Shown: positions 1 through 64,000 of the stretch, piece by piece
How positions within the stretch are numbered: position 1 is the stretch's first letter
Layout: the number at the start of each line of letters is the position of its first letter
From: an uncultured Micrococcales bacterium
Lineage (GTDB): Bacteria; Actinomycetota; Actinomycetes; Actinomycetales; Microbacteriaceae
Direction of reading: 5' to 3'
NCBI GenBank assembly: GCA_913062975.1
Contig: CAJXZO010000002.1
Coordinates: forward strand, 1 to 64,000
Length of the DNA stretch: 64,000 nucleotides
Notes under the pieces: generated by a model
The model's input: the letters and a program-made list of their open reading frames with translations, nothing else
The model's database searches: none
What the model was told of the DNA's origin: nothing
Program-made: the position numbers and the translations under genes

Positions 1-55
1 GACTCCTGAGCAGCAGGAAGAGCAGTTGGCTCGCGTTGAAGCACTTATCGGCTAG
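1..55 (+). CDS. pstS: 3' end of a gene, probably phosphate-binding protein PstS (partial)
   Basis: Only the last 17 codons and a TAG stop (53-55) lie in the window; the frame starts at base 2 and ends in ARVEALIG. The fragment is too short to identify by sequence. The name rests on position: it directly precedes pstC, pstA and pstB on the same strand, and actinobacterial pst operons normally run pstS-C-A-B. PstS would be the lipoprotein that captures phosphate for the importer. Confidence 0.55.
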   Translation, partial: TPEQQEEQLARVEALIG

Positions 56-95
56 CATTTAGCCAATCGATTGAACTAGAGGAGAAAGTAAATAA

Positions 96-1049
96 ATGAC
101 TTCCGAAAGTTCAGTCAGTTCTGGCCGGAGCGGGGCTCAAGCCTCGCTCCGTGCCCAGAGCTTCCGACTGGGCGAAAAAATCATCATTGGATCTCTTTTC
201 GCAACAGCGGCTTTGTCGGTGGCCGTAACTACCGCAATTGTTTTTTCCCTGTTTATTCCTCTTCCAGAGTTTTTCTCAATAGTCCCAGTAGGTGAGTTTC
301 TAACCGGAACTCTATGGGCCCCAACCTTCGCAAACCCTTCTTACGGAGTCCTGCCGATTGTTGCAGGAACGATCCAGGTTGTGATGTATGCAATGTTGGT
401 GGCCGTGCCACTGGGACTGGCATCTGCAATCTATCTTTCTGAATACGCCTCAAAGGCCGTTAGAAGCACCATCAAGCCAATCCTTGAGGTGCTGGAGGGA
501 ATCCCCACCGTAGCAACTGGATTGTTTGCCCTGTTTTGGCTGAGGCCCTTCATTGAAGATTTGACTCCCTGGCTTCCTTGGCAGAGTCCGTTCTCAATTG
601 GTGTTGCTGGCGTTGCAGTTGGCTTCATCATCATTCCGCTTATCGCTTCCGTCAGCGATGACGCAATGCGATCTGTTCCGAGGTCCCTTCGGGAGGGCGC
701 GTACGCTCTGGGTGCAACCAAGATGCGAGTTGCACTCAAGGTTGTTTTGCCAGCCGCTATTTCCGGAGTCATTGCAGCATTTGTGCTCGGAGCCTCCAGG
801 GCAGTTGGTGAGACCATGGTTGTGTTGTTGGTAGCTGGAGGAGGAAACCCGCAGCTTGTTTGGGGGTTCACAGAGGCGAGTGCCGCAATGACCGCCTTTA
901 TTGCCTCCAGGGCTACAGGTGAAATCGCCACCGGAACCTTGGATTACTACACGATTTTTGCTGTTGGATCGCTTTTGTTTTTGATGACCCTGGTCATGAA
1001 CGCAATTGCTATTCGATTCGTCAACCGCTTCCGGGAGGTGTACGAATGA
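96..1049 (+). CDS. pstC: phosphate ABC transporter permease PstC
   Basis: One of two membrane subunits of the high-affinity phosphate importer PstSCAB. The 317-aa protein has a cytoplasmic N-terminus, a first TM segment near residues 28-52, and a typical binding-protein-dependent permease region. The EAA loop near residues 200-220 (REGAYALGATK) contacts the ATPase PstB. The ATG is preceded by a good Shine-Dalgarno AGGAG (80-84). The end overlaps pstA by 4 nt (ATGA), so the two are translationally coupled. Expression is probably controlled by RegX3 upstream of pstS, outside the window. Confidence 0.96.
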   Translation: MTSESSVSSGRSGAQASLRAQSFRLGEKIIIGSLFATAALSVAVTTAIVFSLFIPLPEFFSIVPVGEFLTGTLWAPTFANPSYGVLPIVAGTIQVVMYAMLVAVPLGLASAIYLSEYASKAVRSTIKPILEVLEGIPTVATGLFALFWLRPFIEDLTPWLPWQSPFSIGVAGVAVGFIIIPLIASVSDDAMRSVPRSLREGAYALGATKMRVALKVVLPAAISGVIAAFVLGASRAVGETMVVLLVAGGGNPQLVWGFTEASAAMTAFIASRATGEIATGTLDYYTIFAVGSLLFLMTLVMNAIAIRFVNRFREVYE

Positions 1050-1981
1050 CTTCCAGCTCTGTACCTAAAAGATCCAGGTCAGCCATGGACGCCTCTGCGG
1101 CTGCAACTCAAGCTTTGTATGGGGCTAGCGACCCTGGGTTGAGAATTCGTTCGATTGTTTTCCGATCGGCACTTCTTCTGTCAATGACCGTGGCCCTGAT
1201 CGCCATCATCGGAATCATCTCATGGGCGGTCGTTGAAGGTGGACAGAGGCTTAGCCTCGGTCTTTTAACTAACAACCCTTCCTCATTCCGTCCAGAGACA
1301 GCAGGTTACAGGCCAGCTATTTTGGGTTCATTCCAAATCATTGCAGGTGTTATTGCACTGATTATTCCGCTAGGTGTTGGAGCTGCGCTTTACTTGGAGC
1401 AATTTGCGAATAAACAGCGCTGGTACAACCGGGCAATCGAGCTAAACATCCAAAACCTCGCTGGAGTTCCATCGATTGTTTTTGGAATCTTAGGTTTGGC
1501 GTTTATTGTGCGTGGTCCGCTGGATATGGGATTCATTGCAGCGGCAGGAAGCGCCACAATTGCATTGCTTGTATTGCCGACGGTTATTTTGGCCTCCAGA
1601 GAGGCAATCAAGGCCGTTCCACCATCGCTGCTTGAGGGTGCAATGGCTCTGGGTGTCACAAGATGGCAGGCGGTTTGGAAAATGGTCCTGCCAGCTGCAG
1701 CACCCGGAATGCTTACAGGAATCATTTTGGCCGTAGCCAGAGCTATCGGGGAAGCAGCGCCTCTGTTGTTGGTGGGTGCAGCAACGTTTGTAACATTTGA
1801 CCCTAATTTCTGGGAGGGTGGCTACTCTGCGCTTCCGGTGATGATTTATCAGTATGCGGGTAGACCGCAGGATGAGTTCCACGTGCTGGCTGCCGCTGGT
1901 GTTTTGGTGATGTTGGGGCTTGTAGTTGTAGTGAACTCAGTTGCAGTTTGGCTGAGGGCAAAATATGAAAGAACTTGGTAA
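1046..1981 (+). CDS. pstA: phosphate ABC transporter permease PstA
   Basis: Second membrane subunit of the phosphate importer, pairing with PstC. The 311-aa protein has a longer cytoplasmic N-terminus (about 45 residues), six or so predicted TM helices, and the coupling motif [13 protein letters not shown] near residues 198-210. The ATG overlaps the pstC stop by 4 nt. The TAA stop is followed after 10 nt by pstB, with an AAGGAG ribosome site in the gap, so this short gap carries an SD rather than a promoter-like hexamer. Confidence 0.96.
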
Positions 1982-1991
1982 GGAGAAACTA

Positions 1992-2792
1992 ATGGCAGAA
2001 TCAGCAAGCACCAAAGAAGAGGTATTCAGCCTGGATGGTGTGAATGTCTACTACGGGGACTCCTTGGCGGTTAAGGATGTAAGTTTCCCCATCTACAAAA
2101 ACGAAATCACTTCTTTGATCGGACCGTCTGGTTGTGGAAAATCCACAATCCTGCGCTCTTTGAACCGAATGAATGATCTTATTCCAGGTGCACGAGTCGA
2201 GGGAGACCTTCAGTATCACGGTGCTGATATTTATGGAAGCGATATAGACCCCGTACAGGTCAGGAAAATCATCGGAATGGTCTTTCAAAAGCCAAACCCA
2301 TTTCCTAAGTCCATCTATGAAAACGTGGCCTTCGGTCCACAGACCCTTGGGATGAAGGGAAATCTGGATGACATCGTGGAGGAGGCTCTGGTCGGAGCTG
2401 CTCTCTGGGATGAGGTGAAGGACCGTTTGAAGGATAACGCCTTCGGCATGAGTGGTGGTCAGCAGCAGAGACTTTGCATTGCAAGGACGATTGCTGTGAA
2501 GCCAGATGTGATTTTGATGGATGAGCCTTGCAGCGCTTTGGACCCAGTTTCAACATACAAAATTGAAGATTTGATGATGAAGCTGAAAGAGGACTACACC
2601 ATCGTGATTGTTACTCACAACATGCAGCAGGCTGCTCGTGTTGCCGACAAAACAGCATTCTTCACCGTTTCCAGCAATGATGAAGAGGGATCAAGAACTG
2701 GCGTTTTGGTTGAGTTTGACGAGACCGGTAAGATCTTTTCAAATCCAGCTGACCAGAGAACTCAGGACTATGTGACCGGCAGGTTTGGATAA
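1992..2792 (+). CDS. pstB: phosphate ABC transporter ATP-binding protein PstB
   Basis: ATPase that powers the PstSCAB importer. It has Walker [11 protein letters not shown]-loop region VFQKPNPFP, signature [12 protein letters not shown] and Walker [21 protein letters not shown]-type ABC of 266 aa is the usual PstB length. An in-frame ATG nine codons upstream (1965) exists, but the start at 1992 has AAGGAG spaced correctly and matches the family N-terminus. The 3' end overlaps the convergent mutT1 gene by 25 bp. Confidence 0.96.
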
Positions 2793-3718
2793 GCTTCATC
2801 CGGAGCGTTGTAGGTTTCAACACTCACAATCTTTTTTGTCTTCAGTGACATTCGGATAACCATCATCTCTCCGGGAGAGAGGGTTCTTCCCTCGTGAATT
2901 TCCACACATTTATCGTTTTTCGCATAATCACTGATGGTGTCCAGAATTGTTGGAAGTGCTGGTCTGTGCGTGCAGAGAATCATTGATTTGTGCTCTTTTA
3001 GGCTGTCCTTGACAACCCTGGTAGTTTTGGCCGGGTTCTTGTGATTTCCAAGCTCACTGAGTTGAGATCTTTGAATGATTGTTAGTTTTTGTTTTTTGCC
3101 AAACGGTTTTACGGTGTCCAAACATCGCTTCCAAGGGGAGGTGACAACCCGTCTTACATTGAATGCTGACAATAGCTTCACAAGCGCCTTTGCCTGGATT
3201 TCACCTGTCTTGGTCAGTGGTCTATCACCATCCGTCTTACTCCACTCAGATCTTGGCAGAGCCTCTGCGTGACGAAGAACAATGATTGCTCTGGTTTCTA
3301 AAACGCTTTGCTGGTAAAGCTTCTGAACATCCTCTAACAGTTCTTTGTCTCTCTCGTAGGTGAGAAGTGTTTGAGCTTGTTCTGCTGTCACCCAACGTGT
3401 TTCATCGATTTCTTTATTGGGTTTGAATTTTGTGTTGGCTAGCTGCTTATCAGTCACCTTCGCTGACCAGTAGTGAACTTCTTTGGAGATTCCTTTGGGG
3501 AGGTCATATCTTATCTCGGTTAGCTTTCTGCCAAGCCTTACCTTGATACCCGCTTCTTCTTTGGTTTCCCTAAGAGCCGTCACTGGAAGAGTTTCCCCTG
3601 GGTCCTGCTTCCCTTTGGGCCAACCCCAGTCTTGGTATTGACCACGGTGAACAATTAGGACTTTGAATTCGCCTTTTTCAACTCTCCAGCAAACAATGCC
3701 AGCTGCATAAACCTTCAT
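2768..3718 (-). CDS. mutT1: MutT1-like Nudix hydrolase / histidine phosphatase
   Basis: Two-domain protein of 316 aa. Residues about 1-130 form a Nudix hydrolase with the box G-x5-E-x7-REtkEEaG (about 36-58). Residues about 140-316 form a histidine-phosphatase domain beginning with the RHA motif ([15 protein letters not shown]). The arrangement and the position directly after ppk match mycobacterial MutT1, which cleans 8-oxo-(d)GTP and diadenosine polyphosphates; the substrate here is inferred from family. The start codon shares one base with the ppk stop (TGATG), so translation is coupled. Convergent with pstB, with 25 bp overlapping. Confidence 0.88.
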
Positions 3719-5799
3719 CAGCGCAGTTTCTTTTTCTCCAGTGTTCTCTGCATCAACATATCCTGATAATCCAACAGGGTCTCAGCTTTTGTTCCAGTTT
3801 TTCTAAGCCACCTGTTATCTGATTGTAAGTCCCAGGCTGAGATCTCATCACTCATGGCAAGGTCGAATAACTCATGCAGCTCAGTGATGTGATCAGCTTG
3901 GGTCAGCCTGACAATTGCCTCGACGCGACGATCTAGGTTTCTGTGCATCATGTCTGCCGATCCGATGTAGACCTCGGGATCACCATCGTTGTCAAAGGCA
4001 AAGATTCTGGAGTGCTCGAGGTATCTGCCAAGGATGGACCTCACTCGAATGTTTTCACTCAGGCCTTCTACTCCTGGAATCAGTGCACACATGCCCCTGA
4101 CCACAACCTCAATCTTTACACCTGCAATAGATGCCTTATAAAGCTCGTCAATGATTTGTTCATCAACAAGGGAGTTCATCTTTAGTCTGATTCGTGCGGG
4201 CTTTCCTGCTTTGGCTAACTCCGCTTCTCTGCGGATTTTCTCAGTCAGTCCCTCACGGATCCCAATTGGTGAGGTGAGAATTGATGAGTATTCAGCTTTG
4301 GCTGAGAAGCCACTCAGTTGGTTGAAAAGTTTTGCTAGATCCTCACCAATTGCATCATCTGAGGTGAGAAGACCCAGGTCTTCGTAATACCTTGCGGTTT
4401 TTGGATTGTAGTTACCAGTTCCGATGTGGCAATAGCGCCTGAGAACTCCTGCTTCTTGACGAATAACCAGTGACAGCTTGCAGTGGGTTTTTAGCCCAAC
4501 CAGACCATAAACCACGTGAACACCAGCGGACTCTAATTTCTTGGCCCAGGTGATGTTGTTTTGCTCATCAAAGCGGGCCTTGATTTCAACCACCGCCAAC
4601 ACCTGTTTGCCACTCTCAGCGGCCTGAATCAGAGCATCAATGACCGGTGAGTCACCACTGGTGCGATAGAGAGTTTGCTTGATTGCCAAAACTTGAGGGT
4701 CATTAGCGGCTTGTTCTAAAAAGGCCTGCACACTTGTTGCAAATGACTCATAGGGGTGGTGCAGCAAAACATCACGCTCACGAAGTGAGCCAAAGATATC
4801 AGCTGGTTCCTCATCACCTGTTGAGAGATACCGGTTAGTCGTTATCGGGTGAGATTCGAAGTGATGCTCGGGCATCCGCATGAATGCAATCTCGGTAAGC
4901 CCAGACAAATCTAATGGTTCTGGCAGGTGATAGACATCGGCTGGTTCGATGTTTAATTCTCTCTGCAGAATGCTCAGAACAGTTGGGTCAATGTCTTCTG
5001 CAACCTCAAGCCTGACAGGAGGACCAAATCTTCTGCGTAGAAGTTCTTTTTCCAGCTGGTTTAGGAGGTTGTCAGTTTCTTCCTCATCAACCTCTAGGTC
5101 TTCATTCCTGGTGACTCGGAAGGTGTGGTGCTGAACCACCTCCATGCCTGGAAACAGTGACTGCAGGTTTTCACCAATGATGTCTTCCAGCGGAACAAAG
5201 CGGTGTTTTTCGCTCTCGGGCACCTTGGCAAACCTTGGCAGAAGTGGTGGAACTTTAACTCTGGCAAAGTGTTCTGAGTTGTTTTTGGGGTTTCTAAGCA
5301 CCACCGCCAGGTTCAGGCTAAGACCTGAGATGTACGGGAAGGGGTGGGCTGGGTCAACCGCCAGAGGAGTAAGCACCGGAAAGATCTGCGACTCATAGAA
5401 ATCATTCAAATCCTGCTTTTCCTGCTCGCTAAGCTCTGTCCAGTGCAGGATGTCAATTCCAACCTTGTCCAATTGGGGGTTGATTGTGGATTTGAAAATT
5501 TCAGCGTGACGGTTTTGCAATTCACGGTTCTTGACAGCGATTTGTTCAATCACCTCTTGCGGGTCTTGACCACTAGCACTTGGAACAGCAATCCCCGTGG
5601 CAATTCTTCTTTTCAGGCTGGCAACCCGCACCATGAAAAACTCATCAAGGTTTGAAGCAAATATGGATAGAAAGTGAACCCGCTCTAGAAGTGGGATTGA
5701 TTCATCTTCGGCCAGTTCCAAAACTCTCTGGTTGAAATCAAGCCAACTAAGCTCGCGCTCGCTGAAGCGGTTGTCGGGAAGGATGATTTCGTCACTCAC
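3718..5799 (-). CDS. ppk: polyphosphate kinase 1
   Basis: Makes inorganic polyphosphate from ATP, reversibly. At 693 aa it is full length, with N, head and two PLD-like C domains. The phosphoacceptor histidine is in [10 protein letters not shown] (H458) and the second catalytic histidine in LEHSRIF (H596). The start is GTG at 5799, preceded 6 nt upstream by CATGCT, a possible leaderless -10. It sits in a phosphate cluster (pst, mutT1, and phoU-senX3-regX3 4 kb away), which suggests joint control by phosphate supply, although no clear PHO box was seen just upstream. Confidence 0.95.
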
Positions 5800-5861
5800 T
5801 TGTTAAGCATGGCACATTCCGAGTCAGCAAAACAGACTCGATTGCAGAGTTTACCTGAGTT

Positions 5862-6527
5862 TTACTGAGCCTCGGATTTGGATCTTGATTCACGGGTAAG
5901 CATGTAGCCGACGTTTCTGACTGTTGTAATCAGTGATTCCATCTCACCCAGCTTGGCTCTGAGCCTTCGGATGTGGACATCAACCGTCCTGGTTCCTCCG
6001 AAATAGTCATAACCCCAGACTTCGCTGAGTAGCTGCTCTCTGGTGAGAACCTGACCGGAGTGATCGGCAAGATAGCGGAGTAATTCAAATTCCTTGAATG
6101 TAAGGTCCAGGTTTTTGCCATTCACCTTTGCAGAAAAGCTTGCCTCATCGATGTGCAGACCCTGTGGCACCTCACTGCCTGAGCGAGTTGTTTCCAAGGC
6201 AAGCCTAATTCGTGCTTCAATCTCTGCAGGTCCTGCGGTGGATAGGATGAAATCATCAACGTGCCAGTCGGCATTCAGCGTTGTGAGCATTCCTTCACCG
6301 CAGATCAACAGTAACGGCCTCGACCTGCCAGCAGAGTGCAAAAGCTTTGCGAGCGATTTGATTTCGCTCAGGTCAGTTCTACCATCCAGCAAAATCAGGT
6401 CGTGACTGGGTGCGTTTACCAAAGCTGAAGCTTCGGTTGGCAGATAGCTAATGTTGTGATTCATTAGAGCCAGAGCGGGCAAGGCAGGGGATGATTTGTC
6501 GTTTGATAAAACAATAATTCTTGCCAT
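5862..6527 (-). CDS. glnR: nitrogen regulator GlnR (orphan OmpR-type response regulator)
   Basis: OmpR/PhoB-type regulator of 221 aa, with an atypical receiver (about 1-115) and a winged-helix DNA-binding domain (about 125-212). The receiver carries [10 protein letters not shown] and a DW-x-DD-x-x-TAGPAE segment that closely follow Streptomyces GlnR, and the C-terminal half has the GlnR-like run [14 protein letters not shown] and [20 protein letters not shown]. No histidine kinase is adjacent, as expected for this orphan regulator. In actinobacteria GlnR controls glutamine synthetase, ammonium transport and other nitrogen genes. A TATTCT hexamer (minus strand 6555-6550) may be its -10. Confidence 0.88.
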
Positions 6528-6599
6528 GGTTGTCTGCCCTCGTGCTCCAAGAATAGCTTGATGACGGGCTATTCGGGAATTATTCGATAGATTGAGCCT

Positions 6600-6854
6600 G
6601 TGTGGAGGCAGTGGGTACCGGTAGGGCTGATCCTGGTGACGGTTGCAGCAGTAAGTGCTTGGGCGACCATCAGCATTGAGTCAAGTGAGCGCTTTGCGGT
6701 TTTTGGAATGCTGGCTGCGGGTTCACTGGCCGCAGTATCCTTGCAGCATTTGGCGAGTTCAAGACCCTCAGAGACAGTTAGGCAAATGGTTTATGCCTCA
6801 GCTGGATCGCTTGCAATTACGTTGGTCGCCACAGCTTTGACGCTACTGGTCTAG
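6600..6854 (+). CDS. small membrane protein, unknown function
   Basis: An 84-aa protein that I do not recognise by name. It has hydrophobic segments at about 5-24, 32-48 and 62-83, so probably three TM helices. The GTG start at 6600 is preceded by TAGATT (6588-6593) and a 6-nt gap, the leaderless promoter spacing seen at many genes here. It is divergent from glnR. Its TAG stop begins the TAGGAT hexamer ahead of the following microprotein gene. Confidence 0.7.
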
Positions 6855-6857
6855 GAT
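6852..6857 (+). promoter_or_regulatory. -10 box built on an upstream stop codon (microprotein)
   Basis: TAGGAT: its TAG is the stop of the 84-aa gene, and the ATG at 6864 follows 6 nt later. Confidence 0.5.
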
Positions 6858-6863
6858 AGAATC

Positions 6864-6974
6864 ATGCTTTTAGCTCTTGAAATTTTCTTTCTAGGTTTGC
6901 TGGTGCTTGCTTCGCTTGCGATTGCGGGTGTCAGCGGATTGGTGATTTACAAGCTTTATAAGGGTCAAAAGTAG
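6864..6974 (+). CDS. 36-aa single-pass membrane microprotein
   Basis: A very short gene starting at ATG 6864 and ending with TAG 6972-6974. The peptide starts MLLALEIFF and is almost entirely one hydrophobic helix (about residues 2-31) followed by a basic tail KLYKGQK, which predicts an N-out/C-in membrane anchor. TAGGAT lies 6 nt before the ATG, consistent with a leaderless message. The stop directly abuts the GTG of the nitrobindin gene (0 nt gap), so the two are probably co-translated. Function unknown. Confidence 0.6.
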   Translation: MLLALEIFFLGLLVLASLAIAGVSGLVIYKLYKGQK

Positions 6975-7568
6975 GTGGCTTTTCAGCTCCCCACTGACCT
7001 ACCGCTTGAACTCACCCCATTTGCGTTTCTTGTGGGGTCTTGGCGCGGCACCGGTGTAGTCAGTTACACCATCAACGATGAGCAATTAGAAACCGAGTTT
7101 TCCCAAACCGTCAGCTTCACCCACAACGGTGATGATTACCTGCGTTACGAATCAAACGTTGTGATGCTCTCAGATCAATCCCTGCTTCCCAGCGAGGTTG
7201 GCTTTTTCAGATTAGCCAGAGATGCCCAAGAGGGGGATAGCGGTCCGGGGCTGTTGCCAGCAACCGGCAAAAAACTCATTCAGTCAAGAGAAGATTTGGA
7301 AACCTATCGCAACAGCGATGATGGTTTCGACATTGAAGCTGGGATTTTGCAACCGAGTGGAATCAGTGAACTTTATTTTGGAAACATCAAAGGTGGCAGG
7401 GTGCAACTGGCAACAGATGCCGTGCTTCGCTCACCCCATGCCAAGGAATACTCAGCAGGTCAGCGCATGTTTGGCCTAGTGGAAGGCGCACTTTTATGGG
7501 CCTGGGACATGGCAGCGTTGGGAAACCCCCTTGGCAGCCATGCATCAGCGAGGTTGGAGCGAGATTGA
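6975..7568 (+). CDS. nitrobindin-like heme-binding beta-barrel protein
   Basis: A 197-aa FABP-like/THAP4-type protein. The N-terminal FLVGSWRGTGVVSY matches the GxWxGxG signature of nitrobindins, and the C-terminal FGLVEGALLWAWDMAALGNP followed by HASARL holds the expected proximal heme histidine. Actinobacterial members bind ferric heme, react with nitric oxide and isomerise peroxynitrite. The GTG start follows the previous stop without a gap. It ends in an overlap with the TTG start of ygfZ, forming a tight block. Confidence 0.85.
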   Translation: MAFQLPTDLPLELTPFAFLVGSWRGTGVVSYTINDEQLETEFSQTVSFTHNGDDYLRYESNVVMLSDQSLLPSEVGFFRLARDAQEGDSGPGLLPATGKKLIQSREDLETYRNSDDGFDIEAGILQPSGISELYFGNIKGGRVQLATDAVLRSPHAKEYSAGQRMFGLVEGALLWAWDMAALGNPLGSHASARLERD

Positions 7569-8512
7569 TTAGTGAAAACCCAAACATCAGACAAAGAGCC
7601 TTCACATCTGGAGAGGCACTTGCGGAGACGGATTTCTCTGTCATCTCAGTTGCAGGAGATGATCGACTCGGCTGGCTGAACAGTCTTTTTAGTCAAAAAC
7701 TTGATGACCTGACTTCAGGCGAATCCAGAGAAGCACTCTCATTGGATGCGCAAGGAAGACTGCAGCACATTCTGAGAATCATTGGCGCAGAAACTGAAGT
7801 GCTGATAATCACAGGTTCATCAGTTGTTGATGAATTATTTGACTATCTGGTGAAGATGAAATTTAGAAAACAGGTGGAGATAACAAAGCCAGAGCTAGCC
7901 GTTTATGCAAGCTATGGAAAGCCGGCCGAAGATGTCTTTTTCCAGGACAGCTGGCCAGATGTCGCCATGGGTGGGTACCGCTATGGAGCACGAGAGATTG
8001 CTCACCCAGTGTTTCTAAATATCACGGAATCGCTTCCTGCAGAGTTGCTTGATTTGGAATCAACTGAGCCAATCAGAATCTATGCAGGAAGACCTGCTGA
8101 AACTGAAATTGATGAAAAGTCTTTGCCTCACGAGCTAGATTATCTAACCTCCGCGGTTCATTTGCAGAAGGGTTGCTACAAGGGCCAGGAGGCTGTCGCT
8201 AAGGTGCATAAGCTTGGTCACCCACCACGCAGATTGACCATGCTTTATTTAGAAGATGGAACAGAACTTCCAAACGCTGGAGATGAATTATTTGTTGGTG
8301 AGAAATCAGTTGGCAAGATAACCATTGCTGGGAATCACTACGAGGCGGGGCCAATCGCGCTTGCGTTGATCAAGCGCAATGTTGATTACGACGCTGAGCT
8401 AAGGCTAGAAAATGGTCAAGGTGCGACTCAGGAAGTCCTAGTCCCACAAACCGCTGGCGCAGTTAGCGATGTTCCAAAGCTTCCAAGGCTAAGGCTTAAT
8501 AACAAGCCCTAA
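7565..8512 (+). CDS. ygfZ: folate-binding YgfZ/GcvT-family protein
   Basis: A 315-aa relative of the T-protein of glycine cleavage, the YgfZ/IBA57 group that supports Fe-S enzymes in a folate-dependent way. The diagnostic loop KGCYKGQEAVAK is present near residue 210. The frame stays open upstream to an ATG at 7496, but that would overlap nitrobindin by 73 nt; the TTG at 7565 overlaps its stop by 4 nt (TTGA), gives a family-like N-terminus, and is preferred. The TAA stop is also the first half of the putative -10 of gpmA. Confidence 0.85.
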   Translation: MISENPNIRQRAFTSGEALAETDFSVISVAGDDRLGWLNSLFSQKLDDLTSGESREALSLDAQGRLQHILRIIGAETEVLIITGSSVVDELFDYLVKMKFRKQVEITKPELAVYASYGKPAEDVFFQDSWPDVAMGGYRYGAREIAHPVFLNITESLPAELLDLESTEPIRIYAGRPAETEIDEKSLPHELDYLTSAVHLQKGCYKGQEAVAKVHKLGHPPRRLTMLYLEDGTELPNAGDELFVGEKSVGKITIAGNHYEAGPIALALIKRNVDYDAELRLENGQGATQEVLVPQTAGAVSDVPKLPRLRLNNKP

Positions 8513-8515
8513 ACT
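8510..8515 (+). promoter_or_regulatory. -10 box built on the ygfZ stop (gpmA)
   Basis: TAAACT: its TAA is the ygfZ stop; the gpmA ATG (8522) follows 6 nt later. Confidence 0.5.
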
Positions 8516-8521
8516 GTTGCC

Positions 8522-9259
8522 ATGAGCTATCAACTAATTTTGCTGCGTCACGGCAATAGCGTATGGAATCAACAGAATCTATTCACCGGATGGGTGGATG
8601 TTGAACTAAGTGACCAGGGTAGGGCCGAGGCCAAAAGAGCCGGAGAACTATTGGCTGAGTCAGGACTGTTTCCAAAAATTCTTTTCACTTCAAGACTCAA
8701 GCGTGCCATCCACACAGCAGAGATAGCTCTCGCGGAGGCCGAACTTAGCTGGCTTGATGTTGTCAGAGACTGGCGACTCAACGAGCGTCACTACGGAGCG
8801 CTGCAAGGAAAAGACAAAGCGCAGACCCTGGAAGAGTTTGGGGCTGAGAAGTTCCAAACCTGGAGAAGAAGTTTTGATGTCCCACCGCCCGAGATTGAGA
8901 CTGGTTCTGAGTTTGATCAATCCAGTGATAAAAGATATTCAGACATTGAGGTCCCGAAAACAGAATGTTTGAAAGATGTTTTGGATCGCATGCTTCCATT
9001 CTGGGAGGAGAGCATTCAGCCACAGCTCAAAGCCAGGGGCTCGGTGTTGATAACCGCTCACGGCAATTCACTGAGAGCACTGGTGAAACACCTCGAGGGC
9101 ATTAGCAATGATGAGATCTCAGAGCTAAACATTCCAACCGGAATCCCACTTCACTACGAACTGGATGAAAACTTCAAGCCAATTGGCAAAGGAAAATACC
9201 TAGACCCAGAAGCAGCTGCCGCTGGGGCTGCCAGTGTTGCCTCGCAGGGGAAGAGTTAG
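8522..9259 (+). CDS. gpmA: 2,3-bisphosphoglycerate-dependent phosphoglycerate mutase
   Basis: Interconverts 3- and 2-phosphoglycerate in glycolysis. The 245-aa protein has the phosphohistidine motif [10 protein letters not shown] (H10), the [13 protein letters not shown] segment, [10 protein letters not shown] and the second catalytic histidine in TAHGNSLR. Length and motifs match the cofactor-dependent dPGM family. The ATG is 6 nt after TAAACT (8510-8515), whose first three bases are the ygfZ stop. It converges on phoU, overlapping by 4 bp. Confidence 0.95.
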
Positions 9260-9903
9260 TTCTCTCTCCAGTCGCCTGTGTTTAGATAGCGGACTTTGTC
9301 AGAGATATCAACCACGTGGTCAGCAAACCGCTCGAAGTAGCGACTTGCAAGGGTGACATCAACTGTGAAAATGGCGTTTTCTTTCCAGTCATCCGCAAGC
9401 ACGATGTCGAAAACCTGTTTGTGCAGGCGGTCAACTTCATCGTCAGCCTCGGCTATTTGAGCCGCTTCATCCAGACTGGTGTTTTTCAAAACCTCAACAC
9501 AGCGGCGACCGAGGGCGATATCTAATTCACTCATTTTTTCAAAAACTGGCCTGACAACATCCGGGATAGCACTTCCTGGGTAGCGGAATCGAGAAATTGC
9601 TGCGATGTGTCCGGCTAGTCCACCCATGCGCTCAAGTGAAGCACTCATTCGCAAAGCACTAACCAAAATTCTCAGATCCCCAGCAACTGGTCCTTGGGTG
9701 GCAAGTACCCTGATGACCAATTCATCGAGCTCTAGGGCGTGTGCCTCATTGGCATCTGCTTTTTCCAATGCCTTGTCGGCCAGGGCAACGTCTGAGTTCA
9801 AAAAAGCCTCGGTTGCCAGTTCCATGGTCTCGGTTGCCTCGGTGGCAATCTTTACCAAACGGTCTTGAACCTCTGAGAGTTCCTGTTGAAAGACCTCGCG
9901 CAT
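9256..9903 (-). CDS. phoU: phosphate signalling protein PhoU
   Basis: A 215-aa all-helical protein with two PhoU repeats (about 8-105 and 112-207) that links the Pst transporter to the SenX3-type kinase and keeps it off when phosphate is plentiful. The open frame runs upstream to 10065, but the real start is ATG 9903, which has a strong AGGAG ribosome site and begins [13 protein letters not shown] as in the family. Divergent from senX3; the shared gap holds the PHO-box-like repeat. Confidence 0.93.
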
Positions 9904-9941
9904 AGTTTCTCCTAAAATCTCGCTCAGCTGAGCTTCGCAGT

Positions 9942-9974
9942 GTTTGTTGAACAGAAGCTGAACATTGTTGAAAC
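9942..9974 (-). promoter_or_regulatory. PHO-box-like direct repeats (candidate RegX3 site)
   Basis: Read on the minus strand, the phoU/senX3 gap contains GTTCAGC (9963-9957) and GTTCAAC (9952-9946), exactly 11 bp apart, preceded by GTTTCAAC (9974-9967). Eleven-bp direct repeats of a GTTCA-type unit are the known form of actinobacterial PHO boxes bound by PhoP/RegX3. The location between phoU and senX3-regX3 fits autoregulation. Binding itself is inferred. Confidence 0.65.
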
Positions 9975-10047
9975 TACTACGAAATAGCGTCAAGTCTGGG
10001 ATTTGCGGGGGGCTATTCTGTGAGGGAGAAGAAATAATGTTAATAAA

Positions 10048-11178
10048 ATGAACACAATTGAGCAAATAGCTTTTGGGCTGCTAGCAGCATTTTTGGTGCT
10101 GGGCTTGGTTGCCGCGGTCTCCGCTATTCGCAGAAACCAGGTAAAAACCTCACCTGGCGTGAATGTGTTTGAGGAAGTTGCTGCCGAAATTGTTGACCGG
10201 ATAGCGAATGCGGGTGTGGTTCTAAACGGCAACAATCGGGTCTTGCGCTATTCGCCCGGAGCACAGGTGTTTGGACTAATAGAAAACAGGCTATTAGTTC
10301 ATCCTCCGTTGATTGAGCTAGTCAATCAGGCCAGAGAAGAGCAAGATGTCATTGAGCGAGATGTCGAGATTCGAACCAATGGTGGCAAAAACATCATCTG
10401 GCTTCGTGCGAGGGCTGCTCACTTTGGCAAAGACCTGGTGATTTTGCTGGTGGATGACAGAACCGAAACTAAAAGAGTTGAAGAAACCCGCAGGGACTTT
10501 GTTGCCAACGTTTCACACGAGTTGAAAACCCCGATTGGAGCAATCAGTCTCTTGGCGGAGGCAATCGAGGATGCAGTAGATGACCCACTAACAGTACAGA
10601 AGTTTGCTAAAAACCTCTCCAAGGAATCAAACCGACTGACCAATTTGGTGCAAGAGGTGATTCAGCTTTCAAAGATGCAGTCCGGTCCTGTTTTGGAAAA
10701 CGCGAGAGATATAAATCTTCGGCAGGTGGTAACAGATGCCGTTGAGAGAAATCAAACCCTGGCCGAGACCCACGGCATCAAAGTCGTTGCAGACGATGGT
10801 GAGAGTGTGTTCGTCAAAGGTGATTACGACATGTTGGCAACTGCCCTGAGAAACCTAATTGAAAATGCCATTGTCTATTCAGATCATGGTTCTCAGGTTG
10901 GCGTTGGCATCAAGCAGGTTGACACCATTGCAGAGATCAGCGTGGCGGATTCAGGCAGGGGAATATCCGAAGAAGATCAAGAGCGAATATTTGAAAGATT
11001 TTATCGAGTGGACCCATCTAGGTCACGAGAAACTGGAGGGACTGGCCTTGGGTTGAGCATCGTCAAACACGCTGCCCAAAACCATAACGGAGAGGTAAGT
11101 CTATTCTCACGTCTTGGGGTTGGCTCCACCTTCACGCTGAAGATTCCAGCCATGGAAAAACAGATCGGAGAGCAATGA
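10048..11178 (+). CDS. senX3: phosphate sensor histidine kinase SenX3
   Basis: Sensor of the phosphate-starvation two-component system. The 376-aa protein has one N-terminal TM segment (about 5-27), a PAS-like sensing region (about 40-140), a HisKA domain with the phospho-accepting H157 in NVSHELKTP, and an HATPase domain with NLIENAIVYS, the G1 box DSGRGISEEDQ and GGTGLGLSIV. The absence of a large external domain is typical of SenX3, which senses through Pst/PhoU. The 3' end overlaps regX3 (ATGA). Confidence 0.93.
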   Translation: MNTIEQIAFGLLAAFLVLGLVAAVSAIRRNQVKTSPGVNVFEEVAAEIVDRIANAGVVLNGNNRVLRYSPGAQVFGLIENRLLVHPPLIELVNQAREEQDVIERDVEIRTNGGKNIIWLRARAAHFGKDLVILLVDDRTETKRVEETRRDFVANVSHELKTPIGAISLLAEAIEDAVDDPLTVQKFAKNLSKESNRLTNLVQEVIQLSKMQSGPVLENARDINLRQVVTDAVERNQTLAETHGIKVVADDGESVFVKGDYDMLATALRNLIENAIVYSDHGSQVGVGIKQVDTIAEISVADSGRGISEEDQERIFERFYRVDPSRSRETGGTGLGLSIVKHAAQNHNGEVSLFSRLGVGSTFTLKIPAMEKQIGEQ

Positions 11179-11855
11179 GCAAGATCTTGGTAGTTGAAGA
11201 CGAGAGCAACCTGAGAGAGCCACTGGTTTATCTGTTGGAAAAAGAGGGCTACGAGGTGATTGAGGCAGAAGATGGCAACGTGGCCCTTGAGATGTTTCAC
11301 TCCAAGGGCGCAGATCTAATTCTGCTGGACCTAATGTTGCCAGGATTAAGTGGCAACGAGGTTTGCAGAGAGATTAGGGCTGAATCAAATGTTCCAATCG
11401 TCATGCTCACCGCCAAGGACACTGAAATTGACAAGGTGGTCGGCTTGGAAATCGGAGCCGATGACTATGTCACCAAGCCTTACTCAACCAGAGAGCTGCT
11501 GGCTCGAATGAAGGCAGTTCTTCGCAGACAGGTCGGACCAGAGGCTGTGAGCGACGGTCTGCTGACCGCTGGGCCGGTGAGCATGGACACTGAACAACAC
11601 ACGGTGACTGTTGATGGCGAGAAGATTCAGATGCCCCTGAAGGAATTTGAGTTGCTAGAGCTTCTATTAGAAAACGTGAACCGAGTTCTAACTCGTGGTC
11701 AAATCATTGACCGAGTGTGGGGGAGTAACTACTACGGTGACACAAAAACACTGGATGTTCACGTAAAAAGAATCAGATCCAAAATTGAAGATGATCCATC
11801 CAGACCAAAACACCTGCTCACGGTTAGAGGCCTTGGTTATAAATTCGAGGTTTAG
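11175..11855 (+). CDS. regX3: phosphate response regulator RegX3
   Basis: OmpR/PhoB-family regulator of 226 aa, partner of SenX3. The receiver has the acidic pair ED (9-10), phosphoacceptor D52 in LILLDLMLPGLSG and the conserved K in VTKPYS; the winged helix occupies about 130-224 (LDVHVKRIRSKIEDD). Expected targets are pst, phoU and its own operon. The ATG overlaps the senX3 stop by 4 nt. It converges with the lipoprotein gene, overlapping by 4 bp. Confidence 0.94.
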   Translation: MSKILVVEDESNLREPLVYLLEKEGYEVIEAEDGNVALEMFHSKGADLILLDLMLPGLSGNEVCREIRAESNVPIVMLTAKDTEIDKVVGLEIGADDYVTKPYSTRELLARMKAVLRRQVGPEAVSDGLLTAGPVSMDTEQHTVTVDGEKIQMPLKEFELLELLLENVNRVLTRGQIIDRVWGSNYYGDTKTLDVHVKRIRSKIEDDPSRPKHLLTVRGLGYKFEV

Positions 11856-12337
11856 CCCAGCAGGTCAATCATTTCTTGATATTCCTGCAAAGAACCATCC
11901 ATCACTGGAACTAGAAGCTCTCTTGGGGTTTCGTTGCCAACCTGGATAAATATTGGGTAGAGCTGACCGGGAACCAGGTCTGCTGGCCTGTCAATCAGTT
12001 TCGGTGGGTTTCCGTTGTAGCCAAGATCTGTCTTTCCTCCAGCGGGAACCTCAACTGAGGTGGTTGTTCTGTTTTCTTCGCTGACCATCTGAACTCTGAC
12101 AGGAACATCCACATCCCCGCTGTTGACAAAACTTCCAATGAGAGCGGCATCCTCTGTTAGATCCAATAGCATGAAGTTTCTGGCCTTTAGCTCACCAACA
12201 TCGGTTTGGGTGCCATCGGAGGGTGCGTAGGGTTCCATGGACCTCACGGGTTGCATGAACTGGCAGGCGGTGGTGAGCGTAATCACCAGAGTGGAAACGG
12301 CAAGGGCAGACAAAACTCGACGCAAGATATCCTCCAT
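11852..12337 (-). CDS. predicted lipoprotein, unknown function
   Basis: A 161-aa protein with a signal peptide (residues about 5-24) and lipobox LTTAC, so a lipid-anchored extracytoplasmic protein attached at Cys25. The mature part looks beta-rich, with an Ig-like stretch [21 protein letters not shown]. Similar small lipoproteins occur between regX3 and carD in related actinobacteria, but I know no assigned role. Divergent from carD. Confidence 0.75.
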
Positions 12338-12417
12338 TTGAGTGTGATGGTTCCAGTCTAGCCCAGATACGCTTGACCCTCTGTGGTAGAATTGCGCTTT
12401 GGAGTCGAGAGAACAAT

Positions 12418-12900
12418 ATGCGTTTTGAAGTAGGCGAAACAGTCGTTTATCCCCACCACGGAGCAGCCCAAATTACAAAGGTTGCCAAAAAGACCGTTCG
12501 CGGGGAAACAAAAGAATACCTAACCCTGATGGTCACCCAGTCTGAGCTTGAGATTCAGGTACCTAAAGAAAACGTTGAGCAAGTCGGCGTCAGAGACGTC
12601 ATTGACAAAAAAGGCGTCAAAGAGGTTTTCTCTGTCTTGCAAGCAGAGTTCGTTGAAGAGCCAACCAACTGGTCAAGAAGATACAAAGCCAACTTGGAAA
12701 AGCTGGCCAGTGGTGATGTGGTCAAGGTAAGCGAGGTTGTTAGAGACCTTTGGAGACGTGACCAGGACAAGGGGTTGTCAGCCGGAGAAAAGCGAATGCT
12801 TGTCAAGGCCAGGCAGATTTTGATTTCAGAGCTGGCTCTAGCTCGCAAAACTGATGAAGAGAAGGCTGGTGCAGAGCTAGACAAAGTTCTAGAAGGCTAG
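12418..12900 (+). CDS. carD: CarD-family RNA polymerase-binding regulator
   Basis: A 160-aa global regulator that binds the RNA polymerase beta subunit and stabilises open complexes, notably at rRNA promoters. The N-terminal Tudor-like RNAP-interaction domain is [19 protein letters not shown] and the C-terminal helical DNA-binding part contains [13 protein letters not shown] and [21 protein letters not shown]. The frame extends 15 codons upstream, but ATG 12418 gives the conserved N-terminus. A TAGAAT at 12387-12392 is a plausible -10. It is followed 2 nt later by ispDF, an order common in actinobacteria. Confidence 0.95.
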
Positions 12901-12902
12901 TC

Positions 12903-13982
12903 ATGAGCCCCGCCATTATCGTCGTGGCCGCGGGTCGCGGCGAAAGATTGGGTCTAGGCATTCCCAAAGCACTTGTTGAAATTGATGGCAAAACCATCTT
13001 GGAGCACTGTCTAGAAAATCTTCCTGATTCCGAGCAACTTATTGTTGTTGCACCAGCCGATTATCTCTCTGAGTTTGAAAAACTAATTCCAGAGCATACT
13101 GAGTTGGTTTCTGGTGGAGAGACCAGACAGCAGAGTGCTCTCAACGGGCTGCAGCTTGCAAAAACAGAGAAGGTGCTGATTCATGATGCCGCCAGGTGTT
13201 TTGTTCCAGTGGAGGTTTTTGAAAGAGTCACTCAGGCACTTGCAGAATTCGATGCCGTTGTGCCGGGACTGGCTGTCACAGACACCATCAAGCGGGTTGA
13301 TGGAGAAATGGTTTCAGAAACAATCGACCGCTCAGAGTTGATAGCTGTTCAGACCCCACAGGGGTTTGACAGAGAAAAACTGCTGGCCAGTTTTGATTCT
13401 GCTTCAGTGACCGATGAGGCAATGCTGATGGAGCAGGCTGGGCATAATGTTGGCTGGGTTCGTGGCGATGTTAGCTCGCGCAAGATCACAACCATAGATG
13501 ATCTAGCCTCAGACAGTTTTGTTGGAATCGGTGTTGATAGTCATAAGTTTTCTGATTCAGGAACATTGAAGCTTGGAACCTTAGAGATTCCAGAGCATCC
13601 GCAACTAGCGGGTCACAGCGATGGTGATGCCCTTTCACATGCGATTGTTGATGCCTTGCTGGCAGCAGCCAGACTTGGTGACATTGGCTCTGTGTTTGGG
13701 GTTGATGATCCTGAGTTCGAGGGAGCGGCCGGGGATAAGTTCATAACTCAAACCATGCAGTTTGTTCAAAAGGCAGGCTTCAGTGCTCTCAATGTTTCTT
13801 GCCAGATTGTTGCTGATAAGCCAAAGATCTCTCCTTTGAGAATGCAGTTGCAGGCCAAGCTTTCAGACCTGGTTGGAGCACCGGTCAGTGTTTTGGCCAC
13901 CACCACAGATGGCTTGGGTTTCCTCAGTGACGCCAGAGGTGTTGCGGCGGTAGCAACCGCCTCATTGAAAAAAGCTAGATAG
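12903..13982 (+). CDS. ispDF: bifunctional IspD/IspF isoprenoid enzyme
   Basis: Fusion of two enzymes of the MEP pathway. Residues about 1-205 are IspD, MEP cytidylyltransferase (VVAAGRGERLG, HDAARCFV, TDTIKRV); residues about 206-359 are IspF, MECDP cyclase (GIGVDSHKF with the metal-binding D-x-H, LAGHSDGDALSHAIVDALL). IspE lies elsewhere in this window (48747). The gene follows carD by 2 nt. Its TAG stop is the first half of TAGGCT, the likely -10 of cysS. Confidence 0.95.
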   Translation: MSPAIIVVAAGRGERLGLGIPKALVEIDGKTILEHCLENLPDSEQLIVVAPADYLSEFEKLIPEHTELVSGGETRQQSALNGLQLAKTEKVLIHDAARCFVPVEVFERVTQALAEFDAVVPGLAVTDTIKRVDGEMVSETIDRSELIAVQTPQGFDREKLLASFDSASVTDEAMLMEQAGHNVGWVRGDVSSRKITTIDDLASDSFVGIGVDSHKFSDSGTLKLGTLEIPEHPQLAGHSDGDALSHAIVDALLAAARLGDIGSVFGVDDPEFEGAAGDKFITQTMQFVQKAGFSALNVSCQIVADKPKISPLRMQLQAKLSDLVGAPVSVLATTTDGLGFLSDARGVAAVATASLKKAR

Positions 13983-13985
13983 GCT
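13980..13985 (+). promoter_or_regulatory. -10 box built on the ispDF stop (cysS)
   Basis: TAGGCT: its TAG is the ispDF stop; the cysS GTG (13993) follows 7 nt later. Confidence 0.45.
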
Positions 13986-13992
13986 GAACACC

Positions 13993-15369
13993 GTGCAGCT
14001 ATATGATTCAAAAATTTCGGAGTTGAAAACTTTTGAGCCCATCAAAAAAGGTGAGGTTTCAATTTATGTTTGCGGTCCCACCGTGCAGGCCACCCCGCAT
14101 ATTGGTCACCTGCGTAGCGCACTGGTTTATGACCTGCTATCAAGATGGCTGAGTTACAAAGGCTTGTCTGTGAAGCTGATCCGAAACATCACCGACATTG
14201 ATGACAAGGTGATTGAAAAACACACCGATGAAAAACCATGGTGGCAATCGGCTTATGAAAATGAGTCAAGCTTTCAGGAGCAGTTTGATGCTTTGGGGAT
14301 TCAAAGACCAGCGAATGAGCCCAGAGCCACTGGTCACATCCCAGAGATATTGGAAATGATCCAAAGCCTGGTTGATAAAGGTTTTGCCTACAAAGCAGAC
14401 AACGGTGATGTTTATTTTGACACAGACGCATTCAAAGACTACGGAGCCCTGACCCATCAGCATATTTCTGACATGGAGGGGGAGAGCGTCAGTGAATTCA
14501 AACGCTCTGCAACAGACTTTGCTTTATGGAAGGCAAGTAAAGACTCTGAGCCAAAAACTGCAGGCTGGCAAAGTCAGTTTGGACCGGGAAGACCCGGTTG
14601 GCACATCGAATGCTCAGCAATGGCAGGGAAATACTTGGGTTCAAATTTTGATATCCACGGTGGTGGATTGGATCTTAGGTTCCCACACCACGAAAACGAA
14701 CTTGCTCAATCGAGTGCAAATGGTTCCAAGTTTGCAAACCTTTGGATGCATAACGGCCTAGTCACCGTCGAGGGTGCGAAGATGAGCAAATCTGAGGGCA
14801 ACAGTGTTTTTGGTGCTGATTTGTTAGCTGAATATGACTCAATGGTTATCCGCTACTATCTGCTCAGCGCTCACTACCGCTCAACTTTGGATTACCAACC
14901 AAGTTCTTTGCAAGAAGCTGGCACAGCTTTGGAAAGAATTGAATCTTTCACCGAAAGAGCTGTCAGAAAACTTGAGGGAAGCCAGTATTTGGTTGAGAAA
15001 TCGCTGCCAGAGGGTTTCTTGCGGGCAATGGATGATGATCTCAACCTTCCAGCCGCCCTGGCCGTTTTGCATGAGACAGTGCGGGATGGAAACCAAGCCA
15101 TGGATGAGCAGCGTTTAAGAGATGTTGCGGCAGCACTTGGTTCTGTTCAGTTGATGTTGGAGGTGTTGGGCATTGAGTTTGAAGAGCACAAGACCGATAG
15201 TGAGTCACAAGCTTTAGCAATGCTGATTGAGAAACAGATTGAACTCAGAGCAGAGGCTCGCGAGAACAAAGATTTCCAATTGGCAGATGAGATTCGAAAG
15301 CAACTCGCCTCGGCTGGTATTACCTTGAACGATGATTCAGATGGAACAAGTTGGAGTATTGATGGCTAA
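13993..15369 (+). CDS. cysS: cysteinyl-tRNA synthetase
   Basis: Charges tRNA-Cys. The class I enzyme of 458 aa has the zinc ligand C27 in [12 protein letters not shown] at 36-39, zinc ligands in WHIECSAM and HHENE, and KMSKS at 263-267. It starts with GTG 7 nt after TAGGCT (13980-13985), so its message may be leaderless. The end overlaps rlmB by 8 nt. The ispDF-cysS-rlmB order is standard in actinobacteria. Confidence 0.96.
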
Positions 15370-16237
15370 GAAAAAGCCCACTGTTGGAACTGGTGGACAC
15401 GGCAGGAAGAGACTGTCTGGCAAGGGACCAACTCCAAAAGCTGAGGATCGCCCCTATCACAAGGCATATAAAGCTAAATCTCGCCCGCAACAGCAGCGAG
15501 CCAAGAAAACTGCAAACAATGATGTGGTGACTGGCAAAAACAGCGTTTTGGAATCACTTCGAGCAAAGATTCCCGCCAAGGCTTTGATGATTGCCAATCA
15601 GTTGGAGATGGATGACCGGATGAAGGAAATTATCTCGATTGCCAATGCCAGATCACTTCCAATTAATGAACTTACTAAGCCTGAGCTATCTAGAATGGCG
15701 GGTGTTGACAGCGTTCACCAGGGTGTGGTGTTGCAGGTCCCCCAATATATCTACTCACAACCAAGTGATTTACTCACCGGCAAGAGACCGCTAATCATCG
15801 CCTGCGATGGAATCACAGACCCCAGAAACCTGGGTGCAATCATTCGCTCTGCTGGGGCGTTTGGGTCAAGCGGTGTTTTGATTCCATCTCGCAGAAGTGT
15901 TGGCATGACCCCTTCCGCTTGGAAAACCTCAGCAGGAGCCGCCGCCAGGGTTCCAGTTGCACTTGCTCCAAATCTGAATGCGAGCTTGAAGGAATACCAA
16001 AAACAGGGTTTGTTTGTGGTCGGGCTAGATGGAGATGGTGATATTGATTTGCCTGATCTGGAGCTTGCTGATCAGCCTTTGGTTGTTGTTGTTGGAGCTG
16101 AGGGCAAAGGAATCAGTCAATTGGTCAGAAAATCATGCGACCAGGTGGTGAGCATTCCGATTAGCTCCAGCGTTGAATCACTGAACGCATCAGTCGCAGC
16201 ATCCCTTGCTTTGTATGAGATAGCTAGAAAGCGCTAG
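15362..16237 (+). CDS. rlmB: 23S rRNA 2'-O-methyltransferase RlmB (SpoU/TrmH family)
   Basis: Methylates a guanosine ribose in 23S rRNA. The protein has a basic, disordered N-terminal extension (about 1-60), a substrate-binding domain (GKNSVLESLRA onward) and a SPOUT catalytic domain with the motifs DPRNLGAIIRSA, VVGAEGKGIS and SIPISSSVESLNASVAASL, whose knot binds SAM. ATG 15362 (291 aa) is preferred over an ATG ten codons earlier because it gives MAKKKPTVG and a short 8-nt overlap with cysS. Convergent with the DUF4032 gene. Confidence 0.93.
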   Translation: MAKKKPTVGTGGHGRKRLSGKGPTPKAEDRPYHKAYKAKSRPQQQRAKKTANNDVVTGKNSVLESLRAKIPAKALMIANQLEMDDRMKEIISIANARSLPINELTKPELSRMAGVDSVHQGVVLQVPQYIYSQPSDLLTGKRPLIIACDGITDPRNLGAIIRSAGAFGSSGVLIPSRRSVGMTPSAWKTSAGAAARVPVALAPNLNASLKEYQKQGLFVVGLDGDGDIDLPDLELADQPLVVVVGAEGKGISQLVRKSCDQVVSIPISSSVESLNASVAASLALYEIARKR

Positions 16238-17529
16238 ACAAAATCTCGCCAATCACCATCTTCCTCATCCACCACAACTTCGCCTGAGGGTATTGGATTT
16301 GGAAGGGTAATCATCTCAGTGGTGGTTCCCAGATAGGCAGACTCGTCTCTTCTGTTGACCAGGACTTCGTCAACATAGGACTGCACCGCTTCGAGCAACT
16401 CAATATCCCTCTTCTGCTCGTTGGCCAATCGCCACTGGTGATCCAACACCTCGTGGAACAACTCAGCGTTTTCTAATTTTCCGCGAAGCTTTCGAGGAAC
16501 GGCGTTGACTACTGGTTCGAAAACCTGACTCAGCCACTGGTGAGCAATCATCTCCTCATCTTGGGCGCCATCAACCCTGAGGGCGAACTCGTCAATCTGG
16601 TTCAGAAGCCTTCTCGCTTGGTTTTCTTCAACATCTAAACCGGTTAGTCGAATTAGCCTTCTTTGGTGGTGGCCGGCATCAACCACCTTTGGCTGAATCT
16701 TTAGCTCAGCACCCCCAGCCACGCTCTCCATCCGCATCTCTTCGATGTCAAAACCAAGCTCATTCAGTCTTCGCACACGCTGGGCAATTCTGAATCTTTC
16801 CTCGCCACTAAAGGACTGAACTTCTGTTAGCTCGGCCCACAGCGTGTTGTACTTATCAACAATTCTTTGGGAGATTGCGACCGGGTCAACATCCTGAGCC
16901 TTGCCACTTGCGACCAGATCCATCAGCTCCCCAGCGATGTTTACTCTGGCAATTTCTAGGTCATTCGCCCTCTGGCCGTTGGAAAGCCTTGATTCGTAGA
17001 GCTGCCCGGTCTCAGCATCAACCAGATATGCCGCAAAGGCTCCAGCATCTCTTCTGAACAAGGTGTTTGATAAAGAAACATCCCCCCAGAAAAAACCAAT
17101 CAGGTGAAGCCTCACCAGCAATAAAGCAAGTGCATCTACCAATCGTTTGGCAGTTTGCTCCTTGATCCCCTGCGACCACATGGCACGGTAGGGGAGGGAG
17201 TATTTCAGGTGGCGAGTGATTAGCACCGCTGGAAGCTCCTCGCCGTTCTCTGTTTCTCGGTTGGAAACAATCGCAAATGGCTCAACGCAGGGAACTTCTA
17301 ATTTTTCTAGCTCTCTGAGCATTTCGTATTCACGCTTGGCAAGATCAAACAGAGTTTCTTTGATGGCAATTACATGGTCATCAAGCTTCACAAAACGAAC
17401 CGTGTGCCTAGAGATGCCCTTTGGCAGAGCCGCAATGCGATCCTCCGGCCAGTCTTCCAAAGGCAACTGCCACGGCAGATCCAGAAGTGCTGGTTCAGCC
17501 GTGGCAGTTAGGAACTTTAGGTTTGTCAT
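16234..17529 (-). CDS. DUF4032 kinase-fold protein
   Basis: A 431-aa protein with a lipopolysaccharide-kinase-like N-terminal half. The region LIGFFWGDVSLSNTLF looks like a catalytic loop (D and N at kinase positions) and AAYLVDAETG like the metal-binding D. The C-terminal DUF4032 part is helical with IRLTGLDVEENQARRLL. It sits 3 nt downstream of the sugar ABC ATPase, a conserved actinobacterial pairing, but I know no established substrate. Confidence 0.8.
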   Translation of the reverse strand: MTNLKFLTATAEPALLDLPWQLPLEDWPEDRIAALPKGISRHTVRFVKLDDHVIAIKETLFDLAKREYEMLRELEKLEVPCVEPFAIVSNRETENGEELPAVLITRHLKYSLPYRAMWSQGIKEQTAKRLVDALALLLVRLHLIGFFWGDVSLSNTLFRRDAGAFAAYLVDAETGQLYESRLSNGQRANDLEIARVNIAGELMDLVASGKAQDVDPVAISQRIVDKYNTLWAELTEVQSFSGEERFRIAQRVRRLNELGFDIEEMRMESVAGGAELKIQPKVVDAGHHQRRLIRLTGLDVEENQARRLLNQIDEFALRVDGAQDEEMIAHQWLSQVFEPVVNAVPRKLRGKLENAELFHEVLDHQWRLANEQKRDIELLEAVQSYVDEVLVNRRDESAYLGTTTEMITLPNPIPSGEVVVDEEDGDWRDFV

Positions 17530-17532
17530 TGA

Positions 17533-18606
17533 CTAGTTAAGTCGCTCACCACTCTCGGTGTCGAAGATGTGAACTTCTTCGGCAGTAGAGCGAAGGTGAA
17601 TTTGATCTCCAGCCAGTGGGTGATCGTGTGGATCGGTGCGAATGATCAAATTCACATCTGCACCTTCCATCTGGCTGCGACCATATAGGAAGCCATCACT
17701 ACCTAATTCCTCAACCAGGTCAATGGTTGCAGGCAAGCCGTGCTCGCTAACTTCAAATTTCTCTGGGCGAATACCAACGGTCACCTTTGGGCCTGATGCC
17801 TTGTCCAAAACATCTCTGCCAACTGGCAGAACTACATCACCAAACTGCACGCCACCTTCAACAATTGGCAATTGCATCAGGTTCATGGCTGGGGAGCCGA
17901 TGAAGCCTGCAACGAATACGTTTGCTGGGCGGTCATAGAGCTCTCTGGGGGATGCGACCTGCTGCAACAGACCATCTTTCAAAACAGCAACGCGGTCACC
18001 CATGGTCATAGCCTCAACCTGGTCGTGAGTCACGTAAACGGTTGTTACTCCCAGACGCTTCTGCAAAGAAGCGATCTGGGTGCGGGTCTGAACTCTTAGC
18101 TTGGCATCAAGGTTTGATAGGGGCTCATCCATCAAAAACACCTGTGGTTTACGAACGATTGCTCGTCCCATCGCCACACGCTGACGCTGTCCACCGGAGA
18201 GGGCCTTTGGCTTGCGGCTGAGGTAATCCTCCAAATCCAACAGCTTTGCGGCCTCTAACACTCGCTCCGCTCGCTCTTCTTTAGCAACACCTGCGATTTT
18301 CAGAGCAAAACCCATGTTCTCTGCCACTGACATGTGTGGGTAGAGGGCATAGTTTTGAAACACCATCGCGATGTCTCTATCCTTGGGCGCAACATCGGTG
18401 ACATCCCTGTCGCCAATGTAGATTGCGCCATCATTTACTTCTTCCAACCCGGCAAGCATTCTTAGGCTGGTTGATTTTCCGCAACCTGATGGTCCAACCA
18501 GCACCAAAAACTCACCATCGGCGATTTCTAGATCCAGTTGATCAACTGCGGGGGTGGTGCCACCTGGGTATACCCTGGTGGAATTATCAAATTTGACCGA
18601 AGCCAT
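17533..18606 (-). CDS. ugpC: UgpC/MsmK-type sugar ABC transporter ATP-binding protein
   Basis: A 357-aa shared-type ATPase for carbohydrate ABC importers. Walker [10 protein letters not shown], signature LSGGQRQRVAMGRA, Walker B VFLMDEPLSNLDA, H-loop VTHDQ, then a C-terminal TOBE/MalK regulatory domain (about 240-357). The frame is open to 18909, but the ATG at 18606 has an AAGGAG ribosome site and the normal N-terminus MASVKFDN. No permease or binding protein is nearby, so it likely serves several importers. Only DUF4032 follows. Confidence 0.93.
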   Translation of the reverse strand: MASVKFDNSTRVYPGGTTPAVDQLDLEIADGEFLVLVGPSGCGKSTSLRMLAGLEEVNDGAIYIGDRDVTDVAPKDRDIAMVFQNYALYPHMSVAENMGFALKIAGVAKEERAERVLEAAKLLDLEDYLSRKPKALSGGQRQRVAMGRAIVRKPQVFLMDEPLSNLDAKLRVQTRTQIASLQKRLGVTTVYVTHDQVEAMTMGDRVAVLKDGLLQQVASPRELYDRPANVFVAGFIGSPAMNLMQLPIVEGGVQFGDVVLPVGRDVLDKASGPKVTVGIRPEKFEVSEHGLPATIDLVEELGSDGFLYGRSQMEGADVNLIIRTDPHDHPLAGDQIHLRSTAEEVHIFDTESGERLN

Positions 18607-18745
18607 TTCTATCTCCTTCACCGGCAGGTACGTGCCGGACGATCCGTTGTGAAAGCACCCAACATCTTTATTGGGCAAGCAAAGTATCTCACAAGGTTTG
18701 TAGACTGTAAGAGTTTTCTCAGAAACAAGAAAGATAATTTCCTCT

Positions 18746-19579
18746 ATGAATGAAAAGCTCACTCGCTCAGAGCAGCGCGAAATTGCAAGACAAAAAGCTC
18801 GCGAAATCCGAGAGCAGCAGCAGAAAAAAGAAAAGCGCAACAAGCTGCTGCTGCAGCTTTCAGTTGTGGCTGTGCTACTTGCTGCAGTTGCCGCCGTGGT
18901 CGCCTTCATCTTTGGCTCTCAAGGAACCAACGCTGACAGGCCAGATGTTGGAGATACCCCTGCAAACATGACTTTTGACAACGGGATCCGTTTGGGCGAG
19001 GGATTGCAGCCAATTAGCGCAACCGAGCAGCAGGATGTTCCAAACATTCAGATTTGGGTTGATTACCAGTGTCCCGTCTGCCAGGCATTTGATGTCCCTA
19101 ACAATCAGCAGATTCGCTCATGGGTGGACACAGGTGTTGCCACCGTGGAATACCACCCAATCAGCTTCTTGGATCGCTCAAGTGTTGATAACTACTCATC
19201 CAGAGCAGCCAACTTCGCTGCCTGCACTGCTAATTACAGCCCAGAGAGCTATTTTGACGTGAACGGAATTTTGATGGAGCGTCAGCCAGGGGAAAATTCC
19301 GGAAATCTGACGGACAATGACCTTTTGGGAATCGCTGAAGAAGCCGGCGTAGAGGTAAACGATGAATTCTCTGCCTGCGTTGAATCCAAAGCTTTCGCTG
19401 ATTGGATTCAACAGACTACCGATGAGGTGCTAACTACGCCAAGACCTGACAGTGGAATTCAAATTGGAGGAACACCTGCGGTGATTGTAAATGGTCAGGA
19501 ATACTCCTGGGGAAGCGCTGAGGAGTTGGTAAACCCGGCTCGATTTGCATCCTTTGTCCAGTCCACAATGGCTGAATAA
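18746..19579 (+). CDS. membrane-anchored DsbA-like thioredoxin-fold protein
   Basis: A 277-aa protein with a charged cytoplasmic helix (about 5-32), one TM segment (about 34-57) and an external thioredoxin-fold domain with active site CPVC (C109, C112), placing it among DsbA/DSBA-like disulfide oxidoreductases that act on exported proteins. The proline loop is GGTPAVIVNG near residue 245. ATG 18746 lies 7 nt after GATAAT (18733-18738), a leaderless arrangement. It ends just before tRNA-Thr. Confidence 0.88.
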   Translation: MNEKLTRSEQREIARQKAREIREQQQKKEKRNKLLLQLSVVAVLLAAVAAVVAFIFGSQGTNADRPDVGDTPANMTFDNGIRLGEGLQPISATEQQDVPNIQIWVDYQCPVCQAFDVPNNQQIRSWVDTGVATVEYHPISFLDRSSVDNYSSRAANFAACTANYSPESYFDVNGILMERQPGENSGNLTDNDLLGIAEEAGVEVNDEFSACVESKAFADWIQQTTDEVLTTPRPDSGIQIGGTPAVIVNGQEYSWGSAEELVNPARFASFVQSTMAE

Positions 19580-19583
19580 CCAC

Positions 19584-19589
19584 TAGACT
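19584..19589 (+). promoter_or_regulatory. -10 box of tRNA-Thr
   Basis: TAGACT lies 12 nt before the mature tRNA 5' end, giving a short 5' leader of about 6 nt. No convincing -35 was found at the standard spacing. Confidence 0.4.
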
Positions 19590-19601
19590 TTCTAAGTCTT
19601 T

Positions 19602-19674
19602 GCCGGCATGGCGCAACTGGTAGCGCATCCGACTTGTAATCGGAAGGTTAGGGGTTCAAGTCCCCTTGCCGGCT
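19602..19674 (+). tRNA. tRNA-Thr (anticodon TGT)
   Basis: A 73-nt cloverleaf. Acceptor GCCGGCA (19602-19608) pairs with TGCCGGC (19667-19673), the anticodon stem TCCGA/TCGGA encloses loop CTTGTAA with anticodon TGT, and the T loop is TTCAAGT. CCA is not encoded. Confidence 0.96.
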
Positions 19675-19676
19675 CT

Positions 19677-20297
19677 CTAGCTAACTGCTGTGTGGATTCC
19701 AACTCCTGCGATGGCCACTCCACCGATAGCTCTAACCCCAGCAATTCTTGATTCCGAGTTGATAAGCCAGTCCCTGGCTGATCCTGCGGCAAATGCATAA
19801 ACCAGATCGCTCAGGGTGCCAATAACTAGGAATATAAGCCCCAGCAGCAGCATCTGAATCGGGATATTCGATGCAGAGGGGTTTACAAACTGAGGCATGG
19901 TGGCAACAAAGAACACTATTGTCTTTGCATTTGTGATTCCAACAATGAAACTGTCGCTTAGCACTTTCTTGGTTTTCACCGTTCCATCCATTGTTAGGTC
20001 AATGGGTTGTTTTCTAGTGATGATTGATCTGATTCCGAGATAGACCAAGAACCCAGCTCCAACAAATTTCATGATGTTGAAGGCAAGCGCACTTGAGGCA
20101 ACCAACGCTCCCAGACCAAATGCCACTGCCAGGATTTGAAGTGTCACGCCCGCAGCATGTCCAAACACTGTCAGCACCGCACCTTTGCGACCTATTGTCA
20201 TGGCCCTTGCAATCACGAAGGTGACACCGGGACCGGGGATGATGATTATTACAATCGAGACCAGCAGCCAGCCGATCAGATTTTCAGTTGTTGGCAC
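19677..20297 (-). CDS. LysE/RhtB-family amino-acid exporter
   Basis: A 206-aa integral membrane protein with about six TM helices and the PGPGVTFVIAR motif near residue 21 that marks LysE/RhtB translocators, which export amino acids such as lysine, threonine or homoserine lactone. The substrate cannot be told from sequence. It starts with GTG, 9 nt after msrB, so both are probably one operon. The stop lies 2 bp past the end of the opposing tRNA-Thr. Confidence 0.87.
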   Translation of the reverse strand: MPTTENLIGWLLVSIVIIIIPGPGVTFVIARAMTIGRKGAVLTVFGHAAGVTLQILAVAFGLGALVASSALAFNIMKFVGAGFLVYLGIRSIITRKQPIDLTMDGTVKTKKVLSDSFIVGITNAKTIVFFVATMPQFVNPSASNIPIQMLLLGLIFLVIGTLSDLVYAFAAGSARDWLINSESRIAGVRAIGGVAIAGVGIHTAVS

Positions 20298-20306
20298 GGA
20301 TGAATG

Positions 20307-20705
20307 TCAGCTTGATTTGAATTTCAAGCTGACTGAGTTGATGCAGAATCTTTCACCAGTTGGGGTTTGTGGGGCGTCGTCAAAAACGTGCCCAAGGTGG
20401 CCTCCGCAGTTAGCGCAGCGCACCTCGGTTCTGACCATGCCGTGACTCAGATCCTCAACCAACTCAACCTTCTCCGCGTTTTTAGGCTCATAGAAGCTTG
20501 GCCAACCGCTTTTTGAGTCAAATTTGGTTTCAGAGTCAAAAAGCTCTGCCCCGCAACCGCGGCAGGTGAAGACTCCCTTTCGGTGTTCGTCGAGCAGTTC
20601 CCCTGTGAACGCTCTCTCGGTTCCCGCCAATCTCAAAACCTGGAATTCAATTTCGTTTAGTTCCTCACGCCACTGATCTGCTGTTTTACTAACCGGGTAC
20701 TCCAT
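20307..20705 (-). CDS. msrB: peptide-methionine (R)-S-oxide reductase MsrB
   Basis: Repairs methionine-R-sulfoxide in proteins. The 132-aa protein has the two zinc CxxC pairs (C48/C51, C97/C100), the GWPSF motif, and the catalytic cysteine C121 in RFCINS. Strong AAGGGGG ribosome site before the ATG. It is divergent from the cold-shock gene and upstream of the LysE exporter. Confidence 0.95.
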   Translation of the reverse strand: MEYPVSKTADQWREELNEIEFQVLRLAGTERAFTGELLDEHRKGVFTCRGCGAELFDSETKFDSKSGWPSFYEPKNAEKVELVEDLSHGMVRTEVRCANCGGHLGHVFDDAPQTPTGERFCINSVSLKFKSS

Positions 20706-20780
20706 ATTCGACCCCCTTCAACTTTGGTAACAACTCGTTTTCAGATTTGCTTTGTTAAACAATTTGTTTCATTCTGCTAC

Positions 20781-20786
20781 TAGAAT
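20781..20786 (+). promoter_or_regulatory. -10 box of cspA and 5' leader
   Basis: TAGAAT is the best -10 candidate upstream of the cold-shock gene; transcription would start near 20793, leaving a 5' leader of about 70 nt up to the ATG at 20865. Long leaders are usual for cold-shock mRNAs, where they form temperature-sensitive structures. No clear -35 was seen. Confidence 0.45.
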
Positions 20787-20864
20787 CGGGGAAAGTCGAG
20801 TTCGGCGGCATAGCTTCCGTTTCGGCTCATCCAGATTGGGTGAACCAGTAAGGAAGAGGTAGTT

Positions 20865-21068
20865 ATGGCCACCGGAGTTGTGAAGTGGTTCAATTCAGAA
20901 AAGGGCTTTGGTTTCATTGCCCAGGATGGTGGCGCTGACGTGTTTGTTCACTACAGTGCAATCAATTCAAGCGGATTCAAAAACCTAGAGGAAAACCAGA
21001 AGGTAGAGTTCGAACTCACTGAGGGACCTAAGGGCCCACAGGCTCAGGACGTGAACGTCATCGACTAG
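20865..21068 (+). CDS. cspA: cold-shock protein CspA family
   Basis: A 67-aa single cold-shock domain with both RNA-binding motifs, KGFGFI (RNP1) and VFVHYSAI (RNP2). Such proteins melt RNA structure. A GGAAGAGG ribosome site precedes the ATG. A short A/T hairpin (GTTTTTT, AAAAAAAC; about 21069-21084) follows the stop and may act as a weak terminator. Confidence 0.95.
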
Positions 21069-21217
21069 TTTTTTCAAAAAAACCGTTTAGCCGCATTCTT
21101 TGGAGTGCTGAAATTAGTTATTGCCCTGCACAGAGGTCGCTAACTATTTTCTTAAACTGACCCCACTTCCGGGCTACCGCATTGCAAGAAATCATTTTCA
21201 ACACTTAGGGTGCCTAG

Positions 21218-21244
21218 CTTGCACTCTCAGGCTAAGAGTGCTAA
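21218..21244 (+). promoter_or_regulatory. upstream CIRCE operator (HrcA site)
   Basis: An imperfect CIRCE: left arm CTTGCACTC (21218-21226), 9-nt spacer, right arm GAGTGCTAA (21236-21244). The left arm differs from consensus TTAGCACTC at two bases. TTGCAC within it, with TAAAAAT about 17 nt downstream, may be the groEL promoter itself. Confidence 0.8.
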
Positions 21245-22942
<1,698 letters not shown>

Positions 22943-22958
22943 ACAGAGATTAAATCAA

Positions 22959-22987
22959 TAGGGTGGCCTCGGCCACCCTATTTTTTT
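22959..22987 (+). terminator. rho-independent terminator of groEL
   Basis: The stem TAGGGTGGC / GCCACCCTA with a CTCG loop is followed by seven T residues (22981-22987). It starts 16 bp after the groEL stop, and its T-run overlaps the last base pairs of the opposing WXG100 gene. Confidence 0.9.
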
Positions 22988-23273
22988 ATAAAAATAATCT
23001 TTGGTTTGACTGTTCGATTTCTGAATACTGCTGAGCAGCAAACGCCAAAGCGGAGCCAAGTTCGCCCAATTGAGCATCAACTGCATCTGATGTGGTCCGC
23101 CATCGGACAACTAGTTCTTGGAAACTGGTTGCTGCTTGCCCCTGCCAAGAATCCTGCAGGGCAATTAGTTGGGTGTGCAGGGTGTCAACTTCTGACTTGA
23201 GTCTGCCAATGGTCGCTTGAATGGTGCCATTGGCAGCCATCACTCTTTCGCTATCAACTGAGAATTGGGTCAT
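22986..23273 (-). CDS. WXG100 (ESAT-6-like) family protein
   Basis: A 95-aa helical hairpin protein with the central WxG motif (W43-G45 in DSWQGQAATSF), typical of substrates or partners of type VII (Esx) secretion. The frame extends to 23426, but ATG 23273 gives the standard ~100-aa length; CATTAT lies 6 nt upstream as a possible leaderless -10. No Esx core gene (EccC, EccD, MycP) is in the window, so the exporter is elsewhere or the protein acts alone. Confidence 0.85.
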   Translation of the reverse strand: MTQFSVDSERVMAANGTIQATIGRLKSEVDTLHTQLIALQDSWQGQAATSFQELVVRWRTTSDAVDAQLGELGSALAFAAQQYSEIEQSNQRLFL

Positions 23274-23319
23274 GACCAAATAATGACAATTGTTTCGGCT
23301 GCGTGGGAGTAGTGAGTTG

Positions 23320-24798
23320 CTAGCTGTGAATAACCTGGTCTGGTTGATTGATAGGGATTTCGATTTCGAAGGTAGCCCCGCCACCCTCAGTGTCACTAAT
23401 GGTGATTTTTCCGTTGTGGGCATCAACTATGGATTTCACAATTGCAAGACCGAGGCCGCTGCCACCGGTTTGATTGTTTCTTGAGTTGTCCACTCGATAG
23501 AACCTGTCAAAAACCTTTTCCTTAAATTGATCAGGGACTCCCTCACCGCGGTCGATGACCTTGATCAAAACAGCTGAATCGGTTTCTCCGACCGAGACCG
23601 AAACTGGTTTACCATTGGGGGAGAATCTTGCGGCATTGGCTAACAGGTTGGTGAACACCTGTTTGACTTGATTCACATCAATCTCGGCCATAATTTGCTT
23701 ACCCTCTGGCAGGTCGGCACCCGTTAGGTCACAAATTTCGAAATCAGTCTCTAGGTTGGCAGCCTGCGCATCCTGAACTGCAGATCTAGCGATTGCCAGA
23801 ATGTCGGATTCAGATTTCTCCAACGTGCTCAGCTCATCCAATCTGGTGAGTGTTAGCAGGTTATCCACCAGACCACTCATGCGTTTAGCTTCTGATTCGA
23901 TGCGCTCCATGGCTTCTGAGACATCGGATTTTTTCTTCATCGCCCCCATTCGATAAAGCTCGGCATATCCTTGAACGCTGGCAAGCGGGGTTCTAAGTTC
24001 GTGACTGGCGTCTGATAAAAACCTTCTCATTTGATTCAGCGTCTTGCCACGATCAATGAATGCGGTTTCAATTCCGTCAAGCATCGAGTTCAGTGATTTG
24101 TTGAGCTTTCCAATTTCAGTGTTGGCTGGTTTTTCAACCAGACGTTTTTGGAAATTACCCTGCTCAACATCTTTTGCTGTTCTCTCCACCTCTCTGAGAG
24201 GCCTCAGGGCGGATGAAATTGTCAACCAAATGGAAAACCCTGCCAACACCAAAATCACCAGCCCGACTCGACCACCAATGGCTGAATACTCAGCAATTAG
24301 CCTTCTGTTTTCATTGACGGGAAGAGCGATTACCACCGACCCTTGATATCTGCTTAGTGGTTCAGCAATTACTCGATAGTCAATATCTCGCTCATCTGTC
24401 TCTACTTCAACATCAAATGGTGTTCCGTTGGTTGAGCGAACAAAATCCAAATCCAAACCAGTTACATTTGGCACAATCCTCGCCTCGGAGCCACTTGCCA
24501 CTAGACCAAGCGCTAGGTTTCCCTCACTGTCAACAAAGGCTATGTAATAACCACTGGGCAGTGATGGAAGGTTTACTATGCCACGCTGCATTCTGAACTC
24601 AAGGGTTGCCGGATCCTCGTTTTTCAATGTTGAGGCAGAGGCTGTCAGCAAGGTGTCGGTGTTTGATTGCAGATAGGTGCGAAGTAGAGCAACAGTGGAA
24701 ATCGATGACCCAGCCAATAGCAAAGCAATAAGCATCACGGCAAGAGTCGTGAGCTTAGACCTTAGCGAGACTCGATCAAGCAGATTTCCAAAGCGCAC
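23320..24798 (-). CDS. two-component sensor histidine kinase
   Basis: A 492-aa kinase with TM segments at about 16-39 and 177-197 enclosing an extracytoplasmic sensor of about 135 residues, a HAMP domain (about 198-250), a HisKA domain with H266 in SDASHELRTP, and an HATPase domain (NLLANAARFS, DRGEGVPDQ, GGSGLGLAIV). The layout resembles the TrcS/MprB/CseC group of actinobacterial envelope sensors, but the ligand is unknown. It directly follows its response-regulator gene with no gap. Confidence 0.9.
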   Translation of the reverse strand: MRFGNLLDRVSLRSKLTTLAVMLIALLLAGSSISTVALLRTYLQSNTDTLLTASASTLKNEDPATLEFRMQRGIVNLPSLPSGYYIAFVDSEGNLALGLVASGSEARIVPNVTGLDLDFVRSTNGTPFDVEVETDERDIDYRVIAEPLSRYQGSVVIALPVNENRRLIAEYSAIGGRVGLVILVLAGFSIWLTISSALRPLREVERTAKDVEQGNFQKRLVEKPANTEIGKLNKSLNSMLDGIETAFIDRGKTLNQMRRFLSDASHELRTPLASVQGYAELYRMGAMKKKSDVSEAMERIESEAKRMSGLVDNLLTLTRLDELSTLEKSESDILAIARSAVQDAQAANLETDFEICDLTGADLPEGKQIMAEIDVNQVKQVFTNLLANAARFSPNGKPVSVSVGETDSAVLIKVIDRGEGVPDQFKEKVFDRFYRVDNSRNNQTGGSGLGLAIVKSIVDAHNGKITISDTEGGGATFEIEIPINQPDQVIHS

Positions 24799-25488
24799 TT
24801 AACTGGGAGCCTTAATCATGTAGCCAACGCCACGTTTGGTTGTAATCAAAGGAGTTGTGCTCACTGGATCGAGCTTCTTGCGAAGATAGGAGACATAGCT
24901 TTCAACAATACCCATTTCCCCATTGAAGTCATACTCCCAAACGTGATCCAAAATCTGAGCTTTGGTCAGCACTCTGTTGGCATTCACCGCGAGGTAGCGC
25001 AAAAGCTGATACTCAGTGGGGGAAAGGTCAACCATCTGAGAATTCACACTCACCTCGTGAGCATCCTCGTTGATTTCGAGTTCGCCAACTTTAATCACAG
25101 AGGCCTGCAAATCTGAAGTGGTTGACCTTCTCAGAATTGCCTGAATTCGAGCCAAGATCTCATCCAGGCTGAAGGGCTTGGTGACATAGTCATCGCCACC
25201 GACTGTCAGGCCTGTGATTTTGTCTTGGGTTTCATCCCTTGCGGTTAGAAACAGAACAGGTGTGGTTACTTCCATCGATCTGAGTTTCTTGGTGATACTG
25301 AAACCATTCATATCCGGAAGCATTACATCCAGCAGAATAATGTCTGGTTGCCAGCTAGCGGCGGCTTCAATGGCCTGCTTGCCATTGATTGCAGTTTGAA
25401 CCTCATATCCTGCGAATTTCAAACTTGCGGACAATAGATCCCTGATGTTGGGCTCATCGTCGACGACTAAGACTTTTGCATCACTCAT
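24799..25488 (-). CDS. OmpR-family response regulator
   Basis: A 229-aa regulator with a receiver (phosphoacceptor D54 in IILLDVMLPDMNG, conserved K in VTKPFS) and a winged-helix domain (about 130-226; ESYVSYLRKKLD, TKRGVGYMI). It is the first gene of a two-gene system with the kinase downstream, resembling TrcR/MprA types. GATTAT lies 7 nt before the ATG on the minus strand, consistent with a leaderless transcript. Targets unknown. Confidence 0.92.
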   Translation of the reverse strand: MSDAKVLVVDDEPNIRDLLSASLKFAGYEVQTAINGKQAIEAAASWQPDIILLDVMLPDMNGFSITKKLRSMEVTTPVLFLTARDETQDKITGLTVGGDDYVTKPFSLDEILARIQAILRRSTTSDLQASVIKVGELEINEDAHEVSVNSQMVDLSPTEYQLLRYLAVNANRVLTKAQILDHVWEYDFNGEMGIVESYVSYLRKKLDPVSTTPLITTKRGVGYMIKAPS

Positions 25489-25540
25489 GGTCAGGATAAT
25501 CTCATTACCAGCTGTGATATTCCTGAGAGTTGGCTGGGTC

Positions 25541-27169
25541 TCAAATCTGTTCGGCGTCGATTATTTCGTAGCCATAACCCTGCTCCGCCAAAAATCTTTG
25601 TCTGTTCTGAGCAAAGTCTTGTTCAACGGTGTCTCTGGCAATCAGTGTATAAAAGTGGGCCGCTCTGCCATCGGCCTTCGGTCGCATCAATCTTCCTAGA
25701 CGCTGGGCTTCTTCTTGACGAGAACCAAACGAGCCACTCACTTGAATGGCAACTGATGCCTCCGGCAGATCCACTGAGAAATTAGCAACTCGACTAACAA
25801 CCAGTGCTGGGATTTGCTTCTCACGAAATGCTTTATAAAGCCTTTCTCTTTCATCAACCGGTGTTTCCCCAGTCAGTTTGGGAATGTCTAGCTCAGTTGA
25901 AAACTGCTCAATTTGTTCCAAATACTGCCCGATAATCAACGCTGGTTCGTCGGGGTGATTTTCCAATATCTTCTTGGTGAGTTTCATTTTCTCTTCCACA
26001 GTTGATGCAATTCGGAATCTCCCCTCTTGCTCAGAGATTGCGTATTTCATGCGTTGCTCATCGGTTAGTGGAATTCTGACCTCGTAACAATTGGCTGGGG
26101 CGATATAACCCTCGGCTTCAATGTCTTTCCAGAGTGCATCAAATCTCTTTGGTCCGATCAGGCTGAAAACATCTCCCTCGCGACCATCCTCTCGAACCAG
26201 GGTTGCAGTCAGCCCAAGACGTTGTTTGGCCTGCAGCTCTGCTGTCATTTTAAAAATCGGAGCTGGCAGAAGATGCACCTCGTCATAGATAATCAACCCC
26301 CAGTCACGAGCGTTGAGTAATTCCAGGTGTTTATACTCTCCACCTCTTCTGGTTGTAAGGATCTGATAGGTGGCAATGGTCACCTCGGCCAAGTCTTTGG
26401 TTGACCCTGAGTACTCAGCTATCTGATTCTCAGTCAAGCTGGTTCTGGTAACTAGCTCCTGCTTCCACTGCCTTGCGGAAACTGAGTTGGTGACCAAAAT
26501 CAGGGTGTTGGTTTTTACCTCGGCCATGGCTGCGGCACCAACAAGGGTTTTGCCAGCCCCACAGGGCAAAACCACAACACCGCTACCGAGGGATTGGAAT
26601 CTGCCAACGGCTTGCTGCTGGTAGTCCCTGAGAGACCAATCTTCAGTGTCTAGGGTTATCGCCATTGGTTCACCCTTGGCATAACCAGCTAGATCTTCGG
26701 CCGGCCAGCCTATTTTCAGTAACTCTTGTTTGACTGCACCTCTTGCCCACTCGGCTAAGACAAACCCACCGACCACTGGTTCAATGACCAGTTCCTTGAT
26801 TTTTTTCTGTCTGCCGATCTCGGCAAGGATTGCCTTTTCATCACTTAGAAGCAGAAGCCTTCCCTGCTGGTCACGCTCAATTCTGAGTTTTCCGTAGCGA
26901 CTCATTAGGTCACCTATGTCTTTGGTGACAGCGGGGGGAATTGGGTATTTGGAGTATTTTTCTAAAACATCAATTACAAACTCTTCATCGTGACCCGCGG
27001 CCCGAGCATTCCACAATCCAAGTTTTGAGATTCGGTAGGTGTGGATGTGTTCAGGTGCTCGCTCTAGCTCAGCAAAAATGGAAAGGTCATGCCTTGCATC
27101 TTTTGCGTGCGGGTGATCAATTTCCAAAAGTGCAGTTTTATCGCTTTGCACGATTAGTGGACCACTCAC
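25541..27169 (-). CDS. XPB/Ssl2-like DNA repair helicase
   Basis: A 542-aa SF2 helicase of the bacterial XPB type. It has an N-terminal damage-recognition-like domain, Walker A LPCGAGKTLVGAA, DEVH box (IIYDEVHLLPAP), the XPB RED motif in LVREDGREGD, and motif VI QRLGRLMRPK. Such helicases are widespread in actinobacteria and have 3'-5' unwinding activity; their cell role in repair is still uncertain. The start overlaps the preceding helicase-associated gene by 4 nt. Confidence 0.93.
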   Translation of the reverse strand: MSGPLIVQSDKTALLEIDHPHAKDARHDLSIFAELERAPEHIHTYRISKLGLWNARAAGHDEEFVIDVLEKYSKYPIPPAVTKDIGDLMSRYGKLRIERDQQGRLLLLSDEKAILAEIGRQKKIKELVIEPVVGGFVLAEWARGAVKQELLKIGWPAEDLAGYAKGEPMAITLDTEDWSLRDYQQQAVGRFQSLGSGVVVLPCGAGKTLVGAAAMAEVKTNTLILVTNSVSARQWKQELVTRTSLTENQIAEYSGSTKDLAEVTIATYQILTTRRGGEYKHLELLNARDWGLIIYDEVHLLPAPIFKMTAELQAKQRLGLTATLVREDGREGDVFSLIGPKRFDALWKDIEAEGYIAPANCYEVRIPLTDEQRMKYAISEQEGRFRIASTVEEKMKLTKKILENHPDEPALIIGQYLEQIEQFSTELDIPKLTGETPVDERERLYKAFREKQIPALVVSRVANFSVDLPEASVAIQVSGSFGSRQEEAQRLGRLMRPKADGRAAHFYTLIARDTVEQDFAQNRQRFLAEQGYGYEIIDAEQI

Positions 27170-28818
27170 TGGGCTTCTCCCATCCTGATCGAGACAATTT
27201 TTGAAACAGGCAGTGTTCGCTCGGTTTCGGCCTGCAGGTCTTTGCCGCGCAAACGCCCGGCAGATATTGATGTTGGAAGCAATTCGAATGTCACTTCACG
27301 GCCATCTCTGGTGGTGACAACAACTGTCACCGCCACTTTATTCTTCAGCGATAGCTCAAGCTGACGACTGATGCCCATTTCTTCCTCGGTGAAATCATTG
27401 GGAGTGCTGGATCTCAAAAGAGCTATCTGGGCCTGAATATCGTCTGCTGGTTGCTCGGTTTTGATTGGTGTTTTCTGAGGGGAGATTACCTTCGAATGCT
27501 CGTCGATGCGAATGATTGGGTATCCGCAGCTGCGAATGTTGAAATAAAGCAGATCACTGTCGTGCTTACTCAGCATTTGGTTAGGAGTGATTGGCACGAA
27601 GTGGAAGGCCCTCAGCTCTGACTGGTTTTTGATTTGTGCAAGCATCACCGAGTCTCTTGCCTCAATGATGGATCCCTTGGCAGAGCTGGTGATGGTCAGT
27701 GAACCAAATTTCTCGGCTGCATCTCTGAGCAAATACTCAACTGGTTGCGGGATTTCTGTGGTTGCGAGTTTTTTCAAAGTGTTGCGGATGTCTTTTTCAC
27801 TCAAACCACACTCCATGCCGTGAACAACACTGTTGGCGGTGAGTCTGAAGTTACTGGCGAGTGAAACGTTTTCGGGTTCTGCAAATAATCTGATTAGGCG
27901 ATCGGTTGGGTAATCAATTGGACCGGGGGCAATCATTGTCAGATCCGCCTGCACAATCAATTGATTTACAGGCTTGGGAAGATGTGAGGCAATTTGCCTC
28001 GCGCATGCCTGAACCCCTTTTTGGTTCAGCGTTTGCAATAACTCGGTTGCATAACCATCAACTGCCAGCGCTAAAAGATCCGCATACTTCACGAGCGGGT
28101 GCTCCACCTTGAAAAGCGGATATTGGTTTTTAGCACTAATCGCTACTGATTCACCGGGGGAGACATCAATTGGCAAATTCTCTTCCAAGCGGGAAATTGT
28201 TTCTAAAAACCAAAGTAGTTTTTTGTTTGCATCCGAGTGTTGCCAACGCTCGCTAGATTCGGTTAGCTGCCACCTACCATCGCTGGGGGCAATCAATGAC
28301 GCCTCTGCTGACAGGTCGAAGGCATTGATGATGTCTTTTACATCCCAGCCAAGGGTCTTGGCAATCCATTTGGCGTCGCTGACTGCAACGCCCCGAGCGG
28401 TTGCCTTGATCGGGTGGCTATCGACCTGAACCAATATTTCAGTTACCGCAAGCAGGGTGTAGTGGGCATTGATTGCGGCCCTGTCAACATCACTCGGGGT
28501 TATTGCGGGGACAGAGAGAGGCTGCGGGATTTCAAGGTTTTCAAAAACTGCCTGAACTGATTCGAATAGTTGACCCTTTGAACCCAGTAGTGATCTCTCA
28601 ATCACTTTGGGGTCTGTGTTTTCAGAAATTGCTTTTAGTTGCTCCCTGGAAAGAGATTGAATTACAGGGTCTAGTTTCTTTTTGTTCAATAACTGATTGG
28701 CCAGATCAAAGAAATCTTTTATTCGTTGCAGATTAATTTTTCTTTGACGAATCAGGCTTGCTAGTTCGGAATCACTTTTCTGTTGCAGCAGCGTTGCTAG
28801 GACCAGCTGTTCAGTCAC
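27166..28818 (-). CDS. helicase-associated (XPB-partner) protein
   Basis: A 550-aa protein that precedes the XPB helicase in most actinobacteria and carries a Helicase_C_3-type domain without Walker motifs; it probably assists the helicase, but its action is not defined. The open frame begins at 28854, yet the GTG at 28818 yields the usual N-terminus (TEQLVLATLLQ) and reduces the overlap with the upstream small gene from 44 to 8 nt, so it is preferred. Confidence 0.85.
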   Translation of the reverse strand: MTEQLVLATLLQQKSDSELASLIRQRKINLQRIKDFFDLANQLLNKKKLDPVIQSLSREQLKAISENTDPKVIERSLLGSKGQLFESVQAVFENLEIPQPLSVPAITPSDVDRAAINAHYTLLAVTEILVQVDSHPIKATARGVAVSDAKWIAKTLGWDVKDIINAFDLSAEASLIAPSDGRWQLTESSERWQHSDANKKLLWFLETISRLEENLPIDVSPGESVAISAKNQYPLFKVEHPLVKYADLLALAVDGYATELLQTLNQKGVQACARQIASHLPKPVNQLIVQADLTMIAPGPIDYPTDRLIRLFAEPENVSLASNFRLTANSVVHGMECGLSEKDIRNTLKKLATTEIPQPVEYLLRDAAEKFGSLTITSSAKGSIIEARDSVMLAQIKNQSELRAFHFVPITPNQMLSKHDSDLLYFNIRSCGYPIIRIDEHSKVISPQKTPIKTEQPADDIQAQIALLRSSTPNDFTEEEMGISRQLELSLKNKVAVTVVVTTRDGREVTFELLPTSISAGRLRGKDLQAETERTLPVSKIVSIRMGEAQ

Positions 28819-29047
28819 GATTTTCTTTTGCTCTGCGGATAAAGCTGACCACAATCATCGCCATAATCATCATGAAACCGACTGGCAGACCAATCAGTGG
28901 TAGCTGCGCTAGAACCGCAGGTCTTTCGTTAGCGCCCCCAAGCTCCATGGCTAGGGTAGTTATCATCGCCAATAAGGATACCGAGGTGACACCGATTGCC
29001 CCGAACGCCAGAAAGTTTTCAATTCTGCGGGAGTTGTTTTCAGCCAT
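28811..29047 (-). CDS. small two-TM membrane protein
   Basis: A 78-aa protein with two predicted TM helices (about 10-32 and 44-68) separated by a short Pro/Glu-containing loop. Similar small proteins occur before the helicase pair in Microbacteriaceae but have no known role. TATTCT (minus strand 29059-29054) ends 6 nt before the ATG, a likely leaderless promoter. It overlaps the next gene by 8 nt, so it leads the helicase operon. Confidence 0.7.
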   Translation of the reverse strand: MAENNSRRIENFLAFGAIGVTSVSLLAMITTLAMELGGANERPAVLAQLPLIGLPVGFMMIMAMIVVSFIRRAKENRD

Positions 29048-29119
29048 TGTTAAAGAATACTTCCTGAAATGAACCTTGTTGGCAGGTTAAACTAAACGGC
29101 GACTCAAGAAAGAGAAAAT

Positions 29120-29503
29120 ATGCCAACAGGTCGAGTTAAGTTTTTTGATGATGAAAAGGGATTTGGCTTCATCGCTAGCGATGAGGGCAATGAGGTATTC
29201 CTTCACGCCAGCGCGCTCCCCGACGGGGTAAGCACCATCCGCCCAGGCTCACGAGTTGAGTTCTCGATCGTGGATGGAAGAAGAGGGGTGCAAGCCTTGA
29301 GTGTTCGCATTCTGGAGGTCCCGAAGGTGACCAGCGCCAATCGCAAGCCTGCCGAAGACATGGCGGTGATTGTTGAAGACATCATTGGTTTTCTAGATCA
29401 GTTGGGTAGTGATTTCAAAAAAGGAAAATACCCAGAGCAGAATCATGGAAAGAAAGTTGCAATCCTGCTTCGCAGAGTTGCTGATGAGTTAGACGTTGAC
29501 TGA
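29120..29503 (+). CDS. cold-shock-domain protein with C-terminal extension
   Basis: A 127-aa protein. Residues about 1-65 are a cold-shock domain with KGFGFI and VFLHASAL; residues about 75-127 form a helical tail absent from CspA (EDMAVIVEDIIGFLDQLGSD). This two-part form coupled to a DUF3027 gene is conserved in actinobacteria. It overlaps the following gene by 8 nt. A TAAACT near 29087 could be its -10. Confidence 0.88.
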   Translation: MPTGRVKFFDDEKGFGFIASDEGNEVFLHASALPDGVSTIRPGSRVEFSIVDGRRGVQALSVRILEVPKVTSANRKPAEDMAVIVEDIIGFLDQLGSDFKKGKYPEQNHGKKVAILLRRVADELDVD

Positions 29504-30062
29504 CATTGGCATAGCCCAGCAAGCTCTGCAGGAAGCGCTAGAGCCGGGCAGTTTCGGTGAGCACTTAGCAACAGAAGAGATTCCCAAGGGTGTTGAGCTG
29601 AAATTCGCATGTCTGCTAGATGGTTACACCGATTGGTACTGGCAGGTCACACTTTCAAAGCTAACCGCTAGATCGCAACCAACCGTCAGCGAGATAAATC
29701 TGTTGGCCGGGGAAGACTCTCTAGTTGCTCCGCCCTGGGTTCCATGGGCTCACAGATTGGCTGAATACCGTAAGGCTCGAAAAGAGCAAAGAGAGTCACT
29801 TGGCAAATCTAAGGGCGAAGATTCCACAACCGAGACAGACGATGCTTGGTTGGATGTTGATGAAAATCAAATGATCGAACCTGAAGAGATTGACGTTCCA
29901 GATTTAGAGCTTGCGAGCGCGGACATAGAAAAACCCAAAAATTCCAAGCCCAATGCCAACAAGCGAGGTGTAAAGCCACCAGCCAAAACCTCGAGAACTA
30001 ATCGAGTCAAAAAAACTCACAAGCAAGATCAGAACGACAACCCAGACGGCAGTGCCGAGTAG
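29496..30062 (+). CDS. DUF3027 protein
   Basis: A 188-aa protein, DUF3027-like in its first 100 residues (LLDGYTDWYWQVTLSKL, TVSEINLLAGEDSLVAPPWVPW), followed by an acidic linker and a Lys/Pro-rich low-complexity tail (about 140-188). TTG start overlaps the cold-shock gene by 8 nt, so they form an operon. The tail coincides with a deep antisense overlap of the DUF2530 gene (53 codons). Function unknown; the neighbour suggests an RNA-related role. Confidence 0.82.
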   Translation: MTDIGIAQQALQEALEPGSFGEHLATEEIPKGVELKFACLLDGYTDWYWQVTLSKLTARSQPTVSEINLLAGEDSLVAPPWVPWAHRLAEYRKARKEQRESLGKSKGEDSTTETDDAWLDVDENQMIEPEEIDVPDLELASADIEKPKNSKPNANKRGVKPPAKTSRTNRVKKTHKQDQNDNPDGSAE

Positions 30063-30140
30063 CAAAATCCCCTGAGGGTTGGTCTTCACAGGTTCTGGAT
30101 CTGGCTTCCGCTTTGAAATCGGAACGAAGAACCTAGCCAT
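29904..30140 (-). CDS. DUF2530 two-TM membrane protein
   Basis: A 78-aa protein with TM helices at about 25-43 and 53-72 and the family sequence GFGWWLYTSLVGIGLGIFG. The frame begins at 30170, but ATG 30140 shares one base with the serC stop (TGATG) and gives the family N-terminus. The last 53 codons, including both TM helices, are antisense to the DUF3027 tail. Function unknown. Confidence 0.78.
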   Translation of the reverse strand: MARFFVPISKRKPDPEPVKTNPQGILLLGTAVWVVVLILLVSFFDSISSRGFGWWLYTSLVGIGLGIFGFFYVRARKL

Positions 30141-31240
30141 CAGATTCTCTCCATTACATAATCCAAGCAAACAATCAGTGCCTTAACGTCTTCCGGCTCG
30201 GTGTTTACGAAAGTTGCAACCCTCAGCTGGTTTCTTCCAAGCTTGCGATAGGGCTCGATGTCAACAATCCCATTGGCTCGCATTATCTTGGCGATTTCTG
30301 ATGCATCAACCGAGTTATCAAAATCAATTGTCACCACAACTTGTGAGCGGTAATCCGGGTTAGAAACAAAAGGTGTGGTGAGTTCGTTTTTAGTTGCCCA
30401 TTGATACAACAAATCAGAAGACTGCTTTGTTCTGGCTGAAGCCCAAGTGAGACCACCCTGCTGGTTCATCCACTCAAGTTGCTCAGCGAGCAAAAACAAA
30501 GTGGAAACCGCAGGTGTGTTCAGGGTTTGATTCAATCTCGAATTATCCAAAGCGGTTTTTAGATCCAAAAACGCAGGGATATAACGAGTGGGGGCTAGCT
30601 TTTCGATTCGCTCGATTGCCGCGGGCGAAACCGCTGCATACCAAATGCCTCCATCACTTCCCAGGTTTTTCTGGGCAGCGAAGTAATAGGCGTCAGTTTG
30701 AGTGATGTCAATATCAACCCCGCCTGCAGCACTGGTTGCATCTGTCAACATCAAACCAGAGCCGACTCTGTGAACATCTGTGATCACTCCGGTTGAGGTC
30801 TCGTTGTGGGGGTAAACATATAAATCAAAATCATCAGCTGGTTCAAACTCACCCCTGCTGCCAGGTTCCGCGTTTATAATCTGTGGAGCCTCAAGCCACG
30901 GGGTTTCCAAAGCCTTGGCAAACTTTGAACCAAACTCACCGTGCACCAAAGCCTGTGCTCGGTTTTCAGCGAGCGAGAATGCAGCCGCATCCCAAAAGGC
31001 AGTTGACCCACCGTTTCCCAACATGATCTCGTAGCCATCGGGCAGACGAAACAGTTGGGACAGACCCTCTTGAACTCTCTTCACGGTGTTTTTCACGGGT
31101 GCCTGTCGGTGACTGGTGCCCATTATTGAGCTCCCTGTTTTATAAAGAGCTTCAATTTGAGCTTGGCGCAGTTTCGCAGGCCCTGCGCCAAATTTGCCGT
31201 CTGCGGGTTTTAGATTTTCTGGGATGGATAGTTCAGCCAT
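30140..31240 (-). CDS. serC: phosphoserine aminotransferase
   Basis: Converts 3-phosphohydroxypyruvate to phosphoserine in serine synthesis. The 366-aa fold-type I PLP enzyme has TSHRQAP near the N-terminus, the LTDATSAAGG region and the PLP lysine in AAQKNLGSDGGIW; it is of the actinobacterial SerC form. A TTG two codons earlier (31246) is less likely: TAGACT (minus strand 31252-31247) ends 6 nt before ATG 31240, a leaderless promoter. The stop is coupled to the DUF2530 start. Confidence 0.93.
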   Translation of the reverse strand: MAELSIPENLKPADGKFGAGPAKLRQAQIEALYKTGSSIMGTSHRQAPVKNTVKRVQEGLSQLFRLPDGYEIMLGNGGSTAFWDAAAFSLAENRAQALVHGEFGSKFAKALETPWLEAPQIINAEPGSRGEFEPADDFDLYVYPHNETSTGVITDVHRVGSGLMLTDATSAAGGVDIDITQTDAYYFAAQKNLGSDGGIWYAAVSPAAIERIEKLAPTRYIPAFLDLKTALDNSRLNQTLNTPAVSTLFLLAEQLEWMNQQGGLTWASARTKQSSDLLYQWATKNELTTPFVSNPDYRSQVVVTIDFDNSVDASEIAKIMRANGIVDIEPYRKLGRNQLRVATFVNTEPEDVKALIVCLDYVMERI

Positions 31241-31246
31241 GCCCAA

Positions 31247-31269
31247 AGTCTAGTTCTTCCAACTATTGT
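31247..31269. promoter_or_regulatory. divergent leaderless promoters of serC and ideR
   Basis: On the minus strand TAGACT (31252-31247) ends 6 nt before the serC ATG; on the plus strand TATTGT (31264-31269) ends 6 nt before the ideR GTG. The two -10 boxes are only 11 bp apart. No DtxR-type palindrome was seen in the gap. Confidence 0.6.
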
Positions 31270-31275
31270 TGAGGT

Positions 31276-31953
31276 GTGAGTGAGCTAATCGACACCACTG
31301 AAATGTATCTCAAATCCATCATTGAGCTGGAAGAGGAGGGTCTGCTCGCTATGCGCGCCCGAATCGGAGAGCGTTTGGGTCAAAGTGGTCCCACTGTTTC
31401 CCAGACAGTTGCACGAATGGAAAGAGATGGATTGGTAACCCTCTCTGACGACAAAACCCTCGTGCTAACAGAATTTGGCAGAGAGCGCGCAATCAGTGTG
31501 ATGCGCAAGCATCGATTAGCAGAGCGTTTGCTGGTGGATGTGATTGGTCTTGATTGGCAGGACGCCCACGATGAAGCATGTCGCTGGGAGCACGTTATGA
31601 GTGAACAGGTAGAGCGCAAGATTGCAGATTTAGTTTCCACCATTGATTCCTCTCCATACGGATTGGCTATACCGGGTCTTCGAGAAATTGGCTTGCAATC
31701 AGCGGATGTTGCCCTGGGTAAGCCCGCCAGCGAATTGCCAGACGGTGAATACATGCTTAGTCAAATCGGTGAACCACTGCAAGTGGATAAAGAATTGCTG
31801 CAACAACTCCAGGAGCTTTCTTTGGTTCCAGGTTCGAATGTCTTTTTGGAAGATCAGGGCACTCATAAGTTCATAATCTCTCAACCCAAGGATGAAGGTT
31901 TGATTGTTGAATTTGATATCTCCAGGCATATTTTTCTGAGTCCGAGGGTTTAG
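31276..31953 (+). CDS. ideR: iron-dependent repressor, DtxR/IdeR family
   Basis: A 225-aa metalloregulator with an N-terminal winged helix (about 1-70), dimerisation domain (about 71-140) and C-terminal SH3/FeoA-like domain. All seven DtxR metal ligands occur at the same residue numbers as in DtxR: M10, H79, E83, H98, C102, E105, H106. Cys at 102 points to an iron sensor rather than MntR. GTG start 6 nt after TATTGT. Divergent from serC. Confidence 0.93.
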   Translation: MSELIDTTEMYLKSIIELEEEGLLAMRARIGERLGQSGPTVSQTVARMERDGLVTLSDDKTLVLTEFGRERAISVMRKHRLAERLLVDVIGLDWQDAHDEACRWEHVMSEQVERKIADLVSTIDSSPYGLAIPGLREIGLQSADVALGKPASELPDGEYMLSQIGEPLQVDKELLQQLQELSLVPGSNVFLEDQGTHKFIISQPKDEGLIVEFDISRHIFLSPRV

Positions 31954-32003
31954 ATTGGATAAAATAACGGTTAGACTTTTTTCTAATTGTTGGAAGGTTT
32001 CAT

Positions 32004-32729
32004 TTGGCAAAGCACACTACCCGCAGGCAAGCGCGGGAAGCGGCTCGAAAGAAAAACCGAGAGGTAAGACCGTTTACCCGAGCGTTTACGATGCTGGCGG
32101 CAACTGGACTGATGGCGACTTTTGCTCTTCCTTCATTTGGTTATAACCCTGCCTACACCGCAAGAACCGGCTTGGCGACAGCGGAACAGGCCGACAGTGA
32201 AACGCAATCGCTGCAGGTTCAGTCAGCATCATCAGCAAGCTACGCAAGAGGTTCCTTCACTGCAACTGAGCAATCAGTTAGTGAACTAACCAGCACCACA
32301 TCGTACAGCTACTCGGGCCCGCTCTACACCGACTACCTAGCTTCTCCAAGATTTGAAACACTCAACAGTGCCAATGTGATGAAGGCCGCAGCCGAATTGG
32401 TTGGAACCCCCTACCTGCTTGGCGGTCAGACCCCGGCAGCAATTGACTGCTCGGGTTATGTGATGTTTGTTTACGCCCAATTCGGAATTGAAATGCCACA
32501 CAGTGTTTACCAGCAATCAAGACTGCCATTCGCTGAAAAGATTGATCTGGAGGATGCAGTTCCTGGAGACATCGTTGTACTCAACGACTACTCACATAAT
32601 GGAATTTATGCAGGAAACGGCAATTTCTATCACGCCCCTCAGCCAGGTGACAAGGTGAAGTTGGCGCCGATTTTCACCGATCGCTTCCACATCCTGCGCT
32701 TCGGACCAATTGACGAGGGAAATCAGTAA
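32004..32729 (+). CDS. secreted NlpC/P60 cell-wall hydrolase
   Basis: A 241-aa protein with a basic N-terminus, signal sequence (about 25-46), a Ser/Thr-rich linker, and a C-terminal NlpC/P60 (C40) domain with catalytic triad C149 (DCSGYVMF), H198 (HNGIYAG) and H210 (YHAP). Expected to cleave peptidoglycan stem peptides during growth or division. TTG start with GGAAGG upstream; TAGACT (31972-31977) could be the -10. Confidence 0.92.
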   Translation: MAKHTTRRQAREAARKKNREVRPFTRAFTMLAATGLMATFALPSFGYNPAYTARTGLATAEQADSETQSLQVQSASSASYARGSFTATEQSVSELTSTTSYSYSGPLYTDYLASPRFETLNSANVMKAAAELVGTPYLLGGQTPAAIDCSGYVMFVYAQFGIEMPHSVYQQSRLPFAEKIDLEDAVPGDIVVLNDYSHNGIYAGNGNFYHAPQPGDKVKLAPIFTDRFHILRFGPIDEGNQ

Positions 32730-32816
32730 CCTCAAATTTGGCGTTTCATTACCAAAAACATTGTTAATCTGTTTACTCTAGAGACCGAACTTCAATGGTT
32801 TGAGAGGAGAGTGATT

Positions 32817-32891
32817 ATGCACAGAGACCTGCCTGCCAGGCACGTTAGCTGGCTACATCTTCTCCACCACCTCATACCAGGGGGTAAATAA
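32817..32891 (+). CDS. 24-aa His/Leu-rich short ORF, possible leader peptide
   Basis: ATG 32817 to TAA 32889-32891, preceded by a near-ideal ribosome site AGGAG (32805-32809) at 7-nt spacing and followed 3 nt later by a strong terminator. The peptide begins MHRDLPARH, has five His in 24 residues and ends in PGGK. The layout (TACTCT -10 at 32774-32779, SD, short ORF, hairpin, T-run) resembles an attenuator leader, but no antiterminator was worked out, and it could instead be a small protein gene on its own transcript. I do not recognise the peptide. Confidence 0.5.
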   Translation: MHRDLPARHVSWLHLLHHLIPGGK

Positions 32892-32894
32892 ATA

Positions 32895-32923
32895 GCGTCG
32901 TCATGTCTGACGGCGCTTTTTTT
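32895..32923 (+). terminator. rho-independent terminator / possible attenuator
   Basis: Stem GCGTCGTCA (32895-32903) and TGACGGCGC (32908-32916), nine pairs including one G-T, loop TGTC, followed by seven T (32917-32923). It lies 56 bp before the HNH nuclease start, directly after the short His-rich ORF. Confidence 0.85.
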
Positions 32924-32979
32924 ATACCCGGTTCACTTTTAACTCGGCAAGCCATGTCGAGTGAGATGAAAGGGATGTA

Positions 32980-33480
32980 ATGAGAACTTTGGTTCTGAAT
33001 GCTGGATACGAGCCACTGGCTGTGGTTTCATTCAAACGAGCACTGGTTTTGGTGCTGAATGAAAAGGCAACCGTGTTAGCCGAGGCCAATGAGAAAGTTC
33101 GCAGTGCCACCATGGAGTTTGATATGCCAAGCGTGATTTTGTTATCCCGCTATGTGCGCATCCCGAACCACAGAAGGATTCCTGTTTCTCGCAGGGGAGT
33201 GCTCAGAAGAGACGGGCAAAGATGCGCGTATTGCAAACGAAGTGCTACCACCATTGATCACGTTGTCCCCAAATCAAAAGGTGGCGGAGACAGTTGGGAA
33301 AACCTGGTTGCGTGCTGTTTGAAGTGCAACAACAAAAAAGGCGATCGGACTTTGAACGAAATCGGCTGGCAGTTAGATTTCACACCAAAGATGCCAACTG
33401 GTTTGACCTGGACCGTCAGGGGAACCGAAAAGCACCAACCTGAGTGGCAGGATTATTTGGAGACACAGCGGGCTGCCTAG
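32980..33480 (+). CDS. HNH endonuclease domain protein
   Basis: A 166-aa protein with an N-terminal segment (MRTLVLNAGYEPLAVV) typical of a conserved actinobacterial HNH family, then zinc-bound HNH: C82-x2-C85, the DH pair (D93-H94), N108 and C113-x2-C116 followed by NN. AAAGGG ribosome site before the ATG. Widely conserved in actinobacteria next to cell-wall hydrolase genes, but without an established substrate. It sits behind the terminator of the short ORF. Confidence 0.88.
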   Translation: MRTLVLNAGYEPLAVVSFKRALVLVLNEKATVLAEANEKVRSATMEFDMPSVILLSRYVRIPNHRRIPVSRRGVLRRDGQRCAYCKRSATTIDHVVPKSKGGGDSWENLVACCLKCNNKKGDRTLNEIGWQLDFTPKMPTGLTWTVRGTEKHQPEWQDYLETQRAA

Positions 33481-33507
33481 ATAAATAGCCTTGAGTGTCA
33501 AAGATGT

Positions 33508-33536
33508 TTGACAAAATGTAAAATATATTTTACATT
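33508..33536 (+). promoter_or_regulatory. promoter with overlapping 22-bp palindromic operator
   Basis: A consensus -35 TTGACA (33508-33513), 17-bp spacer and -10 TACATT (33531-33536). A perfect 22-bp inverted repeat (33515-33536; half-site AATGTAAAATA) fills the spacer and the -10. The start codon is 6 nt after the -10, so the message is leaderless. The likely binder is the XRE repressor encoded second in the operon. Confidence 0.8.
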
Positions 33537-33542
33537 GTTCTC

Positions 33543-33965
33543 ATGAACTATCAAGAAAAAACCATCCTCATCGCTCTGCCACTCGATTTCATCATTTTTG
33601 GCGCTTACAGCATCTGGCTTATTCCTCAATTACTGAATGAGGGAATGGAGAGCATTGACTATCGGGGTCCGGTGATACTTGCCCTGGTTGCAAGTGTCTT
33701 GCTGACAATCATTTCGCAGATTTTGCTGGCGTCTTTCAATCACAAACAAGCGAATCTCGAAGATGTCCGCGATAAGGAGATTAGGCGAAGAGCAACCGGC
33801 TACACGCTTGTTTTTCTGGCCGCACCTTACTTGGTCGGACTAATACTGGCGATTGCTGAGGCTGATTACTTCTACATTGTTCACGTGATGCTATTCGGAG
33901 GGGTGCTTGCAGATATTGTCACTTCTCTAGCCCAGCTCAGGTTTTATCGCAAAGGGATCAATTGA
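33543..33965 (+). CDS. four-TM membrane protein, unknown function
   Basis: A 140-aa hydrophobic protein with TM segments at about 8-27, 43-64, 88-106 and 110-130; a charged loop (KQANLEDVRDKEIRRRA) lies between helices 2 and 3. I do not recognise it. It is the first gene of a three-gene operon with an XRE regulator and a DUF418 protein, behind the palindromic promoter. It overlaps the next gene by 4 nt (TTGA). Confidence 0.7.
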   Translation: MNYQEKTILIALPLDFIIFGAYSIWLIPQLLNEGMESIDYRGPVILALVASVLLTIISQILLASFNHKQANLEDVRDKEIRRRATGYTLVFLAAPYLVGLILAIAEADYFYIVHVMLFGGVLADIVTSLAQLRFYRKGIN

Positions 33966-34195
33966 AGCCAACTCGAATAACCAACCAGGTGAAGAAGCAC
34001 AGGCTATTGGCATCGCTCACTCAGGAAGAGCTTGCCCAAAAGCTGGGAGTCTCAAGGCAAACGGTAATTGCGATCGAGAGTGGCAAGTATTCGCCAACCC
34101 TTGAGACAGCCTTCATGCTGGCTAACGTTTTGGGGGCTGGGGTGGAAGAATTGTTTCAATATCCAAATGAAGAAGAGGTGGGGCAGAGTGACTAA
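33962..34195 (+). CDS. XRE-family transcriptional regulator
   Basis: A 77-aa protein made almost wholly of one helix-turn-helix Cro/CI-type domain (SLTQEELAQKLGVSRQTVIAIESGKYSPTLETA split over residues 18-47). TTG start overlaps the previous stop; it overlaps the next gene by 8 nt. Proteins of this short type usually repress their own operon together with membrane protein genes. The palindrome at 33515-33536 is its probable operator. Confidence 0.9.
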   Translation: MKPTRITNQVKKHRLLASLTQEELAQKLGVSRQTVIAIESGKYSPTLETAFMLANVLGAGVEELFQYPNEEEVGQSD

Positions 34196-35348
34196 TCGAG
34201 ATCAGATAGTTGATGCAACCAGAGGATTTGCCCTACTGGGCATAGTCCTTGTAAATATCCATTATTTTTCCATCAGTTCAATGGATGGCTGGTTTGCAGC
34301 TGACATGACACTTTTTGAAAACCAGCTGGGTGGCTGGATCACAGCCAGTTTTTTCCTGGCCAAGTTTTATTTATTGTTTTCCTTTCTTTTTGGATACAGC
34401 TCAACCTACGTAGTCAAAGGGACTCCTGAGAATAAATCTCGATGGATCCGACGATCACTTGCACTGATTGGTCTGGGGTTTATCCATGCTCAGTTTTTCT
34501 TTCACGGTGACATTTTGTTCGTCTACGGGGTTTTTGGTTTGCTGCTTTGGTTGTTTATGTTCAAAAAGGATTCAACCATCCGTGGCTGGGCAATATTTTT
34601 ATACGTCATCACAGGCGTCGGTCTGTTTTTCGTAACAGTCGCATCCTTTTTGGCTGACCTTTTTGAACCTTTGACCAACCAAGATTTCCTGACAAGCTCC
34701 AACCTTGACTCGGTCATGCTCAGCGAGTCGTTTTTGGGTTTGGTTCTTCCGAGAACTGAGGTTTGGGTCACGGCACTTCCAGGAATACTGCTACTTCAGG
34801 GACCACTCGTTTTTGTCGCCTTCTTGATTGGACTAAGGGCAGGAAGATCCTCCGCACTCTCTTTGGATAACTTAAAGGAATCCACCGCCAATAAGCTCGC
34901 CGGCTTCGGTCTTGGTATCGGACTACCCTTGCAAATTCTTGCCTCGCTTGGAATGGTTTGGAATTTCACTGGCGAGGTCTTTTCGCTGGGTATTTTTATG
35001 GTCACGCTAACTGTCATATTTATGACCGGTGGATTGGCGAGTGCGGGAATTGTGGGAGTGATTGGAAAGCTGATCCTTAAAGGCAGAAAGCTTGAGATTC
35101 TTTACAGTGCCGGCAGAAATTCACTTACGATTTATCTATCCCAGTCGGTAATCGTCTCAGCGTTGTTCGCTGGTTGGGGACTGGGATTGTTTGGTCAGAC
35201 CAGTGTTGCTATGAATCTGCTGATTGGCTTAGTTGTTTGGTTTGCACTGAGTCTTGTCGCGATTGTTTTGGTCAGGGCAAAAAGGCGAGGGCCAATGGAG
35301 GTTGTACTGACCAAACTCAGCGGTAGCAAGAGTCGTGGCAATGTCTAG
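34188..35348 (+). CDS. DUF418 membrane protein
   Basis: A 386-aa protein with about ten TM helices. It begins RDQIVDATRGFALLGIVLVNI, the N-terminal signature of DUF418/acyltransferase-3-like proteins, and ends with the conserved RNSLTIYLSQSV region. The frame is open from 34068, but GTG 34188 gives the family N-terminus and an 8-nt overlap with the regulator gene. Role unknown, possibly moving or modifying a membrane or cell-wall compound. The stop overlaps the remnant of the opposing sulP gene by 2-3 bp. Confidence 0.83.
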   Translation: MTNRDQIVDATRGFALLGIVLVNIHYFSISSMDGWFAADMTLFENQLGGWITASFFLAKFYLLFSFLFGYSSTYVVKGTPENKSRWIRRSLALIGLGFIHAQFFFHGDILFVYGVFGLLLWLFMFKKDSTIRGWAIFLYVITGVGLFFVTVASFLADLFEPLTNQDFLTSSNLDSVMLSESFLGLVLPRTEVWVTALPGILLLQGPLVFVAFLIGLRAGRSSALSLDNLKESTANKLAGFGLGIGLPLQILASLGMVWNFTGEVFSLGIFMVTLTVIFMTGGLASAGIVGVIGKLILKGRKLEILYSAGRNSLTIYLSQSVIVSALFAGWGLGLFGQTSVAMNLLIGLVVWFALSLVAIVLVRAKRRGPMEVVLTKLSGSKSRGNV

Positions 35349-35607
35349 ATATCCTCGCCTAGTTTTCCAGCTAGCTTGGCGTGACGCCTCTCACTCGCCT
35401 GGTTCATGCCCTTGATGCAGACCTCTTTACCAAGAGATTCATATTTGTGACAATCGTGTCCAAAGCAGCAACCGTGGATGCATCCCAGATATGCGAATGG
35501 CTGACATCGATAATCACGTTGTTTGGATCATCCGTGTACTCAAATTGAGTCGTGAGGTCATTGCTGCAGGCATAAAAGAGCTCGCCTTCCACCGTGTAAT
35601 AAACAGC
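35345..35607 (-). pseudogene. broken STAS domain of the SulP transporter
   Basis: Downstream of the sulP stop (TAG, 35610-35608) the same frame continues with the STAS domain (TVEGELFYACSND, NNVIIDVSHSHIWDASTVAALD). Near 35444-35449 one base appears lost: the original frame turns to a stop at about 35404, while the neighbouring frame continues with KYESLGKEVCIKGMN and ASERRHAKLAGKLGEDI, the normal STAS end, to TAG 35347-35345. So two lesions separate this domain from its transporter: one nonsense codon and one 1-nt deletion. Confidence 0.85.
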
Positions 35608-36876
35608 CTAAATGTCATCCGCCCCACCCACGGTTCTGGTGACGTTTGCAAAGTGAGCAACCCTTCTTGCAAATGCAACCATGGCAACAACGACACCCAC
35701 GATTACCCCAGTGGCGAGGTTGTGAGTCCAAACGACCACTGCTGTCGTGGTAAGCATTATCAGGGTTTCGCTTTTCGGCATTCGCTTCAGAGTTGAGGTT
35801 GCTAACGAGTGAAAATTGAATTTAGCGAAGCTGACCATAATCATCACTGCCACCAGCGCTGCCATCGGGATTCCCTGGACGATATCCCCTAGAACCACAA
35901 CTAAAATCAACAGAACGATCCCCGCTAGGAAGGTGGAGATGCGAGTTCTCGCGCCACTGGCCTTGACGTTAATCATCGTCTGGCCAATCATTGCACAACC
36001 ACCCATACCACCGAAAAACCCGCTGATTACATTGCCCACACCCTGGGCGAATGACTCACCTGTTTTCTGCGAGTGAGTGTCTGTAATCTCATCCACCAGC
36101 TTTGCTGTCATCAATGATTCAAGTAATCCAACCAGTGCCATCACTAAGGCAAACGGGGCAATTATGTTGAATGTCTCTAAGGTGAGTGGGACATTTCGAG
36201 TCATAAGCTCTGGGAGGGACTCTGTAAGTTCCCCCTCATCGCCAACAGTCGGCACGTTGATGCCCGCAATTATTACTGCCCCCATTATGAAAACAATTGC
36301 GACCAGCGGTGCCGGTATTACCTTGGTGATTTTTGGAAGCAGGACCATCACTATAATTCCGAGAGCTACAAGTGGATAGACGGCAAAGGGCGCATCAATC
36401 AAGTGCGGCAACTGGGCCATGAAAATTACGATCGCAAGTGAATTTACAAAACCAATCATCACGCTTCTCGGTATAAACCGCATTGGCTTCGCAGCACCTG
36501 CAAATGCGAGTATTAGCTGGAAAAGACCGGCCAAAATAACTGTCGCCAGAAAATATTCAATCCCGTAATCTCGCGCCACGGGCGAAATAATTAGAGCTGT
36601 CGCTGCGGTAGCAGCTGAGATCATCGCAGGTCTTCCATCCAGGATTGAGGTGGTTATGGCCATGATAAAGCTTGAAAATAAGCCAACCCTGGGATCTACT
36701 CCAGCGAGGATTGAGAAGGCAATAGCTTCTGGAATAAGGGCGATAGCGACCACCAGTCCGGCCAGTGCCTCACTAAGGAGAAAACGGGGGTTTGTTAGTG
36801 CCTCGCTGACAGAGAGGCGCGGCCGATAGCGAGGGTCAGGGGAGACGAAAAACGACTGTACTTTAGTTAGAAACAA
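35608..36876 (-). CDS. SulP-family anion transporter, truncated before STAS
   Basis: A 422-aa SLC26/SulP membrane domain with the N-terminal [21 protein letters not shown] signature, about 12-14 TM helices and the conserved [15 protein letters not shown] loop. Substrates of this family include sulfate and bicarbonate; which applies is not clear. It ends at an in-frame TAG where the STAS domain should follow, so it is probably a recent pseudogene or works without STAS. TTG at 36876 is the longest start; no clear ribosome site was seen. Confidence 0.8.
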
Positions 36877-36974
36877 AATTGTGGGTCAATTCCTTGTATT
36901 GGAATTGCGGCAAGATAACGAGCCAACTGGAGGACTAACCCTATTGCAAACTTGGAGATGATTGTTGGTAATCG

Positions 36975-37047
36975 TGGCCCCGAGAAGAATCGAACTTCCG
37001 ACACACGGTTTAGGAAACCGTTGCTCTATCCACTGAGCTACGAGGCC
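36975..37047 (-). tRNA. tRNA-Arg (anticodon CCT)
   Basis: A 73-nt cloverleaf on the minus strand. Acceptor GGCCTCG pairs with CGGGGCC (one G-T), the anticodon stem ACGGT/ACCGT encloses TTCCTAA with anticodon CCT, and the T loop is TTCGATT; discriminator A, no CCA. TAATCT (minus strand 37063-37058) is a probable -10. The rest of the 333-bp gap between sulP and the helicase-like gene holds nothing else I can identify apart from the promoter at 37199. Confidence 0.95.
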
Positions 37048-37198
37048 GAGGCTACCTAGATTACCTGCTTATCCACCTCAAGCTCCAATTAGTTGAACGA
37101 TCAATGGTTCAGAAAGCTCATTCGTATTGGTTTTTGGCAGTTGCTTCTGAGTCAGCTAATGACGGGCAAGCCTGAGTGATAGCAGGCCTTTGGATAGC

Positions 37199-37204
37199 TA
37201 AGAT
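37199..37204 (+). promoter_or_regulatory. leaderless -10 of the helicase-like gene
   Basis: TAAGAT ends 6 nt before the GTG start at 37211, the spacing of a leaderless promoter. Confidence 0.5.
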
Positions 37205-37210
37205 TCGGGT

Positions 37211-40200
37211 GTGAGTGAAATCTTTCAGCAATGGCAATCCTGGCAGCAGGAGTTAGCCGAGCTGGGTGGCAGAAACCCGCTTGCTAATTTTGAGCTGTCC
37301 AATTTCTCACATGTAGACCTAACCCGCTCACACCCCTCTGGTTTGGCGCAACTTGTGGCGGCTAGAAGCACCAGAAATTCCAACCTGATCAGGGATGGAA
37401 TTGCCCAAGGGCGATCGAATTCAGCAATTAGGAGAATCAAGGATAAATCCGAACAGCTCAACCGCGACTTTGGATTGCAATCATGTTTTCTCGCTGGAGG
37501 AATGGTTCGCTTTAGCGAAGACGATAAAACTTTTCCAATGATTTTGTGGCCGGTGGAGATTGGCGAGAAAAGCGATGACTACCAAATAACCGTTGGCGAG
37601 GAGCCAGTTCTAAATCCTGAACTGTTGGCCTATGTCGAATCCAAGGGGATAGTTCCATCCAAACTCGAGCTTCTAAGGCTTGCTCGCAAACAGGGGGAGC
37701 TACTACCAGTTAGGTTCTTGGAGCGTTTTAGCGAAATCCTTTCTGAGACCAAAGCAGAGATTGATCGAATGCTGGTGATTGGTAATTTCACCCCTCAGCT
37801 AAGCGAACTGAAAATCGCTAATAGTTTTGTTGAAACCGGTATTGTTCAAAGGCTCGTTGATTCAGCCCCAATCAACGAAAAGCCACAGTTACCTTTGTTG
37901 GTCCTTCCCGCAGATCAGCAGCAGAACTCAATCCTTTCTTCAATTGCCGCTGGCAATGATGCGGTGGTGGAAACTCTGCCAGGTTGTGGCTACACCCAGT
38001 TAGCGGTGAATTCGATTGCAACGCTTTTGAATTCGGGTAAGCGGGTATTGGTTGTAAGCAATCGTCGACAGACTCTTGATGAGCTCTCGGAAAGACTGGC
38101 TCAGGTTAATCTGCAAGGATTGATGATTCGTGGCCACAACAGCTGGCTTGACATGATTGGTTCGATTTCCAGATTTGAAAAGGCAGAACCGGTTGATTTC
38201 AAATCACTAGAGAAAAAAGTTTCAACCGCGGAGGAAAATCTGCAGGAGTATTTCCATCTGCTAAACCAGCCTCACACCGATCTCGGTGTTTCGCTTATTG
38301 ACTGTATTGACAAATTGAGTGAACTATCCGCAAGGGATGAGCCCGCGACCAATTCAGCTCGATTCCCCGAAGAGATGCTGGTTCAGCTCAAAGATTCTGA
38401 ATCTGCGATGGAGTTATTGAAAAAGGCCAATAAAGCAGGGGTATTTAGTTACGGAGCCTCAGACACCTATTGGTTCGGAGCTCAGTTTGATAACCAGCAA
38501 CAAATTGACTCCGCACTGCAATCAGTTTCAGAACTGGTTGATGGAGATCTGGACAGCGCGATGAAGCAATTGGCCGAGTATTTTGACAACTTGAGCCTGA
38601 CTCCCGCAAAGACCGTCGAGGACTGGTCGGTGCAGGTGAAGCTGTTGGTTGGAATTAGGGAAACTCTGGATAAGTTCACACCCGAGATCTATGACCGACC
38701 ACTGGGAGATTTGATAACTGCCACTGCGTCCAGGCAAGAGCGAAAAGAAATGAGTGGCGCTCAACGCAGAAGGTTTAGAAAACTGGCCAAGAGTTATCTC
38801 AGACCTTCCGCACAGGTTGGTAATTTGCATAACGCCCTGGTGGATGCCCAGAAACAAAGAGAGCTTTGGTATGAATTGGCAGACACAAAAGCACCACCAT
38901 CGGTGCCAACCGGGTTGGCTAATGTCTCCAATGTCTTTGAACGAGTTGCTGAGCGGATAACTGGAATCCAGAAGCATCTCAACAATGATCCGGACATTGA
39001 GCTTCTCAGCAGGCTCAGCTTTGCTGATTTGAAGACGAAGTTGCAAGGATTAAGTGAGAAGACAGAAATCCTGGATGGCTACCTAGACAGAAAAGAAATC
39101 AGTGCGAAGTTGGATGCCGCTGGTTTGAGTGATCTGGCTGAGCAGTTGACCGAAATTAAGCCAAATAAGCAGCGTCTTTTGAATGAGTTTCAACTCAGCT
39201 GGTGGCAATCAGCTTTTGAGTCGGTGGTTAGTCAAAACCAAAAGATTTTGGAATATGACGCAGAAAGAATTGCAGAGCTAGAAAAACAATACGAGCAATC
39301 ACATCAAGATTTGATTGACGCAGGTTCTGCCAAGCTGAGCTACCAGCAATCCAAAAACTGGAAGTCCTCTCTTGAAAACACCGAACAAGCCGACAAGCTG
39401 AAGGAACTTCTGAAGCTTAGAGAAAGCTCTATGAAGACAATTGCCGCCAAGGCAGAAATGATCTGGCCAAGTCTTAGCAATGTGGTGGGTGTTTCTCCGA
39501 TGGAGCTTCAATCAAAACTGTTGGATGAGGAGAAATTTGATGCCTGCATCGTGATGGATGCTGCCAGTGTCGGCGTTGCAGAGATAATCCCCTCGCTGAA
39601 TCGCTGCAAGCAGTTAGTAGTGTTTGGTGATCCGCAGATAGCAACTGCGATGAATTTCAATACCATCGCACTCTCTGCCTCAGCCGAGCTTGCTCCAAGA
39701 CAGAGCTTTTTTGAATATGCCCAGCAAGCTTTTGGAAGCAGCAGCATTTCCAAAAGCTATAGACCCCACGGACAGGTTTTGGGGGAGTATTTGAACTCTG
39801 AGTTTTATCAAAACAGGTTGAATCTGAACCTGACCGCTAATCAGGTTTTGGAAAAATCAAATTACGAATTCGTTCACGTGAGTGAACACAATAGAGCCCA
39901 ATCAACCATTGAGGGTGCCACTGAATCGGCCGATGGTGAGCTAAGAAGTGTTGTTCAGTTGGTGATGAATCACGCAAGAAGCCACCCCGAGCAATCACTT
40001 ACCGTTTGCAGTGCCTCTGCAACCCATGCCGAACGCATCCAAACAGCATTGCAGGCGGAGCGATTGAAATCAGCCGAGCTAGACACTTTCTGGGAGTCAC
40101 ATGGACGCGAAAAATTGTTCATAAGCTCACTTGCAAACCTCGGTCACCGAGTTAGCGACCGAGTGATTTTCTCGCTGGGATTCGCGCTAACACCAGAGGG

Positions 40201-40774
40201 CAGGGTGAAGCTGAGCTTTGGTGACCTAAGTGGTGAACAGGCAGCCGTGAACTTGGCCAACCTGATTGCCACCTCCAGAAAAAACCTAACGGTGGTCAGT
40301 TGCATCAGTGATGAAGATTTGCCAAAAAACAGCACGGCATCAGAGATTTCCAGAATCAGAAATCTTATCAATCACCCGCAACCAGAGCTTGATTACCAAA
40401 AATCTGAAGACCCACTTTTGTTTGATTTAGCAACTAGGTTGCGAAAGCGTGGTGTCCGAGTGATTGAAAACCCAGCACCTGAAATCAGCATGCTCGCTCT
40501 TCATGGAAACAGAGTTGCTTTTATTGATGCCGACTGGGAAATCATGAACAAAGACTGGAGGCTCTATCTGAGCGGAGCTCGCAAAGTTTGGTCGCAATAC
40601 GGTTTCCTCTATCAAAGAGTGCATGTATTTGAGCTATTCAGTGAGCCAGACAGTGTTGCCAAGAGATTGACCGATGTGCTTGAAGTGAATACTTTCATCG
40701 AAAAACCAACCGCTACCAACTTTGATAGCAACGATCAAGACCTGTTGGATAATCGACCACCACACTGGTCCTAA
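37211..40774 (+). CDS. large SF1-helicase-like protein with degenerate ATPase motifs
   Basis: A 1187-aa protein laid out like DUF4011/Upf1-type SF1 helicases. The P-loop position reads LPGCGYTQ (256-263) with Tyr261 instead of Lys; Walker B reads VMDAAS (782-786) instead of DEAS; then VVFGDPQ, SYRPHG and RVIFSLGFALTPEGR follow as later motifs. Long coiled-coil segments lie between about 330 and 720. The last ~110 residues (LRKRGVRVIENPAP, VAFIDADW) resemble a nuclease-like REase domain with altered residues. ATPase activity is doubtful. Single gene after tRNA-Arg. Confidence 0.72.
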   Translation: MSEIFQQWQSWQQELAELGGRNPLANFELSNFSHVDLTRSHPSGLAQLVAARSTRNSNLIRDGIAQGRSNSAIRRIKDKSEQLNRDFGLQSCFLAGGMVRFSEDDKTFPMILWPVEIGEKSDDYQITVGEEPVLNPELLAYVESKGIVPSKLELLRLARKQGELLPVRFLERFSEILSETKAEIDRMLVIGNFTPQLSELKIANSFVETGIVQRLVDSAPINEKPQLPLLVLPADQQQNSILSSIAAGNDAVVETLPGCGYTQLAVNSIATLLNSGKRVLVVSNRRQTLDELSERLAQVNLQGLMIRGHNSWLDMIGSISRFEKAEPVDFKSLEKKVSTAEENLQEYFHLLNQPHTDLGVSLIDCIDKLSELSARDEPATNSARFPEEMLVQLKDSESAMELLKKANKAGVFSYGASDTYWFGAQFDNQQQIDSALQSVSELVDGDLDSAMKQLAEYFDNLSLTPAKTVEDWSVQVKLLVGIRETLDKFTPEIYDRPLGDLITATASRQERKEMSGAQRRRFRKLAKSYLRPSAQVGNLHNALVDAQKQRELWYELADTKAPPSVPTGLANVSNVFERVAERITGIQKHLNNDPDIELLSRLSFADLKTKLQGLSEKTEILDGYLDRKEISAKLDAAGLSDLAEQLTEIKPNKQRLLNEFQLSWWQSAFESVVSQNQKILEYDAERIAELEKQYEQSHQDLIDAGSAKLSYQQSKNWKSSLENTEQADKLKELLKLRESSMKTIAAKAEMIWPSLSNVVGVSPMELQSKLLDEEKFDACIVMDAASVGVAEIIPSLNRCKQLVVFGDPQIATAMNFNTIALSASAELAPRQSFFEYAQQAFGSSSISKSYRPHGQVLGEYLNSEFYQNRLNLNLTANQVLEKSNYEFVHVSEHNRAQSTIEGATESADGELRSVVQLVMNHARSHPEQSLTVCSASATHAERIQTALQAERLKSAELDTFWESHGREKLFISSLANLGHRVSDRVIFSLGFALTPEGRVKLSFGDLSGEQAAVNLANLIATSRKNLTVVSCISDEDLPKNSTASEISRIRNLINHPQPELDYQKSEDPLLFDLATRLRKRGVRVIENPAPEISMLALHGNRVAFIDADWEIMNKDWRLYLSGARKVWSQYGFLYQRVHVFELFSEPDSVAKRLTDVLEVNTFIEKPTATNFDSNDQDLLDNRPPHWS

Positions 40775-41298
40775 AAAGTTCTAATGGTTTTCTCGGTGAT
40801 AACCCCATCGATTTTCACGTCATGACTCTCCATTGGCAGAGACTCAAGATATTCAGATTCAAAAATCAACGCATAAACCAACCCTTGGAAATCCGCTAGA
40901 GCTCGGTCGTAATAGCCAGCACCCTTGCCAAGTCTGATTCCTTTTGAATCAACCGCCAGAGCGGGGGTGACAACCAGTGAGATTTCTGAAAGTTCAACCT
41001 TTGGACCAATTGGGCTCAGGATTCTGTGTGGGCCGGGGATGAGTTTCTCAGGGATTCTCCAGATCAAATTAGAACCACTTATTTCGGGCAAAACAAGTCT
41101 TTGACTTTCTGCCAGCAGATTGTTTAGGGCTTTTGTTTCTGGTTCAGTGTCAGTTGCTGAATAACTTGCAATCAATCCTGACTGAGATTCAACTAGCCCT
41201 TTTGCCTGCAGCGAGAAGTCTTGGGGCTTGGCGTGAGCGTTTCTGGTTGTCAGCAACTGCTTGCGAATTGCCTGTTTCTCGGTCTCGATTGCGGACAT
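40771..41298 (-). CDS. 5-formyltetrahydrofolate cyclo-ligase
   Basis: Converts 5-formyl-THF to 5,10-methenyl-THF using ATP. The 175-aa protein has the signature GIRLGKGAGYYDRAL and a typical LVVTPALAVDSKG strand. The frame reaches 41334, but ATG 41298 (MSAIETEKQAIRKQ) is the family start. Its end overlaps the helicase-like gene by 4 bp (convergent). The divergent acetyltransferase starts 18 bp away, with a shared -10 region between them. Confidence 0.93.
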   Translation of the reverse strand: MSAIETEKQAIRKQLLTTRNAHAKPQDFSLQAKGLVESQSGLIASYSATDTEPETKALNNLLAESQRLVLPEISGSNLIWRIPEKLIPGPHRILSPIGPKVELSEISLVVTPALAVDSKGIRLGKGAGYYDRALADFQGLVYALIFESEYLESLPMESHDVKIDGVITEKTIRTF

Positions 41299-41303
41299 GC
41301 TAC

Positions 41304-41310
41304 TAATCTT
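41304..41310. promoter_or_regulatory. shared bidirectional -10 element
   Basis: Plus strand TAATCT (41304-41309) ends 7 nt before ATG 41317; minus strand AAGATT (41310-41305) ends 6 nt before ATG 41298. The two hexamers share five base pairs, so both genes may be transcribed from one symmetric -10 in opposite directions, each leaderless. Confidence 0.55.
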
Positions 41311-41316
41311 GCCAGC

Positions 41317-41892
41317 ATGGATGCCGCATTCCAATTAGTTTCAAACGAGGTCAATGTCAGACCTCTTCGCTTGCGGGACTGGCGAGACCTTGAATCAATT
41401 CTGATGTCAGAGAGAAAATGGTTAGAGCCCTGGGAGGCGACAGTTCCGGGAGGCTCAAGATTACTGGATGTCAAAGGAATGGTTCGAAGCCTGCTCAGGC
41501 AGCACCGAGAAGGTTCTGCATTGGCTTGCGTGATTGAGGTTGATTCCAAAATCGTCGGTCAGGTGAATGTTGCAAACATTTTGTATGGGTCGGTATCTTC
41601 AGGCTCCATTGGTTATTGGATCAGTGAAAAATATGCTGGCAGGTCAATCACCCCAACAGCAGTGGCACTGATCAGTGATTACATGTTCAATCAAATGAGA
41701 CTTCACCGAGTGGAGATTGCCGTCAGGCCCGAAAACGAAGCCAGTCTGCGGATTGTTGAAAAGTTGGGTTTCAGATTTGAGGGGCTAAAGGAGCGGTATA
41801 TCCACATCAACGGCGACTGGCGCGACCACAAAATCTTTGCTCTCACCAGAGATGAAGCCAGAAAAGGTTTGATTTCCCGCTTAGAAAGATAG
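41317..41892 (+). CDS. RimJ-like GNAT N-acetyltransferase
   Basis: A 191-aa acetyltransferase of the RimJ/RimL group, beginning with VNVRPLRLRDWRDLESI and carrying the acetyl-CoA-binding IGYWISEKYAGRSI-type loop and AVRPENEASLRIVEKLGF. Such proteins acetylate ribosomal-protein N-termini; the true target is unknown. ATG 41317 is chosen over the upstream open frame (41221) because TAATCT is placed 7 nt before it. In related actinobacteria this gene stands between a gephyrin-like glp/moeA gene and glpR; here glp is missing. Confidence 0.85.
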   Translation: MDAAFQLVSNEVNVRPLRLRDWRDLESILMSERKWLEPWEATVPGGSRLLDVKGMVRSLLRQHREGSALACVIEVDSKIVGQVNVANILYGSVSSGSIGYWISEKYAGRSITPTAVALISDYMFNQMRLHRVEIAVRPENEASLRIVEKLGFRFEGLKERYIHINGDWRDHKIFALTRDEARKGLISRLER

Positions 41893-41949
41893 TCAACACT
41901 CCGAGCAAGATAACAACAACGACTAACCTTCAGCCATAACTTTATTGTT

Positions 41950-42492
41950 ATGGAATTCCCAGCTGGAATAAGTGGCCTCGCGCTGATGGCTATTGCCATC
42001 CTTTGGCTAGTGTTTTTCATCCCCAGCTGGTCATCCTCCAGAGAATTTGTTGAGCTTGAAAAGCGGATGCCAAAAATGGTTGAGCGAAACACCGTCCCCA
42101 GCTCATTGGCTGAGCAGATTGGCAGGTTGCAAAAAACCCGCTTGATTTCAGCGCTGGTGTTCGCGGTGTTTTTGCTGAGTGCGGTATTTAGCTTTGTTTC
42201 AATGACCAACTCTTTAGCATGGGTTTTGTTGGCCCTTCCCTCTCTGGCGGTTAGCGCTGGAGCAATCATGTTGAGCCAAAAAGCTAAAAAAGAAATTGAA
42301 GTGATTCTTGAAAGTCTTCTCAAAAGACCTCAGTTCAAATCAAAGCCAATAGCAAAGCCTGAGGGCTGGTCACCAAACCCTTTGCCAAAACCTCTAATTG
42401 AGGAATCTGCTCCGGTTGAGGACAACGTGATCGAGCTTCCCAGGGTAAAGGCTGATTTAGATGAAATCATGAGGCGACGCAGAGTCAGTTAG
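41950..42492 (+). CDS. GlpR/SepX-like divisome membrane protein
   Basis: A 180-aa protein with an N-terminal TM helix (about 7-27), a cytoplasmic helical segment (28-62), two more TM helices (about 64-84 and 87-106) and a Pro-rich basic tail. This architecture and the position after a RimJ-like gene match GlpR/SepX, the receptor for the gephyrin-like Glp that links SepF-FtsZ to polar growth in Corynebacterium and Streptomyces. Sequence similarity is moderate only. TAACTT (41937-41942) is 7 nt before the ATG. Confidence 0.6.
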   Translation: MEFPAGISGLALMAIAILWLVFFIPSWSSSREFVELEKRMPKMVERNTVPSSLAEQIGRLQKTRLISALVFAVFLLSAVFSFVSMTNSLAWVLLALPSLAVSAGAIMLSQKAKKEIEVILESLLKRPQFKSKPIAKPEGWSPNPLPKPLIEESAPVEDNVIELPRVKADLDEIMRRRRVS

Positions 42493-42497
42493 CGTAG

Positions 42498-43385
42498 TCA
42501 GTTAGCCGCAACATACTTGGCCGCTGATTTCAAATCGGGGTGAGTGAATTCAAATCCGGTATTGACTAATTTATCCGAAGACATTTTTTTGCTTCCCAAG
42601 AGTAATTCCTCGGCAGCCTCGCCCAATAGAAGCTTCATGGCCCAGCCAGGAACTCTGAGCCAAGAGGGCCTATTGAAAGCAGTTGCGACCGCCTTGATTA
42701 GATCCGAGGTGGTGGCATGCTGGGGTGCTGCCAAGTTGTAGGGGCCCTCGGTGTCTTTGTTTTCAATCAGGTGAATGATTGCTCTAGCCTCATCAACTAG
42801 CGAAATCCATGCCTGCCACTGCTTTCCGGTTCCGAAGGGACCACCGAGGAAAGCCTTGATTAGAGGGATTAGTCTCCCTAGCGCTCCGCGCTTGGGACTC
42901 ATCACCAAAGTTGTTCTAACCAACACAACTCTGCTGTTCGCCTTGTTGGCCTCTCGCTCCCATTCGTAGGCAAGATCAGATAAAAAGCCCTCACCCTTGC
43001 CTGAGTCTTCTTTTAGTAGTTCATCGCCTCGGTCTCCATAGATTCCTTCAGCGGAACCAGAAACCAAAACCTCTGGTGGGTTTTTTGCCTGGTTGATTGC
43101 ATCAACCAGAGTTTTAGTGGCATCAAGCCTGGAGCTTACTAATTCTTTTTTGTATTTTTTGGTCCAGGGGATTTTGCCAGTCGGTGCTCCTCCCAGGTTC
43201 ACAACCGCATCCACCTCTTCCATGATGCCTGGCTGCAAATAACCTTTGCTGGGATACCACTCAACCTCATTTTCCTGGTTTGGCTTGCGCCGAACCAGGC
43301 TCAGAGGTTGGTGGCCCAGGTTTGCTAGCTGAGCTTTTAGTTCAGTGCCAACTAAACCGCTTGCTCCTGAAATCAAAATCTTCAT
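42498..43385 (-). CDS. TIGR01777-family NAD-dependent epimerase/SDR protein
   Basis: A 295-aa extended SDR protein: Rossmann GASGLVG at 7-13, LVSGSAEGIYGDRG in the active-site region, and a C-terminal DUF1731-type segment (FNRPSWLRVPGWAMKLLLGEAAEELLLGSKKM). The substrate is unknown. The frame begins at 43412, but ATG 43385 has an AAGGAG site. It follows an MFS gene by 26 nt, so both may be co-transcribed. Confidence 0.88.
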   Translation of the reverse strand: MKILISGASGLVGTELKAQLANLGHQPLSLVRRKPNQENEVEWYPSKGYLQPGIMEEVDAVVNLGGAPTGKIPWTKKYKKELVSSRLDATKTLVDAINQAKNPPEVLVSGSAEGIYGDRGDELLKEDSGKGEGFLSDLAYEWEREANKANSRVVLVRTTLVMSPKRGALGRLIPLIKAFLGGPFGTGKQWQAWISLVDEARAIIHLIENKDTEGPYNLAAPQHATTSDLIKAVATAFNRPSWLRVPGWAMKLLLGEAAEELLLGSKKMSSDKLVNTGFEFTHPDLKSAAKYVAAN

Positions 43386-43411
43386 AATCACTCCTTGCTG
43401 TGGTTCAAGCA

Positions 43412-44629
43412 CTAATCGGTGTTTTGACTTCCCTCATCTTTGACAACAGCAATTGGTCCAGTCTCTGGGGATGTTATCTCACTGGGTGCTGGCAAATACT
43501 TGATTGCCAATAAGGCAGCCAACAGTGTTCCCACCCCAAAGATCACACTCACCGCAAATGCTGCCACCGGGCCAATGACATCAACGGCAATTCCAGCCAG
43601 AGCACTTCCAATGCTGATGCCAACCAGCTGACCGGTTGTTTGCCAACCGTAGGCTTCTGCTATCTCTGAGGGCTTGGTTCCACCAGAAATGGTTAGCGCC
43701 ATGATGCCCAGCGTTGGTGCAACTCCGATTCCTGCAATAAACAGCGATAGTCCAACCCAATAGGGGTTGTAGGGGAAGATGAGCATCATTGAAAAACCCA
43801 CCAACACAAGAGCAATCAAACTGCTCAGGGCATATTTGGAATTGGCTCTTCCGCCAATGAAAACTCCTCCCAAAACACTGCCAATTGAGAAAACTGCAAT
43901 TAGCAGTCCTGCAATTGCCTCATCAAAGATTGCCACCGCTCCAACCTCTAATCCAGCAAAGGATCCGATGAACAGTAAACCCATGAAGGTCATGATTGAA
44001 ACGATTCGGTTTTTCAAAACCTTGCCGTAGGCATCTGTGGTTCTAGGGATTTTGGTGGAACCAACTTCTTTGTTGGCAATGAACCAAATGGAACCAGTTG
44101 CTTGGATAACTGCAATGGTGATCAAAATTGGCAGGTTTCCAAACTGGGCTGCAATCAAGGTAATCACCACCGGTCCAACCACCCAGATGATTTCTTGAGC
44201 GGTGGCATCAAGGCTGAATAGCCTGCCCAGGAGTTTCTTTGGAGTAATTCCTGGATAGATGGTTCTGGCAGCAGTTTGAATCGGTGGTTGGGTGAGACCA
44301 ATTAGCAACCCCAATGACACCAGCCAAAGCGCTTCCGCTGGCACAAAGGCCATCGAGATAACCGCAATTACGTTTAGGAGGCTTGTGGTGCCGAGAATTG
44401 TTCTGATTCCAACAATTGCCATCCAGCGAGAAAGAGCCGGGCCTGCAACGCTGATTCCCAGGGTTGCCGCACCAACTGTGATGCCAGCTATGGCATAAGA
44501 CGATGTTTGGTTTTCAACAAAGATGATTAGCCCAAGACTGAGCATTCCTCCTGGCAATCGGGCATACAGCTGCGATAAGACAATTCGCAATACCCCTGGA
44601 ACTTTGAGAAGTGTGGAGAACCCTTTCAA
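43412..44629 (-). CDS. MFS transporter
   Basis: A 405-aa major facilitator with about 12 TM helices. It begins FSTLLKVPGVLRIVLSQLYARLPGGML, a start typical of drug/sugar efflux-type MFS in actinobacteria, and ends in a short acidic tail. Substrate unknown. The TTG at 44629 is the likely start (a weak GAGG lies upstream). Divergent from rsmI across 41 bp. Confidence 0.83.
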   Translation of the reverse strand: MKGFSTLLKVPGVLRIVLSQLYARLPGGMLSLGLIIFVENQTSSYAIAGITVGAATLGISVAGPALSRWMAIVGIRTILGTTSLLNVIAVISMAFVPAEALWLVSLGLLIGLTQPPIQTAARTIYPGITPKKLLGRLFSLDATAQEIIWVVGPVVITLIAAQFGNLPILITIAVIQATGSIWFIANKEVGSTKIPRTTDAYGKVLKNRIVSIMTFMGLLFIGSFAGLEVGAVAIFDEAIAGLLIAVFSIGSVLGGVFIGGRANSKYALSSLIALVLVGFSMMLIFPYNPYWVGLSLFIAGIGVAPTLGIMALTISGGTKPSEIAEAYGWQTTGQLVGISIGSALAGIAVDVIGPVAAFAVSVIFGVGTLLAALLAIKYLPAPSEITSPETGPIAVVKDEGSQNTD

Positions 44630-44670
44630 TCAGACCTCGTGACGCTAGCGGGGGACATAAGCTTGGATTC

Positions 44671-45486
44671 ATGCTCTTTGTCACTGCAACCCCAATAGGC
44701 AATCTTAGCGATGCCTCAGAGAGACTTCGAAAGGTTTTGGCAGACGCTGAATTGATTGCAGCGGAAGACACCAGAAAGCTTCGTCAGCTGGCTTCGGGCA
44801 TTGGTGTGAAGATAAAGGCAAAAGTCATTTCACTGAATGATTCCAATGAGCGTGAGCAGGTTGAGTCCATTGCTCATCAGGCAAAAACCATGAATGTTGT
44901 TTTGGTTAGCGATGCTGGAATGCCAACCATTTCTGACCCCGGCTACAACCTAGTCAAGCAGTGTCATCAGCAGGGTGTTGAGGTAATCAGCATTGCAGGC
45001 CCCAGTGCAGTTGTTTCAGCGCTCAGTGTAAGTGGTCTGGCGACAGACAGGTTTTGCTTTGAGGGTTTCATCCCAAAAAAGCAGGCTGAGAAAATCAAGT
45101 TTTTTGAAAACCTAATAGATCAACCAAGAACCATGGTGTTTTTTGAAACAGCACCCAGGATGGTTGACTCACTCGCGGTTGCAGCTGAGGTTCTGGGTGA
45201 CCGAGAGGCAAGCGTCTCCAGAGAGCTAACCAAGATGTTTGAAGAAAACATCACTGGCAAGCTTTCGGAAATTGCCGAGGAGATCGCCCAAAACCCCAGA
45301 GGGGAAATGGTTTTGGTGATTGCTGGCAATCAAGCAAATGAGATTGATTACGGGGAATTAGTAACAAAAGTAATACAGCTGGTTGAATCCGGAATGGGCC
45401 TGAAACAAGCGGCTCACGAGGTCAGTGAGAATTTTGGTGGATCAAAGCGGGAGCTTTATCAACGGGCATTGGCTGAGAAAAAGTAA
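44671..45486 (+). CDS. rsmI: 16S rRNA 2'-O-methyltransferase RsmI
   Basis: Methylates C1402 ribose in 16S rRNA. The 271-aa protein has the tetrapyrrole-methylase-like motifs VTATPIGNLSD, AAEDTRKLRQL, VLVSDAGMPTISDPG and IAGPSAVVSAL. ATG 44671 is preceded by TAAGCT (44658-44663) at 7 nt, whereas the frame is open from 44611. Its TAA stop forms the first half of the metG -10. Confidence 0.95.
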   Translation: MLFVTATPIGNLSDASERLRKVLADAELIAAEDTRKLRQLASGIGVKIKAKVISLNDSNEREQVESIAHQAKTMNVVLVSDAGMPTISDPGYNLVKQCHQQGVEVISIAGPSAVVSALSVSGLATDRFCFEGFIPKKQAEKIKFFENLIDQPRTMVFFETAPRMVDSLAVAAEVLGDREASVSRELTKMFEENITGKLSEIAEEIAQNPRGEMVLVIAGNQANEIDYGELVTKVIQLVESGMGLKQAAHEVSENFGGSKRELYQRALAEKK

Positions 45487-45489
45487 GAT
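45484..45489 (+). promoter_or_regulatory. -10 box built on the rsmI stop (metG)
   Basis: TAAGAT: its TAA is the rsmI stop; the metG GTG (45497) follows 7 nt later. Confidence 0.5.
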
Positions 45490-45496
45490 TGCTCAC

Positions 45497-47068
45497 GTGT
45501 CAGAAAAAACCTTTTATGCAACCACGCCAATTTTCTATGTGAACGACGCTCCACATATCGGTCACGCCTATACGGAAGTGGCGGCAGATGTGCTTACCCG
45601 CTGGCATCGTCAACGAGGTCAGGATGCCTATCTGCTAACAGGAACTGACGAGCACGGTGAAAAGGTTTTGAGAACTGCAATTGCCAATCAAACAGATGCT
45701 CAGGACTGGACTGACAATTTGGTGAATGGTTCTTGGCTCCCACTTTTGGAAACCATTGACATAAACAACCAGGACTTTATTCGCACCACTGAACCAAGGC
45801 ATAAAAAAGCGGTTCAGAAGTTTCTGCAAAAACTTTATGACGACGGGTTTATCTATCAGGGAAGCTACCAGGGAAATTATTGCGTTGGTTGTGAGGAATA
45901 CAAGGCAGATGCTGATTTAGTTGCAGGTGAAGCTGAATATGCGGGTCAGCAGGTTTGTGCAATTCACTCTAAGCCAGTTGAAACCCTGAATGAGACAAAT
46001 TACTTTTTCAAACTCAGTGAGTTTCAAAGACCACTTTTAGAGCTTTATAAAGCCCAGCCTGAGTTCGTTCAACCAGACAGCGCTAAAAACGAAGTTATTT
46101 CTTTTGTTTCCCGGGGCTTGGATGACCTGTCCATTTCAAGATCAAAAGAGAAGTTTGACTGGGGTGTTGACATCCCCTGGGATGAATCCCACGTCACCTA
46201 CGTTTGGTTCGATGCGCTGCTTAACTACGTAACAGCTTTGGGTTATGGAGAAGATGAAAAGCTACTGAATAAGTATTGGCCCGCGGATGTTCAGGTGGTT
46301 GGAAAAGACATTCTTCGCTTTCATGCTGTCATTTGGCCCGCAATGCTGATGGCTGCAGGTCTAAAGCCACCAAAACAGGTGTTTGGACACGGCTGGCTGC
46401 TTGTCGGTGGAGAGAAGATGTCTAAATCCAAACTCACCGGTATTGCCCCCGAGCAGATCACCGATGTGTTTGGATCAGATGCCTTCCGCTATTTCTTCAT
46501 GAGAGCAATCTCTTTTGGCTCTGATGGGTCATTCAGCTGGGAAGATCTTTCCGCTCGCTATCAAGCAGAACTTGCCAATGGGTTTGGAAACCTTGGAAGC
46601 CGAGTGGTGAGCATGGTTGATAAATACTTTGATTCGAACCTGCCCGCACCAGCTGAGTATCAAGAGCCAGATAAGCAATTGATCGCTATTGCTCAGGCTG
46701 CAGCTTTGAATGCAGACAGGGCAATGGACAGAGGTGCAATCCACGAAGCAATTAGTTCTATTTGGACACTGGTTGATGAGCTGAATAACTACATCACCGT
46801 TCAGCAACCTTGGAAGGTTGCCAAAGACGAGTCTCAAAAAGAGAGACTTGGAACGATTTTGTATTGCTCGGCTGAGGGCTTGCGAATTTTGTCAATCTTG
46901 CTGGTTCCAATAACCCCCAAGGCATGCAAAAAGTTATTTGCATCAATTTGGCCAGACAAAGACATTTCCGAGCAGACCATCGCCGATGCTGCTCAGTGGG
47001 GCGGGTTGCCAGTGGGAACCAAGTTTGAATCTCTGGAGAGCCTGTTTCCAAGGATTGAGCAGGAATGA
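45497..47068 (+). CDS. metG: methionyl-tRNA synthetase
   Basis: Charges tRNA-Met. The 523-aa class I synthetase has HIGH near residues 19-22, the zinc motif CVGC (with a second partial site) and KMSKS (KMSKSKLTG), and an anticodon-binding C-terminal half. There is no C-terminal EMAP domain, as in other short actinobacterial MetRS. Start is GTG 45497, 7 nt after TAAGAT (45484-45489). It overlaps tatD by 4 nt. Confidence 0.95.
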   Translation: MSEKTFYATTPIFYVNDAPHIGHAYTEVAADVLTRWHRQRGQDAYLLTGTDEHGEKVLRTAIANQTDAQDWTDNLVNGSWLPLLETIDINNQDFIRTTEPRHKKAVQKFLQKLYDDGFIYQGSYQGNYCVGCEEYKADADLVAGEAEYAGQQVCAIHSKPVETLNETNYFFKLSEFQRPLLELYKAQPEFVQPDSAKNEVISFVSRGLDDLSISRSKEKFDWGVDIPWDESHVTYVWFDALLNYVTALGYGEDEKLLNKYWPADVQVVGKDILRFHAVIWPAMLMAAGLKPPKQVFGHGWLLVGGEKMSKSKLTGIAPEQITDVFGSDAFRYFFMRAISFGSDGSFSWEDLSARYQAELANGFGNLGSRVVSMVDKYFDSNLPAPAEYQEPDKQLIAIAQAAALNADRAMDRGAIHEAISSIWTLVDELNNYITVQQPWKVAKDESQKERLGTILYCSAEGLRILSILLVPITPKACKKLFASIWPDKDISEQTIADAAQWGGLPVGTKFESLESLFPRIEQE

Positions 47069-47937
47069 ATGACCCGATAAGAACCAGGAAACAACCAAAG
47101 CCTCGAGATTACCCAGAGCCACCTGAGCCTGTGAGTGTCGGAACCTATGACAATCACACCCACCTTGAAATTAGCGATGGTGACAACCCACTAAGTGTTG
47201 ACAAACACATTGAGCTAATGAAAAAAGCTGGGATGCTCGGTGCAGTTCAGGTTGGGGTAACTCTTGAAAGCTCTCACTGGTCAGCTGAAGTTGCGGCTCA
47301 ATATGAAGAACTTCTGGCAGCAGTCGCACTTCATCCCAATGAGGCTCCGCTGTATGAAACGACTGAGCGACTAGAGCAGGCAGTGAGCGAGATTGCAGAG
47401 CTTGCAACTCAACCGAGAGTGCGAGCAATTGGTGAAACTGGATTGGATTTTTTTAGAACCGAGGGGGATGAAAACATCCAGTTGCAGCAACAAAGCTTTG
47501 AGTGGCACATCGAGATTGCAAAGCAAAGCAACATTGCCATGCAGATTCATGACCGTGATGCCCACAGTCAGGTTGTTAGCACCCTTAGGCGTGTTGGTGC
47601 CCCGGAGCGAACCGTCTTTCACTGCTACTCGGGAGATGTCGAGTTAGCGGAGATTTGCAATGAAAACGGTTGGTACATGTCGTTTGCGGGAAATGTTTCT
47701 TTCAAGAAAAACACTCATTTACAACAGTCTTTTTTGGTGGCTGACCCCTCGCTTAGGCTGATTGAGACAGACGCTCCTTTTTTAGCACCCGAGCCAATCC
47801 GCGGAAGACCCAACGCCCCCTACCTCGTTCCTCACACTCTGCGCTATTTAGCATCTTTGTCTGAAACCGATGAGGCAGAGCTTGCCAAACAAATAAACCA
47901 CAACACCCTAGGTGTTTATGGATCATGGGGCGATTAG
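47065..47937 (+). CDS. tatD: TatD-family metal-dependent hydrolase
   Basis: A 290-aa TIM-barrel DNase-like protein. Metal ligands are in DNHTHLE (residues 30-35), the GETGLDFF motif, MQIHDRDA and the final ETDAPFLAP. TatD enzymes have 3'-5' nuclease activity toward DNA/RNA and aid repair or turnover. The first 25 residues are a Pro/basic extension. It overlaps metG (ATGA) and its TAG stop abuts the rsmA start. Confidence 0.93.
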   Translation: MNDPIRTRKQPKPRDYPEPPEPVSVGTYDNHTHLEISDGDNPLSVDKHIELMKKAGMLGAVQVGVTLESSHWSAEVAAQYEELLAAVALHPNEAPLYETTERLEQAVSEIAELATQPRVRAIGETGLDFFRTEGDENIQLQQQSFEWHIEIAKQSNIAMQIHDRDAHSQVVSTLRRVGAPERTVFHCYSGDVELAEICNENGWYMSFAGNVSFKKNTHLQQSFLVADPSLRLIETDAPFLAPEPIRGRPNAPYLVPHTLRYLASLSETDEAELAKQINHNTLGVYGSWGD

Positions 47938-48750
47938 TTGAGCCTTTTAGGTGCGGCGGAAATTAGGCAGCTGGCTGACAAGCTAGACATCCGACCAACA
48001 AAAAAACTGGGCCAGAACTTCGTGATTGACCCAAACACCATCCGCAAAATCATCAGCAAGGCTAATCTGACAGCCAGTGACGTGGTGGTTGAGATTGGTC
48101 CCGGTTTAGGTTCTTTGACACTGGGCTTATTTGAAGAGGTGGACAAGGTAATTGCTGTTGAAATTGATGCACGCCTTGCTGATCAATTGGCAGAGACTGT
48201 TGAGACTCACACAGAGGCTAAAACCCTTGAGGTGGTAAACGATGACGCCTTGAGGGTGACAGAACTGGATAACCCCACAGCACTGGTTGCCAACCTCCCT
48301 TACAACATCTCTGTTCCTGTCCTGTTGCACTTTTTAGAAACCTTCCCAAGCATTCAAAAGGGTTTGGTGTTGGTTCAATCCGAGGTTGCCAAAAGACTTG
48401 TGGCCAAAGAGGGAGACGAGCTTTATGGTATTCCAAGTTTGAAATTGCGTTGGTGGGCAAATGCCAGACTGGCAGGAATGGTTTCAAGACAAATATTCTG
48501 GCCGGTTCCCAATGTTGATAGCGAGCTGGTTTATTTTGAGAAGGCGGAAAATCAGGGAAATCGAGAGCGGGTGTTTGAGCTCGTTGACAAATCTTTTGCC
48601 ACCCGCAGGAAATCCCTGGCTGCCTCATTGAAGGAAAGTTTTAGCAAACCCGTTTCGGAAGCTCTGGAGGGTAGTGGCATTAGCCCAACAGCAAGACCAG
48701 AGCAGCTCTCACTGAGTGATTTTCAGATTCTCGCTAGGCTGGAAAAATGA
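47938..48750 (+). CDS. rsmA: 16S rRNA dimethyladenosine transferase RsmA/KsgA
   Basis: Dimethylates A1518 and A1519 of 16S rRNA. The 270-aa protein has the KKLGQNFVID N-terminal motif, SAM-binding VVEIGPGLGSLT and catalytic NLPYNISVPVL. TTG start immediately after the tatD stop. It overlaps ispE by 4 nt. The block tatD-rsmA-ispE-ABC-F is conserved in actinobacteria. Confidence 0.95.
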   Translation: MSLLGAAEIRQLADKLDIRPTKKLGQNFVIDPNTIRKIISKANLTASDVVVEIGPGLGSLTLGLFEEVDKVIAVEIDARLADQLAETVETHTEAKTLEVVNDDALRVTELDNPTALVANLPYNISVPVLLHFLETFPSIQKGLVLVQSEVAKRLVAKEGDELYGIPSLKLRWWANARLAGMVSRQIFWPVPNVDSELVYFEKAENQGNRERVFELVDKSFATRRKSLAASLKESFSKPVSEALEGSGISPTARPEQLSLSDFQILARLEK

Positions 48751-49604
48751 TTTCTGCGAGTGCTCCGGGAAAACTGAATCTATTTTTCTCAGTTGGTCGA
48801 GCTCGCGATGATGGCTACCACGATGTTTTCAGTATTTATCAAGCAATAAGCCTGCGTGACATAGTCAGCATTCGACTGGCGAGTGAAGACAAACTGAACC
48901 TGTCAGGAACACTCAGTCAAAAACAACTAGACATGGTCCCGCTTGATGAAAGCAACATTTGTTTCAAAACGGCCAATGAGTTTTTTATGACCGCTGGATT
49001 GGAACCCGTAGCACTTCAAATAAACATTGAAAAACACATCCCGGTGGCTGCAGGTCTGGCTGGTGGCAGTGCTGATGCGGCTGCAATGCTGGTTGCTTTG
49101 CAGGCAATGTTTGAAACTGATTTGGATTTGTCAGACATAGGTTCTCGAATTGGAGCCGATGTTCCATTTGCGCTTTTGGGAGAAACCGCAATTGGTTCAG
49201 GCAATGGAGTGAACTTGGAACCAATTGATGCAACCGAGGTTGAATACCTCATTGCATATCCAAATTCAGGCATTTCCACCCAGCAGTCCTTCGAAGCTTT
49301 GGATGAGTTGCGGATAGAGGAGCAAGAAATTCAACTCACCATGCCTGGCAGTGACTTTTATGAAGACCTAAGAGTGGGAGAGCGACCAATTCAACTTGGG
49401 CAGAACGATCTGGAAACACCAGCTGTTTCATTTATGCCTGAGCTTCAAACATGGCTTGAGCTTGGAGGGCACGTCAGTGGCAGTGGTCCAAGTGTTTATT
49501 TCTGGGAACCAGACGCAACCCTGATTAGCCAACTGGAAGAAAGCTCTTTGAGCTGGGTGCTGGTCAGCGGCAATCAATCGGGTGCAAGGTTGGAAACTGA
49601 ATGA
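48747..49604 (+). CDS. ispE: 4-diphosphocytidyl-2-C-methyl-D-erythritol kinase
   Basis: MEP-pathway kinase between IspD and IspF. The 285-aa GHMP kinase has SAPGKLNLFFSVG at the N-terminus, the phosphate-binding PVAAGLAGGSADAAAM and a C-terminal GGHVSGSGPSVYF. Start ATGA overlaps rsmA; the end overlaps the ABC-F gene by 4 nt. It complements the IspDF fusion 35 kb upstream. Confidence 0.95.
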   Translation: MISASAPGKLNLFFSVGRARDDGYHDVFSIYQAISLRDIVSIRLASEDKLNLSGTLSQKQLDMVPLDESNICFKTANEFFMTAGLEPVALQINIEKHIPVAAGLAGGSADAAAMLVALQAMFETDLDLSDIGSRIGADVPFALLGETAIGSGNGVNLEPIDATEVEYLIAYPNSGISTQQSFEALDELRIEEQEIQLTMPGSDFYEDLRVGERPIQLGQNDLETPAVSFMPELQTWLELGGHVSGSGPSVYFWEPDATLISQLEESSLSWVLVSGNQSGARLETE

Positions 49605-51355
49605 GCCACCTAATAGGTGCTGAAAACATCTCGCTGGACTATCCAACAAAAACCCTTTTCGAAAACCTAACGGTAGGCATTGCTAACGGAGATCGAATAG
49701 GAATCGTTGGCAGAAACGGTGATGGCAAGTCAACCCTGTTATCAATCCTTGCCTCCAAAATAAACCCTGACAGCGGTCAGGTGACGGTTAGGTCCAACAC
49801 TCGAATTGGGTTTATGGATCAGCGAGATGACATCTATTTGGAATCTTCGGTGAAGGAAGTGGTCTTTGGCGACATGGCCGAGTTTGAATGGGCTGGGGAT
49901 CCAAAAATCAGAGATGTCATCGATGGCTTGATCTCAGACATTGATTTTGATGCTGCGATGAATAGGCTCTCTGGCGGTCAGCGTCGAAGGGTGAACCTAG
50001 CAAAGTTGCTGATCGGTGACTGGGATGTGTTGATGCTGGATGAGCCCACCAACCACCTAGACCTCGATGCCGTTTATTGGCTTAGCAATCATCTGAACAA
50101 TCGCTGGTCCAAATCCCAGGGTGGGATGCTGGTTGTCACCCACGACAGGTGGTTTCTAGACGAGGTCTGCAATCAAACCTGGGAGGTTCACCCGAGGGGA
50201 CTGGATAGCTTTGAAGGTGGTTATGCCGCCTATATCCTGCAGCGAGCAGAGAGAGATAGACAGGCCGCCACCAATGAGGCAAAAAGACAGAACCTGGTGA
50301 AAAAAGAACTTGCTTGGCTGAGGCGTGGACCACCCGCTAGGACCAGCAAACCAAAATTTAGAATTGATGCTGCCAATGAGCTGATTGCAAATGAACCACC
50401 TCCCAGAGACCAGTTGGAGCTAAAGAAATTAGCCACCACGCGTTTGGGCAAAGATGTCATCGAGATTGAAAACTTGAGCTTTAGGGATATTTTTTCCAAT
50501 ATTGATTTGATCTTGGGAGCAGGAGATCGAATTGGCTTGCTTGGCGCAAACGGTTCTGGAAAGACAACTTTCAGCAAGCTAATCACCGGTGAGCTAACCC
50601 CTGACACTGGACGAGTCAAACTTGGCAAGACGGTGAACCTTGCGGTTTTGAGTCAGAATCTAGAAGAGTTGGATGAAGTTGCAGATGAGCGAATTTATTC
50701 AATCATCACCCGCGAAAAATCAAGCTTCTCAGTTGGCAAGAAGGAATTCTCACCCGGGCAGTTATTAGAACAACTTGGGTTCACCCAGCAGCAATTACAG
50801 GCTCCGGTTAGAGACCTCTCCGGTGGGCAAAAGAGAAGACTGCAACTAATGAGGCTTTTGTTCAAAGAGCCAAATGTCTTGATCATGGATGAGCCAACAA
50901 ACGATCTAGACACAGACATGCTGGCAGCCATGGAGGATTTATTAGATACCTGGCCCGGAACCTTAATTGTTATAAGTCACGATAGGTATTTGTTAGAGCG
51001 AGTAACTGATAATCAATATGCACTGTTGGGCAGTGGTGGCCTTCGGCATCTGCCGGGAGGCGTTGAGCAGTATTTGAAACTAAAGACAACCCCCGCGCCA
51101 GAGGCTAAACCCACACAGGAAACGACTGGCCTATCAGGGTCAGAGAAGCGTGATCTAGAAAAACTTCAAGCCAAGCACTCTCGAAAAATAGAAAAACTTA
51201 GTTCAGAAATCGAGGAGCTGACCCAAGCTATGGAACAGATTGCGGTTGATGATTATCAACAGCTAACGGAGATGGGGGAGAGGCTTTCACAGCTTCAGCA
51301 ACAGCTTTCAGAAACTGAAGAGCAATGGCTGATTGTTTCGGAAAAGCTGGGTTAG
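49601..51355 (+). CDS. ABC-F family ATPase (Uup-like)
   Basis: A 584-aa protein of two ABC domains without a membrane part: Walker A GRNGDGKST and GANGSGKTT, signatures LSGGQRRRV and LSGGQKRRLQ, Walker B VLMLDEPTNHLD and VLIMDEPTNDLD. The linker is about 75 residues with the ABC-F positive patch, and a C-terminal coiled coil (about 505-584) resembles Uup. ABC-F proteins act on the ribosome; the exact role here is unclear. The stop is 50 bp before tRNA-Gln. Confidence 0.93.
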   Translation: MSHLIGAENISLDYPTKTLFENLTVGIANGDRIGIVGRNGDGKSTLLSILASKINPDSGQVTVRSNTRIGFMDQRDDIYLESSVKEVVFGDMAEFEWAGDPKIRDVIDGLISDIDFDAAMNRLSGGQRRRVNLAKLLIGDWDVLMLDEPTNHLDLDAVYWLSNHLNNRWSKSQGGMLVVTHDRWFLDEVCNQTWEVHPRGLDSFEGGYAAYILQRAERDRQAATNEAKRQNLVKKELAWLRRGPPARTSKPKFRIDAANELIANEPPPRDQLELKKLATTRLGKDVIEIENLSFRDIFSNIDLILGAGDRIGLLGANGSGKTTFSKLITGELTPDTGRVKLGKTVNLAVLSQNLEELDEVADERIYSIITREKSSFSVGKKEFSPGQLLEQLGFTQQQLQAPVRDLSGGQKRRLQLMRLLFKEPNVLIMDEPTNDLDTDMLAAMEDLLDTWPGTLIVISHDRYLLERVTDNQYALLGSGGLRHLPGGVEQYLKLKTTPAPEAKPTQETTGLSGSEKRDLEKLQAKHSRKIEKLSSEIEELTQAMEQIAVDDYQQLTEMGERLSQLQQQLSETEEQWLIVSEKLG

Positions 51356-51405
51356 CAATAAATTCACCAGTTTTTCTGGCAAACTGTTCGCGGGAGATAT
51401 CCCGT

Positions 51406-51477
51406 TCCGCCCTAGTGTAATGGCAGCACGGCGCTCTTTGGAGGCGTTAGGTCTAGGTTCGAATCCTAGGGGCGGAG
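51406..51477 (+). tRNA. tRNA-Gln (anticodon TTG)
   Basis: A 72-nt cloverleaf with acceptor TCCGCCC/GGGCGGA, anticodon loop CTTTGGA (anticodon TTG), T stem CTAGG/CCTAG with loop TTCGAAT, discriminator G; CCA not encoded. It stands upstream of glmU, a usual actinobacterial order. Confidence 0.94.
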
Positions 51478-51498
51478 CAACGGGGTAAAAGGAGTGAT

Positions 51499-52896
51499 AT
51501 GAATCACCATCTTGCAGTAGTTGTGTTAGCTGCTGGCGCCGGAACTCGCATGAAATCCGAAACCCCAAAAATCCTTCATAATCTTGCAGGGCTTAGTTTG
51601 ATTGAGCATATCCTGGCAACAGCCAGAGCCTTGCAGCCTGCAAGAATCATCACCGTTTTGAAACACAAGCAGTCAGAAGTTGAGTCAGCCCTGCAGGGTT
51701 TGGCCGATGACGTTGAGTTCATAACCCAATCAGACACTCCTGGAACGGGAGCTGCCCTAGAGTCTGCTGTTGAGGCACTTAGTGATTTCAATGGAGCGGT
51801 GGTAGTTCTCAGTGGTGATGTTCCGCTGATGGATGTTCAGACTTTGAACTCTTTGATTGACGGCCACTTGGCATCGCATGCCCACGCATCAATGCTGACA
51901 GCCAATGTTGACAACCCTGCGGGTTATGGTCGAGTGGTTAGAAATGGTCGACAGACGGCCGTTGTTGAGCACAAAGACTGCAATCAACAGCAATTAGAAA
52001 TCACTGAGATCAACTCAGGCTTTTATGTCTTTGATTCTGAATTTCTGAAATCAACCATTGGCAAACTCGGGACAAATAATGCCCAGCAGGAGAAATACCT
52101 AACAGATTTGATTGGGATTTCTGATCAGGTGAGCACAGAGTTAGTCGCCGACAACTGGCTGGTTGCCGGCATCAATGACCGAGTCCAGCTATCAGAGCTT
52201 GCAGCAGAACTAAACAGCAGAATCATCAAAGCTTGGCAACTCAGTGGGGTGACGGTGATGGACCCAGCCTCAACCTGGATAGACGTCACCGTGCAATTGG
52301 GTGAGGATGTTGTGATTGAACCTTCGGTGCAGCTTCGCGGAACCACTTCAGTTGGAAAGCAAACCTTGATTGGTTCGGGTTCTGTAATCACGGATGCGGT
52401 GATTGGCTCTGAGGTTTCAATAAAAAGTTCAGACATCAATTCATCAATCATTGAAGATGGAGCGAACGTTGGGCCATTTGCCTACCTCCGGGCTGGCACC
52501 AAGCTTTCCAGCAATGGCAAGATCGGGGCCTTTGTTGAAACTAAGAATGCTGAAATTGGCGCTGGTAGCAAAGTTCCTCATCTGAGCTACGTTGGGGATG
52601 CCAATATCGGCAGTGGTTCCAACATCGGCGCCGGCACAATCTTTGCCAATTACGACGGCATAAATAAACACACCACTCAGGTCGGGGATGATGTCAAAAC
52701 GGGTGCTGGAAATGTTTTTGTCGCCCCTGTGACTATCAATTCGGGAACTTATACCGCAGCTGGTACGGTGGTGAGAAGAGATGTTCAATCAGGGGACTTG
52801 GCTATGAATCATTCACCGCAGAGATCCATAGCTGGCTGGGTGTTGGCCAACCGACCCGATTCACTATCTGCCAAACATGTGAAAAGAAAGAAATAA
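51499..52896 (+). CDS. glmU: bifunctional GlmU (GlcNAc-1-P uridyltransferase / GlcN-1-P acetyltransferase)
   Basis: Makes UDP-GlcNAc for peptidoglycan. The 465-aa protein has the uridyltransferase domain (LAAGAGTRMKS, about 1-225) and a left-handed beta-helix acetyltransferase domain (about 250-450) with KNAEIGAGSKVPHLSYVGDA and TIFANYDG. A ribosome site AAAAGGAG precedes the ATG. The prs gene follows after 2 nt. Confidence 0.96.
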   Translation: MNHHLAVVVLAAGAGTRMKSETPKILHNLAGLSLIEHILATARALQPARIITVLKHKQSEVESALQGLADDVEFITQSDTPGTGAALESAVEALSDFNGAVVVLSGDVPLMDVQTLNSLIDGHLASHAHASMLTANVDNPAGYGRVVRNGRQTAVVEHKDCNQQQLEITEINSGFYVFDSEFLKSTIGKLGTNNAQQEKYLTDLIGISDQVSTELVADNWLVAGINDRVQLSELAAELNSRIIKAWQLSGVTVMDPASTWIDVTVQLGEDVVIEPSVQLRGTTSVGKQTLIGSGSVITDAVIGSEVSIKSSDINSSIIEDGANVGPFAYLRAGTKLSSNGKIGAFVETKNAEIGAGSKVPHLSYVGDANIGSGSNIGAGTIFANYDGINKHTTQVGDDVKTGAGNVFVAPVTINSGTYTAAGTVVRRDVQSGDLAMNHSPQRSIAGWVLANRPDSLSAKHVKRKK

Positions 52897-52898
52897 AC

Positions 52899-53873
52899 AT
52901 GGGCCTCGTCAAATCAAACTCCAAGCAAATGATTCTCGCCACCGGGCGAGCCCATCCAGAACTAGCTGAGGAGGTGGCGAGGCTACTGGGCATAGAGGTT
53001 GTGCCAATGCAGAACTACGACTTTGCAAACGGTGAAACCTTCGTGCGTTTTGAGCAGTCAGTTCGAGGTGTTGATGCCTTTGTTATTCAGGCGCACCCAA
53101 ACCCCATCAACCACTGGGTGATGGAGCAGTTGTTGATGGTGGATGCTCTCAAGCGAGCAAGTGCCAAGCGAATCACCGTGGTTGCACCATTTTTTCCTTA
53201 TGCTCGCCAGGATAAAAAACACAAGGGTCGCGAGCCAATCTCCGCTCGTCTGATGACCGATTTGTATCACAAGGCGGGAGCTAATCGACTGATGAGTGTT
53301 GATCTGCACTCTCCTCAGATCCAGGGATTTTTTGAAGGACCGGTTGACCACCTGTGGGCTTTGCCAATGATGGCTGATTATGTTGCTGAGCAATATGGAA
53401 CTGACAATTTGACAGTTGTGTCACCAGATTCAGGTCGAGTTCGAGTGGCTGATATCTGGGCTGACAGGCTGACATCGCCACTTGCAATCATTCACAAGCG
53501 TCGTGATCCAGACAAACCAAATCAGGTTCAGGTTCATGAGCTGGTCGGAAAAGTGGCAGGTCGAGACTGTCTGCTGGTGGATGACATGATTGACACCGGA
53601 GGCACGATTTTATCTGCAGCTAGAGCATTGAAAGAAAACGGAGCGAAGTCAGTTCTGGTTGCCGCCACCCACGCAGTGTTTAGTGATCCTGCGGTTGAGC
53701 GCCTAAGCAGTGACGCCTTTGACGAGGTAATCGTCACCGACACATTGCCAATTCCTGAGGAAAAAAGGTTTGAGCAACTTACGGTTTTGTCAATCGCCCC
53801 GTTGATTGCCAAGGCAATTTATGCAGTGTTTGACGATGACAGCGTTAACTCGCTGTTTCCCGGACACGCCTAA
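52899..53873 (+). CDS. prs: ribose-phosphate pyrophosphokinase
   Basis: Makes PRPP from ribose-5-phosphate and ATP. The 324-aa class I enzyme has VVAPFFPYARQDKKHKGREPISARL (flexible loop), VDLHSPQIQGFF and the PRPP-binding DCLLVDDMIDTGGT. The ATG is 2 nt after glmU. Its TAA stop is the first half of the -10 (TAAGGT) of the permease gene. Confidence 0.96.
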   Translation: MGLVKSNSKQMILATGRAHPELAEEVARLLGIEVVPMQNYDFANGETFVRFEQSVRGVDAFVIQAHPNPINHWVMEQLLMVDALKRASAKRITVVAPFFPYARQDKKHKGREPISARLMTDLYHKAGANRLMSVDLHSPQIQGFFEGPVDHLWALPMMADYVAEQYGTDNLTVVSPDSGRVRVADIWADRLTSPLAIIHKRRDPDKPNQVQVHELVGKVAGRDCLLVDDMIDTGGTILSAARALKENGAKSVLVAATHAVFSDPAVERLSSDAFDEVIVTDTLPIPEEKRFEQLTVLSIAPLIAKAIYAVFDDDSVNSLFPGHA

Positions 53874-53876
53874 GGT
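53871..53876 (+). promoter_or_regulatory. -10 box built on the prs stop (permease)
   Basis: TAAGGT: its TAA is the prs stop; the permease GTG (53883) follows 6 nt later. Confidence 0.5.
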
Positions 53877-53882
53877 TCGGCT

Positions 53883-55106
53883 GTGACAAATAAGCTCCGT
53901 CTAGATCAGGCGGTTTTTATTGGCCTGGCCGCCATGCTTGGTGCCGGTGTATTTGTTGTTTTCGCTCCAGCTGCATCTTTGGCGGGCTCTCTGCTTCCAG
54001 TTTCTGTTTTGCTAGCGGGTTTCATGGCATACCTGAACGCGGCCTCAATTGCCCAGTTAGCCGCCCAGGTCTCAAGACCCGGTGGGGCTTATAGCTACGC
54101 CCAAAAATATCTGAGTCAGAACTGGGCATTTTTGGCAGGGAGCAGTTTCCTGATTGGCAAAGTTGCCTCATCTGCGGCAATCGCCCTGGGTGTTGCAGGT
54201 TATCTGTTTCCAGAACAAGCAATCCCGGTGGCCCTTTTGAGTGTGGTGGTGATGGCAACTATCAACATTTTGGGTGTGAACAGAACCGCTTTTGGGTCGT
54301 TGATTTTAGGTGGGATCACTGTTTTGTTCCTACTCTTTGCAATTGTCTCGGCATTGGTGTTTGGCGAATTCACCGCAATCAACTCCTCCCCTGACCTGCA
54401 AGGGTTTGGGGTGCTGACAGCTGCAGCGCTAGTATTTTTTGCCTTTGCGGGCTATGCCCGGGTGGCAACACTTGGTGATGAGCTAAAAGACTCAAAACAG
54501 AACACCGGAAAGGCAATAGCCATCTCATTCGGAATTGTGTTTGCTATCTATCTGGCACTCTCTTATTTGATGCCTGCAGTTTTGGGAAATCAATTGAGAT
54601 TCTCAATTGCTCCAATGATTGATTTCTTGGCAGTCACCGCCCCTTGGTTTCCAGCCACCGCTGTCAGCATTGTTGCGGGTATTGCCTCATTGGGCTCTCT
54701 GCTTGCATTGCTTGCCGGCATGAGTAGAACCGCCTCTGTGATGGGAGAGGATGGAGAGCTTCCCTCGATGTTTGCGATTCGGAGTAAAAAGGTTCAGACC
54801 CCGTGGGTTGCTGAGATTTCAGTGAGTTTGTTGGTGATGGTTTTGATTTTGTCAGGGGATTTGGTGTGGGCAATTGGGCTTAGCTCATTTGCCATTTTGA
54901 CCTACTACACGATTGCCAATCTTGCGGCCTATCGTCAACCAAGAACCCTTAGTTCTCGCTCCCAGGTTTGGTCTATCCTTGGTTTATTGCTTTGTTTGTC
55001 ACTTGCTTTTTCAGTGCCCCTAACGTCACTAATTGTTGGCATTGGATTGCTGGTGATTGTTTTTGCTCTGAGACTGGGTCTTTCCAGGATCAAAAAATTG
55101 AGCTAG
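53883..55106 (+). CDS. APC-superfamily amino-acid permease
   Basis: A 407-aa permease with about 12 TM helices; the N-terminus has the substrate-binding unwound helix GAGVFVVFAPA (TM1), and TM6 follows GYARVATLGDEL. Substrate not predictable. GTG start 6 nt after TAAGGT (53871-53876). The TAG stop also begins TAGTAT, the likely -10 of rplY. Confidence 0.85.
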   Translation: MTNKLRLDQAVFIGLAAMLGAGVFVVFAPAASLAGSLLPVSVLLAGFMAYLNAASIAQLAAQVSRPGGAYSYAQKYLSQNWAFLAGSSFLIGKVASSAAIALGVAGYLFPEQAIPVALLSVVVMATINILGVNRTAFGSLILGGITVLFLLFAIVSALVFGEFTAINSSPDLQGFGVLTAAALVFFAFAGYARVATLGDELKDSKQNTGKAIAISFGIVFAIYLALSYLMPAVLGNQLRFSIAPMIDFLAVTAPWFPATAVSIVAGIASLGSLLALLAGMSRTASVMGEDGELPSMFAIRSKKVQTPWVAEISVSLLVMVLILSGDLVWAIGLSSFAILTYYTIANLAAYRQPRTLSSRSQVWSILGLLLCLSLAFSVPLTSLIVGIGLLVIVFALRLGLSRIKKLS

Positions 55107-55109
55107 TAT
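55104..55109 (+). promoter_or_regulatory. -10 of rplY, followed by a structured 5' leader
   Basis: TAGTAT begins with the stop codon of the permease gene. Transcription would start near 55116, giving a leader of about 98 nt with hairpins GGTTGG/CCAATC (55156-55161, 55067-55072 equivalents at 55167-55172) and CTCA/TGAG (55173-55176, 55181-55184), possibly closed by CGGGG/CCCACCG. Confidence 0.4.
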
Positions 55110-55213
55110 TCACAGCGAACAACGGCGAGGGATCTAATTCCGTAATCGACGGGGTGGTTGGTGAAGCCAATCCTCAAGCCTGAGTTGATAGCCCACCGAC
55201 AGAGGAAATTATT

Positions 55214-55828
55214 ATGAGCGAAAACAACTTCGACGCTGAAATCAGAGCAGACTTTGGAAAGGGAGCCGCGCGCAAGCTGCGCGCAGTTGGCAAGACCCCT
55301 GCAGTTATCTATGGTCACGGAAACGCAACCCGTCACATCTCACTGCCTTCAAAGCAAACCATGTTGGCACTCAGAACCAAAAACGCAATTTTGGAACTGA
55401 AGATTGATGGCAAAAAAGAATTGGTGTTGGTGAAATCAGCTCAGAAAGACCCTGTGAAGCAGGAAATTGAGCACGTGGATCTGGTTGAGGTCAAAAAGGG
55501 TGAGAAGGTTCACGTTGAGGTTCCTGTTCACGTCGTTGGTGAGCCAATGGGTGGAACAGTAGTTGACGTCGTGCACTTCACCGTTGCCATGGAAGCAGAA
55601 GCAACCGCTATTCCTGACTACGTTGAATTGCCAATCAGCAAGGAAAACCCAGCTGGTCACCACTACACCGTAAATGACTTGGTTTTGCCGGAGGGTGTTG
55701 TTTTGGAATTGGCCAGTGATGAGAACATCGCTGTTGTAACCGAGACCAGAGCAGCCGTTGAGGAGACTCCAGCCGAGGTAGCCGAGGAGTCAGCAGAGAG
55801 TGCTGCTGAAGAGAACTCAGAGGAGTAA
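55214..55828 (+). CDS. rplY: 50S ribosomal protein L25/Ctc
   Basis: Binds 5S rRNA. The 204-aa CTC form has the L25 domain (about 1-95; GKGAARKLRAVGKTPAVIYG) and the C-terminal beta domain (about 96-180), ending in an acidic Glu/Ala-rich tail. AGAGGAAA ribosome site. The end overlaps the likely pth start by 29 nt. Confidence 0.95.
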   Translation: MSENNFDAEIRADFGKGAARKLRAVGKTPAVIYGHGNATRHISLPSKQTMLALRTKNAILELKIDGKKELVLVKSAQKDPVKQEIEHVDLVEVKKGEKVHVEVPVHVVGEPMGGTVVDVVHFTVAMEAEATAIPDYVELPISKENPAGHHYTVNDLVLPEGVVLELASDENIAVVTETRAAVEETPAEVAEESAESAAEENSEE

Positions 55829-56393
55829 TCAATCCTGGCTGGTAGTTGGGTTGGGAAACCCAGGTAATCAGTATCAGGAAAATCGTCACAACATCGGACA
55901 GATGGTTGTGAATGCCATTGCTGATGGTGAGAAATTTAAGTCTCACCGCAGCAATGCACTAGTTGTTCAAAAAACAATTGCCGGTCAAAAATTTGTTCTG
56001 GCAAAACCTGCAAGCTACATGAACCGCTCTGGTGGGCCGGTTAGTTCTTTGTTGAAATATTTCAATTTAGAGACCAGTCAGCTACTGGTGATTCATGATG
56101 AGATAGATCTGGAGTTTGGCGTAATCAAGCTAAAAACAGGTGGAGGGCATGCAGGACACAATGGCCTCAGGGACATCATTGCTGCCACAAACCCTGATTT
56201 TCACAGACTCCGATTTGGCATTGGCAGACCTTCGGGTCAGCAACCGACCGCTGATTTTGTATTGAAAGATTTCTCAACAACAGAGAAAAAGCAGCTGGAA
56301 GAGCGCATTGTTTTTGCCTATGATGCCGTGGAGTCGGTAATTGGAGAGGGCATGCAGGCTGCTATGCAAAGAATCCACTCCGCCAGAGACTAG
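55800..56393 (+). CDS. pth: peptidyl-tRNA hydrolase
   Basis: Releases peptides from stalled peptidyl-tRNA. The 197-aa protein has WLVVGLGNPGNQYQENRHNIG (catalytic His in RHNIG), AKPASYMNRSG and IHDEIDLEFG with the catalytic Asp. The only in-frame ATG/GTG/TTG before the conserved start is GTG 55800, which overlaps rplY by 29 nt and adds about 11 residues to the usual N-terminus. The TAG stop starts TAGAAT, the -10 of mfd. Confidence 0.92.
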   Translation: MLLKRTQRSNQSWLVVGLGNPGNQYQENRHNIGQMVVNAIADGEKFKSHRSNALVVQKTIAGQKFVLAKPASYMNRSGGPVSSLLKYFNLETSQLLVIHDEIDLEFGVIKLKTGGGHAGHNGLRDIIAATNPDFHRLRFGIGRPSGQQPTADFVLKDFSTTEKKQLEERIVFAYDAVESVIGEGMQAAMQRIHSARD

Positions 56394-56396
56394 AAT
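56391..56396 (+). promoter_or_regulatory. -10 box built on the pth stop (mfd)
   Basis: TAGAAT: its TAG is the pth stop; the mfd GTG (56403) follows 6 nt later. This is close to the consensus -10. Confidence 0.55.
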
Positions 56397-56402
56397 TTCG
56401 GG

Positions 56403-59400
56403 GTGAGTCTTAGACCCCTAGGTGAAAAAATCTCTGAGGGTTACCCCTACTCAAAATTCGAAGCCTCTGCCAATTCTGATCAATCCTCGGTCATCGCATC
56501 CGCTGGCTCTCACCCCTTTTTGGTGGCTGATTTACCAAGGCTTCGAGGCATAAAAACCCCCTTTGTGGTGGTGACCGCAACTGGTCGGGAGGCCCAGGAA
56601 ATGCTTGATTTCCTTGCTGACTACGATTCTGGTTTTGAACTAATCGAATATCCAAGCTGGGAAACACTTCCTCACGAGAGGCTATCGCCCTCATCAGAAA
56701 CCGTTGGCAAAAGACTCAAGGCGCTAACAAGACTCATCGAGCTTGGCAAAAAGCCAGCAGACCACCCGGTGTTTGTGGTGATGAGCGTCAGGGCATGTCT
56801 GCAGCCAGTTCACAGCAAACTGCTTGATCACCCAGCTATGGATATTTATGCAGGCAGAGAGTATTCACTTGCAGAGCTTCCGCTGAAACTAATCGAGCTT
56901 GGCTACGAGCGAGTCGACATGGTTGGTGGCAGGGGTGAGTTTGCAATCCGTGGTGGAATTGTTGATGTTTTCCCGGTGACTCATGAGTTTCCGCTGAGGC
57001 TTGAGTTTTTTGGAGATGAAATTGATGAGATTCGAGAGTTCTCGGTTGCTGATCAGCGATCAAACACAAACAAGCTTGAAAGTTTTCAGCTCTACCCCGC
57101 TAGAGAGTTACTAATCACCCCGGAGGTTGCCTCCAAGGCTCGTGAGATGGCTTTAGAGTTTCCAAACCTCTCCGAAATGTTAGAAAAAATAGCAAACGCG
57201 ATTCCTGTTTCGGGCATGGAGTCGCTAGCACCGGTTTTGACGACGTCAATGGTGCCGGTGTTTGAATTTCTGCCACCCGAGAGTGAGCACGTGATTCTAT
57301 CCACCGAGCGAATTCGCTCCCGGGCAGAAGATTTGAAAAAAACCAACGAAGAGTTTTTGCATGCTGCGTGGGATGCAGCCATCAGTGGTGCTGAAGCTCC
57401 AATCGATCTGAGCGCAGGTGGGTTTCATGACTGGCAGGAGTATTTGCTGAAACTTGCCGACTCCGATCACCCTCTGCGGTTCATGGCAAGCTTTGGTCAA
57501 GTCGATGGGGCAGACATTGAGGTTTATGACCTGCCTAGTTTTTCAGGTGTTGACTCCGATTTTCAAGCTTGGATTGACGATCTCAAAAATCAGAACTATT
57601 TGGTTTTATTCACAGCATCAGGGCACGGAACGGCTGAGCGGATTGGTGAGCTGGCGGGTGCGAAGCTGGTTGAGCAAATGCCAGCAGATAGTGGTGTCTA
57701 TGTGATTCAGGCAAACTTGCAAAAGGGACTGGTTGCCCCAGCCAGCAAGTTTGCAATCATTACCGAGCGTGAATTCTTAGGCCGAAATGCTACCTACATT
57801 GCCCCCAGCAAAAGAAAACTTGCATCCAGAAGAGGTCCGCAGGTTGATCCACTCGAACTCAAAGCTGGCGATTATGTGGTTCACGAAGTTCACGGCGTTG
57901 GTCGATTCGCTGAGCTTGTTCAGAGAAAAGTTGGCAGGGGAGGAAAGCTCAATCGCGAGTATTTATTGATTGAATACGCACCTCCCAAAAAAGGCTATCC
58001 AGCCGACACACTGTTTGTTCCAGTGGATCAACTAGATCTTGTGACTAGATACGTGGGTGGTGAGGCTCCGGTTTTGTCAAAGATGGGCGGAAGCGACTGG
58101 GCCAAAGCCAAGGGCAATGCTCGAAAAGCAGTTCGCGAGATAGCAATCGATTTAGTGAAGCTTTATGCAGAGCGATCAAAGGCTGAAGGTTATGCATTTG
58201 CCCCCGACACTGCCTGGCAGCATGAGTTGGAGGAAGCCTTTGACTATGTTGAAACCTCTGATCAGCTGAAGACAATAGAGGAGGTCAAACGCGATATGGA
58301 ATCGCCAAGACCGATGGACAGACTGCTGGCTGGGGATGTCGGGTTTGGAAAAACCGAGGTTGCGGTCAGGGCTGCATTCAAAGCAATTCAAGATGGCAAG
58401 CAGGTCGCGATCTTGTGTCCAACAACACTGTTGGTGAGACAACACGTTGAAACCTTCAAAGATCGCTTCAAGGGATTCCCAGTGGTGATTGAAGCTTTGT
58501 CCAGATTCCAATCCACTGCAGACACCAAGCAAACTCTTGCGGGATTGAAATCTGGCTCGGTTGATTTGGTCATTGGAACCCACAGACTGCTTAGCGAGGG
58601 GATTGGGTTTAGAAACCTGGGGCTAATCATCATCGATGAGGAGCAAAGGTTTGGCGTTGAACACAAAGAAAAGCTAAAAGCATTCAGATCAAATGTTGAT
58701 GTGTTGTCGATGAGTGCAACGCCAATTCCCAGAACTTTGGAAATGGCCGTCACCGGCATCAGAGAGATGTCCACCCTGGCAACACCACCGGAGCAGCGTC
58801 AGCCGATTTTGACCTATGTGGGTGCCTATTCCGAGCAGCAATTAGCAGCTGCTATTCGAAGAGAGCTGATTCGCGAAGGTCAGGTTTTTTATGTTCATAA
58901 CCGAGTTAGTTCAATCGACGGTGTAGCCAATGAAATAGCCCGATTGGTGCCAGAGGCCAGAGTTGGAGTTGCCCATGGCAAATTACCTGAAGGTCAATTG
59001 GAACAGGTGGTGATTGATTTCTGGGAGCGGAAGTTTGATGTTTTGGTATCCACCACAATCATCGAAACTGGAATCGACATCCCCAATGCCAACACCCTGA
59101 TTGTTGACAGGGCTGAGAACTATGGGCTTAGCCAATTGCACCAGATTCGAGGAAGAGTGGGGCGTTCTCGAGAACGTGCCTATGCCTATTTTTTCTATGA
59201 CAGTTCAAAGCCTCTGACTGAAACCGCCCATGATCGCTTAGCAACCATTGCCACCAATAACGAGCTGGGAAGTGGTTTCCAGGTGGCAATGAAAGATCTT
59301 GAAATCAGGGGAGCTGGAAACCTGCTCGGGGGAGAGCAGAGTGGTCACATAGCGGGTGTTGGTTTTGATCTCTACCTGCGCATGATTGGTGAGGCCGTGG

Positions 59401-59897
59401 ATGAATTCAAGGGCAAAAAAATCGAGCCTCCGGCAGAGCTCAACCTGGAAATCCCAGTCAGCGCTCATATCCCAACAAGTTATCTAGACAGCGATCGATT
59501 GCGCCTGGAGGCGTATCACAAGCTGAGTGCTGCGGGAGGTTCAGAATCAACCGCTGAGCAGTTGCAGGCGATCCTGGCTGAATTGGAAGATCGTTATGGG
59601 AAAGCTCCAAAGGAGCTAACAATTCTGATTCAGGTGACAGAGCTTCGGCAGATTGCCAACCGATTGGGGTTGAAAGATCTAAACATGCTTGGTGACAAAT
59701 TGAGAATGCAACCGATTGAGCTAAGTGATCAGCAACTGGTGAATCTAAGCCATGATTATTCGGGAGTTCGGTATTTGCAGTCATCAAAGATGTTGACACT
59801 GGATAAGCCAGCCTTACCCTCAACTGATGAGCAAGTGATTGACTGGGTGAAGAAGTTTTTGGAGGACATGATTGAGCGAACTAGAACAACTGATTGA
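56403..59897 (+). CDS. mfd: transcription-repair coupling factor Mfd
   Basis: Removes RNA polymerase stalled at DNA damage and recruits UvrA. The 1164-aa protein has UvrB-like N-terminal modules, the RNAP-interaction domain (GDYVVHEVHGVGRFAEL), a RecG-like helicase with Walker A GDVGFGKTE and DEEQ box, and a C-terminal D7 domain. GTG start 6 nt after TAGAAT (56391-56396). It overlaps mazG by 26 nt. Confidence 0.96.
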   Translation: MSLRPLGEKISEGYPYSKFEASANSDQSSVIASAGSHPFLVADLPRLRGIKTPFVVVTATGREAQEMLDFLADYDSGFELIEYPSWETLPHERLSPSSETVGKRLKALTRLIELGKKPADHPVFVVMSVRACLQPVHSKLLDHPAMDIYAGREYSLAELPLKLIELGYERVDMVGGRGEFAIRGGIVDVFPVTHEFPLRLEFFGDEIDEIREFSVADQRSNTNKLESFQLYPARELLITPEVASKAREMALEFPNLSEMLEKIANAIPVSGMESLAPVLTTSMVPVFEFLPPESEHVILSTERIRSRAEDLKKTNEEFLHAAWDAAISGAEAPIDLSAGGFHDWQEYLLKLADSDHPLRFMASFGQVDGADIEVYDLPSFSGVDSDFQAWIDDLKNQNYLVLFTASGHGTAERIGELAGAKLVEQMPADSGVYVIQANLQKGLVAPASKFAIITEREFLGRNATYIAPSKRKLASRRGPQVDPLELKAGDYVVHEVHGVGRFAELVQRKVGRGGKLNREYLLIEYAPPKKGYPADTLFVPVDQLDLVTRYVGGEAPVLSKMGGSDWAKAKGNARKAVREIAIDLVKLYAERSKAEGYAFAPDTAWQHELEEAFDYVETSDQLKTIEEVKRDMESPRPMDRLLAGDVGFGKTEVAVRAAFKAIQDGKQVAILCPTTLLVRQHVETFKDRFKGFPVVIEALSRFQSTADTKQTLAGLKSGSVDLVIGTHRLLSEGIGFRNLGLIIIDEEQRFGVEHKEKLKAFRSNVDVLSMSATPIPRTLEMAVTGIREMSTLATPPEQRQPILTYVGAYSEQQLAAAIRRELIREGQVFYVHNRVSSIDGVANEIARLVPEARVGVAHGKLPEGQLEQVVIDFWERKFDVLVSTTIIETGIDIPNANTLIVDRAENYGLSQLHQIRGRVGRSRERAYAYFFYDSSKPLTETAHDRLATIATNNELGSGFQVAMKDLEIRGAGNLLGGEQSGHIAGVGFDLYLRMIGEAVDEFKGKKIEPPAELNLEIPVSAHIPTSYLDSDRLRLEAYHKLSAAGGSESTAEQLQAILAELEDRYGKAPKELTILIQVTELRQIANRLGLKDLNMLGDKLRMQPIELSDQQLVNLSHDYSGVRYLQSSKMLTLDKPALPSTDEQVIDWVKKFLEDMIERTRTTD

Positions 59898-60576
59898 AAC
59901 TGCCCATCGACTCAGAGCACCGGGTGGCTGTGCATGGGATGCTGAACAGACCCATGAGTCCTTGGTGCAGTACCTTTTGGAAGAAACCCATGAGCTGATC
60001 GAGGCGATTGAGGCAGGCTCCAGAGACGAGGTCTTAGAAGAGCTTGGCGATGTTTTGTATCAGGTGATTTTCCATTCAGATCTTGCATCAACCGGAACCC
60101 TGGGTGAAGCTTTTGACATTGAGGATGTGTCAAAGAAGATGCGGGAAAAAATGATTTCTCGCCACCCACATGTTTTTGGCGATGCCGATGAGCAAAGCAA
60201 ATATGCGGCCAATACCGGTGATGAGGTGATGCAAAACTGGGATGAACATAAAAAGCGTGAAAAGCCTGAGCGCGAGAGCATCCTGGATGGTGTGCCAAAG
60301 TCCATGCCCGCACTTGCGCTTGCCAACAAAGTGATGGCCAAGGCTGAGAAGGCAGGGATTTTGGAAAAGGCTGACTCTCCAGCAATACCGATGGAAACAG
60401 AGGATGACCTGGGAAAAATGCTGCTAGCCGTTGTTAGTTCTGCAAGAACTGCTGGTTTGGATCCCGAAAGAGCACTGCGAGGGGCAACAAGGGAGTTGCA
60501 GGTGGAGATCAGGCAGGCAGAGATTGATGAGGGTCTGGATGCTGGAATTGTCGGCAAGGTTAGCGATGATGAATAA
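59872..60576 (+). CDS. mazG: nucleoside triphosphate pyrophosphohydrolase MazG
   Basis: Hydrolyses NTPs to NMP and PPi, cleaning up aberrant nucleotides. The 234-aa protein has the first MazG domain with CAWDAEQTHESL and the EETHEL-x8-EELGD metal site; the second domain is partly degenerate. TTG start at 59872 has GGAGG (59861-59865) upstream, overlapping mfd by 26 nt. Confidence 0.92.
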   Translation: MSELEQLIETAHRLRAPGGCAWDAEQTHESLVQYLLEETHELIEAIEAGSRDEVLEELGDVLYQVIFHSDLASTGTLGEAFDIEDVSKKMREKMISRHPHVFGDADEQSKYAANTGDEVMQNWDEHKKREKPERESILDGVPKSMPALALANKVMAKAEKAGILEKADSPAIPMETEDDLGKMLLAVVSSARTAGLDPERALRGATRELQVEIRQAEIDEGLDAGIVGKVSDDE

Positions 60577-60599
60577 CGCAGTTATGGGAAACTAACTAA

Positions 60600-61772
60600 A
60601 TGGCCAAGCAAATCTCTTCTCCCCGCGGCATGCGGGATTTCCTGCCGGTTGAAAAAGCTCGCAGAGATCACTACCTGGAACTTATCCTGCGAGTTTATAA
60701 AAACCGTGGTTTTCAATCCATTGAAACCCCTGCCATGGAAAACATCGAAAGATTACTCTCTGGTCAGGGTGGGGACAATGAAAAGCTTGCCTTTCAGGTT
60801 CTGAAGCGCGGAGAAGAGTTAGAGAAAGCCACTGAAGATGGTTCGCAACTTGCAGACCTGGGACTGCGCTATGACCTGACTGTTCCGCTCACCAGGTTTT
60901 ACGCAACCAACCACGCAGAACTTCCAAGAGTTTTCAAAGCCATTCAAACTGGTCCTGTTTGGCGTGCAGAGAGGCCACAAAAGGGTCGATATCGTCAGTT
61001 CAACCAGTGCGACATCGACATCATTGGTGATGATTCCACCGACGCTGAGCTAGAACTGTTGAGCGCATCACTGGAGGCCTTAACGGCAATTGGACTAACT
61101 GGTGCAATCATTCGCATCAATCACCGCGGCTTCCTCATCAGGGAAATGCAAAACCTTGGAGTTGAGGATGTCCCAGGGGTTTTGATAACCGTTGACAAGC
61201 TAGACAAAATTGGAATCACCGGTGTCGAAGCTGAACTTTCCGAGAGATATGACGAGGCTTTAGCTGGGCGAGTTGGGAACTGGCTCAATCAAGAGGCTGA
61301 GATTCCTGAAGAACTTGCAGCCATCACGGAATCAATCGACAGTTCCAAACTCAGATTTGATAAAACCCTGGTTCGGGGCATGGGTTATTACACCGGTGCA
61401 GTTTTTGAAATCGAACACCCAGACAGTGGTCAATCCATTGGTGGTGGTGGTCGCTACGACGGAATGGTTGGCAACTGGTTAGGAACCGATGTTTCCGCTG
61501 TTGGAATCTCTCTTGGTTTTGAGCGGGTCATGGATTTAGTTGAGCAAAGCCCAAGTGAGACTCAATCACTGGTCATTGTTTATGAGCAGATTGAAAATGC
61601 CCTAAACATTCAAAAACAAGCAATAGCTGAGGGGTTTGAATGTCGCTTGGAGAAAAAGACCAAAAACCCAAAGACCCTGCTGGAATCAATGAGCAAGCAA
61701 GGCTTTAAGCAGTTTGCAATCCTCGATAACCAACAAAATCTCTCGGAATTGGAACTCAAGCCTCTGAATTAG
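60600..61772 (+). CDS. hisS: histidyl-tRNA synthetase
   Basis: Charges tRNA-His. The class II enzyme has motif 1 (PRGMRDFLP region), motif 2 RAERPQKGRYRQFNQCD, the HisA motif LVRGMGYYTG, and motif 3 GGGGRYDGMV with GISLGFERVMDL. At 390 aa it is shorter than the usual 420 or so, with a slim anticodon-binding domain (about 315-390). It lies between mazG and eno, not next to relA as in many actinobacteria. No good SD; the nearest upstream hexamer (GAAACT) is weak. Confidence 0.92.
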   Translation: MAKQISSPRGMRDFLPVEKARRDHYLELILRVYKNRGFQSIETPAMENIERLLSGQGGDNEKLAFQVLKRGEELEKATEDGSQLADLGLRYDLTVPLTRFYATNHAELPRVFKAIQTGPVWRAERPQKGRYRQFNQCDIDIIGDDSTDAELELLSASLEALTAIGLTGAIIRINHRGFLIREMQNLGVEDVPGVLITVDKLDKIGITGVEAELSERYDEALAGRVGNWLNQEAEIPEELAAITESIDSSKLRFDKTLVRGMGYYTGAVFEIEHPDSGQSIGGGGRYDGMVGNWLGTDVSAVGISLGFERVMDLVEQSPSETQSLVIVYEQIENALNIQKQAIAEGFECRLEKKTKNPKTLLESMSKQGFKQFAILDNQQNLSELELKPLN

Positions 61773-63104
<1,332 letters not shown>

Positions 63105-63147
63105 TCAAAACAACTAATTCCCATCTGAGTTTTAGGATTTAGCCACA

Positions 63148-63663
63148 ATGGCCGATGAAAAAGTTCCCGTTAGGGTCTCTGAAACCTCATGGTGGTTTCA
63201 AAACCTACACATCAGTGGATCAATTGCGCTGTTTTTGGTGGTTCTAACGCTCGGTCTGGTCTCACTGGCCCCAGACATTCAACTTCTGCTCCGCCAACAG
63301 GCCGAAATTGCAGAGGTTGAGCAGTCGATTCAGGAATCTGAGCAGGCCTTGGAAGATATGCAGGATGAGCGCGATCGCTGGCAAGACCCTTCCTATATTC
63401 GCTCTCAGGCAAGAGAACGACTTTATTATGTTCTGCCGGGCGAAGTTAGCTATCTGGTGATGAGCAGTGATGGGATTGATTTAGATTCAACTACTGGAAC
63501 TGTTGGCCAGTTGCTCTCAGAGCAGCGAGACAGTGATGTCATCAGCCAGGGAGTGATTGCTGCCGAAAAAGACTGGGTTCAGAGCTCATTGGAGTCAATT
63601 CTTAGATCAGCGTTGGATGTTCCCGAGGAGGAAAACGATTTGGGACTTAGGGAGATTGAGTGA
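63148..63663 (+). CDS. ftsB: FtsB/DivIC-family septum formation protein
   Basis: A 171-aa membrane protein with an N-terminal TM helix (about 22-44) and an external coiled coil (about 50-80) that joins FtsQ and FtsL in the divisome; the motif PSYIRSQARERLYYVLPGE follows. The C-terminal third is acidic. TAGGAT (63133-63138) is about 9 nt before the ATG. It overlaps the next gene by 4 nt. Confidence 0.9.
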   Translation: MADEKVPVRVSETSWWFQNLHISGSIALFLVVLTLGLVSLAPDIQLLLRQQAEIAEVEQSIQESEQALEDMQDERDRWQDPSYIRSQARERLYYVLPGEVSYLVMSSDGIDLDSTTGTVGQLLSEQRDSDVISQGVIAAEKDWVQSSLESILRSALDVPEEENDLGLREIE

Positions 63664-64000
63664 TTTCCGAGATTGATTTAGAAATAGTTTCTGCACAGCT
63701 GGGCAGACCAGCGCGATCAATGCTGGAAGTTAGCGCAAGGTGTGCCTGTGGGAATCCAGTTGTTGTAAAGACAAAGCCCAGATTAGATGATGGCACCCCC
63801 TTCCCAACTCTTTATTACCTCACTCACCCATTGGCAACCGCCAGCATGTCAAGGTTGGAATCAGCGGGGCTAATGGCCCAGTGGAGTGAACTTCTGAAAA
63901 CTGATGAGGATTTGGCGAAGCAGTATTTGTTGGCACACCAGAGCTATCTGGCGCAGCGGGAAGAAATTGAAGCCGTTGAAGAGATAAATGAAATAAGTGC
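63660..64000 (+). CDS. DUF501 protein (partial, 3' end cut off)
   Basis: Starts with GTG 63660, overlapping the ftsB stop (GTGA), and runs off the window after 113 codons. It has the family signature RCACGNPVVVKTKPRLDDG followed by PFPTLYYLTHP and SRLESAGLM. The eno-ftsB-DUF501 order, usually followed by an exopolyphosphatase (ppx/gppA) gene, is typical of actinobacteria. The four Cys/His-like positions may bind metal; function unknown. Confidence 0.9.
   Translation, partial: MISEIDLEIVSAQLGRPARSMLEVSARCACGNPVVVKTKPRLDDGTPFPTLYYLTHPLATASMSRLESAGLMAQWSELLKTDEDLAKQYLLAHQSYLAQREEIEAVEEINEIS

Follow-up and report, generated by a model that had tools for sequence, protein, structure and literature searches.

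The closest known systems are the intact helicase-nucleases of the DUF4011-AAA_11/AAA_12-MTES_1575 type, which keep GKSQT, DEASQ, GDERQ, the Gln-Gly of motif V and the nuclease Asp. The SF1B helicases IGHMBP2, Upf1, Sen1 and Dna2 share the same helicase-core fold with the protein described here, but are active ATPases, lack DUF4011 and carry a different insertion. Two further proteins, the nearest precedents from experiment, offer analogies of working rather than of membership: PriA of Deinococcus, which belongs to SF2 and not to SF1, and RecC, whose helicase core is inactive. D. radiodurans PriA has no ATPase or unwinding activity, yet it binds DNA and is able to interact with DnaB, and Deinococcus-Thermus PriA has an Arg for the P-loop Lys, a change that on its own is reported to have abolished the ATPase and helicase activities of E. 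coli PriA (PMC4504706). The nuclease-like domain of RecC is devoid of activity and provides a hoop for ssDNA (PMC1185551). Finally, the anti-phage proteins Hhe, ProA and PDC-S37 share an SF1 region with our protein, and a DUF4011 gene is used in P. aeruginosa as the locus marker of a defence hotspot (PMC10250203).

The window, i.e. the whole stretch of 64,000 nucleotides analysed here, comes from a Microbacteriaceae assembly of 1.14 Mb in 32 contigs (79% complete). Its list of ORFs includes a GTG-started gene of 1187 codons, whose product has the same domain order as the intact helicase-nucleases and is related to them in sequence. By descent, the protein is thus of the DUF4011 helicase-nuclease kind, but it belongs to a pseudoenzyme branch and is not an active member, because the catalytic features of the family are missing from it. 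The features of the gene and its surroundings are as follows.

36974-37047, minus strand: tRNA-Arg(CCT), adjoining the gene
37199-37204, plus strand: -10-like element TAAGAT, 6 nt 5' of the GTG (candidate leaderless promoter); read from the sequence, with TANNNT elements at relatives
37211-40774, plus strand: predicted pseudohelicase-pseudonuclease gene, 1187 aa; ORF with homologues across the family, under purifying selection
37253-37630, plus strand: DUF4011 N-terminal domain, residues 15-140; Pfam PF13195, 27.8 bits (cut-off 22.2)
37898-38200, plus strand: N-terminal half of RecA-like lobe 1A, residues 230-330, with Q motif (Q238), P-loop remnant and motif Ia; alignment and AlphaFold2 model
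37991-37993, plus strand: codon of Tyr261, in the Walker A lysine column
38201-39481, plus strand: residues 331-757, a long helical insertion that separates motif Ia from motif II; DSSP applied to the AlphaFold2 model
38621-38890, plus strand: most conserved block in Microbacteriaceae, residues 471-560 (RETLDKF...RRR...LAK.Y.RP); mean pairwise identity
39536-39568, plus strand: degenerate motif II, FDACIVMDAAS, residues 776-786; ungapped alignment
39626-39643, plus strand: motif III, residues 806-811, Gly-Asp kept and Gln lost; alignment
39755-39772, plus strand: motif IV region SYRPHG, residues 849-854, Arg851 kept; alignment
39815-40339, plus strand: RecA-like lobe 2A, residues 869-1043, motif V Gln-Gly lost and motif VI Arg1023 kept; alignment
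40412-40690, plus strand: Vsr-like PD-(D/E)xK domain, residues 1068-1160, Asp of column 1093 lost; MTES_1575 in relatives and fold match
40771-41334, minus strand: convergent 5-formyltetrahydrofolate cyclo-ligase-like (5FCL) gene, part of the conserved neighbourhood; name read from the sequence

The gene is near-universal in its family: a homologue is found in 198 of 200 Microbacteriaceae genomes (179 of the 180 high-quality ones) and in all 85 genera. The copies are usually single and full-length, with 30-44% identity outside the genus, and the loci bearing genus names place Microbacteriaceae as the closest family (Aquiluna, Rhodoluna, Leucobacter, Clavibacter, Cryobacterium, Microbacterium and others). 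At the level of the order, 117 of 119 genomes have a homologue (112 of 113 in the high-quality set). At the level of the class, matches are restricted to 29 of 118 genomes, i.e. to the order, to one family of another order (f38) and to a few single families, and several of them are short matches to the P-loop region. Even genomes of 0.7-1.4 Mb retain the gene. In four genomes, the matches contain one or two in-frame stop codons (TGA, in one case with TAG), which could stem from local decay, from errors of assembly or from an alignment that overran.

The surroundings are conserved as well. In most families of the order, and in f38, the gene faces a block of MscL, SAF-like, FmdB-like and 5FCL-like genes, followed by GalU and GNAT-like genes, all these names being our own reading of the sequences rather than profile assignments. 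In the window, the stop of the helicase-like gene and the convergent 5FCL-like ORF overlap by 4 bp (40771-40774). No functional hint was seen among the neighbouring genes. The initial annotation had placed the gene next to a tRNA-Arg, as is indeed the case, and had proposed a leaderless promoter of its own. A TANNNT element followed, after 6 or 7 nt, by GTG or ATG precedes the gene at seven related loci, most of those inspected, and this recurring spacing makes a leaderless start plausible.

The window protein matches Pfam AAA_11 with 38.5 bits (cut-off 27) in addition to DUF4011. Its AlphaFold2 model, built on a 63-sequence alignment, has a mean pLDDT of 88.2 and a pTM of 0.75. Among solved structures, its best match is IGHMBP2 (Z 19.7, rmsd 4.9, 482 residues aligned), closely followed by Sen1, Aquarius, Dna2 and Upf1 (Z 16-20 for the SF1B set). 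A search of the PDB by sequence returned nothing but weak similarity of the P-loop region to Upf1 and IGHMBP2. Judging from the model, the helicase core, with its two lobes 1A and 2A, is thus of the SF1B, IGHMBP2/Upf1-like type, in agreement with the helicase assignment made initially.

Several motor residues of this core are lost. The initial annotation had noticed a Tyr at position 261 in place of the P-loop lysine, as well as the loss of the motif II acidic pair, and had named an alignment of homologues as the way to judge both. We took as the reference for loss seven intact homologues, all of which have K, D and E at columns 261, 782 and 783, and compared them with 119 Microbacteriaceae sequences in an alignment made by adding sequences to an existing one. 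Walker A reads TLPGCGYTQ in the window protein, so that GK[ST] is absent. The lysine column is never K in the 119 Microbacteriaceae (G 73, Y 32, S 7, A 5, L 2) nor in the 65 other non-intact homologues, an absence that chance is far from explaining. A single decayed copy is therefore ruled out, since homologues are near-universal and none in Microbacteriaceae has the P-loop Lys.

Motif II aligns without gaps (FDVVIFDEASQ of intact homologues, VDVVVVDDAGQ and the FDACIVMDAAS of the window protein), which shows that the initial reading of DAAS for DEAS, correct as to the loss of the pair, was off by one residue. In this alignment, the change is Asp to Met in the Mg2+ column (782) and Glu to Asp at 783, and not Glu to Ala. 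Column 782 is never Asp in Microbacteriaceae (V 70, L 39, M 4, A 3, I 3) and column 783 is always Asp (119 of 119). Four loci of another family (f16) have DD at motif II, possibly a step on the way from DE to the hydrophobic-Asp pair of Microbacteriaceae. Both GDPQ (806-809) and SYRPHG, also reported initially, are present in the window protein; the motif III Gln is gone from the Microbacteriaceae consensus.

The seven intact homologues share 197 invariant positions. Of these, 64 persist in 95% or more of the Microbacteriaceae and 32 have disappeared, the latter including K261, D782, E783, Q978-G979 of motif V, and D1093 and D1120 of the nuclease. Q238, G258, G260, Q263, R285, D783, G806, D807 and R851 are invariant in Microbacteriaceae, and R1023 nearly so (118 of 119); two of these residues are fixed switches (Lys to Arg at 285, Glu to Asp at 783). 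In the other families of the order, erosion has often gone further and in different directions. In f38, whose homologues share the same locus wherever the neighbours can be read, six loci read GTGRTQT or GSGRTQT, with Arg where the P-loop Lys would stand, and their motif II has Glu-Asp instead of Asp-Glu. The loss is family-wide and nearly order-wide, which goes beyond what a single sequence had suggested.

The C-terminal region had been called nuclease-like from the sequence of the window protein, and its fold bears this out. Pfam MTES_1575 is matched by 47 of 49 members at E-values up to 0.1, the domain of the window protein itself giving no match. When modelled alone, the C-terminal 122 residues (pLDDT 81) align with 3hrl (Z 9.1, rmsd 2.4, 86 residues), I-Bth0305I (Z 8.0) and Vsr 1cw0 (Z 7.6, rmsd 2.8, 94 residues). 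Foldseek returned no match below 0.001 for this domain, so that the Vsr-like, MTES_1575-type assignment rests jointly on the Pfam hits and on this second-look alignment. What had been missed initially is the loss of a catalytic residue: column 1093, Asp in all seven intact homologues, is mostly G, P, A or S in Microbacteriaceae (43, 35, 28 and 7, respectively), and the set of catalytic Asp plus E-x-D is thus incomplete. The nuclease is probably inactive. As the E/D-x-D pair is kept (mostly E or D at 1106, D at 1108), its loss is nevertheless less certain than that of the ATPase.

The gene is under strong purifying selection. An unsaturated Aquiluna pair gives a dN/dS ratio of 0.076, and two sequences within another Microbacteriaceae genus give 0.225; the value of 0.03 obtained within the genus is indicative only, dS being saturated. 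Block 471-560, Arg/Lys-rich and helical, has a mean pairwise identity of 0.61 in Microbacteriaceae versus 0.48 in the intact homologues, whereas the region of motifs II and III, the most conserved among intact genes (0.63), falls to 0.50 in Microbacteriaceae. Conservation could thus have shifted from motifs II and III to the 471-560 insert, but this is suggestive only, because the sets compared are unequal in size and in divergence.

Intact relatives bear on how the loss came about. Rare homologues keeping GKSQT and DEASQ (L102/L111, L103/L144/L161, L146 and L148) occupy the same MscL/SAF/FmdB/5FCL locus and are therefore orthologues by position; another intact homologue, L160 (the same gene as L070), lies off that locus and served as the outgroup. 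Trees were built without the motif columns, one with 87 rows and a second with 48 rows under a mixture model. The intact genes of families f5 and f18 form a supported group beside a large dead clade, with dead f18 members nested among the intact ones, and two losses require the fewest changes on the 87-row tree. As f38 and f25 have no settled placement in the mixture-model tree, a third loss is possible. An active ancestor has thus lost catalysis repeatedly, at least twice, since regaining all the residues is implausible.

All these results point to a vertically inherited pseudohelicase-pseudonuclease, likely acting as a nucleic-acid-binding scaffold or as a loading or recognition factor that partners an active enzyme, and we consider this explanation as a whole to be probable. 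It agrees well with one of the two options of the initial annotation, a scaffold or DNA-binding factor that has lost the use of ATP. Domain architecture, fold, the family-wide disappearance of catalytic residues, intact relatives at the same locus and purifying selection are established computationally; we infer that the protein would have no ATPase and probably no nuclease activity, would bind nucleic acid and would have a partner. The other option was an altered nucleotide site. The protein could hold ATP or a different nucleotide that it does not hydrolyse, or use a relocated basic residue instead of the lysine, and work as a nucleotide-controlled clamp. The invariance of the Q motif, the P-loop glycines and Gln263, Arg285, Asp783, Gly806-Asp807 and Arg851, with the near-invariance of Arg1023, would suit residual nucleotide binding and counts against a full loss of the ATP site; the two fixed switches likewise speak for a modified site. 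However, the lysine column drifts freely among G, Y, S, A and L, bulky Tyr and Leu included, and the Mg Asp, the motif III Gln and the motif V Gln-Gly are damaged together. Furthermore, the second P-loop Gly is often lost in the other families of the order, which indicates that the trend is one of erosion. Such a switch is therefore unlikely. A search for a relocated lysine of the WNK type, made among positions that changed and then became fixed, yielded K285 to R and some new invariants (E323, R496, R627 and E791 among them) and nothing else, and this idea was set aside.

A helicase or nuclease still active with a non-canonical site would fit the preserved order of motifs, the kept motif VI and the remaining nuclease pair; it is very unlikely, as at least six motor residues and Asp 1093 are gone together and as K to R was reportedly sufficient by itself to abolish the ATPase and helicase activities of E. 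coli PriA (PMC4504706). A functionless relic or slowly decaying pseudogene hardly deserves credence: the dead branch does diverge faster than the intact homologues (branch lengths, 87-row tree), but ORFs are full-length in nearly all genomes, the leaderless start is conserved, the gene persists in small genomes and the low dN/dS rules out neutral decay. An anti-phage protein akin to Hhe, ProA or PDC-S37, whose dead core would sense or bind phage nucleic acid, is improbable too. The PADLOC model of PDC-S37 is matched with 231 bits (E 6e-69, in a tool without cut-off), and the DUF4011 gene of P. aeruginosa is likewise a core gene, flanking a defence hotspot (PMC10250203). But the ProA and Hhe matches (174 and 93 bits) lie far under the NCBIfam cut-offs of 1500 and 2000 bits, these models are much longer (1797-1903 positions), and a near-universal, vertically inherited core gene at a fixed locus is unlike a mobile defence gene. 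Membership of a defence island thus finds no support in the NCBIfam scores or in synteny. Since the gene is near-universal at a fixed locus, calling it a defence system from its PDC-S37 match would, as these data suggest, be an over-call; with such an E-value, defence surveys of the order may count this core gene as a phage-defence candidate.

To return to the scaffold explanation, the ATPase motor of a DUF4011/SF1B-type helicase-nuclease would have been inactivated, and probably its nuclease too; strong purifying selection maintains the fold and a large part of the putative path of the nucleic acid. The protein would then act on nucleic acid as a scaffold or loading/recognition factor for an active enzyme, in the manner of Deinococcus PriA and RecC. 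PriA resembles it as a helicase that a lineage preserves in spite of a degenerate Walker A Lys and degenerate Walker B residues (PMC4504706), and the K to R change of PriA is also seen in the P-loop of the f38 homologues. PriA differs by that Arg, by the lack of a nuclease-like domain and by a known role in replication restart. The likeness to RecC lies in the inactive nuclease-like domain, but RecC works inside RecBCD, and no sequence relationship between the two proteins was seen here. More tentatively, one possibility is an order-wide core factor of chromosome maintenance or nucleic-acid processing, with a new scaffold function centred on the basic helical insert 471-560, and possibly the recognition subunit of an undescribed, RecBCD-analogous complex. 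One UvrD_C search of the 79%-complete genome returned two helicases of that type only (753 and 633 aa) and no large AdnAB/RecB-like protein, and the analysis found no partner for the protein.

As nearly the whole order retains the gene at one chromosomal position, and as selection on it is strong, a widespread but undescribed role is very probable; no paper describing the protein was found in the literature searched, including that on pseudoenzyme helicases of Actinobacteria. A gene of about 3.6 kb is thus kept at a fixed locus in nearly the whole of a large order, even in genomes near 1 Mb, without a described function, and is liable to be misread as an ATPase/helicase or as a defence gene. 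The intact relatives found at the same locus in a few families make up, with it, a before-and-after pair for the passage from a motor enzyme to a scaffold.
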